A stretch of 43,449 nt of DNA. Origin: a bacterium. Its GTDB lineage: Bacteria > Vulcanimicrobiota > Vulcanimicrobiia > Vulcanimicrobiales > Vulcanimicrobiaceae. Where the stretch lies: assembly GCA_021778415.1 (NCBI GenBank), contig JAJYCL010000025.1, forward strand, positions 1 through 43,449, read 5' to 3'. The notes below the pieces were generated by a model, which saw nothing but the letters and a program-made list of their open reading frames with translations, was not told where the DNA came from and ran no database searches. The position numbers and the translations under genes were made by a program. How positions within the stretch are numbered: position 1 is the stretch's first letter; every line of letters starts with the position of its first letter. Positions 1 to 43,449 of this stretch are shown piece after piece.

Positions 1-2
1 TG

Positions 3-671
3 ATCATGTGGGGTGCGATCTTGCTGCTCACGCACCCGAACCCGCTCATCGGTGCTGCAGAATTGCTGGGTTGCGGCGTTCTCGCGTTTTATTCCGCCAG
101 TGTCTGGGTCCAAGGACGCATTAAAAAACGGCTTCGTCTTTTTAACGAACAACTCGAAATTGCGCTCCGCCTCATGTCGTCGGGTCTTCGTGTTGGATTG
201 GGCTTGCGACAGGCCCTCACAACGGTCGTCCAGGAGATGCCGGAGCCTGCCCGCATCGAGTTTGGTCGGGTACTCGGACAGACAAGCATCGGCGTAAGTA
301 TCTATGATGCCCTCGATCAACTGTCGGGGCGTATGCCCTCGAATGAGTTGACGATGATGGCGAAAGCGATACGGGTGCAGTCCCAAACCGGCGGTAACCT
401 CGGTCACGTGTTGGAAGTTCTCGCCGAAACGATTAAACAGCGCAGAAAAATCACTCGCAAAGTGCGTGCCCTTACCTCCGAAGCGCGTGCATCCGGCTAT
501 GTTATTACGGCCCTACCGATCTTCGTCGGCGGCTTTATTCTCGTCGCCGAACCGCATATGCGCGGTTCGCTCTTCGGCACCCTGATCGGTCGACTTTCGC
601 TCTTGGGGACGTTCACGTTAATCGCCGTGGGGCAATTGATTATGAATCGCATGACGGATTTCGAAGCCTGA
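3..671 (+). CDS. tadB: Tad pilus inner-membrane platform protein TadB (5' end cut by window edge)
   Basis: Type II secretion F-domain protein, one of the two inner-membrane platform subunits of a Tad/Flp pilus machine. The frame is open to the left edge, and 222 residues is short for TadB (usually about 300), so the true start lies outside the window. Visible: a hydrophobic N-terminal segment (about residues 1-32), the F domain with a cytoplasmic helical bundle (the stretch LEIALRLMSSGLRVGLGLRQ is typical of the family), and two C-terminal membrane segments (about 163-180 and 190-212). The stop overlaps the ATG of tadC by one base, so the two are translated together. The TadB/TadC assignment rests on order (TadB before TadC) and family likeness. 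Confidence 0.88.
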   Translation: MMWGAILLLTHPNPLIGAAELLGCGVLAFYSASVWVQGRIKKRLRLFNEQLEIALRLMSSGLRVGLGLRQALTTVVQEMPEPARIEFGRVLGQTSIGVSIYDALDQLSGRMPSNELTMMAKAIRVQSQTGGNLGHVLEVLAETIKQRRKITRKVRALTSEARASGYVITALPIFVGGFILVAEPHMRGSLFGTLIGRLSLLGTFTLIAVGQLIMNRMTDFEA

Positions 672-1528
672 TGTCGTTGCTGATTGCTCTCGCTGCAACA
701 TTTCTCACCGCCGCTGCATGTTTTGCCGCGGTACTGTTCTTGGCGCGCGGCCGTCACTCCGTTCACGATCGACTTGCCGAACTGAATCTCAGCGATATTT
801 CCGATCGCAAGAGTTCCGGCGAGGATCTTTTCTATCGACTCCTCGCCGACGACCAACGCAGTGTGTTGTTGCGTCGATTACAAGAAGCCGGATGGAATGA
901 TATCACTGCGCAACAAATGGTTTTCCGCTCGGTCATTGCGGCCGTGGTCGGAGGGGCCATTGGCGTCGCACTGATGTTTATTCTCTCGGAATTCGATGCA
1001 ATGACAATCGGCGCAACGGCCGTGCTGATCATTTGCGGTGCTGCGGCCCCGAATTTCATGCTGAACTCGGCGATCGAGAAGCGCAAGCGTGAATTGTATC
1101 GCGAACTCCCCGATTTTCTGGATATGGTCGCAACGACCGTAGAAGCCGGTATTGCGCTCAATGGCGCGATGGCAGTTGCCGTCGACGCATTATCCGGACC
1201 ATTACGAGACGAATTTCAGATCGTTCTCTCGGATATTCGCTTGGGGCGTTCGCGTGTGGAAGCCCTTGCTGCGTTTGCAAAGCGCGCACATCAAATCGAT
1301 ATCACCACGACCGTTACGGCCATCGTGCAAGCTGAACGCTTAGGTGGAAATATTGTCAGCGTCTTGGACGAACTGGCAAAGGATGCGCGTGATAAACGTT
1401 TGATGCGCGCCGAAGAACTCGCCGCTCAGCTTCCTGTAAAAATGGTCTTTCCGATGGTGTTGTGTATGCTACCGGCTCTGCTGCTTATCATTTTTGGCGC
1501 TATCGTGGCCGATTTTCTGAATAAATGA
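671..1528 (+). CDS. tadC: Tad pilus inner-membrane platform protein TadC
   Basis: Second type II secretion F-domain subunit of the Tad pilus platform, expected to form the membrane base through which the TadA ATPase drives pilin assembly. It is 285 residues, normal for TadC. An N-terminal membrane segment (about 4-24) is followed by paired segments near 87-130, the cytoplasmic F domain (about 145-245, with ELPDFLDMVATTVEAGIALN and VQAERLGGNIVSVLDELAK typical of the family) and a C-terminal hydrophobic segment. The ATG overlaps the tadB stop, and its own stop overlaps the next gene's ATG (ATGA). No ATPase or pilin gene is in the window; these would be expected upstream. Confidence 0.92.
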   Translation: MSLLIALAATFLTAAACFAAVLFLARGRHSVHDRLAELNLSDISDRKSSGEDLFYRLLADDQRSVLLRRLQEAGWNDITAQQMVFRSVIAAVVGGAIGVALMFILSEFDAMTIGATAVLIICGAAAPNFMLNSAIEKRKRELYRELPDFLDMVATTVEAGIALNGAMAVAVDALSGPLRDEFQIVLSDIRLGRSRVEALAAFAKRAHQIDITTTVTAIVQAERLGGNIVSVLDELAKDARDKRLMRAEELAAQLPVKMVFPMVLCMLPALLLIIFGAIVADFLNK

Positions 1529-2154
1529 CGTTCGGCTTTTTCATCATCGCGTGTGCTGCCGCTCTGCTGTATGCGTGCGCCGGAGTCGTCGCAACGTTGA
1601 TCGCAAGCGTCTTGATTCCGCGTCTGCCGATGCTGGAGGAATCACCGCGGGGAAGAACGCTGCCGCTCTGGCTACTCCCGGCCGCGTATGCCGTTCTCGG
1701 CGTCGTCGTTCTTTTCGGCCATGCATCCGTCGAGCAACTTGGGATTATTGCCGTACTGTGCATTCCACTTGGGGCGATTATCATCGTGGATATGGCCAAA
1801 GGACTGATCCCGGATTTGCTCACCGTGGTACCGATGGTTGTGTTATTGGTTTGGAACGGGATGCACGGCCCGTGGCTTCCCATGCTCGTCGGTGCAGCCG
1901 TTCCGTTCGCCGCATTTGCCCTCAGTGCGGCGCTCTCGAAGGGTCGCGGAATGGGATGGGGGGACGCAAAGCTCGCGGCATTCGGCGGCGCCATCCTCGG
2001 ATTGGCCCCGTCGCTCATCGCCTTTGCTTTGGCGTCGCTTGTAGCGGTGGCTGTCGCCATGATCGCCAAACGAGCGGCGACCGAGCCGATCGCCTTTGGG
2101 CCCTATATGGTCGCGGCAATTATCGTGGGAATGCTTGTGCAAGCGCATCGCTAG
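1525..2154 (+). CDS. Prepilin peptidase (A24 family, TadV/CpaA-like)
   Basis: Membrane aspartic peptidase that removes the leader peptide of Flp-type prepilins. About six hydrophobic segments fill the 209 residues. The two expected catalytic aspartates are visible: D89 in the VDMAKGLIPD stretch and D147 in the GxGD motif (GMGWGDAKL, 142-150). It lacks the N-terminal cysteine-rich methylase domain of PilD, as expected for the short TadV/CpaA type. ATGA overlap with tadC puts it in the same operon, which supports a Tad-specific role. The following DUF192 gene starts 2 bases after the stop. Confidence 0.9.
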   Translation: MTFGFFIIACAAALLYACAGVVATLIASVLIPRLPMLEESPRGRTLPLWLLPAAYAVLGVVVLFGHASVEQLGIIAVLCIPLGAIIIVDMAKGLIPDLLTVVPMVVLLVWNGMHGPWLPMLVGAAVPFAAFALSAALSKGRGMGWGDAKLAAFGGAILGLAPSLIAFALASLVAVAVAMIAKRAATEPIAFGPYMVAAIIVGMLVQAHR

Positions 2155-2156
2155 CG

Positions 2157-2498
2157 ATGATGTTGCTCTGTGATGGACGCGATACTCCGATTGCTACCCA
2201 CGTGCGCATTGCCAAAAATCCGATCTCGCGCGCCGTTGGCTGGATTGGGCGCAAGCAAATCGATGCGCAGGAAGCGTTGCTTCTCCCCAACTGCAACGCG
2301 ATTCATACCATCGGTATGCGACGCCGCATCGACGTTCTTTTTCTCGATGCGGAATTTCGCATCGTCGCCATCGTTTGCGATATCCCGCCGATGCGTCCGG
2401 TGATTGCGCATCGAGCGGCGCGTCATACGATCGAACTGCTCTCCGGGGGTGCCGAGGCGAAGCAGTGCGCGCTTGGGGATCGCTTACGAATCGAATGA
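2157..2498 (+). CDS. DUF192 family protein
   Basis: A 113-residue protein of the DUF192 family (PF02643), whose molecular role is not established. Family hallmarks are the early A.NP..RAVGWIGR block, the central NCNAIHTIGMRRRIDVLFLD block (residues about 45-64) and a C-terminal LLSGGAEAKQCALGD segment. The ATG at 2157 (followed by a second ATG) lies 2 bases after the prepilin peptidase stop; the frame stays open far upstream, but that part is antisense-like shadow of the peptidase gene. No signal peptide is seen, whereas many family members are exported. The stop overlaps the next ATG (ATGA), so it sits in the same transcription unit as the Tad genes. Confidence 0.85.
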   Translation: MMLLCDGRDTPIATHVRIAKNPISRAVGWIGRKQIDAQEALLLPNCNAIHTIGMRRRIDVLFLDAEFRIVAIVCDIPPMRPVIAHRAARHTIELLSGGAEAKQCALGDRLRIE

Positions 2499-3916
2499 AG
2501 CTCGTCGGCCTTGTCGTCGCGATTTTCGGCGCGACCTATATCGCCGGCACGCTTGCGCATCCGTATATCGATGGCGATTTGTTTTGGCAACGCTGGCTCG
2601 GCGAGCACATTTTGCGCACCGGTGAGATTCCCCGAGCGTTAGGCCCCGAAACCTTTGCTGCCGTGGGCGCGCCTTGGCTGCCGCAAGAGTGGCTGTTCTC
2701 AACGCTCTATGCACTTGCCGTGGCCGCGCACGGCGCGTGGTTCTTTCACGCCGCCGTCGGCGCGTGCGTTGCAGCGACGCTCTACATGGTCGCTCGCCGT
2801 ACGACTGCGCATGCTGGGACGCTGGCAAGTGTCGCCGCCGTCGTTCTTTGCGGTATTGCGTTGGATCCATCGCTCGGAGTGCGCGCGCAGGATGTCGGTT
2901 GGCTGTGCTTCGCCGCGTTGTTGAGCATTCTCGACTGGGACGATAATCGCGTATTTTGGGCGGTCCCGCTCGTTATCGTGTGGGCGAATGTTCATGCGAG
3001 TGCCGTTGTCGCCTTGCCGCTTGTTGCCATCGATTTGCTGATAACGCCGCGGCGGGATCCGGGGGTCTTGAAGCGTCGGTTGTTGCTCATGGTCGCCCTG
3101 CTTGGTGCGATCTGCGTTGGACCATTCGGCATCGCGTTACCTATGTACGCCTTGCATTTGAGCGGGAGCCCGATCCGCACCTATATTGTGGAGTGGCAAT
3201 CGTGGGCGTGGTATCGGCCGTCGTTTGTCCTTGTGGTGTTTCCGGTGATCGCAACGCTTGCAGTACGGTTTCGCTGGGCGTTACGACAGCCACGAGAAGT
3301 GCTTCGCGTGGCGCTGTTCATCGCCATGAGTTGCATGGCGATTCGTAATGTCGCGCTGCTCGGTATCGCCGCTGCACCGCTTTTCGCCACGCTGCTCGAT
3401 CCGTGGCTTTCGCGTGTGACCTTCCCGTCGATAAAACTCCAAGAACCCGCGAAGCGGCTGCTCGCAATCGGCGTAGGCGCTGCACTCGTGCTCGTCTTTG
3501 CGTTGAGTTATCGTTTGGCACATGTTCCCAATGGAGGCCGATTGCCGTTTGCGGCCATGCGACGCATCGCCCGACTGCCCGGCGAGCGGCGGCTCTATTG
3601 CACCGATTTCGCTTGGTGTTCGATGTCGTTGGGAGATGTGCGGATGCGAGTTTATCTCGATGGTCGCGCCGACCCATTTCCGTGGCCGGTATGGCGGCGG
3701 TACCTGCGCATTGCTCGCGGCGGTTCACGCGCGGTGACAACTCTACGGCGCATTCGCGCCAATACGGTGATCGCCGGAAAAAATGGCGCGTTAGGAACGA
3801 CTTTGTTGCGGCAAGCGAATTGGCGTCGGGTCTACGTCGGATCGATAAGTGACGTCTTCGTGCGAATCCGCTCGAACGTAAACGTGAGAAGTGCAGCGAC
3901 GAGAAAGCCGACATAA
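2495..3916 (+). CDS. Polytopic membrane protein, GT-C glycosyltransferase-like
   Basis: A 473-residue protein with about ten hydrophobic segments and a soluble C-terminal part. The acidic loop after the first membrane segment (YIDGDLFWQRWLGEHIL, about residues 26-42) is where GT-C-fold lipid-linked sugar transferases carry their catalytic Asp, and the C-terminal block with CTDFAWCSM and VYLDGRADPFPWPVWRRY resembles uncharacterised bacterial GT-C-like proteins. I infer a sugar transferase or relative acting at the membrane; substrate unknown. The start at 2495 overlaps the DUF192 stop (ATGA). The last 85 bases overlap, tail to tail, the end of the permease gene on the other strand, which is unusually long. 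Confidence 0.72.
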   Translation: MKLVGLVVAIFGATYIAGTLAHPYIDGDLFWQRWLGEHILRTGEIPRALGPETFAAVGAPWLPQEWLFSTLYALAVAAHGAWFFHAAVGACVAATLYMVARRTTAHAGTLASVAAVVLCGIALDPSLGVRAQDVGWLCFAALLSILDWDDNRVFWAVPLVIVWANVHASAVVALPLVAIDLLITPRRDPGVLKRRLLLMVALLGAICVGPFGIALPMYALHLSGSPIRTYIVEWQSWAWYRPSFVLVVFPVIATLAVRFRWALRQPREVLRVALFIAMSCMAIRNVALLGIAAAPLFATLLDPWLSRVTFPSIKLQEPAKRLLAIGVGAALVLVFALSYRLAHVPNGGRLPFAAMRRIARLPGERRLYCTDFAWCSMSLGDVRMRVYLDGRADPFPWPVWRRYLRIARGGSRAVTTLRRIRANTVIAGKNGALGTTLLRQANWRRVYVGSISDVFVRIRSNVNVRSAATRKPT

Positions 3917-5217
3917 TACGAGAGGTCGCCGATATGCGGAAACGCACGAGGCATTGGTCCGATGAACCACGTTTGATTCCAAAACGGTACGGATGCAAGT
4001 AAGCCGAGTATCCATGCAGCGGCTCCGCGGCGAAACGCTTGCGGTTTTTCACGATCGGCCTGCTTGTGCATGAAGGCATTGACGAGAATGACTCCGGCCC
4101 AGGGCGATGCCCAGTAGGAAAGCAGCAACAGAAAATTCGCGTAGGAATCCGCCGTATCGCGTGGATTCGCGCCGGCGAGTGCGAGAATCGCACCGATGAC
4201 ACCGACGCCCAAAGCAGCCGACCACCGCGGAATCCGAATGTTAAATGCGACGAGTCCGGCCAATGCACCTGAGTAGAGATTCATGCAATTTGCGGTAATT
4301 GTGCCGAGAACGATGCTGGCGAGGACAAGGCCGGCAACGATTCCATGTGGGCCGAGAAGTGCGGCAATTGCGTCGGTCGGAATCGATGCGGAGAGATCGG
4401 CTTTCGTGAGGGTTACCGTTGCCGCTCCCATGATTTGTAAGGCGATGCATGGGATCGCCGTGCCCGCAAGGCTATACCAAAATACGGCCTTGCGTGATGT
4501 CGCCGCCGGTAAATAGCGCGAGTAATCCGATGCACAAGGTACCCAACCAAGGGCATATGAGAACGATAGCGCCGTTGCAAAGATGAACCCGGCGATTGGG
4601 CCGCCGGATGCAATGGGAGCGAGTGCGTGAAATGGAGTGGACCAATCGACCCGCGAAAACGTGACGACCCCTAGCGTAAGAAAACCCGCAGCTAAGAGAA
4701 TCGCACTGATATGTTCGAAGCGCGCCAATAAATTGTAGCCGTACACGGCGATGATAATTTGTAGCACGAGCATGAAGGCCAACGCTAGCGGGTAGCCGAT
4801 GTGCGCGAGCGTCTCTAACGCATAGGATCCGAAGATCGTATTGATGGCAAACCAGCCCACGCCGGCAAGAAACGACAGCGTCGCCGGAGCAATGTTGGCG
4901 ATTCGCCCCAAGGCAAAACGCGATGCCACCATTTGCGGCACGCCATACCGCGGGCCGAGTGTCGCTAAAACACCCAATACGGCAAAGCCGGCGCAGTTTC
5001 CAAGCACGATGCCGATGAGCGCGCTACGAAGATCGGTTCCGTAAAGCGCGACGATAAAAATGCCGACCATCCACGTGGCAATTTCGGCGTTCGCCGAAAA
5101 CCAGATGCCAAAAAGATCGCGCGGGTTGCCGTGACGTTGCTCGGGGAGAACCGGTTCGATGCCGGTAGGCTCGACGGCGAGGACCTGGTCCCGATACACA
5201 GGTTGCGGTTCGTTCAT
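3832..5217 (-). CDS. NCS1-family permease (cytosine/purine/vitamin type)
   Basis: A 461-residue transporter of the nucleobase:cation symporter-1 family with about twelve membrane segments. The opening block with NPRDLFGIWFSANAEIATWM (about residues 31-50) is diagnostic of the family, whose members import cytosine, purines, allantoin, hydantoins, thiamine or nicotinamide-type compounds. The chosen start overlaps the nicotinamidase stop (ATGA), so the two are co-translated; from this I infer import of nicotinamide or a related pyridine, but the family also fits a nucleobase. An in-frame extension to 5388 lies inside the nicotinamidase gene and is rejected. The last 28 codons overlap the convergent GT-C-like gene. 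Confidence 0.88.
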   Translation of the reverse strand: MNEPQPVYRDQVLAVEPTGIEPVLPEQRHGNPRDLFGIWFSANAEIATWMVGIFIVALYGTDLRSALIGIVLGNCAGFAVLGVLATLGPRYGVPQMVASRFALGRIANIAPATLSFLAGVGWFAINTIFGSYALETLAHIGYPLALAFMLVLQIIIAVYGYNLLARFEHISAILLAAGFLTLGVVTFSRVDWSTPFHALAPIASGGPIAGFIFATALSFSYALGWVPCASDYSRYLPAATSRKAVFWYSLAGTAIPCIALQIMGAATVTLTKADLSASIPTDAIAALLGPHGIVAGLVLASIVLGTITANCMNLYSGALAGLVAFNIRIPRWSAALGVGVIGAILALAGANPRDTADSYANFLLLLSYWASPWAGVILVNAFMHKQADREKPQAFRRGAAAWILGLLASVPFWNQTWFIGPMPRAFPHIGDLSYYVGFLVAALLTFTFERIRTKTSLIDPT

Positions 5218-5783
5218 TGCGCGATGCCGAGTTGCGTACTCAGCGCGAGGTGCACTCCCGCGGCAAGCATCGCCTCGATGGCGCGCTCTCCATCGCTCGG
5301 GTGCACATTGACGGCCGCGATCGCATCGAGGAGCACCGTTGCCTCGAAGCCGAGTTTGCGCGCATCGATTGCCGTTGCCTTCACGCAATAATCGGTTGCA
5401 AGCCCGCAGAGGTACACGTGCGAGATCTCGCGATCGCGGAGATGTTCGGCCAACGGCGTTGCGGCAAATCCGGAGTAGCCATCGATCATCGGATCGATGC
5501 CTTTACTGATGATTTCATCGATGGCATCGAGCGGCAGTTCTTTGGAAAATTCCGCCCCCGGCGTGTTTTGCAAACAATGAAAAGGCCAAGGTCCGCCGTA
5601 GCGTTGCGTGTAGCGGTGATCATCGGGGTGCCAATCGCGGGTTGCAACGACGTAGGAAAAACCGCGTAGTATGCGGCGGATAGGTTCAAAAATGCGCATT
5701 CCGTCGGCGACGGCCAGTGGGCCGCCGGGCAGAAAATCATTCTGCGGATCGACGATAATGAGGCCATCGCGCCGAGTGAGCAT
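5214..5783 (-). CDS. pncA: Nicotinamidase
   Basis: Isochorismatase-fold amidase that hydrolyses nicotinamide to nicotinate, the entry step of the Preiss-Handler NAD salvage route. The 189 residues show the catalytic triad of the family: D12 in VDPQNDF, K94 in ISKGID and C133 in GLATDYCVKAT; metal-binding candidates are D50, H52 and H69 (in RDWHPDDH and the following HCLQ). The length is normal. It is the first gene of a two-gene unit with the NCS1 permease (ATGA overlap). The nadA-nadB-nadC operon lies about 2 kb upstream on the same strand, separated by pepP and two plus-strand genes. Confidence 0.93.
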   Translation of the reverse strand: MLTRRDGLIIVDPQNDFLPGGPLAVADGMRIFEPIRRILRGFSYVVATRDWHPDDHRYTQRYGGPWPFHCLQNTPGAEFSKELPLDAIDEIISKGIDPMIDGYSGFAATPLAEHLRDREISHVYLCGLATDYCVKATAIDARKLGFEATVLLDAIAAVNVHPSDGERAIEAMLAAGVHLALSTQLGIAQ

Positions 5784-5870
5784 GTGCAGTATTTGTCGGA
5801 TACCCCAACGAAAGTCCTCGCGTTCGCTCAGAACTCATAGCACGACATACTAGCAACTGTGGAGGCCTTT

Positions 5871-6197
5871 ATGCACGGTGATACTTCCGGCTCGGCCGGA
5901 CTCATGGCTGGTTTTGCAGCCTTTTATTTGTTCTTTATCGTCATTGGAATTGCGTCGATCGTCCTTTTCATCTGGATGTACTGGCGCATCTTTGAAAAGG
6001 CGGGCTTTTCCGGCGCGCTCTCGTTGCTCAATCTCGTTCCCGGATTCGGGAATCTCATCTGCCTGATTATTTTGGCGTTTTCCACATGGCCGTCACAACA
6101 AACCGGTGGGCCGATGATGCAACCGAACTACATGCCGCCGCCCGCACCGCCGCTGCCGCCGGAACAGTACGGCGGCCCGCCGCAAACGTTACCATAA
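5871..6197 (+). CDS. Small membrane protein with proline-rich tail
   Basis: A 108-residue protein with two hydrophobic segments (about 12-38 and 48-72, the second following a FEKAGFSGALSLLNLVPGFG stretch) and a Pro/Gly/Gln-rich cytoplasmic or periplasmic tail. The KAGFSG...L.PGFG pattern occurs in small two-TM proteins annotated as DUF5684-like or signal-peptidase-I-associated; function is unknown. The ATG at 5871 is preferred because GGAGG at 5861-5865 sits 5 bases before it, whereas the upstream in-frame GTG (5859) overlaps that ribosome site. Divergent from pncA, convergent with pepP 18 bases downstream. Confidence 0.75.
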   Translation: MHGDTSGSAGLMAGFAAFYLFFIVIGIASIVLFIWMYWRIFEKAGFSGALSLLNLVPGFGNLICLIILAFSTWPSQQTGGPMMQPNYMPPPAPPLPPEQYGGPPQTLP

Positions 6198-6215
6198 CGC
6201 CGCAGTGTGATGCGA

Positions 6216-7553
6216 TCAGACGTGGAGGCTTGTGTACCAGGCCTCTACGTCGTCGATCTGCGAGGGTAAAATAGCCGAGAGATTCTCCGGTGCGTCGTTT
6301 GTGACGATGATATCGTCCTCGATGCGAACGCCGATGCCGCGGAAGCGATCCGGGACGGTGGCATCGTCCGGTTGAAAATACAGACCCGGTTCCACGGTTA
6401 GGGCCATGCCGCTGCTAAGCGTGCCGAATTTGTAGGTTTCGGCGCGTGCTCGTGCGCAATCGTGCACATCGATGCCCAGCATGTGGCTGACGTTATGCAA
6501 CGTATAGCGCTTGAAATATTGGTGTTGCGGATCCATAGCCTCATCGAAGGAACAGGTGAGAATGCCAAGATCGATGAGTCCCTGCGTCAGCACTCGCATC
6601 GCGCGCGTATTCGGCTCGAGAAAATCGTTGCCGGAGCGAACTGCTTCGATGCCGACACGCTGCGCCTCCCAAACGAGTTCGTAGATCGCGCGTTGTTCGC
6701 CGGAGAAACGTCCGGAAATCGGCAATGTCCGCGTGACATCGGCGGTATAGAGTGAATCGCATTCAACCCCGGCATCGAGCAAGAGAAGATCGGCATTTCG
6801 TAACGCGCCGTGATTGTGATTCCAGTGCAAGGTACACGCGTGATCGCCGGCTGCAGCGATGGTGAGGTAGCCGACGTCGTTTGCTTCGATACGCGCGCGC
6901 GACCAAAATGCGGCCTCGATTTCGCGTTCGCTTTTCGCCCGGCCAAGGAGGCGGATGGCATCTTCAAAGCCGCGCTTGGTGATCTCGACGGCCTTTCGCA
7001 ATTCGGAAATTTCGTACGCATCTTTGATCAACCGAATTTCCGCGAGTGTTATTGCTACTTGGGCGGCGTCTGCGTGTGGGACACTCGACGCGAGATGCTT
7101 TGGGAGTTCGGCAATCGGTCGAGCATCATCAACACCGTAGAAGAGTGCAGATTCATCGACGCCGCGATGCCGGCCAACCCATAATTCGCCATGAACGCGA
7201 TCGGTGAAAAATGCCTCTTCGCCACGATTATGCGGCTGGGTAAAAAGAATGGTACGATGCGCATCCCCGACGGGCTCAAAAACGAGCATCGCGCCGGGTT
7301 CGCCCGTTCCCATCAGATATGCAAAATCGCTACTCGGTCGAAAACGGAAATTCGTGTCGTTTGCGCGGACCTGCTCGAGACCGGCTTCGATGATGATCCG
7401 TTGGCCGCGAAAGTGCGCCGACAGTTGGGCGCGCCGAGCGTGAAGGAGCGTGAGCTGCGGATGGATGGTTGCCGCGAGGGGGCGATCGAGCCAGCCCGTG
7501 GACATGAAGGCGATCAAGGCTTGCGGCGTCTCTGTATCGTGACCGGTTTTCAT
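6216..7553 (-). CDS. pepP: Xaa-Pro aminopeptidase (aminopeptidase P, M24B)
   Basis: Cytosolic dinuclear metallopeptidase releasing the N-terminal residue from peptides with proline at position two. The 445-residue protein has the AMP_N domain (about 30-150) and the pita-bread M24 domain. All five metal ligands are visible: D260 (LLLDAG), D272 (TADVTRT), H357 (NVSHMLG), E388 (TVEPGLY) and E412 (RIEDD), with further active-site histidines H243, H246 and H353. A later in-frame ATG at residue 17 is a possible start. It stands alone between convergent and divergent small membrane-protein genes. Confidence 0.95.
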   Translation of the reverse strand: MKTGHDTETPQALIAFMSTGWLDRPLAATIHPQLTLLHARRAQLSAHFRGQRIIIEAGLEQVRANDTNFRFRPSSDFAYLMGTGEPGAMLVFEPVGDAHRTILFTQPHNRGEEAFFTDRVHGELWVGRHRGVDESALFYGVDDARPIAELPKHLASSVPHADAAQVAITLAEIRLIKDAYEISELRKAVEITKRGFEDAIRLLGRAKSEREIEAAFWSRARIEANDVGYLTIAAAGDHACTLHWNHNHGALRNADLLLLDAGVECDSLYTADVTRTLPISGRFSGEQRAIYELVWEAQRVGIEAVRSGNDFLEPNTRAMRVLTQGLIDLGILTCSFDEAMDPQHQYFKRYTLHNVSHMLGIDVHDCARARAETYKFGTLSSGMALTVEPGLYFQPDDATVPDRFRGIGVRIEDDIIVTNDAPENLSAILPSQIDDVEAWYTSLHV

Positions 7554-7596
7554 AGCATCGACGGGCTTCGCTAGTCTTGGCGGCGTAGCCTAGGGC

Positions 7597-7971
7597 ATGG
7601 AGCAAACTTCGCCGGCTAAGGCCTCGGATACGCTAGCAAACGAGCGAACCTATCTCGCGTATCTGCGAACGTCGTTATCGTTTATCGCCTTCGGTTTCGT
7701 GATCGCGCGGTTCGCACTCTTCACGCGCGAAATTTCGCTGATTGCTCATCTGCAATTGCAACAAAGCGGTTCGTCGCTGTTTTTCGGCGTTTCCATGGCG
7801 TTCTTCGGTGTTCTTGTCGGCCTTATCGGAGCGTGGCGATATTTTGTCACCGATAAAGCGTTGCGTGAGGCGAAGAATGGTGCGCTTTCAATTTGGCTGG
7901 CACTCTCAGGTGCCATCGTGACCGCACTGGTCGGTTCTATCGTCGCGATCGAGCTTTTGCGCCTTCGCTAA
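7597..7971 (+). CDS. DUF202 (YidH-type) membrane protein
   Basis: A 124-residue protein with three membrane segments (about 27-47, 63-85 and 98-121). The N-terminal block [21 protein letters not shown] is the DUF202 (PF02656) signature. The family is widespread; no biochemical role is settled. The start is divergent from pepP with a 43-base gap. The TAA at 7969-7971 overlaps the nadC TAG on the other strand (7968-7970), so the two genes meet tail to tail with no intergenic space for separate terminators. Confidence 0.88.
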
Positions 7972-8813
7972 CCGTCGATATCGAGACCGATATCGATTGA
8001 CGCGGCACCGTGCGTGATTCGGCCGACGGAGATGAGATCGACGCCGGTTTGCGCGATTGCAAGGATGCGCTCCGCGGTGACGCCGCCGCTAGCCTCCGTC
8101 AGCATCCGACCATCGACCATGCTTACTGCCTCACGTAGCGTCGCAACATCCATATTATCGAGCAGGACCGCATCGATGCGCGCATCGAGAATCTCGCGTA
8201 GTTGATCGAGGGAATCGACTTCGACTTCGATTTTTACCATGTGCCCAACGTGTGCGTGTACACGCGCAATCGCTTCCTGGAGCGATCCGGCGAGGGCGAT
8301 ATGATTGTCCTTGATGAGTACGGCATCATCGAGGCCGAAGCGATGATTGGAGCCGCCGCCGCAACGCACGGCATATTTTTCGAGGATGCGCAAGCCGGGA
8401 GTTGTTTTTCGCGTGCAGACGACGTGGGCACGCGTCCCGGCAATAGCGGTTACCAGGGTGTGGGTGACGGTGGCAATGCCGCAGAGTCGTGCGAGGAGAT
8501 TCAGGGCCGTTCGCTCGCCGCTAAGAATCGCTCGCGCATCACCGGAAATTTCGGCAAGGGTCTGCCCGGCGGCGAATGCGTTTCCATCCTCGACGAGAAG
8601 TGCGACCTCGACGTCATCGCTGAGCAGTGCAAATGCACCGCATGCGATGGCAATGCCGGCGGCAATGCCGGACTCGCGCGCGACGAGTTTTGCCGTTGAG
8701 CGCAGGGAGGCTGGAATGATGGCATCGGTCGTGAGATCGTTGCCACGACCGAGATCTTCGAGGAGCGCGTTGCGCAGGATCGGCTCGACAACGAGGGGAT
8801 GTGGTTCAAACAA
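7968..8813 (-). CDS. nadC: Quinolinate phosphoribosyltransferase (nicotinate-nucleotide pyrophosphorylase)
   Basis: Converts quinolinate and PRPP to nicotinate mononucleotide, third step of de novo NAD synthesis. At 281 residues it is full length. Family motifs in order: [14 protein letters not shown] near 19-32, [11 protein letters not shown] near 105-115, [10 protein letters not shown] near 133-142, the [15 protein letters not shown] block near 157-171 and the C-terminal TEASGGV loop near 239-245. The start overlaps the nadB 3' end by 8 bases. Third gene of the nadA-nadB-nadC unit. Confidence 0.97.
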
Positions 8814-10338
8814 CGCTAGTCAACCTCCGGAACGATCGATGGGCGAGAGCAGCATCAGGCAACGGAAAATCCGATCGATAGTGGCTTCCTCGCGATTCAC
8901 AACGTTCGCTCGCCGCATTGGCAATGAGACGAGCGACGACCAACAAGTTGCGCAGTTCCGTTTTTGCATATGGATGTTCTTCGGTGAGGGTGGCGATGCG
9001 GTCGAGTGCGTCACGAAGGTCGCTGCCAGTGCGGACAAGACCCACGTTGGCATACATGAGATGACGCAGGTCGCGCACAGCCTGCGTTTCGTCGTCGTCA
9101 CCGCACGGGCGATCGTAGGTGCGGGATATCGAAGGATGCAGCATCGGCGATGTTTGCGTCGCGTGAATGTCGGTGGCAACGCGCGTCCCGTAGACAAGTG
9201 CTTCAAGCAGAGAGTTCGATGCTAAGCGATTCGCACCGTGGACTCCGGTTGCGCTGCATTCTCCGCACGCCCACAATCCCGGAAGAGATGATTTGCCCCA
9301 CGCATCGACCGCAATTCCGCCCATGTGATAGTGCGCAGCGGGAGCAATGGGAATGCGCTGCACCCGCGGATCGATACCGGCACTCATGCAGGATGCAAAA
9401 ACAGTCGGAAAGCGTACGGGGAATTGCGCGCCTACAGCCTGCGTCGCATCAAGTCCGACGCTGCGTCCGCGGCGTAATTGATCGAAAATGGCGCGAGCGA
9501 CAACATCGCGCGGCGCAAGCTCCGCATCGGCGTGAATTTCCGGCATAAAGCGTTCGCCTAAATCATTGACGAGCGTTGCTCCTTCACCGCGAATTGCTTC
9601 CGTAACCAAGGGCATCGGATCGGCCCCGATAGCGAGTGCCGTCGGATGAAACTGCACGAATTCGCAATCGGCAAGAACGGCATCCGCACGCGCCGCCATC
9701 GCTAAACCATCGCCGCAGGCTTGCGGCGGATTCGTTGTGGCGCGATAAAGCCGCCCTATGCCCCCGGTGGCAAGAATCGTTGCGCGGGCAAAAAGCAATA
9801 ATGGTTGGGCGCTTGGTTGGATGTGCGCGTAGATGCCAACGACCCGGCCGTCGTGGAGCATGAGATCATCGGCGGCCGTGTTTTCAATGACATCGATGTG
9901 TGCTGCATGATGGATGGCGGAAATGAGGGTTTTTACGATCTCGTGGCCCGTAGCGTCGCCGCCGGCTTTGACGATGCGCCGACGTCCGTGCGCGGCTTCA
10001 CGGCCCAGAACGAGTTCGCCATCGGAATCCCGATCGAATGAAGCGCCAAGGCCAAGGAGTGTTTCGATCGCAGCCGGCGCATCGCGCGTGAGAATATCGA
10101 CGATCGTATCGTCGGATATTCCGGCGCCGGCAAGTAGCGTGTCGCGCGCGTGCAGACGCGGGGAATCATCGGTGCCGATGGCCGCAGCGACACCACCTTG
10201 CGCCCAGTCGCTTGCAGCGAATTGACCGAGCGTTCCTTTGCACAGAACGGCGACGCGTAGTGGAGTGAGTTGTAATGCCGTCGTAAGCCCGGCGATGCCG
10301 GCACCGACGATGACGGCATCATAGTCACCCGATCGCAT
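8806..10338 (-). CDS. nadB: L-aspartate oxidase
   Basis: FAD enzyme oxidising L-aspartate to iminoaspartate, which NadA condenses with dihydroxyacetone phosphate. The chosen ATG at 10338 (4 bases after the nadA stop) places the dinucleotide fold [16 protein letters not shown] at residues 6-21, as expected; an in-frame extension to 10437 lies within nadA. Other features: the [13 protein letters not shown] loop, [10 protein letters not shown], the [10 protein letters not shown] active-site block, and [17 protein letters not shown] before the C-terminal helical domain. At 510 residues it is full length. Middle gene of nadABC. Confidence 0.96.
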
Positions 10339-10342
10339 CGCG

Positions 10343-11356
10343 CTAGGCGCCGCTGCTGCGCCCGTACGCGAGCATCCGTTCAACGGCCGCACGTGCGCGA
10401 ACTGCGATCTGCGGATCGACATGCACTTCGAATTCAAGCGTTTCCAGCGAGTGTTGAATTTTCGGCAACGTATTGCGCTTCATATGCGGGCACAGATTAC
10501 ACGGACGGATGAAATCGACATTCGGATTCGCGGCGGTGACGTTATCCGCCATCGAACATTCGGTAATGAGCACAACGCGCGGGCGCACCGTGCGTTGTGC
10601 ATCGTTCATCGTACCGACATATTCGGCCATGCCGTGCGTCGAACCGACGTAATCGGCTTCGGCAAGGACATCCGGTGGACACTCGGGATGGGCGAGGACA
10701 ACCAGCGTTGGATCGTCCTGCCGGAAGTGTCGAATATCGGCGGCCGTAAAACGCTCGTGGACTTCGCAATGGCCTTTCCAGGCAATAATCTCAACGGAGG
10801 TCTTTGACGCGACATACGCGGCGAGATATTCATCGGGGAGAAAGATGACACGCGGAACGCCGAGTGCCTCGACGATGCGTACGGCGTTGCCACTTGTGAC
10901 GCAGACATCGGATTCGGCCTTTACTTTCGCCGACGTATTGACATACGTAACGACGGGAACGCCGGGATAGCGTTGCCGCAAGAGCCGGACATCGGCGGCG
11001 GTTATCGATTCGGCAAGCGAACAACCCGCGCGAAGATCGGGAACGAGGACGCGCTTTTCAGGATTGAGGAGTTTTGCCGTCTCCGCCATGAAATGCACAC
11101 CGCAGAGGACGATGATATCGGCATCCGTTTTTGCCGCCTCCATCGCAAGCGTGAGTGAATCGCCGACGATATCGGCAACGGTGTAAAAAATCTCGGGTAC
11201 TTGGTAATTGTGAGCCAAAATAACCGCATTTTTTTCGCGTTTGAGGCGAAGAATCGCCTCGATGTAGGGTGCGTGCAGTGGCCATTCAACACGAGGAATG
11301 GCGCGTTCGGCGCGCTCAAAAATGGCCTCAAGAGGCTCGGCAAGGATCGACATCAT
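10343..11356 (-). CDS. nadA: Quinolinate synthase
   Basis: [4Fe-4S] enzyme making quinolinate from iminoaspartate and dihydroxyacetone phosphate. The 337 residues show [11 protein letters not shown] (46-56), [13 protein letters not shown] (85-97), AGCSLAE (110-116), [10 protein letters not shown] (194-203), AHPECP (222-227) and a C-terminal CNLCPHMK (286-293). Candidate cluster ligands are C112, C197 and C286 or C289, with C85 as an alternative. First gene of nadABC, with nadB 4 bases downstream. It starts 58 bases from a divergent sensor-like gene; the intervening DNA holds an inverted repeat touching the nadA start. Confidence 0.97.
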
Positions 11357-11357
11357 G

Positions 11358-11385
11358 CACCCCTGCGCTTACCGCACAAGGGGTG
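11358..11385. promoter_or_regulatory. Inverted repeat in the nadA / sensor divergent gap
   Basis: CACCCCT (11358-11364) and AGGGGTG (11379-11385) form a perfect 7-bp inverted repeat with a 14-base centre, immediately upstream of the nadA ATG and within the 58-bp gap to the divergent gene at 11415. Position and symmetry suit a repressor site or a leader hairpin of the nadA transcript. It does not match the NrtR or NadR consensus sites that I know, so the regulator is unassigned. Confidence 0.3.
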
Positions 11386-11414
11386 TTGCACCTTCTTGCT
11401 AAGAGGAAGGAGCT

Positions 11415-13136
11415 ATGCGCTTGATGATCGCTCGCGGAATTCTCCTTGTGGTGACGCTCATTGTCGTAGTGCTGTTCTACGTGCCGATCGGGCATGTGGA
11501 TCTGGCCGAGCGATGGGGCGAAGGCACATATGGCTTGGACGTGACGCCGACGACGCTGACTGTTGTCGATGTTGAGCCGGGATCACCGGCAGCCGCAGCC
11601 GGAATTCGCGTCGGGGATACCGTTGATGCTCGCGTGGGATTGAGGCGCACGGCGCTTCTTCGTGCGCCTTATGTCGGCGATACGGCGGACGTGACGTTTC
11701 TCCACGGCGGGCGGAGCTTTCGCGTGCATCTCGTTGCCATACCGACTCCGAATTTTACCGTGAATTCGCGTCTCAGCGGTCTGCTGCCGTTTTTGCCCGC
11801 CACGGCCTTTCTGCTTGTTGCCTGCATTCTTGTGTTTGTGCGCCCCAATGTGATGACGTGGGCGTATTACCTCTACGCCGTCGGCTTTTTCGGGACGGGG
11901 CCGCCGTTCATGTATTGGGCGCATTCGATGAATCCGGGTCTGTATGACATCGTGGCATTTGTGATGTCGACGGTACTCGGGCCACTTGCGATTTTGCCGT
12001 TACCGATATTTTTGCTGCGGTTTCCGCGCGGAACCGCCGACGGTTGGCGTGCGCCCGTTGAGCGTTGGGTATGGGGGCTCGTTACCGTCTCGAGCATTCT
12101 TGTTGTTGTTGATTGGTTTCGCGTTCGTGCGGGGCATAGCGTCCCGACATGGCAGCCGTGGATCGACAATGGCCTACCACTGCTATGCTTCGTGTTAAGT
12201 GCGCTCATTTTCGTGAAGAACTATAAAACCGCAACACCGGAAATTCGTCAGCGATTAGGCTTTCTTTCGATCGGCGTCATTGTCGCGTTTCTTGCGTACG
12301 CCGTCTATTATATCCCCGGAATTCCGTTTGTTGTCGGGCAGATTTTCGGGGTCGCGGCGGTGCTCGGCCCGATTACGGTTGCGTACGCGGTCTTCCGCCA
12401 TCGCGTTCTCGATGTCGGCTTCGTACTCAATCGTGCCGCCGTCTACGGCGTTATTTCGTTGCTCATTATCGCCGCGATCTCCGTTCTCGATTGGGTGACA
12501 TCGAATATGATTTCGGCGGCACGATTAGCGACAGTCGTGAATTTGTTGGTCACCGTGGGAATCGGATTTTTACTCGACAGGATCAACCGGAGTGTGACGC
12601 GGGTCGTCGATACACTTTTCTTTAGCGATCGCCGCCGCGCCGAGGATTATGTGCGCAAAGCCGCGGCAGCATTGCCATATGCAACGAAGGAAGCGTCGAT
12701 TACGGACGGCTTGATTAACATTCCCAGTGAGGCGCTTTCCTTGAGCGCGGCTGCGCTGTATCGTCGCTCCGATGACGGTACGGGGTACGTCGGTGTTGCG
12801 ACGAGTGAACAGACGCCGCACGCGCCGCGCGCCTTTGACGCCGATCATCTTTTGGTGCGCATGCTTCGAGCTGACGAATCCATCGTCTGGCTCGATAGCG
12901 TGCGATCCCACCTTGATGCGGAGAATACGGCGGTGTACGTAGTTGCGTTACCGGTGACGGTTCGCCATGAAGTGGTTTCGTTTGTGCTCTATGGTGCGCA
13001 TACGAATGGCTCACAACTCGATCCCGAAGAAATTGCGATGCTGCAAGAACTTGCGCGCGAAGCTGCGCGTGCCTACGATCATGTTGAGGCCGTCCGCATG
13101 CGCGAACGCTTTACGGCGATGTTGGCAGCGACGTAA
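11415..13136 (+). CDS. PDZ / multi-TM / GAF-like sensor protein without output domain
   Basis: A 573-residue integral membrane protein. Order: N-terminal membrane anchor (about 5-25), a PDZ-like extracytoplasmic domain (about 35-115, with VEPGSPAAAAGIRVGD), about eight membrane segments (about 125-395, containing VFRHRVLDVGFVLNRAAVYG, typical of membrane regions of certain bacterial sensor kinases), a connector (TLFFSDRRRAEDYVRKAA) and a C-terminal GAF-like domain (about 425-565). The usual following domain (histidine kinase, GGDEF or PP2C phosphatase) is missing: the protein ends right after the GAF-like helix. The ATG has a good AGGAAGGAG site. The 3' end overlaps the convergent hydrolase by 26 bp. 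Function unknown; a membrane signal receptor is my inference. Confidence 0.75.
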   Translation: MRLMIARGILLVVTLIVVVLFYVPIGHVDLAERWGEGTYGLDVTPTTLTVVDVEPGSPAAAAGIRVGDTVDARVGLRRTALLRAPYVGDTADVTFLHGGRSFRVHLVAIPTPNFTVNSRLSGLLPFLPATAFLLVACILVFVRPNVMTWAYYLYAVGFFGTGPPFMYWAHSMNPGLYDIVAFVMSTVLGPLAILPLPIFLLRFPRGTADGWRAPVERWVWGLVTVSSILVVVDWFRVRAGHSVPTWQPWIDNGLPLLCFVLSALIFVKNYKTATPEIRQRLGFLSIGVIVAFLAYAVYYIPGIPFVVGQIFGVAAVLGPITVAYAVFRHRVLDVGFVLNRAAVYGVISLLIIAAISVLDWVTSNMISAARLATVVNLLVTVGIGFLLDRINRSVTRVVDTLFFSDRRRAEDYVRKAAAALPYATKEASITDGLINIPSEALSLSAAALYRRSDDGTGYVGVATSEQTPHAPRAFDADHLLVRMLRADESIVWLDSVRSHLDAENTAVYVVALPVTVRHEVVSFVLYGAHTNGSQLDPEEIAMLQELAREAARAYDHVEAVRMRERFTAMLAAT

Positions 13137-14091
13137 GAAACGCGTCGATGGCATCCTGTGTTTCTTGTGGCTGATCGAGTTGTGCGTAGTGGCGCGCCGG
13201 AGAGATCGTCACGATTTTTTCGTGTGCAATTCCCGGTGTCAGGAGCGCATAATAGGCAGCTTTTTGCGATGCACTGAATTGCATTGGTGGCGTTGAGAAA
13301 TCCGCGGCAAAATACGGTGAGAGAAGAAGCACCGGAATCGTGATGGTGGAGAGCTTCGGGCGCAAATCTAACGCCAAATCTTCACTGGCAAATTCGGCCA
13401 TCGCTGCCGGATCGGAGCGATCTGCTTCGATAGCGAGGCGTTCGGCCAAACGCGGATCGCGGGTCCCGATGGACGCCATATAGCGCGCATTCGATGCGGC
13501 GAATTGAGCCGGTGTGAGGCTTGCAAACATGCCGAGCATTGCCTTCGCACGCGCAGCACGCGTCGCTGCGGTGAATGCTTCGGTGCCGGGAAAGACGGGT
13601 AGGCCGTCGATTGAGACGATGGCCTGCAACCGCTGTGCGTGTTGCTCGGCAAGAAGATAGGCCAACGTTCCACCGAGACTGTGCCCGATCACAACCGGCT
13701 TTTGTAGGTGATGCGATTGTAGCAGCGCCCAGAAATCGCTGGTGACGCGAGGTAGGTATGGCGATGCGATGGCTGGAGTGCCATCAAAGCCCGGAAGCGT
13801 GAGCGCGTAGACGGTATTGTGTTGTGCGAACGAGCGGATCATCGACGCAAATTCCCACGGTCCGCTTGAAAGCCCGGGAATGAGCACGATGTTTCTCCCA
13901 CCCGATCCGAATTGTTGCACCAAGAGCGAGCCGCTGCGAAAGGTTGCATTCGGTGTCGGTAGCGTGAGGGAAATGCTCGTGCTCGCTATTGCACGTTCGC
14001 GAGCGAGGCCGAGGACCAGGATGGCCGTCATGCTGACGCTCAGGGTAGCGGAAATGAGCGCTGCAACGAGTGCAGCCGGTGTGAATTTCAT
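13111..14091 (-). CDS. Membrane-anchored or exported alpha/beta hydrolase
   Basis: A 326-residue alpha/beta-hydrolase-fold protein. A hydrophobic N-terminus (about 5-30) can serve as signal anchor. The fold motifs are LIPGLSSGPWEF (oxyanion-loop region, 70-81), the nucleophile elbow VIGHSLGG with S138 (134-141), and ARHYAQLDQP with the catalytic H301. The acid is probably an Asp or Glu near 265-275. Substrate cannot be told from sequence; esterase or lipase-like activity is likely. Upstream, on the same strand, lies the XRE regulator gene (25 bp gap), so co-transcription with the XRE/membrane trio is possible. Confidence 0.85.
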   Translation of the reverse strand: MKFTPAALVAALISATLSVSMTAILVLGLARERAIASTSISLTLPTPNATFRSGSLLVQQFGSGGRNIVLIPGLSSGPWEFASMIRSFAQHNTVYALTLPGFDGTPAIASPYLPRVTSDFWALLQSHHLQKPVVIGHSLGGTLAYLLAEQHAQRLQAIVSIDGLPVFPGTEAFTAATRAARAKAMLGMFASLTPAQFAASNARYMASIGTRDPRLAERLAIEADRSDPAAMAEFASEDLALDLRPKLSTITIPVLLLSPYFAADFSTPPMQFSASQKAAYYALLTPGIAHEKIVTISPARHYAQLDQPQETQDAIDAFLTSLPTSP

Positions 14092-14116
14092 GGAGTGTGC
14101 TTTCCTTTGGCGGGTG

Positions 14117-14317
14117 TTATTCCGCAGATTCGGGATCGAAAATTTGTTCTACGGGGAGATTGAAGACGCGGCTCAGTTTGAATGCGAGCGGTAAACTCGG
14201 CGCGTATTTTTCGCCCTCGATGGCAACGATGGTTTGACGCGCCACGCCGATGCGATCGGCAAGCTCGGCCTGTGAAATATCCAACTCGGCGCGCAAGACG
14301 CGAAGACGGTTTTTCAC
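14117..14317 (-). CDS. Small XRE/Cro-type HTH regulator
   Basis: A 66-residue single-domain helix-turn-helix protein of the compact YgzD type: RLRVLRAELDISQAELADRI is helix 1-2 and GVARQTIVAIEGEKYAPSLP the recognition helix region. Such minimal regulators usually sit next to genes for small membrane proteins, as here: it follows two membrane-protein genes in one operon, with one base between its GTG start and the preceding stop. It probably controls its own operon through the promoter upstream of 15202; that is inference. Confidence 0.92.
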   Translation of the reverse strand: MKNRLRVLRAELDISQAELADRIGVARQTIVAIEGEKYAPSLPLAFKLSRVFNLPVEQIFDPESAE

Positions 14318-14318
14318 G

Positions 14319-14717
14319 CTAGCGATACCGCGCGCGAAGAATGATCGACGAAACCCCCCAGCTCCCCATCACGACGGTCCAGGTCCACCAGGCGGAAAGT
14401 GTTGGGAATCCGGCGTTTTCGAGGAATCCATAGGTGACGGAAACGACGGCAGTAATGCCGGCGGCAAGCGCCAGCGATTCGATGAGGATGCGACGTTCGA
14501 ATTCATCGACACCCTGCAAGAGTTGAAGCACGGCGATGAAGACGACGATGATCGGCGGAACCGGCATCAGCGCGACGAGCAGTCGCATCGGCCCCGTGAG
14601 CCCGCCGTTGAGCAGCGTAATCGACGTAAAGAGCAGAGCGATATACGCCACCATCGCGACGATCAGGGTGATCAGATACCGCCGATGCGCCCGATGAACC
14701 GGATTCTGGGATTTCAT
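14319..14717 (-). CDS. Four-TM small membrane protein of XRE-linked operon
   Basis: A 132-residue protein with four hydrophobic segments (about 15-37, 44-66, 84-103 and 108-128) and a conserved-looking central LQGVDEFERRILIESLALAAG stretch, a pattern common in uncharacterised membrane proteins paired with small XRE regulators. The ATG at 14717 has GGAG about 7 bases upstream and overlaps the stop of the preceding membrane-protein gene (ATGA); an in-frame extension to 14777 lies in that gene. Function unknown. Confidence 0.8.
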   Translation of the reverse strand: MKSQNPVHRAHRRYLITLIVAMVAYIALLFTSITLLNGGLTGPMRLLVALMPVPPIIVVFIAVLQLLQGVDEFERRILIESLALAAGITAVVSVTYGFLENAGFPTLSAWWTWTVVMGSWGVSSIILRARYR

Positions 14718-15202
14718 GATGAGCTCTCCGCATGAAGGACGCCGAGACGAATTCGTACGGCAATCACACTGGCCCAATAGGCAACAGCCGGAACGATCAT
14801 CGTTGCCATCACTGGGATGTGTGCGAGGTGTGCGTGCGACGCAAACGCGTTGACGACGAGGATCGCTGTTGTTGCAACCAGGGCAATTGCACTCGCATGC
14901 AAGCCGATCCGTTGTTGGAGCTCATCCCACGTACTCATATACCGCGCATAGGCGATAACGAAGCCCGTTGTTCCGAGGGCCCACATCAAAAACGAGACCC
15001 CAAGGGCCAGCGCTTGATGCGAGCTTGCCCACGTACTCGACAGCCCAAGTGTCCCAGCAATGAGAAGGCCTGCTGGGAAAACCGTTGAGCGCCTGAGCCG
15101 ATCGTACTCGGCGATCGGCGCGCCGGTATGCCAGGGGTACGTCGGAAGCGGGTCCAGCCACGCCAACTTCGCCCGCAACTCAAAAAGAAATCGAAAAAGC
15201 AT
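14714..15202 (-). CDS. Four-TM membrane protein, first gene of XRE-linked operon
   Basis: A 162-residue protein, N-terminal soluble part followed by about four hydrophobic segments (about 41-60, 68-87, 106-125 and 133-155). The WDELQQRIGLHASAIALVAT stretch parallels the DEFERRILIESLALAAG block of the next gene, suggesting the two are distant paralogues. I chose ATG 15202 over the in-frame GTG at 15220 because a good promoter (TTGACA, 17-bp spacer, TACATT at 15209-15237) would start transcription right at 15202, giving a leaderless mRNA; the GTG lies inside the promoter. Function unknown. Confidence 0.72.
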   Translation of the reverse strand: MLFRFLFELRAKLAWLDPLPTYPWHTGAPIAEYDRLRRSTVFPAGLLIAGTLGLSSTWASSHQALALGVSFLMWALGTTGFVIAYARYMSTWDELQQRIGLHASAIALVATTAILVVNAFASHAHLAHIPVMATMIVPAVAYWASVIAVRIRLGVLHAESSS

Positions 15203-15208
15203 GCCGGA

Positions 15209-15237
15209 AATGTACGCCACACAACTCTAAATGTCAA
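15209..15237 (-). promoter_or_regulatory. Sigma70-type promoter for the XRE/membrane operon
   Basis: Read on the minus strand: -35 TTGACA (15232-15237, perfect), 17-base spacer, -10 TACATT (15209-15214, 4 of 6). The expected start point, about 7 bases on, coincides with the A of the ATG at 15202, predicting a leaderless transcript. Confidence 0.6.
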
Positions 15238-15257
15238 GCATAAGCGACATTATGTGC

Positions 15258-15286
15258 TTGGCACACCTTGACGTGATTGGTACACT
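15258..15286 (+). promoter_or_regulatory. Sigma70-type promoter for the Doc toxin-antitoxin module
   Basis: TTGGCA (15258-15263), 17-base spacer, TACACT (15281-15286). It points toward the antitoxin and toxin genes and is back to back with the XRE-operon promoter. The 20 bp between the two -35 boxes (15238-15257) hold an imperfect inverted repeat (GCATAA / TTATGTGC) that could be a shared operator. The predicted leader to the antitoxin start is about 180 nt; inside it CTTGC and GCAAG near 15325-15345 can pair. Confidence 0.5.
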
Positions 15287-15472
15287 AAGCACGCCTGGCC
15301 CAATGAAACCTTGGCGGCCCCTTGCCGATACCCTGAGCAAGAGGGATAGACATGCAGGTAAGCTAGTCTACCACCCTACAAGGACGTGGTACGGAAGATC
15401 GAAACCGTGCGATGACTACGTTCGTTACTAATAGTGGGTACTGAGCGCATTATGGATACTAAGGAGATAAAC

Positions 15473-15628
15473 GTGACGCAAAAAATGCTGATTGAAGAGG
15501 TGCAGCGAGCAGCTGGAGATGTGCGCTTTGACCACACGCGTCTCGAACTCTCCGACGATTCAATCATCGACATTCTGGAAACTATTCAGAATAACAACGA
15601 AGCGCTGAGATTTCTAGCGCGCGTGTAA
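15473..15628 (+). CDS. Putative antitoxin of Doc-type module
   Basis: A 51-residue acidic protein directly upstream of a Doc-family toxin. The GTG at 15473 is chosen because AAGGAG at 15461-15466 lies 6 bases before it; longer in-frame starts (GTG 15434, ATG 15452) have no ribosome site. The C-terminal half (LELSDDSIIDILETIQNNNE) is predicted helical, suiting toxin binding. I see neither a Phd-type DNA-binding motif nor the (S/T)xxxE(G/N) inhibitory motif of Fic regulators, so the antitoxin role is inferred from position only. Its TAA is followed without a gap by the toxin's TTG in the same frame, so the stop codon alone separates them. Confidence 0.6.
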   Translation: MTQKMLIEEVQRAAGDVRFDHTRLELSDDSIIDILETIQNNNEALRFLARV

Positions 15629-16441
15629 TTGCGCTCCCTCACCGCCAGATACGTCTACGGTCTATGGTTGACCCTCCGAACGGTTGCTACGGCAAACGGG
15701 GAGGGTCAAACTTTTAATCCAGATTTGCCCATCGGGCTGGTGATGGAAAAGTTGGAAAGCGCCACGGCGCGCCCGAGACAAGTGTTTGATGGAAATGACC
15801 TTCACCAGGGATTATTCGCGAAAGTCGCTGCGCTAGGTCACGGCATAGCCGCGAACCATTGTTTTGGCAATGGCAATAAGCGAACATCTTTCCTGGCAAT
15901 GACGCAAGCCTTACATGCCAATGGTTGGTCCTGGAATCCACCGCCGGAGGTCGTTGCGTTTGTCATGCTCAGGATCGCTAGCAATGCGAACCGCATGCAG
16001 GTCTACGAAATTGCGAGTTTTATTGGAACTTATGCTTTCGAGCAACCGAAAGAACCGCGATGGAAGCATGCGTCTGACGGACTAGTCGCTCGTGGAAATG
16101 TGACGGTGGATGGTGAAGATATCTTTCCGATACCGGTTAGCGAGCCGCAAGATTACTATTACAAGATAGCTGTCGCCGTATTTGAGCGCCATAATCATCT
16201 CATAAGCGATGATGAGCGCGCCGAGCTGGCGCGAACGTTTCGCTGGCCTGCTCAAGTTCGAAGCGATATACTTAAATGGTATAACAAAGAGAAATATAGA
16301 AAAAGATATCTCCGTCAGGGTCTTCAGCGCAAACGGACCAAGCGAATCGGCCGGCGCCGCTGTCCACATTTGGGTGGAAGAAGCGTGCCTAAAATTTGCC
16401 GACCGATAACCCGTAAAAAAATGGGGTATCGGACCACTTAG
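15629..16441 (+). CDS. Doc/Fic-family toxin with C-terminal extension, probably frameshifted near its end
   Basis: Doc-type Fic protein. Residues about 37-130 align by eye with death-on-curing proteins: ESATARPRQVFDG, then HGIAANHCFGNGNKRTSFLA with the Fic motif H77-C-F-G-N-G-N-K-R85 (lysine as in Doc kinases, which phosphorylate EF-Tu in the P1 system). Unlike Doc (about 125 residues) it continues for another ~120 residues with no recognised domain. From about residue 222 the annotated frame turns into an Arg/Lys-rich, unnatural-looking tail, while the +1 frame from about 16290 to the TAA at 16407-16409 reads as ordinary protein (ISVRVFSANGPSESAG, AAVHIWVEEACLKFADR). An extra base in the A-rich stretch near 16287-16305 would explain this. 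Start TTG 15629 is the only one keeping the N-terminal Doc helix. Confidence 0.7.
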   Translation: MRSLTARYVYGLWLTLRTVATANGEGQTFNPDLPIGLVMEKLESATARPRQVFDGNDLHQGLFAKVAALGHGIAANHCFGNGNKRTSFLAMTQALHANGWSWNPPPEVVAFVMLRIASNANRMQVYEIASFIGTYAFEQPKEPRWKHASDGLVARGNVTVDGEDIFPIPVSEPQDYYYKIAVAVFERHNHLISDDERAELARTFRWPAQVRSDILKWYNKEKYRKRYLRQGLQRKRTKRIGRRRCPHLGGRSVPKICRPITRKKMGYRTT

Positions 16442-16443
16442 CT

Positions 16444-16569
16444 CTAGGCGGCGGGCTTCTTGCCCTTCCCGCGCCTTGGCCTCTCGGTCTCGAGCTTGTC
16501 GATTTCGGTTTCGGGCACCTGAAGTAGGCGCTCTAGGAGTCTCCGCAGCGGGTCTTGCTTCTCAGTCAC
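16444..16569 (-). CDS. Putative 41-residue small protein
   Basis: A short open frame from GTG 16569 to TAG 16444, convergent with the toxin gene. It reads as a charged amphipathic helix (DPLRRLLERLLQVPETEIDK) followed by a basic tail rich in Arg, Lys and Gly (RPRRGKGKKPAA). Composition and codon use look coding, unlike neighbouring frames. No clear ribosome site is present, but TATAAA about 7 bases before the GTG could act as a -10 box for a leaderless mRNA; no good -35 is seen. No family recognised. Confidence 0.4.
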   Translation of the reverse strand: MTEKQDPLRRLLERLLQVPETEIDKLETERPRRGKGKKPAA

Positions 16570-16812
16570 AACCCGATTTATAACCAAAGGATGTGAGCCA
16601 CGCACGGCGGGGCTTAGGGCGAGAAGCCGGCATTTCCTATTGCACTTAAGGCGTCAAGTATATAAAGGCGAGTATAAAAGACATAAAGACGCCTATTCTT
16701 GCTTGCTTGGTGGAGCAACCATTAGCGGTTGGGCAGCGGTTCTTACAAGAGCTTGCCCTCGAAAGGGCAAATACCCCCGTAACCCATCCCATTTTAGAAA
16801 AGGTGACCGCGA
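16570..16812. other. Intergenic leader region upstream of the peroxiredoxin gene
   Basis: No gene is seen here. It contains an AT-rich core with several TATAAA-like boxes (16661-16666, 16673-16678), a 7-bp perfect inverted repeat AGGCGTC (16649-16655) / GACGCCT (16688-16694) spanning that core, and a 7-bp hairpin TTGCCCT-CGAA-AGGGCAA (16753-16770) about 40 bases before the peroxiredoxin start. The first repeat is placed like an operator over a promoter, the second like a structured 5' leader. AGAAAAGGTGA before the ATG at 16813 provides the ribosome site. Confidence 0.4.
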
Positions 16813-17367
16813 ATGTTTGCACAGGTTGGAAAACCCGCGCCGGATTTTAAACTTGCCAGCACCAAGGGTGCGACGAGTGCCAAGGATCTCGGGAAAGAGA
16901 TTTCGCTCTCGGATTACAAAGGCAAATGGTTGATATTTTTCTTCTATCCACTCGATTTCACGTTTGTTTGCCCGACTGAGATCACAGCGCTTTCCGATCG
17001 CACCGCCGAATTCCAAGAATTCGACACCGAGATTCTCGGTTGCTCGACGGATTCTGTGTTCAGTCATTGGGCGTGGTTGAATACGCCTCGCGAAAAGAAC
17101 GGCATTCATGGCACGCAGTTTCCGCTCGTTGCCGATTTCACGAAAGAAACTGCACGTGCGTATGGCGTGCTCGATGAAGCATCGGGAGCCGCGCAGCGTG
17201 GACTGTTCATCATCGATCCCGAAGGCGTCCTCAAATATGCGGTCGTGACCGATGATAACGTCGGACGTAGCGTTGAAGAGACGCTGCGCGTCCTGCAAGC
17301 GTTGCAAACCGGTGGTCTTTGCCCGGCCGAATGGAAGCCCGGCAAGCAACTGCTCAGCAAAGCATAA
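16813..17367 (+). CDS. Typical 2-Cys peroxiredoxin (AhpC/Prx1 type)
   Basis: Thiol peroxidase reducing hydrogen peroxide and organic hydroperoxides. The 184 residues include the peroxidatic cysteine C53 in DFTFVCPTE and the resolving C170 in GGLCPAEW near the C-terminus, the arrangement of decameric typical 2-Cys enzymes; GTQFPLVAD and AQRGLFIIDPEG are further family blocks. The next gene, a thioredoxin-fold protein with a CxxC pair, overlaps its stop (TAATG) and may serve as its reductant; the partnership is inferred. A leader with two inverted repeats precedes it. Confidence 0.96.
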   Translation: MFAQVGKPAPDFKLASTKGATSAKDLGKEISLSDYKGKWLIFFFYPLDFTFVCPTEITALSDRTAEFQEFDTEILGCSTDSVFSHWAWLNTPREKNGIHGTQFPLVADFTKETARAYGVLDEASGAAQRGLFIIDPEGVLKYAVVTDDNVGRSVEETLRVLQALQTGGLCPAEWKPGKQLLSKA

Positions 17368-17843
17368 TGGCTCTTCGGATGCGCTCGCCGCTGCCATCCT
17401 TCGATGGCGTGGCCAGTTGGATCAACGGCGTGGAGCCGCGCAGTGAAGAACTGCGCGGCCATCCCGTCGTCGTCTCGTTTTGGTCGTTGAGTTGTTATCA
17501 ATGCCATGATACCGCTGCGTCCGTTGCGGCATTGCGTGAAAAATATGCGCCGCAGGGCGTGATTTTTCTCGCGGTGCATCAACCGCGCTCGCAAGATGAA
17601 CTCGATATCGCCAAGGTCACGACCGACGCGCACGACGAGATGCATCTCACGCAACCCTGCGCCATCGACAACGAGCACACCATCGTGGATCGCTTCAGCA
17701 ATGAGTTCGTCCCCGGATTTTACGTGTTCAATCGCAATCACGAGATGCGCTATTTTCAAGCCGGAGCCAAGGGGCTCGAACGCTTGGAGACGGCGATTTC
17801 TCGCGTGCTTGAGGAGCAGCTTGACGAGGCGCCCACGCCCTAG
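17367..17843 (+). CDS. Thioredoxin-like (TlpA/AhpC-TSA fold) protein
   Basis: A 158-residue thioredoxin-fold protein. VVVSFWSLSCYQCHDTAA (about residues 34-51) holds a CxxC pair (C43, C46) at the usual end of the first beta strand, and FVPGFYVFN gives the cis-proline region. No signal peptide is seen, so it probably works in the cytosol. The ATG overlaps the peroxiredoxin stop (TAATG), indicating translational coupling. It most resembles the TlpA/ResA group with the CxxC of a disulfide reductase; partner unknown, the adjacent peroxiredoxin being the obvious candidate. Confidence 0.85.
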   Translation: MALRMRSPLPSFDGVASWINGVEPRSEELRGHPVVVSFWSLSCYQCHDTAASVAALREKYAPQGVIFLAVHQPRSQDELDIAKVTTDAHDEMHLTQPCAIDNEHTIVDRFSNEFVPGFYVFNRNHEMRYFQAGAKGLERLETAISRVLEEQLDEAPTP

Positions 17844-17879
17844 CCGGGCTTTGCTCGTTCTGTAGCGAAGGGCCGCCTC

Positions 17880-18632
17880 ATGGCTGATGAAGTTCTCGTT
17901 ACCCGCGATGGTGCCGTGAGCACGCTCGTGCTCAATCGTGCCGCCAAGCGCAATGCGCTCACGAATGAAATGTATGAGTCGCTCACCGCGGCGTTGCATG
18001 CCGCAGCCAACGATGACGAGATCGGTTGCGTCGTCATTCGCGGCGAAGGCGAAACGTTTACCGCAGGAAACGACATCATGGATTTCGCGATGCGTCCGCC
18101 CGTGGGCAAAGAGAGCCCAGTGTTTCTCTTTTTAGAGACACTGATTCGTTTCGAAAAACCTGTTGTTATCGGCGTTCACGGCAACGCCGTCGGCATCGGA
18201 ACGACGATGCTTTTTCATGCCGATCTCGTCTACGCATCGCCGAGCGCCGTTTTTGCTCTCCCGTTCGTCGATCTCGCACTCGTGCCGGAAGCGGCATCGA
18301 GTTATCTCGTTCCGAGAACAATGGGATTTGCTCAGGCGAATCGTCTGCTCATGCTTGGAGAACGCTTTGATGCCCCGACGGCACTTGCTCATGGAATGAT
18401 CTCCGGCATCGTCGACGCGGCGGAGTTGTCTGCTCATATTGCGCAGATCGGCGCAACGCTCGCAAGCAAGCCGCGCGGTGCAATGGCCCAAACGAAACGC
18501 TTGATGCGTCGAGATCACGATAAGCTCATGGCCTTGGTCGAACACGAAGGGGCTATTTTCGCCGAGCAATTACGCTCCGATGAAGCACGGGCTGCATTTA
18601 TGGCCTTTATGAGTCGCGGCTCCAAGGGGTAG
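17880..18632 (+). CDS. Enoyl-CoA hydratase/isomerase family protein
   Basis: Crotonase-fold protein of 250 residues. LVLNRAAKRNALTNEMYESL (about 17-36) and FTAGNDIMDF (about 60-69) form the first half of the active site; the oxyanion hole region is VIGVHGNAVGIGTTML (about 95-110) and VDLALVPEAASSYLVPR (about 130-146) carries one glutamate of the second catalytic site. The AGND in place of AGAD, and a missing first catalytic Glu, fit isomerase-like members (PaaG/ECI type) better than classical hydratases; the exact reaction stays open. It lies 36 bases after the thioredoxin-like gene and may be co-transcribed. Confidence 0.9.
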   Translation: MADEVLVTRDGAVSTLVLNRAAKRNALTNEMYESLTAALHAAANDDEIGCVVIRGEGETFTAGNDIMDFAMRPPVGKESPVFLFLETLIRFEKPVVIGVHGNAVGIGTTMLFHADLVYASPSAVFALPFVDLALVPEAASSYLVPRTMGFAQANRLLMLGERFDAPTALAHGMISGIVDAAELSAHIAQIGATLASKPRGAMAQTKRLMRRDHDKLMALVEHEGAIFAEQLRSDEARAAFMAFMSRGSKG

Positions 18633-18670
18633 CGCGGAACTTCCTCGGTTTCGGGTTCGTTAGGCCGGGC

Positions 18671-19564
18671 ATGAAGAAGTGTTCTCTGCTCCTGCTTTTT
18701 ATCGTTGCACTTGCCCTTGTTGCGAGGAGCGTTTCGGCGCAAACTCCGCCATCGGCCGCGCAATTCTATCTTGCGGCCCTTGATGCCACCAAGCGTCTGG
18801 AGGTGCCGGCATTTGCAACGTATGAGGCAAAAATCCATGCCGTTGGCGCGCAGTTAACGGTCGAGCAAGTGGGCGCTGATAAACAACTCTTGTTTCTTGA
18901 ACAAATTGGCCCTCACGAAAATCCGGATACATCGTATTCGGTTGCATATCGCTCGGATACCGATAGCTCGAATGTCACCGAAGGGAAGAAATTTCTCGGG
19001 CAAACGCGACGGACGATGTTTAATCCGACCTGGCAGGGTGTCTACGATTGGCTTATGTTCGGCCCCGCCGGTGAACCCGAGAGCGCGGTGAAAGCTCGCG
19101 CCGCGCAAGCGAAACTCGCGCCTGTTGCGCCCGCGCCAAAATTGAAAACAATCGCCATCTTAAAGGCGATGGGATCGGCGATATATCACGTTCGGGATGC
19201 GGGCGCGGCCGTTTGCCCGAATGGCGATCCGGGGCACCAGGTGCAGACGATTGCACGACGCGATCCCGAACATCACCCGCTACTTAACGCGACGATCGAT
19301 TTGCACAATGGTGTCTCTTGTTCGTTGCGTTTCCACATCGCAGGATCGGGGCCGATGGTCGGAATTACGGGGTATGCGGAAGAGCATTTTGGAACCGTCG
19401 GGTCCTACTGGATGGCAACCGATGTTCATATCGTCGACGATATTCGCGTCGCCGGAATCGCCGTGCATCACGTGAGCATCGATGTCGCCTATACCGGTAT
19501 GCAGTTTCCTACAAGCCTGCCCGCGCAAGAAATGGTCGTACCGAAAAACGGTGTCCGTCGCTAG
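18671..19564 (+). CDS. Exported protein of unknown function
   Basis: A 297-residue protein with a clear signal peptide (basic MKK, hydrophobic core LLLLFIVALALVA, likely cleavage after VSA at about residue 24). The mature part has no motif that I recognise. An Ala/Pro/Lys-rich linker (about 141-158) separates two regions, and a C-terminal beta-rich half (about 195-297) contains repeated hydrophobic-polar alternation. Its last 56 bases overlap the convergent comEC gene. A periplasmic or surface role is all that can be inferred. Confidence 0.75.
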   Translation: MKKCSLLLLFIVALALVARSVSAQTPPSAAQFYLAALDATKRLEVPAFATYEAKIHAVGAQLTVEQVGADKQLLFLEQIGPHENPDTSYSVAYRSDTDSSNVTEGKKFLGQTRRTMFNPTWQGVYDWLMFGPAGEPESAVKARAAQAKLAPVAPAPKLKTIAILKAMGSAIYHVRDAGAAVCPNGDPGHQVQTIARRDPEHHPLLNATIDLHNGVSCSLRFHIAGSGPMVGITGYAEEHFGTVGSYWMATDVHIVDDIRVAGIAVHHVSIDVAYTGMQFPTSLPAQEMVVPKNGVRR

Positions 19565-21713
19565 TGATTGTGATGGCGCCGTTTTCGTCGGTGCGATAGA
19601 CTCGCGCGTGAACGGATGCAAGCGCTGCAAGCATGCGCGGCGCAGGTTCTCCATAGCGATTGCGCTGCCCGTCGGAAATAATCGCGAATTGCGGTTCGAC
19701 GGCGCTAAAAAAGGCGAGGGACGCAGAGTGCCCGGAGCCGTGATGCGGCACTTTGAGGATATCGGAGCGTAAGGAAACTCCCGATGCCAGCAGCGCCGCT
19801 TCCGCGCGTGCTTCGATATCTCCAGTAAAGAGCATCGAAAAAGATCCGTAGTGCAAACGAAGCACCAGCGAGTTTTCGTCAATGTCCGCTTGGCTGCCAC
19901 GAATCGGATTTGGGAGCGGAGTGAGAAACGTCAGCACAACACCATCGTCGAATCGTAGTTGTTGGCCGGCGAGCGGGTGCAACTCGCGGACATGATGGCG
20001 TGCTGCTGTAGCACGCGCATCGGTGTAGGCCATGCCGCCGTATGTTGCACCGTTGTCGATGAGCACGCCGACCGGAAATGCACGAAGGATTGGCGCCGCT
20101 CCGCCAACGTGATCGCCGTGCGGGTGGGTGAGAATCAGTGCATCGACGCGTTGCACGCCATGACGAAGCAAGAACGGAACGACCGTGCGGTTCCCAACGG
20201 CTTCCGCCGGTGATGCACGCGGATCGCGAACGCCGCGTTCCATGCGGCCCCCTGTATCGATCATCAACGTATGATCACCCGGTGTCTGCACGACAATACC
20301 TTCGCCTTGGCCGACATCGAGCATTGTGATTCGCAGCGTTTCCCCGCTGCGCGGCGTCGGCGCGATCATGCTACAGAACATTGCTAACGGAAGGGCGACG
20401 GCTAGCGTGCGCGCACCGATGCGCCAAACGTGCGGCATCGCAAGCATACTGATGCAATAGCCAACAATGCTCCATGTCGCGGGTTTCGCCAGCCATATCC
20501 GCGCATGTGGAAATCCCGCAATGAGATGGGTGATAAAAAGAGTCCATGCGAGCGGCCAACTCGCAAGCGAACCGAACGTACGTGCTAGCGGCGGAATCCA
20601 GGCAGTCGCGAGAACGAGCGTCCCGCAGAGCATGGAGATGCCGACAAGTGGAACGACAAGCGCGTTGGCAAGCATTGCGTACAGTGAAAAATAGCCGAAG
20701 GTAGCGGCTAGCAACGGCCATGTAAGGGCTTGCGTGGCAATCGTTGCGCCGATTGCTTCGGCAAGACGCGGATGCAAGTGTGCATGATCGCGAAATAGAT
20801 GCGCAAGCGGCGTCGCAAAAGCGAGTAATCCTGCGACGCAGCTAAACGAGATAAGGAACGAGGCGCTGGTAATGGCCGTCGGATCGTAGAGTTCGATAAC
20901 CGCCGCTGCAAGGATGAGAGCGCTCCATGAAAATGCCTGGCGCCCCGTAGCGCGCGCGAGCAGCGCGATGCTCAACATAATTGCTGCACGCAACGTCGGT
21001 AGATGCATCCCGCTCAGGTAGGCGTAGGCCCATAAGACCCCCGTCGTAATAATGCATCCGAGGGCGCGAGGGAGCGTCAGGAGTTCCATCGCAAAGAGCA
21101 ACACGGCAGCAAGCGCGCCGATATGTAATCCGGCGGTAATGAGGATATGGATGGTTCCCGTCGTGGCGAAATCGTCGCGAATGCCCGTTGAAAGATCGCC
21201 GCGTTCGCCATAGAGTTCACCGGCAACGATGCCTGCATACGGTTCGCCGATATCTGCACGTAACAATGCGAGCATCCAACCTCGTAATCGCGCCAGGCGA
21301 TCCGTTACATGAAATCCACTCCGTGGCGGCAAGCGCTGCAACAACGTGGTCGCACTCAAGCGCCCCTCGATGCCGCGCTCTCGAGCTAAAAGTGCCGGGT
21401 CCGGATCGCCCGGATTGCGCGCAGCGCCCATGCTTTCAAGGCGCCCACGTAGACGCAAGCGCTCACCGATTGCGACGTTTGTACGCCAAAGTGTCGCAGT
21501 GACTGTCGGCCCGTTATCGATATGAAACGTAAAGCTCCGTTCGTCGCCTGCGACCCGAAGATCACCGAGAACGGTTCCATTAAAGCGTCCAATAAATTCG
21601 TGTATTGTTGTGGTTAAGACATGGGCGCGAAAGCCCAGGGCGACGCAAAATGCCAGGGTGAGTCCCAGCCACGCGCGAAGCGTTGGCGGCGAGAGCGCAG
21701 CGATGTTCTTCAT
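19509..21713 (-). CDS. comEC: DNA internalization channel protein ComEC/Rec2
   Basis: Membrane channel that passes single-stranded DNA into the cytoplasm during natural transformation. The 734 residues follow the family layout: N-terminal DUF4131/OB region (about 1-130), the Competence domain with about eight to ten membrane segments (about 150-470) and a C-terminal metallo-beta-lactamase domain (about 475-725) containing MLDVGQGEG, LTHPHGDHVGG and VPHHGSGHS, the metal-binding histidines being intact. comEA lies about 5 kb away on the other strand rather than in the same operon. The 3' end overlaps the convergent exported-protein gene by 56 bp. Confidence 0.95.
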   Translation of the reverse strand: MKNIAALSPPTLRAWLGLTLAFCVALGFRAHVLTTTIHEFIGRFNGTVLGDLRVAGDERSFTFHIDNGPTVTATLWRTNVAIGERLRLRGRLESMGAARNPGDPDPALLARERGIEGRLSATTLLQRLPPRSGFHVTDRLARLRGWMLALLRADIGEPYAGIVAGELYGERGDLSTGIRDDFATTGTIHILITAGLHIGALAAVLLFAMELLTLPRALGCIITTGVLWAYAYLSGMHLPTLRAAIMLSIALLARATGRQAFSWSALILAAAVIELYDPTAITSASFLISFSCVAGLLAFATPLAHLFRDHAHLHPRLAEAIGATIATQALTWPLLAATFGYFSLYAMLANALVVPLVGISMLCGTLVLATAWIPPLARTFGSLASWPLAWTLFITHLIAGFPHARIWLAKPATWSIVGYCISMLAMPHVWRIGARTLAVALPLAMFCSMIAPTPRSGETLRITMLDVGQGEGIVVQTPGDHTLMIDTGGRMERGVRDPRASPAEAVGNRTVVPFLLRHGVQRVDALILTHPHGDHVGGAAPILRAFPVGVLIDNGATYGGMAYTDARATAARHHVRELHPLAGQQLRFDDGVVLTFLTPLPNPIRGSQADIDENSLVLRLHYGSFSMLFTGDIEARAEAALLASGVSLRSDILKVPHHGSGHSASLAFFSAVEPQFAIISDGQRNRYGEPAPRMLAALASVHARVYRTDENGAITITSDGHRFSVRPFLARAGL

Positions 21714-21768
21714 CGTAGTGCCCTCTGCGCGTCGGCTGACGCACGTCTAGGGAGAAGAGGCTTAATTC

Positions 21769-22713
21769 ATGCGAATGATTGTTACTGGTGGAGCTGGTTT
21801 TATCGGCTCGCACATTGTTGATGCGTACCTTGCGCTCGGCCACGAAGTCTTGGTGCTCGATTCTCTCTGGGAGCATGGCGGCGGTCGCCGCGCCAATGTG
21901 CCGCAAGGGGTGTCATTCGTTCACATGGATGTCCGCGATGCCGGCATCGAACGTATCTTCCGTGAGTTCAAGCCCGATGTGGTGAGCCATCACGCGGCGC
22001 AACATTCCGTTGCAATTTCTTCGCGCGATCCGCACTTCGATGCGGATGTGAATGTCCTCGGGCTGATCAATGTGCTGGATTGCGCCGTCAAGGCTAGCGT
22101 TCGCAAAGTGATTTTCGCTTCAAGTGCCGCAACGTTCGGCGAGATCGAGCGCTTGCCGATCGATGAGAGCACACCGCAGCGCCCAACGTCTCCTTATGGC
22201 ATCACCAAGATGGTCGCCGAGCATTATTTGCGTTTCTTCAAGAACGAAAAAGGCCTCGATTTTACCGCGCTGCGCTACGGCAACGTTTTCGGACCGCGTC
22301 AAGATCCCAACGGCGAAGCCGGCGTCATCTCGATTTTCATTGCGAAATTCTTGCAGAAGCAAGGCGTACGCATCGATTGGGATGGTGAGCAGACCCGCGA
22401 TTATGTCTACGTTAAAGATGTCGCCGCAGCCAATGTCGCCGCATTAGAACGCGGATCGGGAAGTTTTTACTGCATCGGCACCGGCGTGAAAACCTCGGTG
22501 AATCAGCTCTATAAAGCACTCGTGAAGATCAGCGGATTCGAGCCGCCCATCACGCACGGCGAACGCCGCTCCGGCGACGCCCGCGCCGTGCAATACAACA
22601 TCGCCTTAGCCGCCAAAGAGCTGCAATGGAAACCCCAAACCTCGCTCGTCGACGGCATGCAAGCCACCTACGATTATTTCGCCGCCCAACAACCCAAAGA
22701 AGCGGTGTCGTAG
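21769..22713 (+). CDS. NAD-dependent sugar-nucleotide epimerase/dehydratase (GalE-like)
   Basis: Extended short-chain dehydrogenase of 314 residues. The NAD fold GGAGFIGSH is at residues 7-15, the catalytic serine in FASSAATFGE (about 117-126) and the YxxxK pair at Y143/K147 (SPYGITK). RYGNVFGPRQDP and the C-terminal KELQWKPQTSLVDGMQ are typical of UDP-glucose 4-epimerase-like proteins. Substrate specificity is not readable. It stands alone, divergent from comEC; surface polysaccharide synthesis is a fair guess. Confidence 0.92.
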   Translation: MRMIVTGGAGFIGSHIVDAYLALGHEVLVLDSLWEHGGGRRANVPQGVSFVHMDVRDAGIERIFREFKPDVVSHHAAQHSVAISSRDPHFDADVNVLGLINVLDCAVKASVRKVIFASSAATFGEIERLPIDESTPQRPTSPYGITKMVAEHYLRFFKNEKGLDFTALRYGNVFGPRQDPNGEAGVISIFIAKFLQKQGVRIDWDGEQTRDYVYVKDVAAANVAALERGSGSFYCIGTGVKTSVNQLYKALVKISGFEPPITHGERRSGDARAVQYNIALAAKELQWKPQTSLVDGMQATYDYFAAQQPKEAVS

Positions 22714-22783
22714 GCTACGGCCGGTAGGCCGGAAAACGCCAAATTGCCATCGAAGAGTTCGGCCAAGAAAAGAGGGTTCATCG

Positions 22784-23173
22784 ATGGGTAAGATGTTGGC
22801 GATTGCCTTTTCTCTGTGCATAGCGGCCTTTCCGATGACGGCATCGGCGCAGAACCTGTATATCAATTTGCAACGGTTACGCGTCGAGGATAAGAAGCTC
22901 GGTAGCGGATGTGAATTAACCGCGCGAACCAAGTACGACGGGGACAAGATGCGCTGCACCGATCAGGATGCTATGAGTATGTACCACTGGCACAAGATCT
23001 TCCTGAATACGATGTACGGCGCTATGATGCGCACGTGCGAAATTAGTGTGATTAAGGAAAACCACAAGGCCTTTGCCCATCGCTGGCATGCCGTGCTCAC
23101 ACCGGGCAGCGCGAAGTGCCGGATGCATTGGGTCAACGATAATACACTCGATGTGGAGCCCGGCATCCGCTAA
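22784..23173 (+). CDS. Small secreted protein of unknown function
   Basis: A 129-residue protein with a signal peptide (hydrophobic core MLAIAFSLCIAAFPMTA, likely cleavage after ASA at residue 22). The mature part has four cysteines (in GSGCELT, MRCTDQ, RTCEIS and AKCRMH), which could form two disulfides, and several His/Met residues. No known family recognised. It ends 10 bases before the stop of a decayed leuS 3' fragment on the other strand, so it was probably the ancestral convergent neighbour of leuS. Confidence 0.65.
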   Translation: MGKMLAIAFSLCIAAFPMTASAQNLYINLQRLRVEDKKLGSGCELTARTKYDGDKMRCTDQDAMSMYHWHKIFLNTMYGAMMRTCEISVIKENHKAFAHRWHAVLTPGSAKCRMHWVNDNTLDVEPGIR

Positions 23174-23183
23174 CGGAGGGCGC

Positions 23184-23255
23184 TTACGTCGCGACGATGT
23201 TCTCTAGTTTGTTGGGAACGAAGATCATTTCGCGGATTGTCTTTCCTTCAAGGAG
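23184..23255 (-). pseudogene. Decayed duplicate of the leuS 3' end
   Basis: On the minus strand this stretch reads LEGKTIREMIFVPNKLENIV then AT and a TAA stop, against LEGKTIRKVIFVPNKLVNIV, AT and TAA at the end of the intact leuS (24032 onward). By eye the DNA matches at about 60 of 71 positions, most differences at third codon positions, so it is a diverged copy and not a recent repeat. Similarity stops near 23255; no further synthetase sequence follows. The stretch up to 23422 holds nothing else that I can identify. Confidence 0.8.
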
Positions 23256-23422
23256 TACCGGTGGCGCAGGGAATTGTACATGTGTTTGTCAATGCGACCA
23301 CCGTAGGCTATCCCTTGAATTCTACCCAATTCAATAATAGTATCTCGGCTTCCGTGCGCGGCACCTATCACGCTCATGAGTGTTTTGTGAGAAATTTCCA
23401 GTAGCCTAAGACAGGGTAAAAC

Positions 23423-23881
23423 ATGCACCATCTTCTCCTTTCAGCGCTAATTGCGGCTAGCGGTTCGGATGTTCAAACTTCGATAAAGCATGCGACTATT
23501 CAATCGACTTGCGATGGATCCAAAATCGCATACGCAATTGGAACGGGGAACATTTCGCATCGTGGAAATCTAGATACTCCATCGACAAGTGTTATCAATA
23601 TTTGGGCGTTTCTCCCTAACCGTGGCGGCTTTCCAACTGCATGGCTATTTAAGAGAGCCGTTAGCGATTATTATATTCAGTTTGCTCCCCAGGTGCACGC
23701 GAGCACGTTTCGAGATATTGATTTGTACTGGCGCTATTTTCAAAATTCCCATTCGTCTTCTGACGTCGGCCCTTGGGAACCCGTGAAAGTTTCTGCCGAT
23801 CAGATCATTTCAATTGAAAATATTCTTGGTGCGCGCGGAATCGTGCGTTACTCCTGTTTTCTGAGTGATTATCGAATGTAA
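23423..23881 (+). CDS. Orphan protein between two leuS 3' ends
   Basis: A 152-residue protein, not recognised. The N-terminus (MHHLLLSALIAASGS) is a weak signal peptide; the rest is rich in aromatic and Ser residues (for example VINIWAFLPNRGGF and DIDLYWRYFQ) and has two cysteines (CDG, YSCFLS). Base composition is visibly more AT-rich than the flanking genes, suggesting acquisition. It lies within the ~0.8 kb segment bracketed by the intact and the decayed leuS ends. No clear ribosome site (CAGGGTAAAAC precedes the ATG). Its expression is uncertain. Confidence 0.5.
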   Translation: MHHLLLSALIAASGSDVQTSIKHATIQSTCDGSKIAYAIGTGNISHRGNLDTPSTSVINIWAFLPNRGGFPTAWLFKRAVSDYYIQFAPQVHASTFRDIDLYWRYFQNSHSSSDVGPWEPVKVSADQIISIENILGARGIVRYSCFLSDYRM

Positions 23882-24031
23882 CGTCTTCGACGGATCAGGT
23901 AGTCAAAATATATGACAACCTTTTTCGTATGGCTCTTTTGCTTCGCTGTTCGAAATAGGATGGATGTTATCCATCTCGCGCAAAGGCCTTGGCTTAACGA
24001 ACTGCTACAAACGTTCTCTAACTGAGGAAGC
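23882..24031. other. Non-coding remainder of the segment inserted at the leuS 3' end
   Basis: 150 bp without a convincing ORF. It contains a short hairpin GATGGA-TGTTA-TCCATC (23959-23975) between the orphan gene and leuS, too weak to call a terminator because no T run follows on either strand. Confidence 0.3.
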
Positions 24032-26500
24032 TTACGTCGCGACGATGTTGACCAGCTTGTTGGGCACGAAGATCACTTTGCGGATCGTTTTCCCTTCGAG
24101 GGCAGCAATGACGGGTTTTTCGGCGTGAGCTAACGCAAGCGCATCGTCTTCTGAGATACCGGGCGCCGTCGTGATGCGCCCACGAATTTTACCGTTGACT
24201 TGCACGACGAGCGTGATCTCATCGACGTCGAGTGCGCGCGGATCGGGTTCGAGAAATCGTTCGAGATGCACCGATGTGCGGTGCCCGAGGCCTGCCCATA
24301 ATTCTTCGGCAATATGCGGGGCAAACGGCGCGAGCACCAAGGGCAAAGCGGCAATGGCATACAGCGTGCATGGCGAATCGGGCATCGCCGTCGTTGCCGT
24401 AGATAGCGCGTTGAGATATTCATCGAATTTTGCAATCGTCGCGTTGTAATGAAAACGTCGCGAGAGCGTTTCATCGAGCGCGGATTTCACGGCCGTGTGA
24501 ACGGCACGCAAAAGCGCCTTCTCTTCCTTGGTGTTTGCCTGCGGGAAAACACGCACATCGACGTGACTCGCCGCTTGCAGATGCGGCTCGCATAGACGCC
24601 AGACGCGGGCGATAAAGCGAATGCGCCCACTGATGCCATCGTCGTTCCAATCCGACGTATCTTCCGGCGGCGTGACATAGAGTAAAAACAAACGCATCGC
24701 ATCGACGCCGTATTGCTCGGCGATGCGATCGATCCCGATCACATTGCCACGTGATTTGCTCATCTTCTCGCTGTTATACAGCACCATCCCCTGATGGAAG
24801 AGACGTTCAAACGGCTCATCCGTTTCGCCGACCCAGCCTTGATCGTGGAAGAATTTATAAAAGAAGCGTGAGTACAGCAGATGGAGGACGGCATGTTCTG
24901 CGCCGCCGATATATTGATCGACGTTCATCCATTGTTTGGCATTTTCCGGGGCCCATGGCGCGCGGTCGTTCTGCGGATCGAGATAGCGCAAGTAATACCA
25001 CGACGATTCAAAAAACGTATCCATTGTATCGGATTCACGGCGCGCCGGGCCGCCGCATTTCGGGCACGTCGTTGTGATGAATTCCGGCATACGCGCCAGT
25101 GGCGAGCCTTCACCGGTAATCGGTGCTCCACTTGGCAACATGATCGGTAACTGCTTATCGGGAACCGCAAGTTCTCCGCATTGCTCGCAGGTGAGAATCG
25201 GAATCGGCGTGCCCCAATAGCGTTGGCGCGAAACCAACCAATCGCGCACGCGATAGTTGACGCGCACCTGCCCGAGACCGCGCGATGTCAGTGACGCGGT
25301 GATCGCTTTGCGCGCCGCAGCCGATGTCATCCCCGAGAACTCTCCGCTGGCAACGAGAACACCATCGTCGGTGAATGCTGCATCCTGTACCTGCTCTGCT
25401 TTTTGCTCGGTAGGCAGGACGACATACGAAATTGGAAGTCCGTAGGTCTGCGCAAACACGAAATCGCGTTCGTCGTGCGCGGGGACACCCATCACAGCGC
25501 CGGTTCCGTATTCAGCGAGAACGTAGTTCGTGACCCAAATGGGAACGCGTTCACCGGAAAGTGGGTTCGTCGCATAGGCACCCGTGAAGATCCCTTGCTT
25601 TTCCATGAGACTCGTGCGCTCGAGCTCGGATTTGGATTTCAGACTTTCGCCGAATGCAACAATTGCTGCCGCCGTCGCCGGCTCAAGCGTTGGTAATAGC
25701 GTTGCAACGAGCGGATGTTCTGCGGCGATCGCGAGAAACGTGACGCCGAATGCCGTATCGACGCGCGTGGTAAAGACATCGATGCTCGCATCGCAGGATT
25801 CGACGAAAAACGAAAATTGCGTTCCTTCGCTGCGCCCGATCCAGTTTCGCTGCATCGTTTTCGTGCGTTCCGGCCATCCGGGGAGTTTCTCGAGATCATT
25901 GAGCAAGCGATCCGCGTAGTCGGTAATTTTGAGGAACCACTGCGATAGATTACGTCGTTCGACCAGCGAATTGCAGCGCCAGCAGCGCCCATCAATGACT
26001 TGTTCGTTCGCTAAAACGGTTTGATCTTGCGGGCACCAATTCACCGGCGCTTCGCGCTTATACGCGAGGCCCGCTTCGTACAAGCGTAAAAACAGCCACT
26101 GATTCCAGCGATAATACTCGGGCGTACACGTGGCAATTTCGCGCGACCAATCGTAGCCCGTGCCCATCAGGCGCACTTGGCGTTGCATGTTCGCGATATT
26201 CGATCGGGTCCAATCGCCGGGATCGATGTTGCGGGCAATCGCTGCATTTTCAGCGGGAAGGCCGAACGCATCCCAGCCCATCGGATGCAGCACATCATAA
26301 CCGAGCATGCGCATCATGCGCGCAATGGCATCGCCGATCGTGTAATTTTTTGCATGGCCGACATGCAGATCGCCGGATGGGTACGGCAACATTTCAAGCA
26401 CGTAATATTTCTGCCCGGCTGCAGTGGTGCGGTAGGTCTTCTCGGTCTCCCAGCGCTGCTGCCAGCGCGCCTCGACGGAGCGGAAATCATAATCGGCCAT
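24032..26500 (-). CDS. leuS: Leucyl-tRNA synthetase
   Basis: Class I aminoacyl-tRNA synthetase, 822 residues, bacterial type. The ATG at 26500 gives the usual N-terminus (YDFRSVEARWQQRWE), with the HIGH-type motif HVGH at 46-49 and GWDAFGLPAENAAI just after. CP1 editing domain lies at about 220-415 (LTTR-like FTTRVDTAFGVTFL, and GVPAHDERDF), KMSKS is intact in EKMSKSRGNVIG near residue 580, and the C-terminal domain ends with GKTIRKVIFVPNKLVNIV. The reading frame stays open past the start into the antisense of comEA; this is rejected. A second, decayed copy of its 3' end lies at 23184-23255. Confidence 0.97.
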   Translation of the reverse strand: MADYDFRSVEARWQQRWETEKTYRTTAAGQKYYVLEMLPYPSGDLHVGHAKNYTIGDAIARMMRMLGYDVLHPMGWDAFGLPAENAAIARNIDPGDWTRSNIANMQRQVRLMGTGYDWSREIATCTPEYYRWNQWLFLRLYEAGLAYKREAPVNWCPQDQTVLANEQVIDGRCWRCNSLVERRNLSQWFLKITDYADRLLNDLEKLPGWPERTKTMQRNWIGRSEGTQFSFFVESCDASIDVFTTRVDTAFGVTFLAIAAEHPLVATLLPTLEPATAAAIVAFGESLKSKSELERTSLMEKQGIFTGAYATNPLSGERVPIWVTNYVLAEYGTGAVMGVPAHDERDFVFAQTYGLPISYVVLPTEQKAEQVQDAAFTDDGVLVASGEFSGMTSAAARKAITASLTSRGLGQVRVNYRVRDWLVSRQRYWGTPIPILTCEQCGELAVPDKQLPIMLPSGAPITGEGSPLARMPEFITTTCPKCGGPARRESDTMDTFFESSWYYLRYLDPQNDRAPWAPENAKQWMNVDQYIGGAEHAVLHLLYSRFFYKFFHDQGWVGETDEPFERLFHQGMVLYNSEKMSKSRGNVIGIDRIAEQYGVDAMRLFLLYVTPPEDTSDWNDDGISGRIRFIARVWRLCEPHLQAASHVDVRVFPQANTKEEKALLRAVHTAVKSALDETLSRRFHYNATIAKFDEYLNALSTATTAMPDSPCTLYAIAALPLVLAPFAPHIAEELWAGLGHRTSVHLERFLEPDPRALDVDEITLVVQVNGKIRGRITTAPGISEDDALALAHAEKPVIAALEGKTIRKVIFVPNKLVNIVAT

Positions 26501-26575
26501 AGAGATGCTTGGAATAGTATGCTCCTTGAACGAACCCCTTGTCGCCAGGCTCCAACGACGTGATGGAAGGGTACT

Positions 26576-27175
26576 ATGAAGAAGCCCATTCTGATCATCG
26601 GGGCGGTGGCCGTCGTGATCGCCCTCGCCGCGTTTCACGCTCCAGCTCCTCGGACCGATCTCCAGAACGCCCCCCATAATCGCCCTCGACGTAGCCCGAT
26701 TCCTCACGCGACGGTGCGTCCGACGATGCTCGTCTACGTCGCAGGCGAGGTCCGGCACCCCGGCCTCTATCGCATCCTCCCCGGGCAGCGGGCCTCCGAT
26801 GCTGTGAACCAGGCCGGCGGCTTCACCAGCGGAGCCGATCGAGCAGGGGTGAACTTGGCCGCCCCGCTCAACGACGGCGATGAAGTGCGCGTGCCGGGAA
26901 CCGCGCACGCACGCCGACGTTCTTCCGGGATTACCCATGCTAGAAAACCCAAGCGCAAGCGTGGTCCCCGTCGCGCGGCAACGGCGCCTATCGATTTGAA
27001 CACCGTTGATGCAGCCTCGCTGCAAGCGATCCCGGGGATCGGCCCAACGCTGGCGCAGCGAATTATCGCCTACAGACGTCTCAATGGGCCGTTCGTTTCT
27101 GTTGATGGTTTACTCGACGTGGCGGGATTTTCTCCGGCAAAACTGGATCGCATTGCGCCCTTTGTCCGTGTTTGA
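26576..27175 (+). CDS. comEA: Competence DNA receptor ComEA
   Basis: Membrane-anchored DNA-binding protein of natural transformation. Of 199 residues, about 4-22 form an N-terminal membrane anchor, 50-105 a SLBB-type domain (VYVAGEVRHPGLYRILPGQR), then a basic linker rich in Arg/Lys, and 137-199 two helix-hairpin-helix motifs (IDLNTVDAASLQAIPGIGPT and LLDVAGFSPAKLDRIAPFV). GGAAGG precedes the ATG. It is divergent from leuS and is followed 50 bases on by the acyl-CoA ligase; comEC is 5 kb away. Confidence 0.94.
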   Translation: MKKPILIIGAVAVVIALAAFHAPAPRTDLQNAPHNRPRRSPIPHATVRPTMLVYVAGEVRHPGLYRILPGQRASDAVNQAGGFTSGADRAGVNLAAPLNDGDEVRVPGTAHARRRSSGITHARKPKRKRGPRRAATAPIDLNTVDAASLQAIPGIGPTLAQRIIAYRRLNGPFVSVDGLLDVAGFSPAKLDRIAPFVRV

Positions 27176-27225
27176 ATCGGATAAAATGAACAGGAGCCCG
27201 AGGAATCGAGCGGAATCGCGCCTCT

Positions 27226-29028
27226 ATGTCAGATGGGCTTCCGCCGAAAGAGACGCTTCCTGCGCTCATTCGCCGCGCACTCGCCGATTCGCGCGACGAT
27301 GTCTTAGTTGAACGAGACAACGGAGGGTGGAAATCGACCTCAAGCACGCAGCTTTTAGCGCGTGCCGAACATCTCGCATGTGCGATTCGTGATGCGGGAT
27401 TACTAGCCGGTGATCGCGTTGCATTGATCGCGCACAATTGCGTCGATTGGGTCGTTGTCGATTTCGCCGCGTTTTTTGCGGGTTGTGTTGTCGTACCGAT
27501 CTATCCAACACAGGCAGCCGATCAAACGGCATTTATTCTCCGCCATTCCGGCACGAAACTTTTATTCGTCGATACGCTTGAAGGCTACGATCGTCTCGTG
27601 GCGCTTGGGATTCCGCTCCCTACGACCGTTGTCTTTACCGGAAACAATAATCGTTCTCTCTCAGCATTTGAAAAACGCGGTCAGGAACTCTTTAACGCGG
27701 ATCCACAGCGTGTTCGCACCTACGAATCCGAGCGTTCCCCCGATGATCTTGCCGTTCTTATCTATACCTCGGGAACGACGGGAAACCCTAAAGGGGTCAT
27801 GCTGACCCATGATAATTTGGCGTATGATTCTCAAGCGACGCTGGTCTATGCCGTCGATGTCTTAGATCCCGGTAATACGGTCCTTTCCGTGTTGCCGTTC
27901 TCGCATATCTATGAGCATACGATGATTTACATCTACTTGCTCTCGCGCGTTCGGTACGTGATTTCACATGATCCGAACGAATTATTGCGCGATTTGCTCG
28001 ATACGCGACCCTATTTTCTCACGGCGGTTCCGCGCATTTTCGACCGCGTCTTAGCCGGCGTCATGGGGAATGCACTCAAGGCAGGCGGCCTCCAGGCTCA
28101 ACTGGTCCCGTGGGCTTTGCGTTCCGGCCGTGAATATATGCGCGCGCAAAATCGAGGAACGCCGATATCTTTTGGCATGCGTCTGGCGTTTTTCTTTGCC
28201 TCTAGCCTTGTGCTTTCTAAAATACCGGCACGATTGGGGTTGGATCGCATTATTGGCATTACGAGTGGTAGCGCAAAACTCCATGACGATATTTCGTTTA
28301 CGTTTTTAGCGATGGGTATTCCGATATCGCAAGGATATGGCTTAACCGAAACCTCGCCGGTGATCACGACAAATCCGCTCGAAAAAAATCGCGTCGGAAC
28401 CGTTGGTTACGCGATTCCCGGCGTCGAAATCAAAATTGCAGCGGATGGCGAAATCCTAGCGCGTGGTCGCAACGTCATGATCGGCTATTATCGCGATGAA
28501 GAAGCCACAAACGCCGCAATCATCGATGGATGGTTTCATACCGGCGATATCGGCGAGATCGATGCGGATGGCTATTTACGCATCACCGATCGTAAAAAGG
28601 AAGTTTTTAAGACATCCACCGGAAAGTTCGTTTCGCCGGCGCGCGTTGAATCTGCCCTCAAACGTAGCGTCTTTATCGCGCAAGCGATGGTCGTCGGCGA
28701 CGGGCGCGCCTTCCCTATCGCGTTGATCTGCCCCAATTGGGATCTCGTTCGTGTCGAACTCGCGCTCGACGCCGGCCTATCCGGCGCGGATCTGATTCAT
28801 CGCGACGATGTCAATGCGTTTCTGCACGAACAAGTGAAGCGCCGTACATCCGATCTGGCTTCTTTCGAACAAATTCGGCATTTTGTCTTGATTCCCACGG
28901 AATTCTCAGTGGAAAGTGGTGAGCTCTCCCCTTCGATGAAAATAAAACGACGGGTTGTTGAAGATCGCTATGCTTCGCAAATCGATGCCGTCTACGATCA
29001 CGCCTCGCAAACGGCGCTTCGCGGATGA
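27226..29028 (+). CDS. Long-chain fatty acid-CoA ligase (AMP-forming)
   Basis: ANL-superfamily acyl-activating enzyme of 600 residues, of the FadD15/Faa-like group. The ATP loop YTSGTTGNPKGVMLTH is near residue 180, the GYGLTETSP block near 367, the WFHTGDIGEID and DRKKEVFKTSTGKFVSP blocks (catalytic lysine region in the C-terminal lobe) at about 433-470. It would activate free fatty acids to acyl-CoA for lipid synthesis or degradation; chain length cannot be told. Its stop overlaps the start of a PadR regulator (ATGA). Confidence 0.94.
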   Translation: MSDGLPPKETLPALIRRALADSRDDVLVERDNGGWKSTSSTQLLARAEHLACAIRDAGLLAGDRVALIAHNCVDWVVVDFAAFFAGCVVVPIYPTQAADQTAFILRHSGTKLLFVDTLEGYDRLVALGIPLPTTVVFTGNNNRSLSAFEKRGQELFNADPQRVRTYESERSPDDLAVLIYTSGTTGNPKGVMLTHDNLAYDSQATLVYAVDVLDPGNTVLSVLPFSHIYEHTMIYIYLLSRVRYVISHDPNELLRDLLDTRPYFLTAVPRIFDRVLAGVMGNALKAGGLQAQLVPWALRSGREYMRAQNRGTPISFGMRLAFFFASSLVLSKIPARLGLDRIIGITSGSAKLHDDISFTFLAMGIPISQGYGLTETSPVITTNPLEKNRVGTVGYAIPGVEIKIAADGEILARGRNVMIGYYRDEEATNAAIIDGWFHTGDIGEIDADGYLRITDRKKEVFKTSTGKFVSPARVESALKRSVFIAQAMVVGDGRAFPIALICPNWDLVRVELALDAGLSGADLIHRDDVNAFLHEQVKRRTSDLASFEQIRHFVLIPTEFSVESGELSPSMKIKRRVVEDRYASQIDAVYDHASQTALRG

Positions 29029-29390
29029 GTCGTAAAGTTGATGAGGTTCTTCGTGGACCGATAAAATCCAAGACGATCTTTCCCGCCCTCGTCTTAGCAC
29101 TGGTGAATCAGCGCCCCGATCACGGGTACGGACTGATGCAACGCATCGAAGCTATTTGCGGTGATTTGGTGGCGGTGAATACCAATAAAATTTATCCGTT
29201 GCTGCGTCGGTTAGAAGAGCGCGGATTTTTACTTGGCACCTGGGAGCACCCCAATAAGCGATCCCGTCGTATCTATTCCATAACGCCCGACGGGGAAGAT
29301 CGGCTCGTGCGGATCAAGGGCGCGATGTTGCCGTATCTTGAGCAGCTGGAAGCGGCCATTGGCCGTTTGAAATCGGAGCTCTACACCTAA
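29025..29390 (+). CDS. PadR-family transcriptional regulator
   Basis: A 121-residue winged-helix protein. FPALVLALVNQRPDHGYGLM (about 19-38) is the classic PadR opening and NTNKIYPLLRRLEERGFL (about 52-69) the recognition helix and start of the wing, followed by RRIYSITPDGEDRL and a C-terminal dimerisation helix. Co-translated with the acyl-CoA ligase (ATGA), so ligase expression and regulator are coupled; autorepression of the operon responding to a fatty-acid or aromatic ligand is plausible but inferred. Confidence 0.92.
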   Translation: MSRKVDEVLRGPIKSKTIFPALVLALVNQRPDHGYGLMQRIEAICGDLVAVNTNKIYPLLRRLEERGFLLGTWEHPNKRSRRIYSITPDGEDRLVRIKGAMLPYLEQLEAAIGRLKSELYT

Positions 29391-29391
29391 C

Positions 29392-29664
29392 GTGTTTCTG
29401 GCGCTCGTGCATCTACGCACCATCGCTTGCCCGACATGTCGCGAAGTTCTCGCGACCGAAGGCGCGCGATCCATCATTGTCGATGAGGCGGGAGACCCGG
29501 TCGTTTTTTCAGCCGAGGACCAACCAGAGGGGCTCGATGTCGTCTTGGCGTGCTCGCTCGAGCACGAGATTGAACTTGCCGTTCCGCTCAATATTTCCGT
29601 TGAGAGTGTTGAAATGACACCGGACGATGCGCCTTTGGCCGTCGATGCCCGAGTTGTCGCCTAA
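29392..29664 (+). CDS. Small CxxC protein of unknown function
   Basis: A 90-residue acidic protein starting at GTG 29392, one base after the PadR stop. ACPTCREVL (about 12-20) carries a CxxC pair and a later ACSLEHE provides Cys/His, so it could bind a metal such as zinc; the arrangement (CxxC ... CSLEHE) resembles zinc-ribbon-like small proteins. No named family recognised. Position implies co-transcription with the acyl-CoA ligase and PadR genes. Confidence 0.6.
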   Translation: MFLALVHLRTIACPTCREVLATEGARSIIVDEAGDPVVFSAEDQPEGLDVVLACSLEHEIELAVPLNISVESVEMTPDDAPLAVDARVVA

Positions 29665-29720
29665 GCAATCGAGCCCTTTGCCGGAAAGGAAGCGCTCCTT
29701 ACGGCCCTAACATCGCACGT

Positions 29721-31262
29721 ATGAAGAGATGTTTTGCGCTTGCGCTAGCGAGCGGTATGTTCCTGAGTTCTACCGCCGCGATGGCGGCCGGCTCGCCAGC
29801 AGCAAAGCCGGCAGCGATGGTCCCTGCGGCCACGCCCGATGCCGTAAGTCAGCACACCGTTGAGATCGGTGGCAAATCGTATGCGTACACCGCACGTGCC
29901 GGAACGATTACGTTGCGCAACACGCAGCACCAACCAACGTTACGCATGTTTTACGTTGCCTATACCCTCGATGGCGCACAGGCCACCCATCGACCGGTCA
30001 CGTTTTTTTACAACGGCGGTCCGGGAAGCTCCACGATGTGGTTGCATATGGGCTCATTTGGCCCGGTTCGTGTAAGCGTCGGCGACGGAACGATTACGAA
30101 TCCGCCGCCATATACCGTCTCCGCCAATCCGTATTCGCTGCTCGATAAGACCGATCTCGTCTTCATCGATATGCCCGGTTCCGGTTTTGGGCGCATCATC
30201 GGCAAAGGCACGCCGAAAATGTTCTGGGGTGTCGATGGTGATATTGCCGCGTTCGGACAATTTATCGAACGCTATATCACGAACTTCCATCGCTGGAACT
30301 CTCCGAAATTTCTCTTCGGCGAATCCTACGGCACGACGCGTTCTGCCGGCCTTGTCGATTATTTGCAAAACCACGGCATCGGCATGAATGGTGTGGTCTT
30401 GCAGTCGTCGATATTGAACTTTAATCTCGATTGGTCGACGAATTTCGGAGCTACCGATATCGGCGGCGGCGATTGGTCGTACGTCTTATATCTTCCCACC
30501 GCAGCCGCGACGGCGTGGTATCACCATGCTATCCCGAATCGCCCCGCATCGTTACCGGCATTTTTAGCTCAGGTGCAGCGCTTTGCGATGGGACCCTATC
30601 TCAGTGGCCTCGCGCAGGGAGCGAATCTTCCTCGATCGCAGTTTAACGCGCTCGTCTCGCAACTTCATGCGTACACCGGACTTTCCGAACAATATATTCG
30701 CAATGCAAATCTTCGCATTCAATACGGACGTTTTGAAAACGAATTGCTTCGCAATGACGGAAAAACCGTGGGACGATTGGATTCCCGATTTGAAACCGGC
30801 GTGCTTGATCGCAACGCCACGCAACCATCGTGGGATACAACGGATGCCGCGATTGATGCACCCTATACGACGGCGGTCAACGCCTATCTGCGCGACCAAC
30901 TCCATTACACCTCGCCGTTGCGCTATCGTTCGAGTGTCTACTCACTTATCGGAAAGAGCGGCGGCTGGAACTGGAAACACGATGGCATTCAGCCCACCAA
31001 TGTCGCTCCCGATCTTGCTGAAGCGATGACGTATAATCCGCATTTGCGCGTATTCTCGGCAAACGGCTATTACGATTTCGCGACCCCGTATTTTGCGACG
31101 GTCTATACGCTCACGCATCTCTACTTGAGCCCGGCGATCCAATCGCATATCACCTACGGGTTCTATCAATCCGGGCATATGATCTACCTGCGCCCGAAAT
31201 CCTTAGCGCACTACAAGGCCGATCTTGCGCGCTGGTACGATAGCACGCTCTCCGGCCAGTAA
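29721..31262 (+). CDS. Exported serine carboxypeptidase-like protein (peptidase S10)
   Basis: A 513-residue protein with a signal peptide (about 1-22, cleavage after AMA) and an S10-type alpha/beta hydrolase domain. FFYNGGPGSSTMW (about 95-107) is the S10 signature, S202 in FGESYGTTRS is the nucleophile, NGYYDFATP (about 447-455) holds the acid and QSGHMIY (about 483-489) the catalytic histidine. It should cleave C-terminal residues from peptides outside the cytoplasm. The stop lies 13 bases before a strong hairpin that probably terminates both it and the convergent BNR-protein gene. Confidence 0.93.
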   Translation: MKRCFALALASGMFLSSTAAMAAGSPAAKPAAMVPAATPDAVSQHTVEIGGKSYAYTARAGTITLRNTQHQPTLRMFYVAYTLDGAQATHRPVTFFYNGGPGSSTMWLHMGSFGPVRVSVGDGTITNPPPYTVSANPYSLLDKTDLVFIDMPGSGFGRIIGKGTPKMFWGVDGDIAAFGQFIERYITNFHRWNSPKFLFGESYGTTRSAGLVDYLQNHGIGMNGVVLQSSILNFNLDWSTNFGATDIGGGDWSYVLYLPTAAATAWYHHAIPNRPASLPAFLAQVQRFAMGPYLSGLAQGANLPRSQFNALVSQLHAYTGLSEQYIRNANLRIQYGRFENELLRNDGKTVGRLDSRFETGVLDRNATQPSWDTTDAAIDAPYTTAVNAYLRDQLHYTSPLRYRSSVYSLIGKSGGWNWKHDGIQPTNVAPDLAEAMTYNPHLRVFSANGYYDFATPYFATVYTLTHLYLSPAIQSHITYGFYQSGHMIYLRPKSLAHYKADLARWYDSTLSGQ

Positions 31263-31275
31263 ACGACACTCGGCG

Positions 31276-31313
31276 ACGATACTGGAGCGCTAACGCATGC
31301 GCTCCAGTATCGT
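31276..31313. terminator. Bidirectional terminator-like hairpin
   Basis: A perfect 15-bp inverted repeat, ACGATACTGGAGCGC (31276-31290) and GCGCTCCAGTATCGT (31299-31313), with an 8-base loop, lies between the S10 peptidase stop and the BNR-protein stop. On the plus strand the arm is followed by GAGTTTT, a weak U tract; on the minus strand no clear U tract follows. The inner arm encodes the last residues of the BNR protein, whose stop begins at 31290-31292. Confidence 0.65.
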
Positions 31314-34298
31314 GAGTTTTGCCGATGCTGCGTGGAGTATGGCATCGAGTCGTTGAAGCGTTGATTGCATCGTGGCCGTTGGAGCTGCGTCTGCCGATTG
31401 CGCATCGGCATAGAGCAATGCATACTCGCCTCGCAGAAAACGCAGCGATTGCACATCGTGCGATGCGACGCCGACGGAGTTCGATGGATCGACTTTCGGT
31501 GCTTGCCCGAGGATTTCGACGCGTAGACGCATCGCATTCATCGGGGAAGTTCCGGGTCGTTTGAGCAGTGCTTGCGCACGCGTTTGTAACGTGGCAATTT
31601 CCGAGAATCGTTGCTCCACTGCCATCGAGAATGCGTATTGCTTGGCGAGAGAGCCGCGTGGCACCGTCAAGCGCGGATCGCGTGCGATGCGGAAGTTTTG
31701 CGATTGTGAGTGCCCATCGACCGTGAGCGTTACGCGATAGGTGCCCGGTGGAACCAGCGGTCCGCGAGCGTTCTTATCGTGAAATCCCCAGATGAACCGA
31801 TGCGCCCCGAGTGCAGCCGACGGCGGGAGAATCGGGGTGAGCCAATACGCCGGGATATCAACCGTCTGCGGATCGGTGATAATCGGTTTGTCCGATGAAC
31901 TCCAGCGACGAAGAACACGGCCGGCCGCGTTGCGCACCGTCAGAGTGAGCGGCGTCGTTGCCGCTTCATGCAAGACGTAATCGAAGGAGACGCCGACGGA
32001 TGGATTGTTCATTTGCGGCTCATCCGCCGGAATCGGCGTGCCTTCATCGTTGCCGGGGCGAAGTCGGAACGTTAATGTCGGTGCAAAGAGATACGCGTTT
32101 GCCGTGAGCGCAGTCCCATGCATTTGCCGCAATAGGCTCGCGCCGTTGTCGAGAATCCAAATACCACGGCCGAATGTTCCGGCGATGAGATCGTTGCCAT
32201 GCACTAAGACATCGCGAACCGATGTCGTCGGAAGATTCAAGCGCAGCGATTGCCACGATGCGCCGTCGTTAAACGAGACGCTGATGCCGCGTTCCGTTCC
32301 GGCGTACAGTAAGCCGGGACGTTGCGTATCTTCGGTGATCGCATTGAGAAAATGTTTGCTTGGGATGCCGTTTGCGATCATCGTCCAGTGCGCACCGTAA
32401 TCCGACGTTTTATAGAGATACGGGGCCATGTCGTTCAGGCGATGGCGATCGACCGCCGCATACGCGGTTCCGGCAGAAAAATGCGAGGCGGCAATTTCCG
32501 TGACTTTACTCCACGGCGTGAGCGCGGGAGGCGTCACGTTTTTCCAGTGTGCGCCCGAATCGCGGGTTACCCAAAGATAGCCATCGTCGGTGCCGGCCCA
32601 GAGCAGATGCGAATTGATCGGCGATGGTGCGAGCGAATAGACCACACCGCGTCGCGGCGTACCCGGGCGCGTCAGATCGGGGCTGATGATCGTCCAATTC
32701 CGACCGCCGTTGTGCGTGACAAAGATGTTTTGATGCGCAAAGTAGAGCGCATGCGGATCGAGTGGTGAGAAGACTAAGGGTTCGGTCCACGTTGACCGCC
32801 ATATCGTTTTCGGATGGTTGAGGACGGGATCGAGATTGCGCTCCCATCCGGTTTTGAGCCGTTCGAGCGTGACGGTATCGCCGACATCGCCGAGCGATGC
32901 ACCGTAGACGTATCCCGGATGCAGCGGATCCGGTGCCAGATAGCCATTTTCTCCGCCGACATCGATAGGCTTCCAATCGCGAAATGAGATGTGCGCGTAT
33001 TTACTCGCAGAAGGAACATCGATCGCACCGGAATCTTGCTGCGAGCCGTAGATGTGATACGGAAAGCGATTGTCTGCGGCAATATGATAGAGCTGTGCCG
33101 TCGGTTGGTTATACCATGAGCTCCATGTCTTTGCGCCGTCAAGTGAAATCACGGTGCCTTGATCGCTGCCGAGAATGAGATGCGCGGTATTGTTCGGATC
33201 GATCCAGAGCGCATGATAATCGTCGCCACCGGGCGCGCCTTTGATCGCCGACCACGAGCGTCCGCCATCGGTGCTGCGATACGTCGACGTATCCATCACA
33301 TAGACGACATCGGGATTTTTCGGATCGGCGACAATTTCACCGAAGTACCAGCCGCGTTCCCAAATGCGAACTTGCGCAAGTCCGCCGGCCATAAAATGCC
33401 AGGTTGCGCCGGCATCGTCGCTGCGATAGACGCCGCCTTTGCTTGCCGTCTTGGCATCGATGCGCGCATAGATGCGCTGCGGATTCGAGGGTGAGACGCT
33501 CACGCCGATACGTCCAACATGCGCTGGTAAGCCATTGGTGAGTTGCGTCCACGTTGCTCCGCCGTCGGTGGATTTGTAGAGTCCGCTACCTGGGCCGCTT
33601 TTCGGCGGATAGGTATTCCACGGTGGGCGAACAGCTTGCCAGAGTGCGGCATAAACGATCGACGGATTGCTAGGATCGATGCTGACATCGATAGCGCCGG
33701 TGAGATCGTTGTGGTACAACACGCGCGTCCACGTTTTCCCGCCATCGACAGTTTTAAAGAGTCCGCGTTGTGTGGATGCTGCGTACGGCTTACCGAGGAC
33801 TGCAGCGTAGGCAACGTTTGCATTGCGTGGGTCGACGACGATGCGCCCAATGGCTTGCGTATGCGTTAATCCCGCACGCTGCCAATGTGCGCCGCCGTCG
33901 TTGGAGCGATACATGCCATCGCCCATGCCCAGACTGCTGCGCATATCCGCTTCGCCGCTACCGACGTAGACCACGTTGGAATCGCTCGGAGCGACGGCAA
34001 TTGCACCGATCGATCCGATATGTACGGCATCGAAGATCGGGTCCCACGTTCGTCCGGCGTTATTGGTTTCCCAAACCCCGCCGTCGACGGCACCAAAATA
34101 GAATCGGTTCGGATGCCCGATGACGCCGGTGACGGCAATTTCGCGGCCCGCTCGCGTTGGGCCGACGAGTCGCCAGCTGAGGCCCGCAAGATCACCGGCG
34201 GTGACGGTCGGAACTGCCGCACGCGCGTTGGCAGAGAGCGTTACCGCAAACGAGGCTCCGAGGCAGAGCGTAAGGACGAACGATACGAAACGTTGCAT
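31290..34298 (-). CDS. Exported BNR/Sortilin-type beta-propeller protein
   Basis: A 1002-residue exported protein. The ATG at 34298 gives a clean signal peptide (core FVSFVLTLCLGASFAVTLSA, cleavage near ARA); the frame is open further but shows low-complexity antisense sequence of the glycine-rich gene next to it. About eleven BNR/Asp-box repeats are visible (S-x-D-x-G-x-T-W type: SNDGGAHW, TVDGGKTW, STDGGATW, SDDAGATW, STDGGRSW, SLDGAKTW, THNGGRNW, TRDSGAHW, TSDYGAHW and others), forming one or two propellers through about residue 780, then a beta-sandwich region with PPGTYRVTLTVDG and a helical C-terminus. Such proteins resemble Vps10/xyloglucanase-like propellers; no catalytic residues identified. 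Confidence 0.9.
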   Translation of the reverse strand: MQRFVSFVLTLCLGASFAVTLSANARAAVPTVTAGDLAGLSWRLVGPTRAGREIAVTGVIGHPNRFYFGAVDGGVWETNNAGRTWDPIFDAVHIGSIGAIAVAPSDSNVVYVGSGEADMRSSLGMGDGMYRSNDGGAHWQRAGLTHTQAIGRIVVDPRNANVAYAAVLGKPYAASTQRGLFKTVDGGKTWTRVLYHNDLTGAIDVSIDPSNPSIVYAALWQAVRPPWNTYPPKSGPGSGLYKSTDGGATWTQLTNGLPAHVGRIGVSVSPSNPQRIYARIDAKTASKGGVYRSDDAGATWHFMAGGLAQVRIWERGWYFGEIVADPKNPDVVYVMDTSTYRSTDGGRSWSAIKGAPGGDDYHALWIDPNNTAHLILGSDQGTVISLDGAKTWSSWYNQPTAQLYHIAADNRFPYHIYGSQQDSGAIDVPSASKYAHISFRDWKPIDVGGENGYLAPDPLHPGYVYGASLGDVGDTVTLERLKTGWERNLDPVLNHPKTIWRSTWTEPLVFSPLDPHALYFAHQNIFVTHNGGRNWTIISPDLTRPGTPRRGVVYSLAPSPINSHLLWAGTDDGYLWVTRDSGAHWKNVTPPALTPWSKVTEIAASHFSAGTAYAAVDRHRLNDMAPYLYKTSDYGAHWTMIANGIPSKHFLNAITEDTQRPGLLYAGTERGISVSFNDGASWQSLRLNLPTTSVRDVLVHGNDLIAGTFGRGIWILDNGASLLRQMHGTALTANAYLFAPTLTFRLRPGNDEGTPIPADEPQMNNPSVGVSFDYVLHEAATTPLTLTVRNAAGRVLRRWSSSDKPIITDPQTVDIPAYWLTPILPPSAALGAHRFIWGFHDKNARGPLVPPGTYRVTLTVDGHSQSQNFRIARDPRLTVPRGSLAKQYAFSMAVEQRFSEIATLQTRAQALLKRPGTSPMNAMRLRVEILGQAPKVDPSNSVGVASHDVQSLRFLRGEYALLYADAQSADAAPTATMQSTLQRLDAILHAASAKLTILERMR

Positions 34299-34341
34299 CC
34301 GAGGCTCGTTTGCCCTTATATCTGCGAACCCTCGTGCTCGC

Positions 34342-35337
34342 TTACCAGCCGCCTCCGCCGTCGCCGCCGCCGAAATCACCGCCGCCGCCGGAATCACCGA
34401 AGCCGCCGCCACCCCAATCGCCGCCGGCGGAACCCGAAAGATCGGATTGCCCGGCATCGCCACCCCAACCGCCGCCATCGTTGCCACCCATTTGGGATGC
34501 GTCGACCGGGCCGCCCATCATGTCGTTGCCGCCCATCATGCCTCCGCGGTTGCCGAAGAGTTCATTGCCGATAAATGCGCCGCCCATGCCACCGAGGAGG
34601 CCGGACCAAAAACTTCCGCCGCCGCCGCCGTAGCCGCCCATGGGGCCGCCCATCATTGGGCCGCCACCCATCGGATTCATCGGCGCGCCGCCGCCCATCA
34701 TGCGCCCGGCAGCACCAAAAATCGCGCGGAAAATCGCGCGGATAACGAGATACGCGATAAAGAGAATCGCGACGATCCAAATCCATCCCGGCATATGAAA
34801 ACCTCCTGACGTCACGTTGGAAACCGATGCTCCGTTCGCGTAGCGCGGTACCGTCGCAACGCCACCGTGGAGCGATCCGAGATGCGAACGGTAGACGCTA
34901 AGAATGGCGTTGACCGCGCCGGTGATCCCACCATCGAAATCGCCGGCCTTAAACGAACTTTGCATCGTGGTTTGAATGTCGGCGATGCTCGCCTGCGAAA
35001 ACCATCCCGATGAGATTTCGGTGCGGCCGGGCAAAATAATATCGCGACGATCATTCTTTGCAACGAGAATGAGAAAACCGTTCACGGCGCGTTGCGCATA
35101 CATCGCTTGCGCCGCTTGCGCAATCGGTGTGCCATTCGTGGTTGGTACCGTCACCACAAGAATTTGCTTGTGTGTTTGCGCAGTAAACGATGCAAGTTTT
35201 GCATCGATTTGCGATGCCACGGTGGGCGTCAGCATCGACGCGCCATCATCGACCCAGGTGCCGGCAAGGGCCGGAAGGGCAACGAACGCGTAGGTTAATG
35301 CCGCGGCAAGCGCCAGGGCGCGGGAAATCCGGTTCAT
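34342..35337 (-). CDS. TPM-domain protein (YgcG type) with glycine-rich tail
   Basis: A 331-residue exported protein. A signal peptide (about 1-25) precedes a TPM domain (PF04536, about 26-150, with WVDDGASMLTPTVASQID and ILVVTVPTTNGTPIAQAA), a membrane segment (about 176-197, IWIVAILFIAYLVIRAIF) and a long tail of Gly, Met, Pro and Asp (about 205-331) ending in glycine-rich repeats and W. The ATG at 35337 has GAGAGGAA 6 bases upstream; the extension to 35370 is not needed. TPM proteins of this shape occur in many bacteria; membrane-protein quality control or photosystem repair roles are known for relatives only. Confidence 0.9.
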   Translation of the reverse strand: MNRISRALALAAALTYAFVALPALAGTWVDDGASMLTPTVASQIDAKLASFTAQTHKQILVVTVPTTNGTPIAQAAQAMYAQRAVNGFLILVAKNDRRDIILPGRTEISSGWFSQASIADIQTTMQSSFKAGDFDGGITGAVNAILSVYRSHLGSLHGGVATVPRYANGASVSNVTSGGFHMPGWIWIVAILFIAYLVIRAIFRAIFGAAGRMMGGGAPMNPMGGGPMMGGPMGGYGGGGGSFWSGLLGGMGGAFIGNELFGNRGGMMGGNDMMGGPVDASQMGGNDGGGWGGDAGQSDLSGSAGGDWGGGGFGDSGGGGDFGGGDGGGGW

Positions 35338-35390
35338 AGTGGTTCCTCTCACCATGCGTAGTACCATCAAAGAGGCGAAGAGTTTCTTGT

Positions 35391-35591
35391 CTAGCGGTGT
35401 TCGACCGCAACCATGCGATCTTCCACGTTCTCCAAGCGCGTCTCAATTCGACCGAGGCGTCGCTCTATATTGTCGAATCGCTTATCGTGCTCATCGAATC
35501 GCCGATCATGCTTATCGAAGCGCAGCATCACCTCATCGCGAAAGTCGATGAGGGCGTCGAGAATGTCCCGAGGCGAAGGTTCATGTTCCAT
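35391..35591 (-). CDS. Small coiled-coil protein with seven-residue repeats
   Basis: A 66-residue, highly charged protein. From residue about 24 it repeats a seven-residue unit (RFDKHDR, RFDEHDK, RFDNIER, RLGRIET, RLENVED), an ideal heptad pattern for a coiled coil. The N-terminal part SPRDILDALIDFRDEVML suits a helical lead-in. Many bacteria carry similar small proteins; no function is known. It is the last gene before a gap of about 70 bases to the small membrane-protein gene on the same strand. Confidence 0.65.
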   Translation of the reverse strand: MEHEPSPRDILDALIDFRDEVMLRFDKHDRRFDEHDKRFDNIERRLGRIETRLENVEDRMVAVEHR

Positions 35592-35661
35592 GATGCTGAG
35601 TATCGCCTACGCTCTTTACAGGAAGCTTTCCTCGGCGTTGCCGGACGATGAACTCACCGCT

Positions 35662-35817
35662 TTAGCGGCTGGCCAGAGACTGGGCGAGCAGGCCGATTCC
35701 GCCAACGACGGAGAGCGCAAAGACGCCCAAGAAAATCCATACGCCTGCTTTGAGCAGGGCTTGGCGGCGCGTGCGTTTTGATTTCGTTTCGTGACGGATG
35801 CGTGCGGTGGTACTCAC
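35662..35817 (-). CDS. Small single-pass membrane protein downstream of rsfS
   Basis: A 51-residue reading frame, GTG 35817 to TAA 35662. A basic N-terminus (HETKSKRTRRQALLK) precedes one membrane helix (AGVWIFLGVFALSVVGGIGLL, about residues 25-45). The GTG directly follows the rsfS TAA with no gap, so translation is probably coupled. Function unknown; the arrangement suggests an inner-membrane protein with its basic end in the cytoplasm. Confidence 0.65.
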   Translation of the reverse strand: MSTTARIRHETKSKRTRRQALLKAGVWIFLGVFALSVVGGIGLLAQSLASR

Positions 35818-36156
35818 TTACTGGGTATCTTTCGTCGACGGGGTGAGCGTCCAGAGGCGCTCAAGGTTGTAAAATTCGCGCTCGTCCGGCGTGAAGACAT
35901 GGACGACGATCGAGCCGAGATCGAGGAGGATCCATCCACCGTCGCTGTAGCCTTCGGTTCGCGCGACGCGATTGCCCGATTCCTTGACCTTCTCGGCAAT
36001 GGCGTCGGCGATGGCTCGCGTCTGAATTTTCGATCGTCCGGTTACCAGGACGAACGTATCGCCCAGAATCGTGCGGCCGGCAACATCGATTTCTTCGTAC
36101 GATTCGCCTTTTTTGTCGAGTGCGGCGTCGCGCACGATCTCAAGTAGGGTGGACAG
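35818..36156 (-). CDS. rsfS: Ribosomal silencing factor RsfS
   Basis: Iojap/RsfS-family protein binding uL14 on the 50S subunit to block subunit joining when growth slows. Family blocks: DVAGRTILGDTFVLVTGRS (about 24-42), ARTEGYSDGGWILLDLGSIV (about 66-85) and VHVFTPDEREFYNLERLW. I extend it to CTG 36156: GGAGG (36163-36167) lies 6 bases before this CTG, and the added LSTLLEIV matches the usual N-terminal helix, whereas the GTG at 36135 is 27 bases from that site. It is 112 residues with the CTG start, 105 from GTG. Next gene follows without a gap. Confidence 0.9.
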   Translation of the reverse strand: MSTLLEIVRDAALDKKGESYEEIDVAGRTILGDTFVLVTGRSKIQTRAIADAIAEKVKESGNRVARTEGYSDGGWILLDLGSIVVHVFTPDEREFYNLERLWTLTPSTKDTQ

Positions 36157-36214
36157 GGGATACCTCCGGAAACGAGCGGGATGACGTCGGCCTCTTTCGC
36201 CGTCGCAGTGGGCT

Positions 36215-36796
36215 TTACCCTAATATTGGCCGAGCCTGGTCTTTTAGGGCCGCGATTGCTTCGAGCGTCGGGGGCGCAACCGTCACCTCCATCCGGCGGC
36301 AGTAGTCGACCGAGCCCACGAGCACCTCATGGTAGGCTTCTTCGAGGCTGGAAAATGCGAGCGCTTCGAGACGCTCCCGGCCTTCGTAGGAACGGCCGGG
36401 CTCCAGGGCATCGGCGAGGTAGAGGATGATATCGAGACGCGACATGTGCCTATCAGCCGTCGTGTGTTTGGCGATTGCGCTCAAAATCGACGCGTCGGTG
36501 ATGCCATATCGTTCGCGGGCCAAGTATGCGCCAAGTCGTGCGTGCAGAAGGATCGGACTGGCTGCTTCATACTCGGCGATCGGCATCGAACGCGCGCGAC
36601 ATTCTGCCAACAACCGCTCGCCTGAATAGAGGCGTGCAAGATCGTGGAGCATTCCGGCTAGGCGTGCGTGTGCGGTAGATTCACCGTGTCGTAATGCGAG
36701 TCGATCGGCCAGCCGTGCGACGCGCACGCAATGCGCGTAACGGTGCGTTTGCCCGAGATCGGCTCGAACATTCGAGCAGAGTTGCGCGAACGTCAC
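36215..36796 (-). CDS. yqeK: HD-domain phosphohydrolase YqeK (Ap4A hydrolase type)
   Basis: HD-superfamily hydrolase of 193 residues, family of symmetrical bis(5'-nucleosyl)-tetraphosphatases. HRYAHCVRVARLADRLALRH (about 17-36), GMLHDLARLY with the HD pair (about 48-57), HARLGAYLARERYG and HTTADRHMSRLDIILYLADALEPGR (about 110-134) supply the metal ligands. I chose GTG 36796: it overlaps the rimI stop (GTGA), whereas ATG 36865 would lie deep within rimI. It normally pairs with rsfS as here. Confidence 0.9.
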   Translation of the reverse strand: MTFAQLCSNVRADLGQTHRYAHCVRVARLADRLALRHGESTAHARLAGMLHDLARLYSGERLLAECRARSMPIAEYEAASPILLHARLGAYLARERYGITDASILSAIAKHTTADRHMSRLDIILYLADALEPGRSYEGRERLEALAFSSLEEAYHEVLVGSVDYCRRMEVTVAPPTLEAIAALKDQARPILG

Positions 36797-37287
36797 GCCA
36801 CGAGTTGCGCGCGAAGAGCCTGCAAGCGATTTCGGTAGAGTTCGCTTTTGAGATTTCCGGCCCACATGACTAAGGCGTTTTCATTGTTATCGCTATAATA
36901 TTGTTTGCGAACGGCGACGGTCGTAAACCCATATTTTCGATAGAGTTGTTGCGCGGAAATGTTTCCTTCCCGCACTTCGAGCGTAAGCCACGCACCACCG
37001 CGCGTGATTGCCTCATCGATCAGCGTCAGCAATATACGTTCGCCATAACCTTTTCCGCGATACTCGGGAAGAACGGCGATCGTCGTGACGTGCGCATCTT
37101 CCATGATGACCCAGCATCCGCCGTAGCCGATGATCTCGTCATCGATTTTTGCAATAAAATAATGGGCGAGTTTATTTGTTTGTAGCTCATTAAAGAACGC
37201 GTCCGATGGCCACGTCGTTGGAAAGGATTGCGCTTCGATCCGCATCACGTCTTTGATGTGGGCCATCGTCATCGGCTCGATCTGCAT
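36793..37287 (-). CDS. rimI: Ribosomal protein alanine N-acetyltransferase RimI-like
   Basis: GNAT-fold acetyltransferase of 164 residues. VTTIAVLPEYRGKGYGERIL is the acetyl-CoA-binding A motif (RGKGYG), ARRANGED with LEVREGNISAQQLYRKYGF (motif B) and YYSDNNENALVMW, typical of RimI. It probably acetylates the N-terminus of ribosomal protein bS18. The ATG at 37287 overlaps the tsaB stop (TAATG) and the stop overlaps yqeK (GTGA). RimI next to TsaB is a common bacterial arrangement and supports the call. Confidence 0.92.
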   Translation of the reverse strand: MQIEPMTMAHIKDVMRIEAQSFPTTWPSDAFFNELQTNKLAHYFIAKIDDEIIGYGGCWVIMEDAHVTTIAVLPEYRGKGYGERILLTLIDEAITRGGAWLTLEVREGNISAQQLYRKYGFTTVAVRKQYYSDNNENALVMWAGNLKSELYRNRLQALRAQLVA

Positions 37288-37937
37288 TATCGTGCGTCCG
37301 GGAGTTTTGCCGCCGGGGCTTCGCCATAATCGGCCCGTAGCGCGTGCGGGGATGCCGGCGCATCGGCCGTGAGGGCGAGATACGTTGCAGCCGTTGCGGC
37401 GTGGGTGAAGCGAGAGGCCGTAGGGTTCACGAGGATGCCGCGTTCGGCGCAGGCGCGTTGCACGTCCTTCGACGCACCGAGAATCGGGAGCGAGGTTGGT
37501 GCGCACTCAAGGACGGTGGCCAGAACGTCCGGGATCGGCCCCGAAGCTCGTTGCTCTCCGCCCGCACCGCGATACCGGGCGCTGATAATTCCCGTCCGGC
37601 CGGAGACGACGGTGAGCACGTCCGGGAGGGTCAGTCCCGCCTCTAAAAGATCGTAGGACGAGAAGCCGACGAGATCGACGCCCCAGCCGAAAGCAAGTGC
37701 CTTCGCGTAGGCAACGGCGATACGTAACCCGGTGAATCCCCCCGGCCCGATGCCGATCGCGATGCGATCGAGCGCGGCGCCGGAAATCTCGGCGTCGGCG
37801 AGACAGCGGGCGATGGCGGAGAGGCCGTCTTCCAAGCCGCGCTTGGCTTCGACGGTGACGGTCGCGAGCACGGCATCACCGTCGCGGACCGCCGCAGTAA
37901 ACGCCCCAAGCGCGCCGTCGATTCCGAGAATCCTCAT
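37287..37937 (-). CDS. tsaB: tRNA threonylcarbamoyladenosine biosynthesis protein TsaB
   Basis: Partner of TsaD in t6A37 tRNA modification. The 216-residue ASKHA-fold protein opens with MRILGIDGALGAFTAAV and has the hallmark IGIGPGGFTGLRIAVAYAKA (about 61-80). Length is normal for TsaB. It overlaps both neighbours: ATGA with tsaE and TAATG with rimI. TsaB and TsaE in one operon are consistent with a joint role; tsaD and tsaC are not in the window. Confidence 0.95.
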   Translation of the reverse strand: MRILGIDGALGAFTAAVRDGDAVLATVTVEAKRGLEDGLSAIARCLADAEISGAALDRIAIGIGPGGFTGLRIAVAYAKALAFGWGVDLVGFSSYDLLEAGLTLPDVLTVVSGRTGIISARYRGAGGEQRASGPIPDVLATVLECAPTSLPILGASKDVQRACAERGILVNPTASRFTHAATAATYLALTADAPASPHALRADYGEAPAAKLPDAR

Positions 37938-38380
37938 CGTGGCGGCCAGATGGTGACGTGTCGGGTATCATCGCCGGCGCCACGGATGGCGATGGCCCAG
38001 CGCCGCATCGGAAGCAGGGCGGGCGCATGCTCCCACCACTCGACCATCGTGATGGACTCGTCGTTGAAGGCGTCCTCCAGGCCGAGTTCGGGAAGCTCCT
38101 CGGGCGTTGTGAGCCGGTAAAGATCGAGGTGCTCGATCGGGGGTACACCCGGATAGGTATGCCGGAAGGTGAACGTTGGGCTCGTTGTCGGGTCGTCGCC
38201 GTGGAGCGCCGTGACGACCGCCCGCACGAAGGTCGTTTTCCCGGCGCCCAAATCCCCCGAGAGGGCGACGCAATCCCCCGGCTTCAGATGCGAGGCGACG
38301 TGGTGGGCGAGATCGACGAGGCTCGTCGGCGTGGGGCAAGTAGCCTGGGTCGGGGCGTCGAAAGAGAGCGGAATGTTCAC
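37934..38380 (-). CDS. tsaE: tRNA threonylcarbamoyladenosine biosynthesis ATPase TsaE
   Basis: P-loop ATPase stimulating TsaBD in t6A synthesis. Of 148 residues, VALSGDLGAGKTTFVRAV carries the Walker A loop (about 38-55), SPTFTFRHTYPG and HLDLYRL the switch-like blocks, and TMVEWWEHAP the conserved E-W block. The start is a GTG at 38380; the upstream in-frame extension is antisense to the 102-residue gene and rejected. First gene of the tsaE-tsaB-rimI-yqeK chain, each overlapping the next. Confidence 0.93.
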   Translation of the reverse strand: MNIPLSFDAPTQATCPTPTSLVDLAHHVASHLKPGDCVALSGDLGAGKTTFVRAVVTALHGDDPTTSPTFTFRHTYPGVPPIEHLDLYRLTTPEELPELGLEDAFNDESITMVEWWEHAPALLPMRRWAIAIRGAGDDTRHVTIWPPR

Positions 38381-38422
38381 AGTGAGAGTCGCGTCATTCG
38401 GTCGCACGGGGTCCGCCTCCTG

Positions 38423-38731
38423 ATGGACGGCGACGTGAAGTCCGGAATCGAGAGCATCTATGCTCAGGCGATCTCGGCTCTGGAGGCCGGATTCGACCGA
38501 GTTTCGGCGCGCCTGGCCGCCGGCGGCTTCGATACCGTCGCGGCCGTCGCCGAACCGCCGAACGTGACGATGAGCTACGTGGACGAAGAACAACCGACCT
38601 CACCGGCCCAACCGAGTCCGTACGGTTCAAGCGCCGTTCGCGGCCTGGGCGAGCCAGAGGGCGCGGCGACATCGGGGCGGCCGCTCGTCGATTTCTCCTG
38701 GGAAGATTCCGAGGGGACCGCGAACTTCTGA
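38423..38731 (+). CDS. Putative 102-residue protein with acidic Ser/Pro-rich tail
   Basis: Reading frame from ATG 38423 to TGA 38731 between tsaE and gyrA. Residues about 8-45 look like an amphipathic helix pair (GIESIYAQAISALEAGFDRV, then LAAGGFDTVAAVAE); the rest is disordered and rich in Ser, Pro, Gly and Glu, ending DFSWEDSEGTANF. Third-position composition looks coding on this strand while the opposite frame is unnaturally Arg-rich. No good ribosome site; an earlier in-frame start is possible. A hairpin with a T run follows (38770-38798). No family recognised. Confidence 0.5.
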   Translation: MDGDVKSGIESIYAQAISALEAGFDRVSARLAAGGFDTVAAVAEPPNVTMSYVDEEQPTSPAQPSPYGSSAVRGLGEPEGAATSGRPLVDFSWEDSEGTANF

Positions 38732-38748
38732 AATTGTCGAAAGCCTTA

Positions 38749-38766
38749 GCAGACGAATTCGTCTGC
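38749..38766. promoter_or_regulatory. 18-bp perfect palindrome upstream of gyrA
   Basis: GCAGACGAATTCGTCTGC reads identically on both strands and lies 52 bases before the gyrA start, between the 102-residue gene and the terminator-like hairpin. Size and symmetry fit a dimeric repressor operator; as RNA it would fold into a short hairpin. No known regulator assigned. Confidence 0.45.
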
Positions 38767-38769
38767 GCG

Positions 38770-38798
38770 ACGGTTGGCCCATTGGCCTGCCGTTTTTT
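38770..38798 (+). terminator. Intrinsic terminator or attenuator before gyrA
   Basis: ACGGTTGGCC and GGCCTGCCGT flank a CATT loop, with one mismatch and one G-T pair in a ten-pair stem, followed by TTTTTT (38793-38798). It matches an intrinsic terminator for plus-strand transcription. It ends about 20 bases before the gyrA GTG and just before its GGAG site, leaving no room for a separate gyrA promoter downstream, so it could act as an attenuator. Confidence 0.65.
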
Positions 38799-38818
38799 GA
38801 TGGAGTAACCACACGAGC

Positions 38819-41323
38819 GTGACGAACGAGCTCATTTCTACAATCAACGTCGAAGACGAGATGCGCGAGAGTTATCTCTCGTATGCCATGTCGGTCATCG
38901 CCTCGCGCGCACTTCCGGATGTGCGCGACGGACTCAAGCCTGTGCAGCGGCGCATTCTTTTCGCCATGCGCGAGATGGGATTAGATCCATCGAAGCAGCA
39001 TCGCAAATGCGCCGGTATCATCGGTGAAGTCCTCAAATCGTACCATCCGCACGGCGATTCGTCGGTGTACGACGCGCTCGTGCGCATGGCGCAAGATTTT
39101 ACCTTACGCTATCCGCTCGTCGACGGTCATGGAAACTTCGGCTCGATCGATCCCGATCGTCCGGCCGCCTATCGTTATACGGAAGCTCGCTTAGAGCGTC
39201 TTTCCCTCGATGTTTTAGCCGACATCGATAAAGAGACGGTCGCGTTCATTCCCAACTTTGATAATCAAGGGACGGAACCGGCGGTGCTTCCCGGCCGCGC
39301 TCCGCAATTGCTCATCAACGGCAGCAGCGGTATCGCTGTCGGTATGGCGACGAACATTCCGCCGCATAACCTCAATGAAATCTCCGATGCGATTGCCGCA
39401 ATCATCGATGATCCCAACGTCTCCGATGATGCACTCTGCGATATCGTCAAAGGCCCCGATTTCCCCACGGGCGGCGTCATCATGGGCCAAGAAGCCATTC
39501 GCGAAGCCTATAAGACGGGTCGCGGTTCGATTTCAATTCGCGGCAAAGCCGAGATTATCGAAGAAAAAGGCAAATTCAAGATCGTCATTACGGAAATTCC
39601 GTATCAGGTCTATAAGAGCCGCATCGTCGAAGCCATTGCCGAGGCACATTCCGAAAAACGCATCACCGGAATTGCTCGTTTGGACGATCTTTCAAACCGT
39701 AAGGGGATGAAAGTCGTCGTCGAACTGCAGAAATCGGCGACACCGAAAGTCGTGCTCAATCAGCTGTATAAGCATACGCCGCTGCAATCGTCGTTCGGCT
39801 TTAATATGTTGGCGCTCGTTCCGGTTGGCGAGCCTCGTGCGAATGGCACGGTTGCGCTCGAACCCCGCGTTCTGCGCCTCAAAGAGATTCTCGAATTCTT
39901 TATCGAGCATCGTAAAGACGTGGTCTTGCGCCGAACGAAATTCGATCTTCGCAAGGCCGAAGAGCGCGCGCATCTTCTCGAAGGCTATCGCATTGCGCTT
40001 GATAACATCGATGAAGTTATCCGGCTCATTCGCGCGAGTGCGACCACCGACGAAGCCAAGAAGGCGCTCGTCGCCCGCTTCGGCCTCTCGGATATTCAGT
40101 CGCAAGCGATTGTCGATATGCGCTTGCGCACCCTCACCGGCCTCGAACGCAAAAAAATCGAGGACGAATATAACGAGTTGATCAAAACGATTGCCGAGCT
40201 CAACGATATTATCGCCAGCCCTCGCCGCGTTGCCGCCATCGTCAAAGACGAAACGTTGGAAGTGAAGCGTAAGCATGGCGATGCGCGTCGCACCCCGATT
40301 ATTCCGGCTGAAGATGAGATCTCGATGGAGCAACTCATCCCGAATACGGAAGTCGTCGTAACCTATACGGTTGGCGGCTATATCAAACGCGTCACCGTCG
40401 ATACGTTCCGCACGCAAATTCGCGGCGGACGCGGCGTAACGGGTATTGCCAACCTCAAGCGCGAGGATATTGTTCGCAATTTCTTTGCAACCAAAACGCA
40501 CGATCACGTCCTGTTCTTCACCAACAAAGGGCGCGTCTATCGGATGCGCGCGTATGAAATTCCCGATACGACCCGTACCGCGCGCGGCACGGCGCTCGTG
40601 AATCTTCTTACGCTGCCTCCGGGTGAGGAAGTCAGCGCGATTTTTGCAATCGATAAATTCGAATCCGATAAACATTTGGTGATGGTCACGAAGATGGGCG
40701 TCATCAAAAAGACCGATCTCTCCGAGTTCGCGAACGTGCGTCGCAATGGTCTCAATGCCATCAATCTCGATGAGGGTGATGAATTGCTGGCCGTCGATCT
40801 CTCCGACGGAACGCGCGATATTATTCTCGGAACCAAAGCCGGTATGGCGGTTCACTTCAACGAGAAGACCGTGCGTTCAATGGGCCGCAACGCTCGCGGC
40901 GTGAAAGCGATGACGCTCGATAGCGGAGATGAGATCGTCGCGATGGATGTTATCGAGGATGAACGTCGCGAAGTGCTGCTCGTTACCTCAAAGGCGTTTG
41001 GTAAACGTACGCCGATCGATGATTACCGCCACACGTCGCGTGGAGGAAAGGGTGTTAAAGCCTTTGCTCGCGAGCGTGAAGATATCGGCCATGTCGTCGA
41101 TCAAATTATGGTCGCACCGGATGATCAGCTCTTGATGATCACCTCCGCAAATCAGGTGATTCGCATTCGCGTAGCGGATGTGCGTCGAGCGGGACGCTCC
41201 ACCAAGGGCGTGCGTTTGCAGCGCATCGAAGGCGAGGGCGAGGTTATCGCGATTACCAACCTAGGAAAACAGGCGGAGTTGATTACGGGGATTACGGGCG
41301 AACCCCAGCAACCCGAACTCTAG
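38819..41323 (+). CDS. gyrA: DNA gyrase subunit A
   Basis: Type IIA topoisomerase breakage-reunion subunit, 834 residues, complete. Y120 in [10 protein letters not shown] is the active-site tyrosine; the quinolone region is [15 protein letters not shown] with Ser at position 81 and Asp at 85, the usual susceptible-type residues. The C-terminal six-bladed beta-pinwheel starts near residue 505; the GyrA box is present in divergent form ([15 protein letters not shown], about 739-753), which favours GyrA over ParC. Start GTG 38819 preceded by GGAG. gyrB is not in the window. An 18-bp palindrome and a hairpin terminator lie just upstream and a 105-bp near-palindrome directly downstream. Confidence 0.97.
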
Positions 41324-41428
41324 CATTTGACGGTGCAATGGCTCGGCTCTTCGTCGCCTCGGGTCTCGTGTACGCGTAGTACACGTCGACCCTCGGCTCC
41401 TCAATCCGAACCATTGCGCCGCCAAATG
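41324..41428. repeat. 105-bp near-palindrome directly after gyrA
   Basis: Beginning at the base after the gyrA stop, about 50-base arms mirror each other: CATTTG.CGG.GCAATGG.TCGG on the left and its reverse complement on the right, with an inner exact pair GTGTAC (41368-41373) / GTACAC (41379-41384) around a 5-base centre, the full element spanning 41324 to 41428. Mismatches occur in compensating places, so the RNA would form a long hairpin. No T run follows. It may be a REP/MITE-like mobile repeat, a terminator-like structure, or both. Confidence 0.7.
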
Positions 41429-41536
41429 CACATTTCGGCTGGTGAGGAGTGGCGCTGCGAAGGAGTGGCGAAAGCGAGTGGTTGCAACCTATTCTTGTGT
41501 GTTTGAGGTCTTTTAGGGCCGGAGGTTCTTACCACT
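41429..41536. other. Gap between the near-palindrome and trxA with short direct repeats
   Basis: Contains tandem-like short repeats (GAGGAGTGGCG, GAAGGAGTGGCG, then GAGTGG at about 41444-41481) beside the near-palindrome, then the trxA leader. GGAGG at 41521-41525 is the trxA ribosome site, 11 bases before the GTG. No clear promoter hexamers seen. Confidence 0.35.
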
Positions 41537-41863
41537 GTGAGCGCATTAGCTGAAGTTACCCAACAAAATTTTCAGACCGAAGTCCTCGGTCACGGCCAGC
41601 CGGTGCTGGTCGATTTCTGGGCACCATGGTGCGGCCCGTGCCGCATGCTTGCCCCGGTTGTCGAAAAAGTCGCTGCCAATAATGTCGGCAAAGCGAAGTT
41701 CGTCAAACTGAACACCGATGATAATCCGTCGATCGCAGGCGAGTATCAGGTCTCCGGAATTCCGTGCCTCATCCTGTTCAAGGATGGTAAGGCTGTCGAT
41801 CGGATCGTCGGCTATGTGCCGGAGAATACGATCTCGTCGATGCTCGCCAAGCACGTCGCCTGA
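41537..41863 (+). CDS. trxA: Thioredoxin
   Basis: A 108-residue thioredoxin with the intact active site FWAPWCGPCRML (about 28-39), the VDFWAPW strand, the buried Asp region and the cis-proline in GIPCLILFKDG. It reduces protein disulfides in the cytosol. Start GTG at 41537. An extra cysteine sits beside the cis-proline (IPCL), as in some thioredoxins. Its stop is followed directly by selA, so the two are probably co-transcribed. Confidence 0.96.
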   Translation: MSALAEVTQQNFQTEVLGHGQPVLVDFWAPWCGPCRMLAPVVEKVAANNVGKAKFVKLNTDDNPSIAGEYQVSGIPCLILFKDGKAVDRIVGYVPENTISSMLAKHVA

Positions 41864-41889
41864 CGACGCCGCCGCGGCATCTGCCCGCG

Positions 41890-43200
41890 GTGCATCGGAT
41901 TCTCGATCACCCGGCGGTCGCCGAGTACGAGCGCGTTCTCGGACGCGAAACGATAAAGCGCGCGATCAACGCAGTTTTTGATCGCGCGCGTTTCTCTTTG
42001 GATGAGGCAACGCTACCCGCTATCGTCGAACTCGTGATCGCCGATCTCGAATTGCGCTCGTTACGCGGGTTGCGATCGGCGATCAATGCAACCGGAATAC
42101 TCATTCATACGAATTTGGGACGGGCGCCGCTGGCGCAGGCCGCCCTCGATGCCATGTCCGATCTTGGCGCCGGGTATTCGAATCTCGAGTTCGATGTGGA
42201 CGCCGGAGTGCGCAGTTCGCGCTATGAGCGCGTTAACGATATCCTTGGCGACCTTTTTGACGGTCGCGATGCGCTTGTCGTCAACAACTGTGCGGCAGCA
42301 ATGATGTTGGTTCTTGATACCTTTGCTCGCGGAAAGGATGTCATCGTTTCGCGCGGCGAGTTGATCGAAATCGGCGGTGGTTTTCGCTTGCCGGATGTAT
42401 TAGAGCGCAGCGGCGCGCGGCTTGTCGAAGTCGGATCAACGAATAAAACGTATATCACCGATGTGCAGGCAGCCCTGACGACGCAAACGGCGTTACTGTT
42501 GCGCTCGCATACATCGAATTATCGTATCGAAGGGTTTGTCCATCCGCTCCCCGGCCGAGAGCTTGCCGCGTTGGGGCATCGCGTTGGGATTCCCGTCGTT
42601 GAAGATCTTGGCAGCGGCGCGATCGTCGATCTGACCGAGTTTGGGCTTCCCGCCGAGCGGACCATCGGCGATGCTCTCCACGACGGAAGCGATCTCGTGG
42701 TGTTCTCCGGTGATAAATTACTCGGCGGGCCGCAGGCCGGAATCATTCTCGGCAACCCATCGTTCATTGCGCGGATGCGCAGCAATCCGCTCTTGCGTGC
42801 GTTGCGCGTGGATAAGATGACGCTGGCTGCATTGGATGCGACCTTGCAATTGCATCGTAGCGCAGAATCTCGCCGCGCTATTCCCATCTATGCGATGCTC
42901 GCAACAACGTGCGATGCATTGCGCCTGCGCGCCGATGCCTATGTGAAGGCAATTTCCGGTGTACGCTGCGTCGACTCGCGGGCCTTTGTTGGTGGTGGTA
43001 CGCTCGCGACGAATGATTTTGCCTCCGTGGCAATTGCACTCCCCGCTGCGCATGGTACGGATATCGCGCGTCAGTTACGACGTGCGTCGCGTCCGATTGT
43101 TGCGCGCATCGAGTCAGGCACTATTTTGCTTGATCTGCGCACGATTGCGCCGGCCGATGATGCTGCAGTGATTGCGACCGTGCGCGAACTCATCGGGTAG
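41890..43200 (+). CDS. selA: L-seryl-tRNA(Sec) selenium transferase SelA
   Basis: PLP enzyme converting seryl-tRNA(Sec) to selenocysteinyl-tRNA(Sec) with selenophosphate. From GTG 41890 it has 436 residues, slightly short of the family norm. [18 protein letters not shown] (about 66-83), NNCAAAMML (about 134-142), [12 protein letters not shown], and the PLP lysine K276 in [15 protein letters not shown] are visible. The conserved N-terminal LPA(V/I) block falls just upstream of the GTG in the same frame, so a CTG at 41860 overlapping the trxA stop (CTGA) may be the true start, giving 446 residues. Followed after 2 bases by selB. Confidence 0.96.
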
Positions 43201-43202
43201 TC

Positions 43203-43449
43203 ATGCATATCATTGGCACGGCCGGTCACGTCGATCACGGGAAATCGTCGCTGGTAAAAAGCTTGACCGGTACCGATCCCGATCGCTTTGCCGAAGAGCA
43301 ACTGCGCGGCATGACGCTCGATCTCGGTTTTGCGCATTTGCAGTTGCCCGATGGGCAAGAGGCCGGCATCATTGATGTTCCCGGTCACGAGCGCTTCTTG
43401 CATAATATGCTTGCCGGCGCTGCCGGCATGGAAGCGGTGCTCCGCGTTG
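43203..43449 (+). CDS. selB: Selenocysteine-specific elongation factor SelB (3' part cut by window edge)
   Basis: Only the first 82 residues lie in the window. The GTPase loops are visible: [17 protein letters not shown] (G1, about 5-21), the [10 protein letters not shown] switch (G2) and [15 protein letters not shown] (G3). GMTLDLGFA in place of the EF-Tu-type RGITI is the SelB pattern. It brings Sec-tRNA to the ribosome at UGA codons marked by a SECIS hairpin. The ATG lies 2 bases after the selA stop, forming a selAB operon. Confidence 0.95.

Follow-up and report, generated by a model that had tools for sequence, protein, structure and literature searches.

A second, decayed leuS 3' end beside an orphan gene in Candidatus Eremiobacterota: a probable insertion-duplication by homologous recombination with donor DNA

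Background

Genomic islands that are integrated into the 3' ends of genes by integrases leave behind an intact gene, the insert, and the displaced old end of the gene. The locus described here, which lies at the 3' end of the leucyl-tRNA synthetase gene (leuS) of a bacterium from an uncultured phylum, has this same architecture, and it also resembles systems in which integrases play no part. The leuS/dam (drg) locus of Neisseria is the published precedent, a minimal mobile element (PMC4269198, PMC3082526); as in the present locus, differing cassettes lie between two conserved genes and low-GC cargo sits beside leuS. The Neisseria locus has no recombinase, and in the present one no integrase is found in the insert. 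In Helicobacter, insertion with long target duplication has been described (Nobusato 2000, cited in PMC1643837), and, as far as that citing account goes, both there and here an insert is flanked by direct target repeats of tens to hundreds of bp. Finally, homology-facilitated illegitimate recombination, a RecA-dependent process known in transformable bacteria, typically yields a product in which recipient DNA is deleted (PMC3240628). As in this process and in single-crossover integration, the DNA entering in the event proposed below would be homologous to the recipient at one side and not at the other.

The window and its genes

The window, meaning the whole stretch of 43,449 nucleotides that was analysed, belongs to a 2.59-Mb draft assembly (G000; 61 contigs, 96% complete). 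Its closest named relatives by LeuS (73% identity) are Candidatus Eremiobacterota assemblies, and a scan of genome contigs found no LeuS above this identity; the relatives compared with G000 are other species and genera of its family. The genes around leuS occur in the order comEC (-), epimerase (+), a 129-aa gene (+), the leuS-end remnant (-), a 152-aa orphan (+), leuS (-), and a comEA-like gene (+) (Table 1). No tRNA gene is found in the window and no RNA family at 22600-24200, and promoter- and terminator-like sites show no excess over shuffles. (Away from the leuS junction, a Fic-domain match is present at 15740-15913 inside a 270-aa open frame.)

Table 1. Features of the leuS junction and its surroundings (window coordinates)
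Feature	Position	Strand	Evidence or remark
comEC, DNA-uptake channel gene (context)	19509..21713	-	Pfam Competence E 4.5e-50
NAD-dependent epimerase, conserved convergent leuS neighbour in the family	21769..22713	+	family synteny
129-aa gene between epimerase and remnant	22784..23173	+	weak relatives only
Displaced and decayed leuS 3' end, reads LEGKTIREMIFVPNKLENIVAT and stop	23170..23253	-	direct repeat, codon comparison, unfit residues relative to family LeuS ends
Inserted segment between the two leuS-end copies, GC 0.455	23254..24017	.	764 bp
152-aa orphan (passenger gene) with a hydrophobic N-terminus, running convergently with leuS	23423..23881	+	nothing in NCBIfam or PADLOC; Pfam without a family above cut-off
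Repeated leuS 3' end, resident copy (last 22 codons with stop codon and the 14 bp after it)	24018..24101	-	direct repeat with 23170-23253, 83%
leuS, leucyl-tRNA synthetase, 823 aa, intact	24032..26503	-	Pfam LeuRS editing, catalytic and anticodon domains; syntenic in the family
comEA-like gene, SLBB and HHH_3 domains (context)	26576..27175	+	adjoins leuS in nearly all relatives

The displaced leuS end

A sequence-only reading of this DNA had claimed a second copy of the leuS 3' end, and this copy is real: it forms with the resident end a direct repeat of 84 nt that is 83% identical (start-to-start distance 848 bp; blastn self-match E = 2e-18), and no direct repeat family reported from the entire 43-kb window is longer. 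Its extent, which had been put at about 24 codons with about 11 differences in 71 bases, has to be corrected. The repeat comprises the last 22 leuS codons, the stop codon, and 14 bp beyond the stop, with 11 differences in the 66 coding nt and 3 in the 14 nt past the stop; the remark that the differences fall mostly at third codon positions stands (8 of 11). The same reading correctly described the segment between the copies as AT-richer (GC 0.455, versus 0.57 for the window) and as holding one orphan gene.

Upstream of the repeat, the residual similarity of the remnant to leuS is at shuffle level, and in a tblastn search with LeuS only residues 802-823 match. The remnant is thus a truncated 3' end rather than a leuS gene that has decayed over its full length; continuation as a degraded full leuS, which had been named as a sign of simple duplication, is not seen. 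The leuS end reads LEGKTIRKVIFVPNKLVNIVAT and stop, and the remnant LEGKTIREMIFVPNKLENIVAT and stop. In family LeuS ends, the K of the RK pair is almost always K or R, and the third changed site is occupied by L, V or I but in no case by E. It is therefore the remnant that holds the unfit residues, and the copy farther from the body of leuS is the decayed one. These features also bear on whether the arrangement could be an assembly artefact, in which the leuS ends of two strains were joined in a chimeric contig, as might happen in a draft assembly of 61 contigs. The remnant, cut at codon 802 with no leuS beyond it and changed at conserved residues, is not a second strain's working end, and a like scar is found in another family genome (G026, below) on an 818-kb contig. 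Such an artefact is therefore highly improbable.

Both copies share the residues VPNKL, which occur in no relative, and an -AT end, which occurs in one. This indicates that the copies are close kin, and that any donor would have been close kin as well. The differences between the copies that exchange GC and AT lean from GC to AT towards the remnant (7 versus 2).

The orphan and the 129-aa gene

The 152-aa orphan is low in GC, has a hydrophobic N-terminus, and is patchily distributed, with homologues (E < 0.001) in 3 of 98 other family genomes, in each case away from leuS. It finds no match among phages, plasmids, or IMG/VR, and searches of Pfam, NCBIfam, PADLOC, folds, and the PDB returned nothing reliable about its function. 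An assignment to Colicin_D was rejected (the match has E = 0.07 and does not reach the curated cut-off, and mean pLDDT over the fold is 57).

The stop codon of the remnant lies 10 bp from that of the 129-aa gene, as had been noted. This gene had been taken for the original convergent neighbour of leuS, but in relatives the conserved neighbour is the epimerase. The 129-aa gene is probably an earlier insert. The G000 junction holds two layers, one being the 129-aa gene and the other the orphan together with the additional leuS end.

The leuS-epimerase junction across the family

By gene coordinates, 65 family genomes carry leuS and the epimerase as a convergent pair on a single contig. The two genes abut in 14 of these, with stop codons overlapping by 4 nt in 6, and are separated in the other 51 by 0.2-30 kb, mostly of genus-specific genes. 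In the LeuS tree, G004, G025, and G034, which are outgroups to the G000 clade, are empty at the junction, filled and empty junctions are intermixed within the clade, and the genus g37 has both states (39 bp in G036, 2.6 kb in G092). The cargo varies by genus and, as named from the sequences, includes a short-chain dehydrogenase, an FAD monooxygenase, a methyltransferase-like gene, and many singletons; on the other side of leuS, comEA is kept nearly always. The convergent leuS-epimerase junction is probably a tolerated exchange site. The comparison with relatives that the sequence-only reading had proposed comes out in favour of insertion, since both the empty site and different inserts at the same junction are present in other genomes; relatives that lack the insert and still keep a remnant apart from an intact leuS, which would have spoken against integration, were not seen. 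(A related FAD monooxygenase-like gene is located at this junction in five genera, g10, g12, g30, g36, and g37, and a sister genome of g37 is empty there.)

The repeated leuS end is absent from the other inserts examined, and 49 of the 51 filled junctions contain no displaced end. Homologous insertion-duplication would consequently be one route of entry among others.

Displaced gene ends elsewhere in the family

A displaced leuS end is also present in G026, whose junction of 30 kb lies on an 818-kb contig (G026:C3:666500-698500; L260, L261). Here the displaced end is positioned 8 kb from leuS (63 bp, 89%) and is preceded by about 20 more codons that contain a deletion and a frameshift. Two displaced epimerase ends, of ~270 and 50 codons, accompany it, so that three epimerase 3' ends and two leuS 3' ends occur at this one junction. 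A Doc/Fic gene and an antitoxin-like ORF lie between epimerase copies 1 and 2, a HEPN gene lies between copies 2 and 3, and PemK, PIN, and TumE genes are found near leuS. Epimerase copy 1 is a mosaic: its body is that of copy 2 (1 difference in 441 nt) and its end is that of copy 3 (0 in 141 nt). Compared over the end, copies 1 and 2 have a pS of 0.18. The displaced-leuS-end scar in G026 arose independently of that in G000. The G026 junction also carries polysaccharide genes, and a 53-bp repeat of its TumE gene starts exactly at the leuS stop codon.

Scars of the same form involve other genes (the transporter and aminotransferase names below are given from sequence). In G032:C28 (L212), the 3' end of an orphan homologue is duplicated at 90% identity around a convergent Fic gene that PADLOC calls SoFic-like (1306-1475 / 2972-3144). 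In G113:C224 (L267), about 97 codons of a DctM-like transporter 3' end surround a convergent Fic gene (614-905 / 2296-2587), and this pair of ends has 28 synonymous versus 6 nonsynonymous differences. In G083:C116 (L381), it is a displaced and internally deleted aminotransferase-like 3' end that lies around a convergent Fic gene (1146-1216 / 4132-4202). In these scars the target gene stays whole, and, counted post hoc, 7 of 7 have their cargo in convergent orientation. Of the Fic loci sampled, 2 of 70 are bracketed by displaced gene ends, against 0 of 30 methyltransferase loci; since these numbers are small and a search for Fic brought up two of the scars, no toxin enrichment is claimed, and the toxin link is no more than a lead. 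No further displaced gene ends of this kind were recognised in 672 kb sampled from G000, where a direct repeat of any sort brackets 4 of 400 random places.

Two further loci show repeats around toxin-type genes. In L302 (G091:C59), part of a PIN-type toxin gene is repeated on either side of a PemK gene (1069-1174 / 2783-2888), and in L384 (G084:C5) a tRNA-like 3' end is repeated on either side of a Fic gene (1444-1494 / 3054-3105), perhaps as a small tRNA-targeted island. The tRNA-like end of L384 and a dispersed repeat (L378) were set aside as other phenomena.

These comparisons bear on the proposal that the leuS 3' end was the attachment site of an integrative element, which would have supplied a new end for the gene and in time have shed its integrase, until one gene was left. 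A whole gene, a low-GC insert, and a displaced end are what such islands leave, and the two leuS ends of G000 have in common an identical 20-nt run that contains the palindrome CGTCGCGACG. A run of this length is, however, expected by chance in 22% of such repeats, and the leuS-end repeat is missing from the other inserts examined. The breakpoints vary (22, ~38, 50, and ~270 codons) and fall in different, unrelated genes, which is not how a site-specific recombinase behaves. The insert in the window contains no integrase, and none (PF00589) lies within the leuS-epimerase junctions of relatives among the matches listed; nor was any literature found on leuS as an integration site with an attB and an integrase. 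Site-specific integration is therefore quite unlikely, and homologous recombination with donor DNA explains the scar better. Of the earlier suggestion, the integration scar itself is upheld by the empty site, the other inserts, the decayed displaced end, and the independent scar in G026, while the element with leuS as its attachment site is not supported: no integrase is found in the insert or, among the matches listed, in the junctions of relatives, the breakpoints are not shared, and other genes are scarred as well.

Divergence between resident and displaced ends

Over six pairs of resident and displaced ends, pS is 0.27 and pN is 0.036; for the G000 pair alone, the values are 0.47 and 0.07. 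A model of in situ duplication followed by decay predicts that ~40% of the changes would be synonymous. The observed pairs depart from this prediction with P ~3e-5 over the six pairs (lenient settings), 3e-6 for G113, and 0.016 for G000 alone, the last value resting on 11 changes. Divergence that is mostly synonymous argues that the differences built up while each end belonged to a functional gene in a cell of its own, before the two were brought together.

This result weighs against two accounts in which both ends come from one genome. In the first, the leuS end was duplicated in tandem with neighbouring DNA, and the second copy of the neighbour decayed and was lost. The close kinship of the two copies and the lean of their differences from GC to AT towards the remnant, as in decay, would agree with such a course. 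It requires, however, a further deletion with its endpoint 14 bp past the displaced stop. The composition of the insert is foreign, relatives lack it at their junctions, and the synonymous excess also runs against a tandem duplication, which we regard as unlikely. In the second, the insert entered a staggered break in leuS, and repair duplicated the 84-bp target with no leuS sequence from a donor. Flanking direct repeats of this size range are, in the account of Helicobacter cited above, what this process leaves. Copies made in this way would be identical at birth and would diverge as under duplication and decay, whereas both the mosaic in G026 and the bias towards synonymous changes point to donor alleles that had already diverged, and this course is very unlikely.

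A proposed mechanism

Taken together, the sequences make it probable that the G000 junction arose by homologous insertion-duplication, in which donor DNA carried a diverged leuS 3' end and the convergent orphan. In the simplest reaction, DNA from a close relative would have recombined by homology inside the resident leuS with an additive outcome, so that leuS is complete once more, ending in one of the two 3' ends and followed by the passenger; the second, 5'-truncated leuS end, free of selection, would then have decayed beyond the passenger. The donor may have been a circle that integrated through a single crossover (Campbell type), or a fragment that was homologous at one end and joined illegitimately at the other. 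Either of the two leuS ends may be the donor's, and any assignment would be conjectural. A circle and a single crossover would yield the whole gene, the cargo, and the truncated end with no loss of recipient DNA; since the usual homology-facilitated illegitimate recombination deletes recipient DNA, which is here duplicated, a single-crossover variant is proposed.

RecA and natural transformation may have been the agents. G000 has ComEC, a ComEA-like gene, and two DprA-family hits, and Ku is absent from it; this set fits transformation rather than Ku-type end joining, with DNA uptake predicted from the genes.

A wider and rather doubtful generalization would be that this Eremiobacterota family sustains a recurrent, recombinase-free traffic in units that consist of a gene 3' end and convergent cargo. 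The captured end would serve as a portable homology arm, the target would be made whole on entry, and the cargo, often of toxin type (Doc, Fic, HEPN, PemK), could leave by recombination between the ends.

The locus shows, in an uncultured phylum, how genes that lack a recombinase can enter the chromosome beside an essential gene without harm, and in the displaced 3' end the insertion step has left a trace that can still be read. As leuS ends are exchange sites in this family and in Neisseria alike, conserved genes whose 3' ends are permissive may in general be able to act as homology arms. Searching for displaced 3' ends is simple, and they could mark such events across genomes.

Comparison with known systems

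Compared with islands driven by integrases, the scar has no integrase, no fixed crossover, and no shared attachment core in other leuS junctions: a site-specific recombinase is found neither in the window insert nor, among the matches listed, within sister junctions, and in place of a constant crossover core there are repeats of different lengths in different genes. Compared with homology-facilitated illegitimate recombination, it has a duplication instead of the usual deletion. Like the long target duplications of Helicobacter, it has an insert bracketed by repeats and, in relatives, an empty site with one copy; in its own copies the differences are mostly synonymous, a pattern that speaks for a diverged donor end and for two alleles, rather than one recipient target, as the source of the repeat.

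As at the Neisseria leuS/dam locus, two conserved genes flank the site, here leuS and the epimerase in 65 family genomes, and different whole-gene cassettes occupy it between species and genera. Homologous incorporation in the flanking genes is supported by the synonymous divergence and by the G026 mosaic, the latter being evidence from outside the G000 junction. The pair here is leuS-epimerase, it is convergent, and it belongs to Eremiobacterota; the comparison is between species and genera and not, as for Neisseria, between strains; and the cargo in the window is an orphan where Neisseria has a restriction or methylation gene. The window is probably a further example, in another phylum, of a minimal mobile element, or of insertion with long target duplication.

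Follow-up and report, generated by a model that had tools for sequence, protein, structure and literature searches.

A family of hairpins of ~105 nt, apparently new to the literature, occurs in one order of soil bacteria, where copies are found mostly at the 3′ ends of genes, in a single polarity, and selection preserves the fold on the strand opposite the adjoining gene (the minus strand in the case of gyrA). Because the copies sit mostly against gene ends and the fold is preserved on the opposite strand, the hairpins are probably functional. We found no published description of the element, in a search that reached little of the subscription literature and so leaves its absence there unproven. 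Among the readings of its role, none of them established, we rank an RNA element at gene borders first, a site of folded DNA second and a hairpin of the sense mRNA third.

In the window, by which we mean the whole stretch of 43,449 nucleotides analysed, a 105-nt inverted repeat at 41324 to 41428 starts one base past the end of gyrA (38819 to 41323, plus strand, with Pfam gyrase A domains) and is followed by 108 nt, trxA, selA and a partial selB-like gene, the last named by eye only. Folding of the 105 nt yields −56.1 kcal/mol, whereas shuffled versions give −28.7 ± 3.4 (z = −8.0), and since none of 200 shuffles folded as well, we concluded that the palindrome is not due to chance. The initial annotation had described a near-palindrome directly after the gyrA stop with a GTGTAC/GTACAC core, without a poly-T tract and without coding sequence, and all of this was confirmed: the core is present, no T tract lies next to the palindrome in either direction and no open reading frame of at least 80 amino acids crosses it. 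Between 41200 and 41700 we found no promoter-like site on either strand and a single terminator-like site, at 41691 to 41673, inside trxA. The adjoining short repeats, which had been taken to suggest a repeat family, are real, being a 16-nt tandem pair of GGAGTGGCG at 41438 to 41469, but there is no sign that they belong to the hairpin family, the flanks of its copies having no sequence in common (at most 0.21 bits per column in 119 copies outside genome G010).

The minus strand of a 114-nt segment around the gyrA copy folds better than the plus strand (−72.1 versus −61.0 kcal/mol), and we describe the element on that strand, antisense to gyrA, where the whole hairpin (41324 to 41428, both strands folded) matches the covariance model described below at 94.9 bits. 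The layout common to the family is an outer stem of ~24 to 26 bp, near fixed in length and locus specific in sequence; inward from it come an internal loop rich in purines, a second stem, then a GA/A loop and a third stem topped by a small cap. In the gyrA copy, the minus-strand fold, arm variability and stem length define the outer stem P1, with its 5′ arm at 41406 to 41429 and its locus-specific 3′ arm at 41323 to 41346, the latter beginning at the final base of the gyrA TAG stop codon. Internal loop A, placed by the fold and the alignment columns, has a conserved AGG run on its 5′ side (41398 to 41405) and a conserved ACGA run on its 3′ side (41347 to 41355). The fold and the analysis of pairs place stem P2 at 41388 to 41397 (5′ side) and 41356 to 41365 (3′ side, with a 2 × 2 mismatch in this copy). 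Loop B, from the fold and the alignment columns, consists of a conserved GA at 41386 to 41387 facing a single conserved A at 41366, and stem P3 with its terminal loop (41374 to 41378) fills 41367 to 41385, as judged from the fold, the caps and the pair analysis.

The initial annotation had proposed BLASTN against the rest of the genome as a check, and this was near-negative despite the existence of a real family, because the outer arms differ between places: it returned this one full copy, two fragments that look like decayed copies (C41:64854 and 64925) and ten other, short matches. When the inner part was searched by BLASTN in 60 relatives, it was found in several places, up to 14 of them in one genome, and the relatives' copies had a common design in which the inner part is conserved and the outer arms vary by place yet complement each other. 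RNAalifold on 24 copies gave 37 pairs, 33 of them with double changes. A covariance model (R1) made from 24 BLAST-found seed copies detected four strong copies in the genome itself (80.6 to 99.2 bits), which follow the genes for a PilZ-domain protein, a Glu/Leu/Phe/Val dehydrogenase, a DEAD-box helicase and GyrA; one match fell in this contig, as expected from the annotation of a single copy in the window. A fifth match (C56:31368, E = 0.003) was rejected as, by eye, a different palindromic repeat. With four strong copies at home and 108 copies aligned from this genome and its relatives, the suspected repeat family was borne out. The 108 copies (set A3) were chosen, best scores first, from 100 sources, with 25 from G010, after an E-value limit had removed reverse-strand duplicates and one short partial match; throughout, we read copies antisense to the gene that they adjoin.

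With stricter search filters, and among the matches listed, 59 of 118 genomes matched the model at an E value of 0.01, and 76 of 149 genomes across the phylum, this one included, matched at 1e-6. These 76 comprise 72 genomes of its own family and four of a second family of the same order; a further family (f15) gave two weaker matches (E = 8.6e-6 and 0.0067). At E = 1e-6, the hairpin family is thus restricted to two families of one Candidatus Eremiobacterota order, with copy numbers per genome from 1 to at least 33 (G010, in which 33 candidates were scored). An exact core pattern, which recovers no more than a fraction of the family (31 of 172 loci), occurred in 50 stretches among 84,980 genomes, all of them in Candidatus Eremiobacterota/Eremiobacteria records and 42 in the metagenome-assembled genome DAHUXH01. 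The pattern was absent from viral contigs, phages gave no match to the element and plasmids gave only four weak 35-nt Sinorhizobium matches (E = 0.4). Rfam 15 gave no match above a gathering score, either at the window's copy or in 20 copy-bearing loci; two matches far below that score, to the miRNA precursor models mir-3154 and MIR319, touch a copy. We also considered a separate short, core-only family in G010, where five candidates lie beside 39 long ones; one of the five folds as a full copy, and no such family is claimed.

Over the 108 copies, 96.4% of 3,946 pair cells are paired and 36 of the 37 pairs have double changes. The double changes fill 1,085 cells, against 264 ± 18 in shuffled alignments, and slid controls pair at 37 to 43%. 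Six columns, in or beside the purine loops, are invariant in all 108 copies. The caps are closed by C-G, the commonest being TACG (UACG in RNA; 29 copies, a count skewed by G010, which supplies 20 of them) and TATG (UAUG; 12 copies). The compensatory changes can also be seen at a single locus: G032 and G081 each have a copy after the same dehydrogenase gene, and these two copies, which share their outer arms, differ at 4 of the 37 model pairs, all by double changes and none broken, which implies that the fold is kept in place. Two ways in which such symmetry might have arisen, insertion into existing terminator palindromes and outward growth of the palindrome, were made less likely by the sharp fall in pairing at the model ends, from 0.98 five bases inside them to 0.78 at the ends, 0.41 two bases outside and ~0.3 beyond, although 22 of the 108 copies do pair for 4 to 12 bases further. 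Compensatory changes and strand-specific pairing are the general marks of a structured RNA, and having both, the element may be regarded as a putative one.

The strand on which the fold is kept was evident from the noncanonical cells. Read antisense, the 108 copies have G-U in 265 cells and A-C in 41 (61:19 in the outer stem, 129:6 in the middle stem and 75:16 in the inner stem, where 12 of the 16 A-C cells fall at one single pair), and copy by copy 92 favour G-U, 4 favour A-C and 12 tie, counts that come from alignments fitted to an antisense-strand model and so lean toward that strand. Independently of the model, 22 of the 24 BLAST-found seed segments fold better on the antisense strand, the two exceptions being tandem partial copies. 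We concluded from the G-U excess and the better antisense folds that the strand opposite the adjoining gene is under selection. This bears directly on the idea that the element works as a 3′ hairpin of the sense mRNA, which starts at the stop codon and would block 3′-5′ exonucleases or stall terminating ribosomes. Some Escherichia coli REPs lie close to stops, and those within 15 nt are reported to stall ribosomes (PMC12306157); the abutting copies here do occupy the 3′ end of the gene when read in sense, folding of the sense strand remains strong (−56 kcal/mol) and in some copies, described below, the element lies in a transcribed region. Against this, it is antisense pairing that is selected, A-C mismatches on the sense strand are tolerated, cells that break both strands or are gapped are fewer (115 versus the 265 G-U cells) and two copies follow tRNA genes, which have no stop codon. 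We therefore think a sense-strand role unlikely.

Placement was assessed with gene calls from our own codon-score script, no standard program being used. In 90 of the 108 copies, a gene points at the element on the 3′ side of the antisense hairpin, and in 77 the 3′ end of that gene is within 6 nt or overlaps; on the other side, a gene end is as close in only 18. Sixty-seven copies have a stop codon within ±6 nt (TAG in 38, TAA in 21 and TGA in 8), and ten more have it 9 to 18 nt inside the element. Stop usage near elements leans to TAG (39 of 81 versus 94 of 276), and a comparison repeat of the GTCATCCTGAG type lies within 6 nt of a stop in just 2 of 29 places in the fetched loci. Most copies are thus at gene 3′ ends in one polarity, with 31 of the 108 abutting no called gene end that points at them. 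At two loci (L154 and L158), it is a tRNA-Leu that the element follows, at a distance of 1 nt, which shows that the placement rule concerns the gene end rather than the stop codon. Two other copies, L116 (2492 to 2595) and L021 (about 1476 to 1578), lie 6 to 7 nt upstream of tRNA genes (Phe and Trp) on the same strand and break the polarity rule. At L135 (2517 to 2620), the final 13 nt of a tRNA-Pro gene lie inside the element, the tRNA 3′ end forming part of the outer arm, and at L095, L101, L107, L121 and L124 the called frame enters the element for 13 nt and ends at an internal TGA.

At L094 and L145, two convergent genes each have their own copy, in opposite orientations. A convergent gene comes next at 42 of 81 gene ends that bear the element, compared with 26 of 62 other gene ends spaced by 100 to 600 nt, so that placement solely at convergent genes is unsupported and the element appears tied to the gene that it abuts and not clearly to convergent pairs. 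The initial annotation had also raised a terminating hairpin, and an intrinsic terminator of gyrA is indeed suggested by a strong hairpin directly 3′ of the gene. Of 143 copies, however, only 4 are followed by a U-rich tail in sense and 2 in antisense, and 13 have a canonical terminator further on, no more than 110 nt past the element (1 of 143 when shuffled). We consider this reading scarcely credible; in those 13 copies, the terminators further on imply that the element lies within the transcript. An independent noncoding RNA gene also became less probable, because no upstream motif is common to the copies; sites resembling a −10 box upstream in the RNA direction were found in 6 of 119 flanks, with 9 expected from shuffles.

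Within a genome, core identity ranges from 0.69 to 0.93 in nine of the ten genomes, with G028 lower at 0.63, compared with 0.67 between genomes. The terminal 10 bp of the four copies in the window's genome have identities of 0.38 and 0.35, where 0.42 and 0.41 are expected by chance; together with flanks devoid of a motif, this goes against the earlier suggestion of a MITE with conserved ends. Outer-arm identity is at chance in G000, G009, G015, G029 and G065, and it is above chance in G010, G013 (0.60/0.58) and G028 (three pairs) and slightly so in G016 and G066. In G010, with a core identity of 0.93 and outer arms at 0.74 and 0.68, the copies look like a recent burst, which would mean that something copies the element. 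Twenty-one of the 80 copies with a sense gene fall into nine groups of related genes, named partly by eye, among them rpoD, gyrA (this genome and G066), clpX and the dehydrogenase. Tandem arrangements were seen in G017, where L258 (1538 to 1787) has, behind a PhoU-like gene (named by eye), one full copy and two partial ones in tandem, 84 bp apart, and L260 (1470 to 2191) holds three successive copies in ~720 nt.

In one genus (g18), 30 gene ends, representing six genes in six genomes, comprise 11 with a model match, 5 with a half-element remnant recognised by eye and 14 with neither, and G067 has no copy at all. As sister species have lost copies, none of those there is essential. The initial annotation had named, as grounds against a repeat family, a single genomic copy together with absence from the gyrA 3′ ends of relatives. 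The second part stood, in that none of the 28 searchable relatives, G011 of the same genus as G066 among them, has the element at its gyrA 3′ end (29 were fetched, one being cut before the end; at L252 the absence rests on a model search of the whole locus); but gyrA of G066 is followed by the element, and several copies lie elsewhere in the window's own genome. Such patchiness among members of a genus, remnants at the same sites with half of the element deleted, lineage restriction and copy numbers from 1 to at least 33 would be expected of a functionless, selfish, REP-like repeat, made symmetrical by quasi-palindrome correction and found near stops because other sites are harmful. Symmetric correction would not, however, give six invariant columns or a strand-specific G-U excess, the stem length is nearly set and another repeat does not abut stops (2 of 29), all of which makes this explanation distinctly improbable.

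The G010 burst also fits a hairpin of single-stranded DNA, in which the bottom (template) strand would fold, as it does in integron attC sites or at HUH transposon ends, and be bound or cut by a candidate recombinase or transposase, the position at gene ends then being an insertion rule. The size, polarity and strand of the element agree with those of attC sites. The searches for an enzyme argue otherwise: no genome of 16 exceeded the cut-off for the integron integrase (TIGR02249), a search in which no control genome exceeded it either and which thus lacks a positive control, and the weaker matches seen in 15 of the 16 were also seen in all 14 controls. The Y1 transposase (PF01797) had no match in 13 of 14 carrier genomes searched, the window's own and G010 among them, with a partial match in G094; elsewhere, it matched in two element-free genomes (G019 and G026) and in 5 of 14 control genomes, E. 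coli included. Furthermore, the foot of the stem has no conserved bases, paired changes at one locus across species are not expected of a mere mobility site and the G010 copies occur in both orientations within the same contigs. By analogy with known folded sites, then, such a DNA site is conceivable, and on balance we doubt it.

Further repeats were noticed at the ends of the same kinds of gene. After the clpX stop of G077 (L324), a different hairpin of ~170 nt with an outer stem of ~24 bp starts exactly at the stop; the antisense strand of the segment folds better (−114.7 versus −93.6 kcal/mol), and it may represent a second, similarly designed family. In G089 (L315), the rpoD stop is directly followed by a long inverted repeat with arms of ~30 bp, of which the sense strand folds slightly better (−112.3 versus −107.8 kcal/mol). 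A second dispersed repeat, of the GTCATCCTGAGCG type, follows gyrA stops in L224, L232, L234 and L235 and, over the fetched loci, comes within 6 nt of a stop at 2 of its 29 sites.

The observations point to something that recognises the antisense strand, as a folded single strand, where a gene ends. The reading that we put first, and only tentatively, is that the hairpin is a structured RNA border element at gene 3′ ends that would act in antisense or convergent transcripts. RNA might enter a gene from its 3′ side when a convergent gene is read through or from a stray antisense start; once polymerase had passed the element into the gene, the new RNA would fold into a long capped duplex, which a double-strand-specific nuclease or a dedicated protein reading the conserved purine loops could bind or cut, the partner protein and the cutting step being guesses. 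Antisense RNA would thereby be kept from extending over the coding region. Consistent with this reading are the selection on the fold, the double changes in place, the antisense strand bias and the position at gene ends, as well as details on the antisense strand that resemble those of RNA (the invariant purine-loop columns and the C-G-closed UACG and UAUG caps). Against the border element stand the lack of a promoter-like or other shared sequence upstream in the RNA direction, convergent neighbors that are expected yet not clearly over-represented, tandem settings such as gyrA-trxA that offer no obvious source of antisense RNA, the 31 copies that do not abut, the reversed polarity of L116 and L021 and the losses in sister species.

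Broader, and held with more reserve, is the conjecture that these hairpins form a system for marking gene ends, in which, within one bacterial order, the 3′ borders of many core genes (gyrA, rpoD, clpX, ftsZ and even tRNA genes) can carry an antisense capped duplex of set length and a lineage-specific protein would recognise its conserved purine loops and stop, cut or recombine nucleic acid entering the gene from behind; if true, such a system has not been described before. Paired changes at individual loci, antisense preference, a stem of nearly set length and free sequence and placement at gene ends are traits rarely joined in intergenic palindromes, and a family that BLAST nearly missed and Rfam 15 lacks was revealed only by a structure model. 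If it is a border or antisense-control element, it would offer a direct way to test how bacteria exclude antisense transcription from genes; if it is a folded-DNA site, it would point to an undescribed recombinase or transposase.

Compared with known systems, the family is not supported as a MITE, a RAYT-driven REP, an integron attC site or an intrinsic terminator, the GC-rich hairpin with a U tract that defines the last not being characteristic of it. NEMIS/Correia, ERIC and similar MITEs are palindromic intergenic repeats of ~105 to 160 bp that can be transcribed and have conserved terminal inverted repeats. The element is likewise palindromic, intergenic and of comparable length, but its ends are its least conserved part, with no terminal inverted repeats common to the copies and outer arms at chance identity in five genomes and above it in five. 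REPs are described as palindromes of 20 to 40 bp with a GTAG tag at one end, and REP/BIME repeats as dispersed, intergenic and mostly downstream of genes (PMC3733652). The element resembles the GTAG-tagged, RAYT-associated REP/BIME in being dispersed, intergenic, mostly 3′ of genes (77 of 108 copies within 6 nt or overlapping, where some REPs are within 15 nt of a stop) and of lineage-specific types, and it differs in its length of ~105 nt, its locus-specific arms, its four strong copies in the window's genome and the absence of a terminal tag, no bases being conserved at the foot or in the flanks. A RAYT-type REP is therefore not supported, for want of a GTAG-like foot tag and of a Y1 transposase match in 13 of 14 carriers searched. 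CGTC-tagged REPs, said to be without a dedicated transposase (PMC3733652), are palindromic too, and loop A of the element contains TCGTYGC on the sense strand; the string is internal and not terminal, however, and the element has three stacked stems and purine loops instead of one stem of 8 to 9 bp. The attC sites of integrons are folded bottom strands of roughly 57 to 141 nt that follow a gene stop and are poorly conserved in sequence. Whereas the element lacks conserved foot boxes, is conserved in its core and not at its foot and has as its named hosts core genes in single places, it has in common with attC sites a folded bottom strand, structure kept over sequence, a similar length and a position directly after the gene stop in one polarity.
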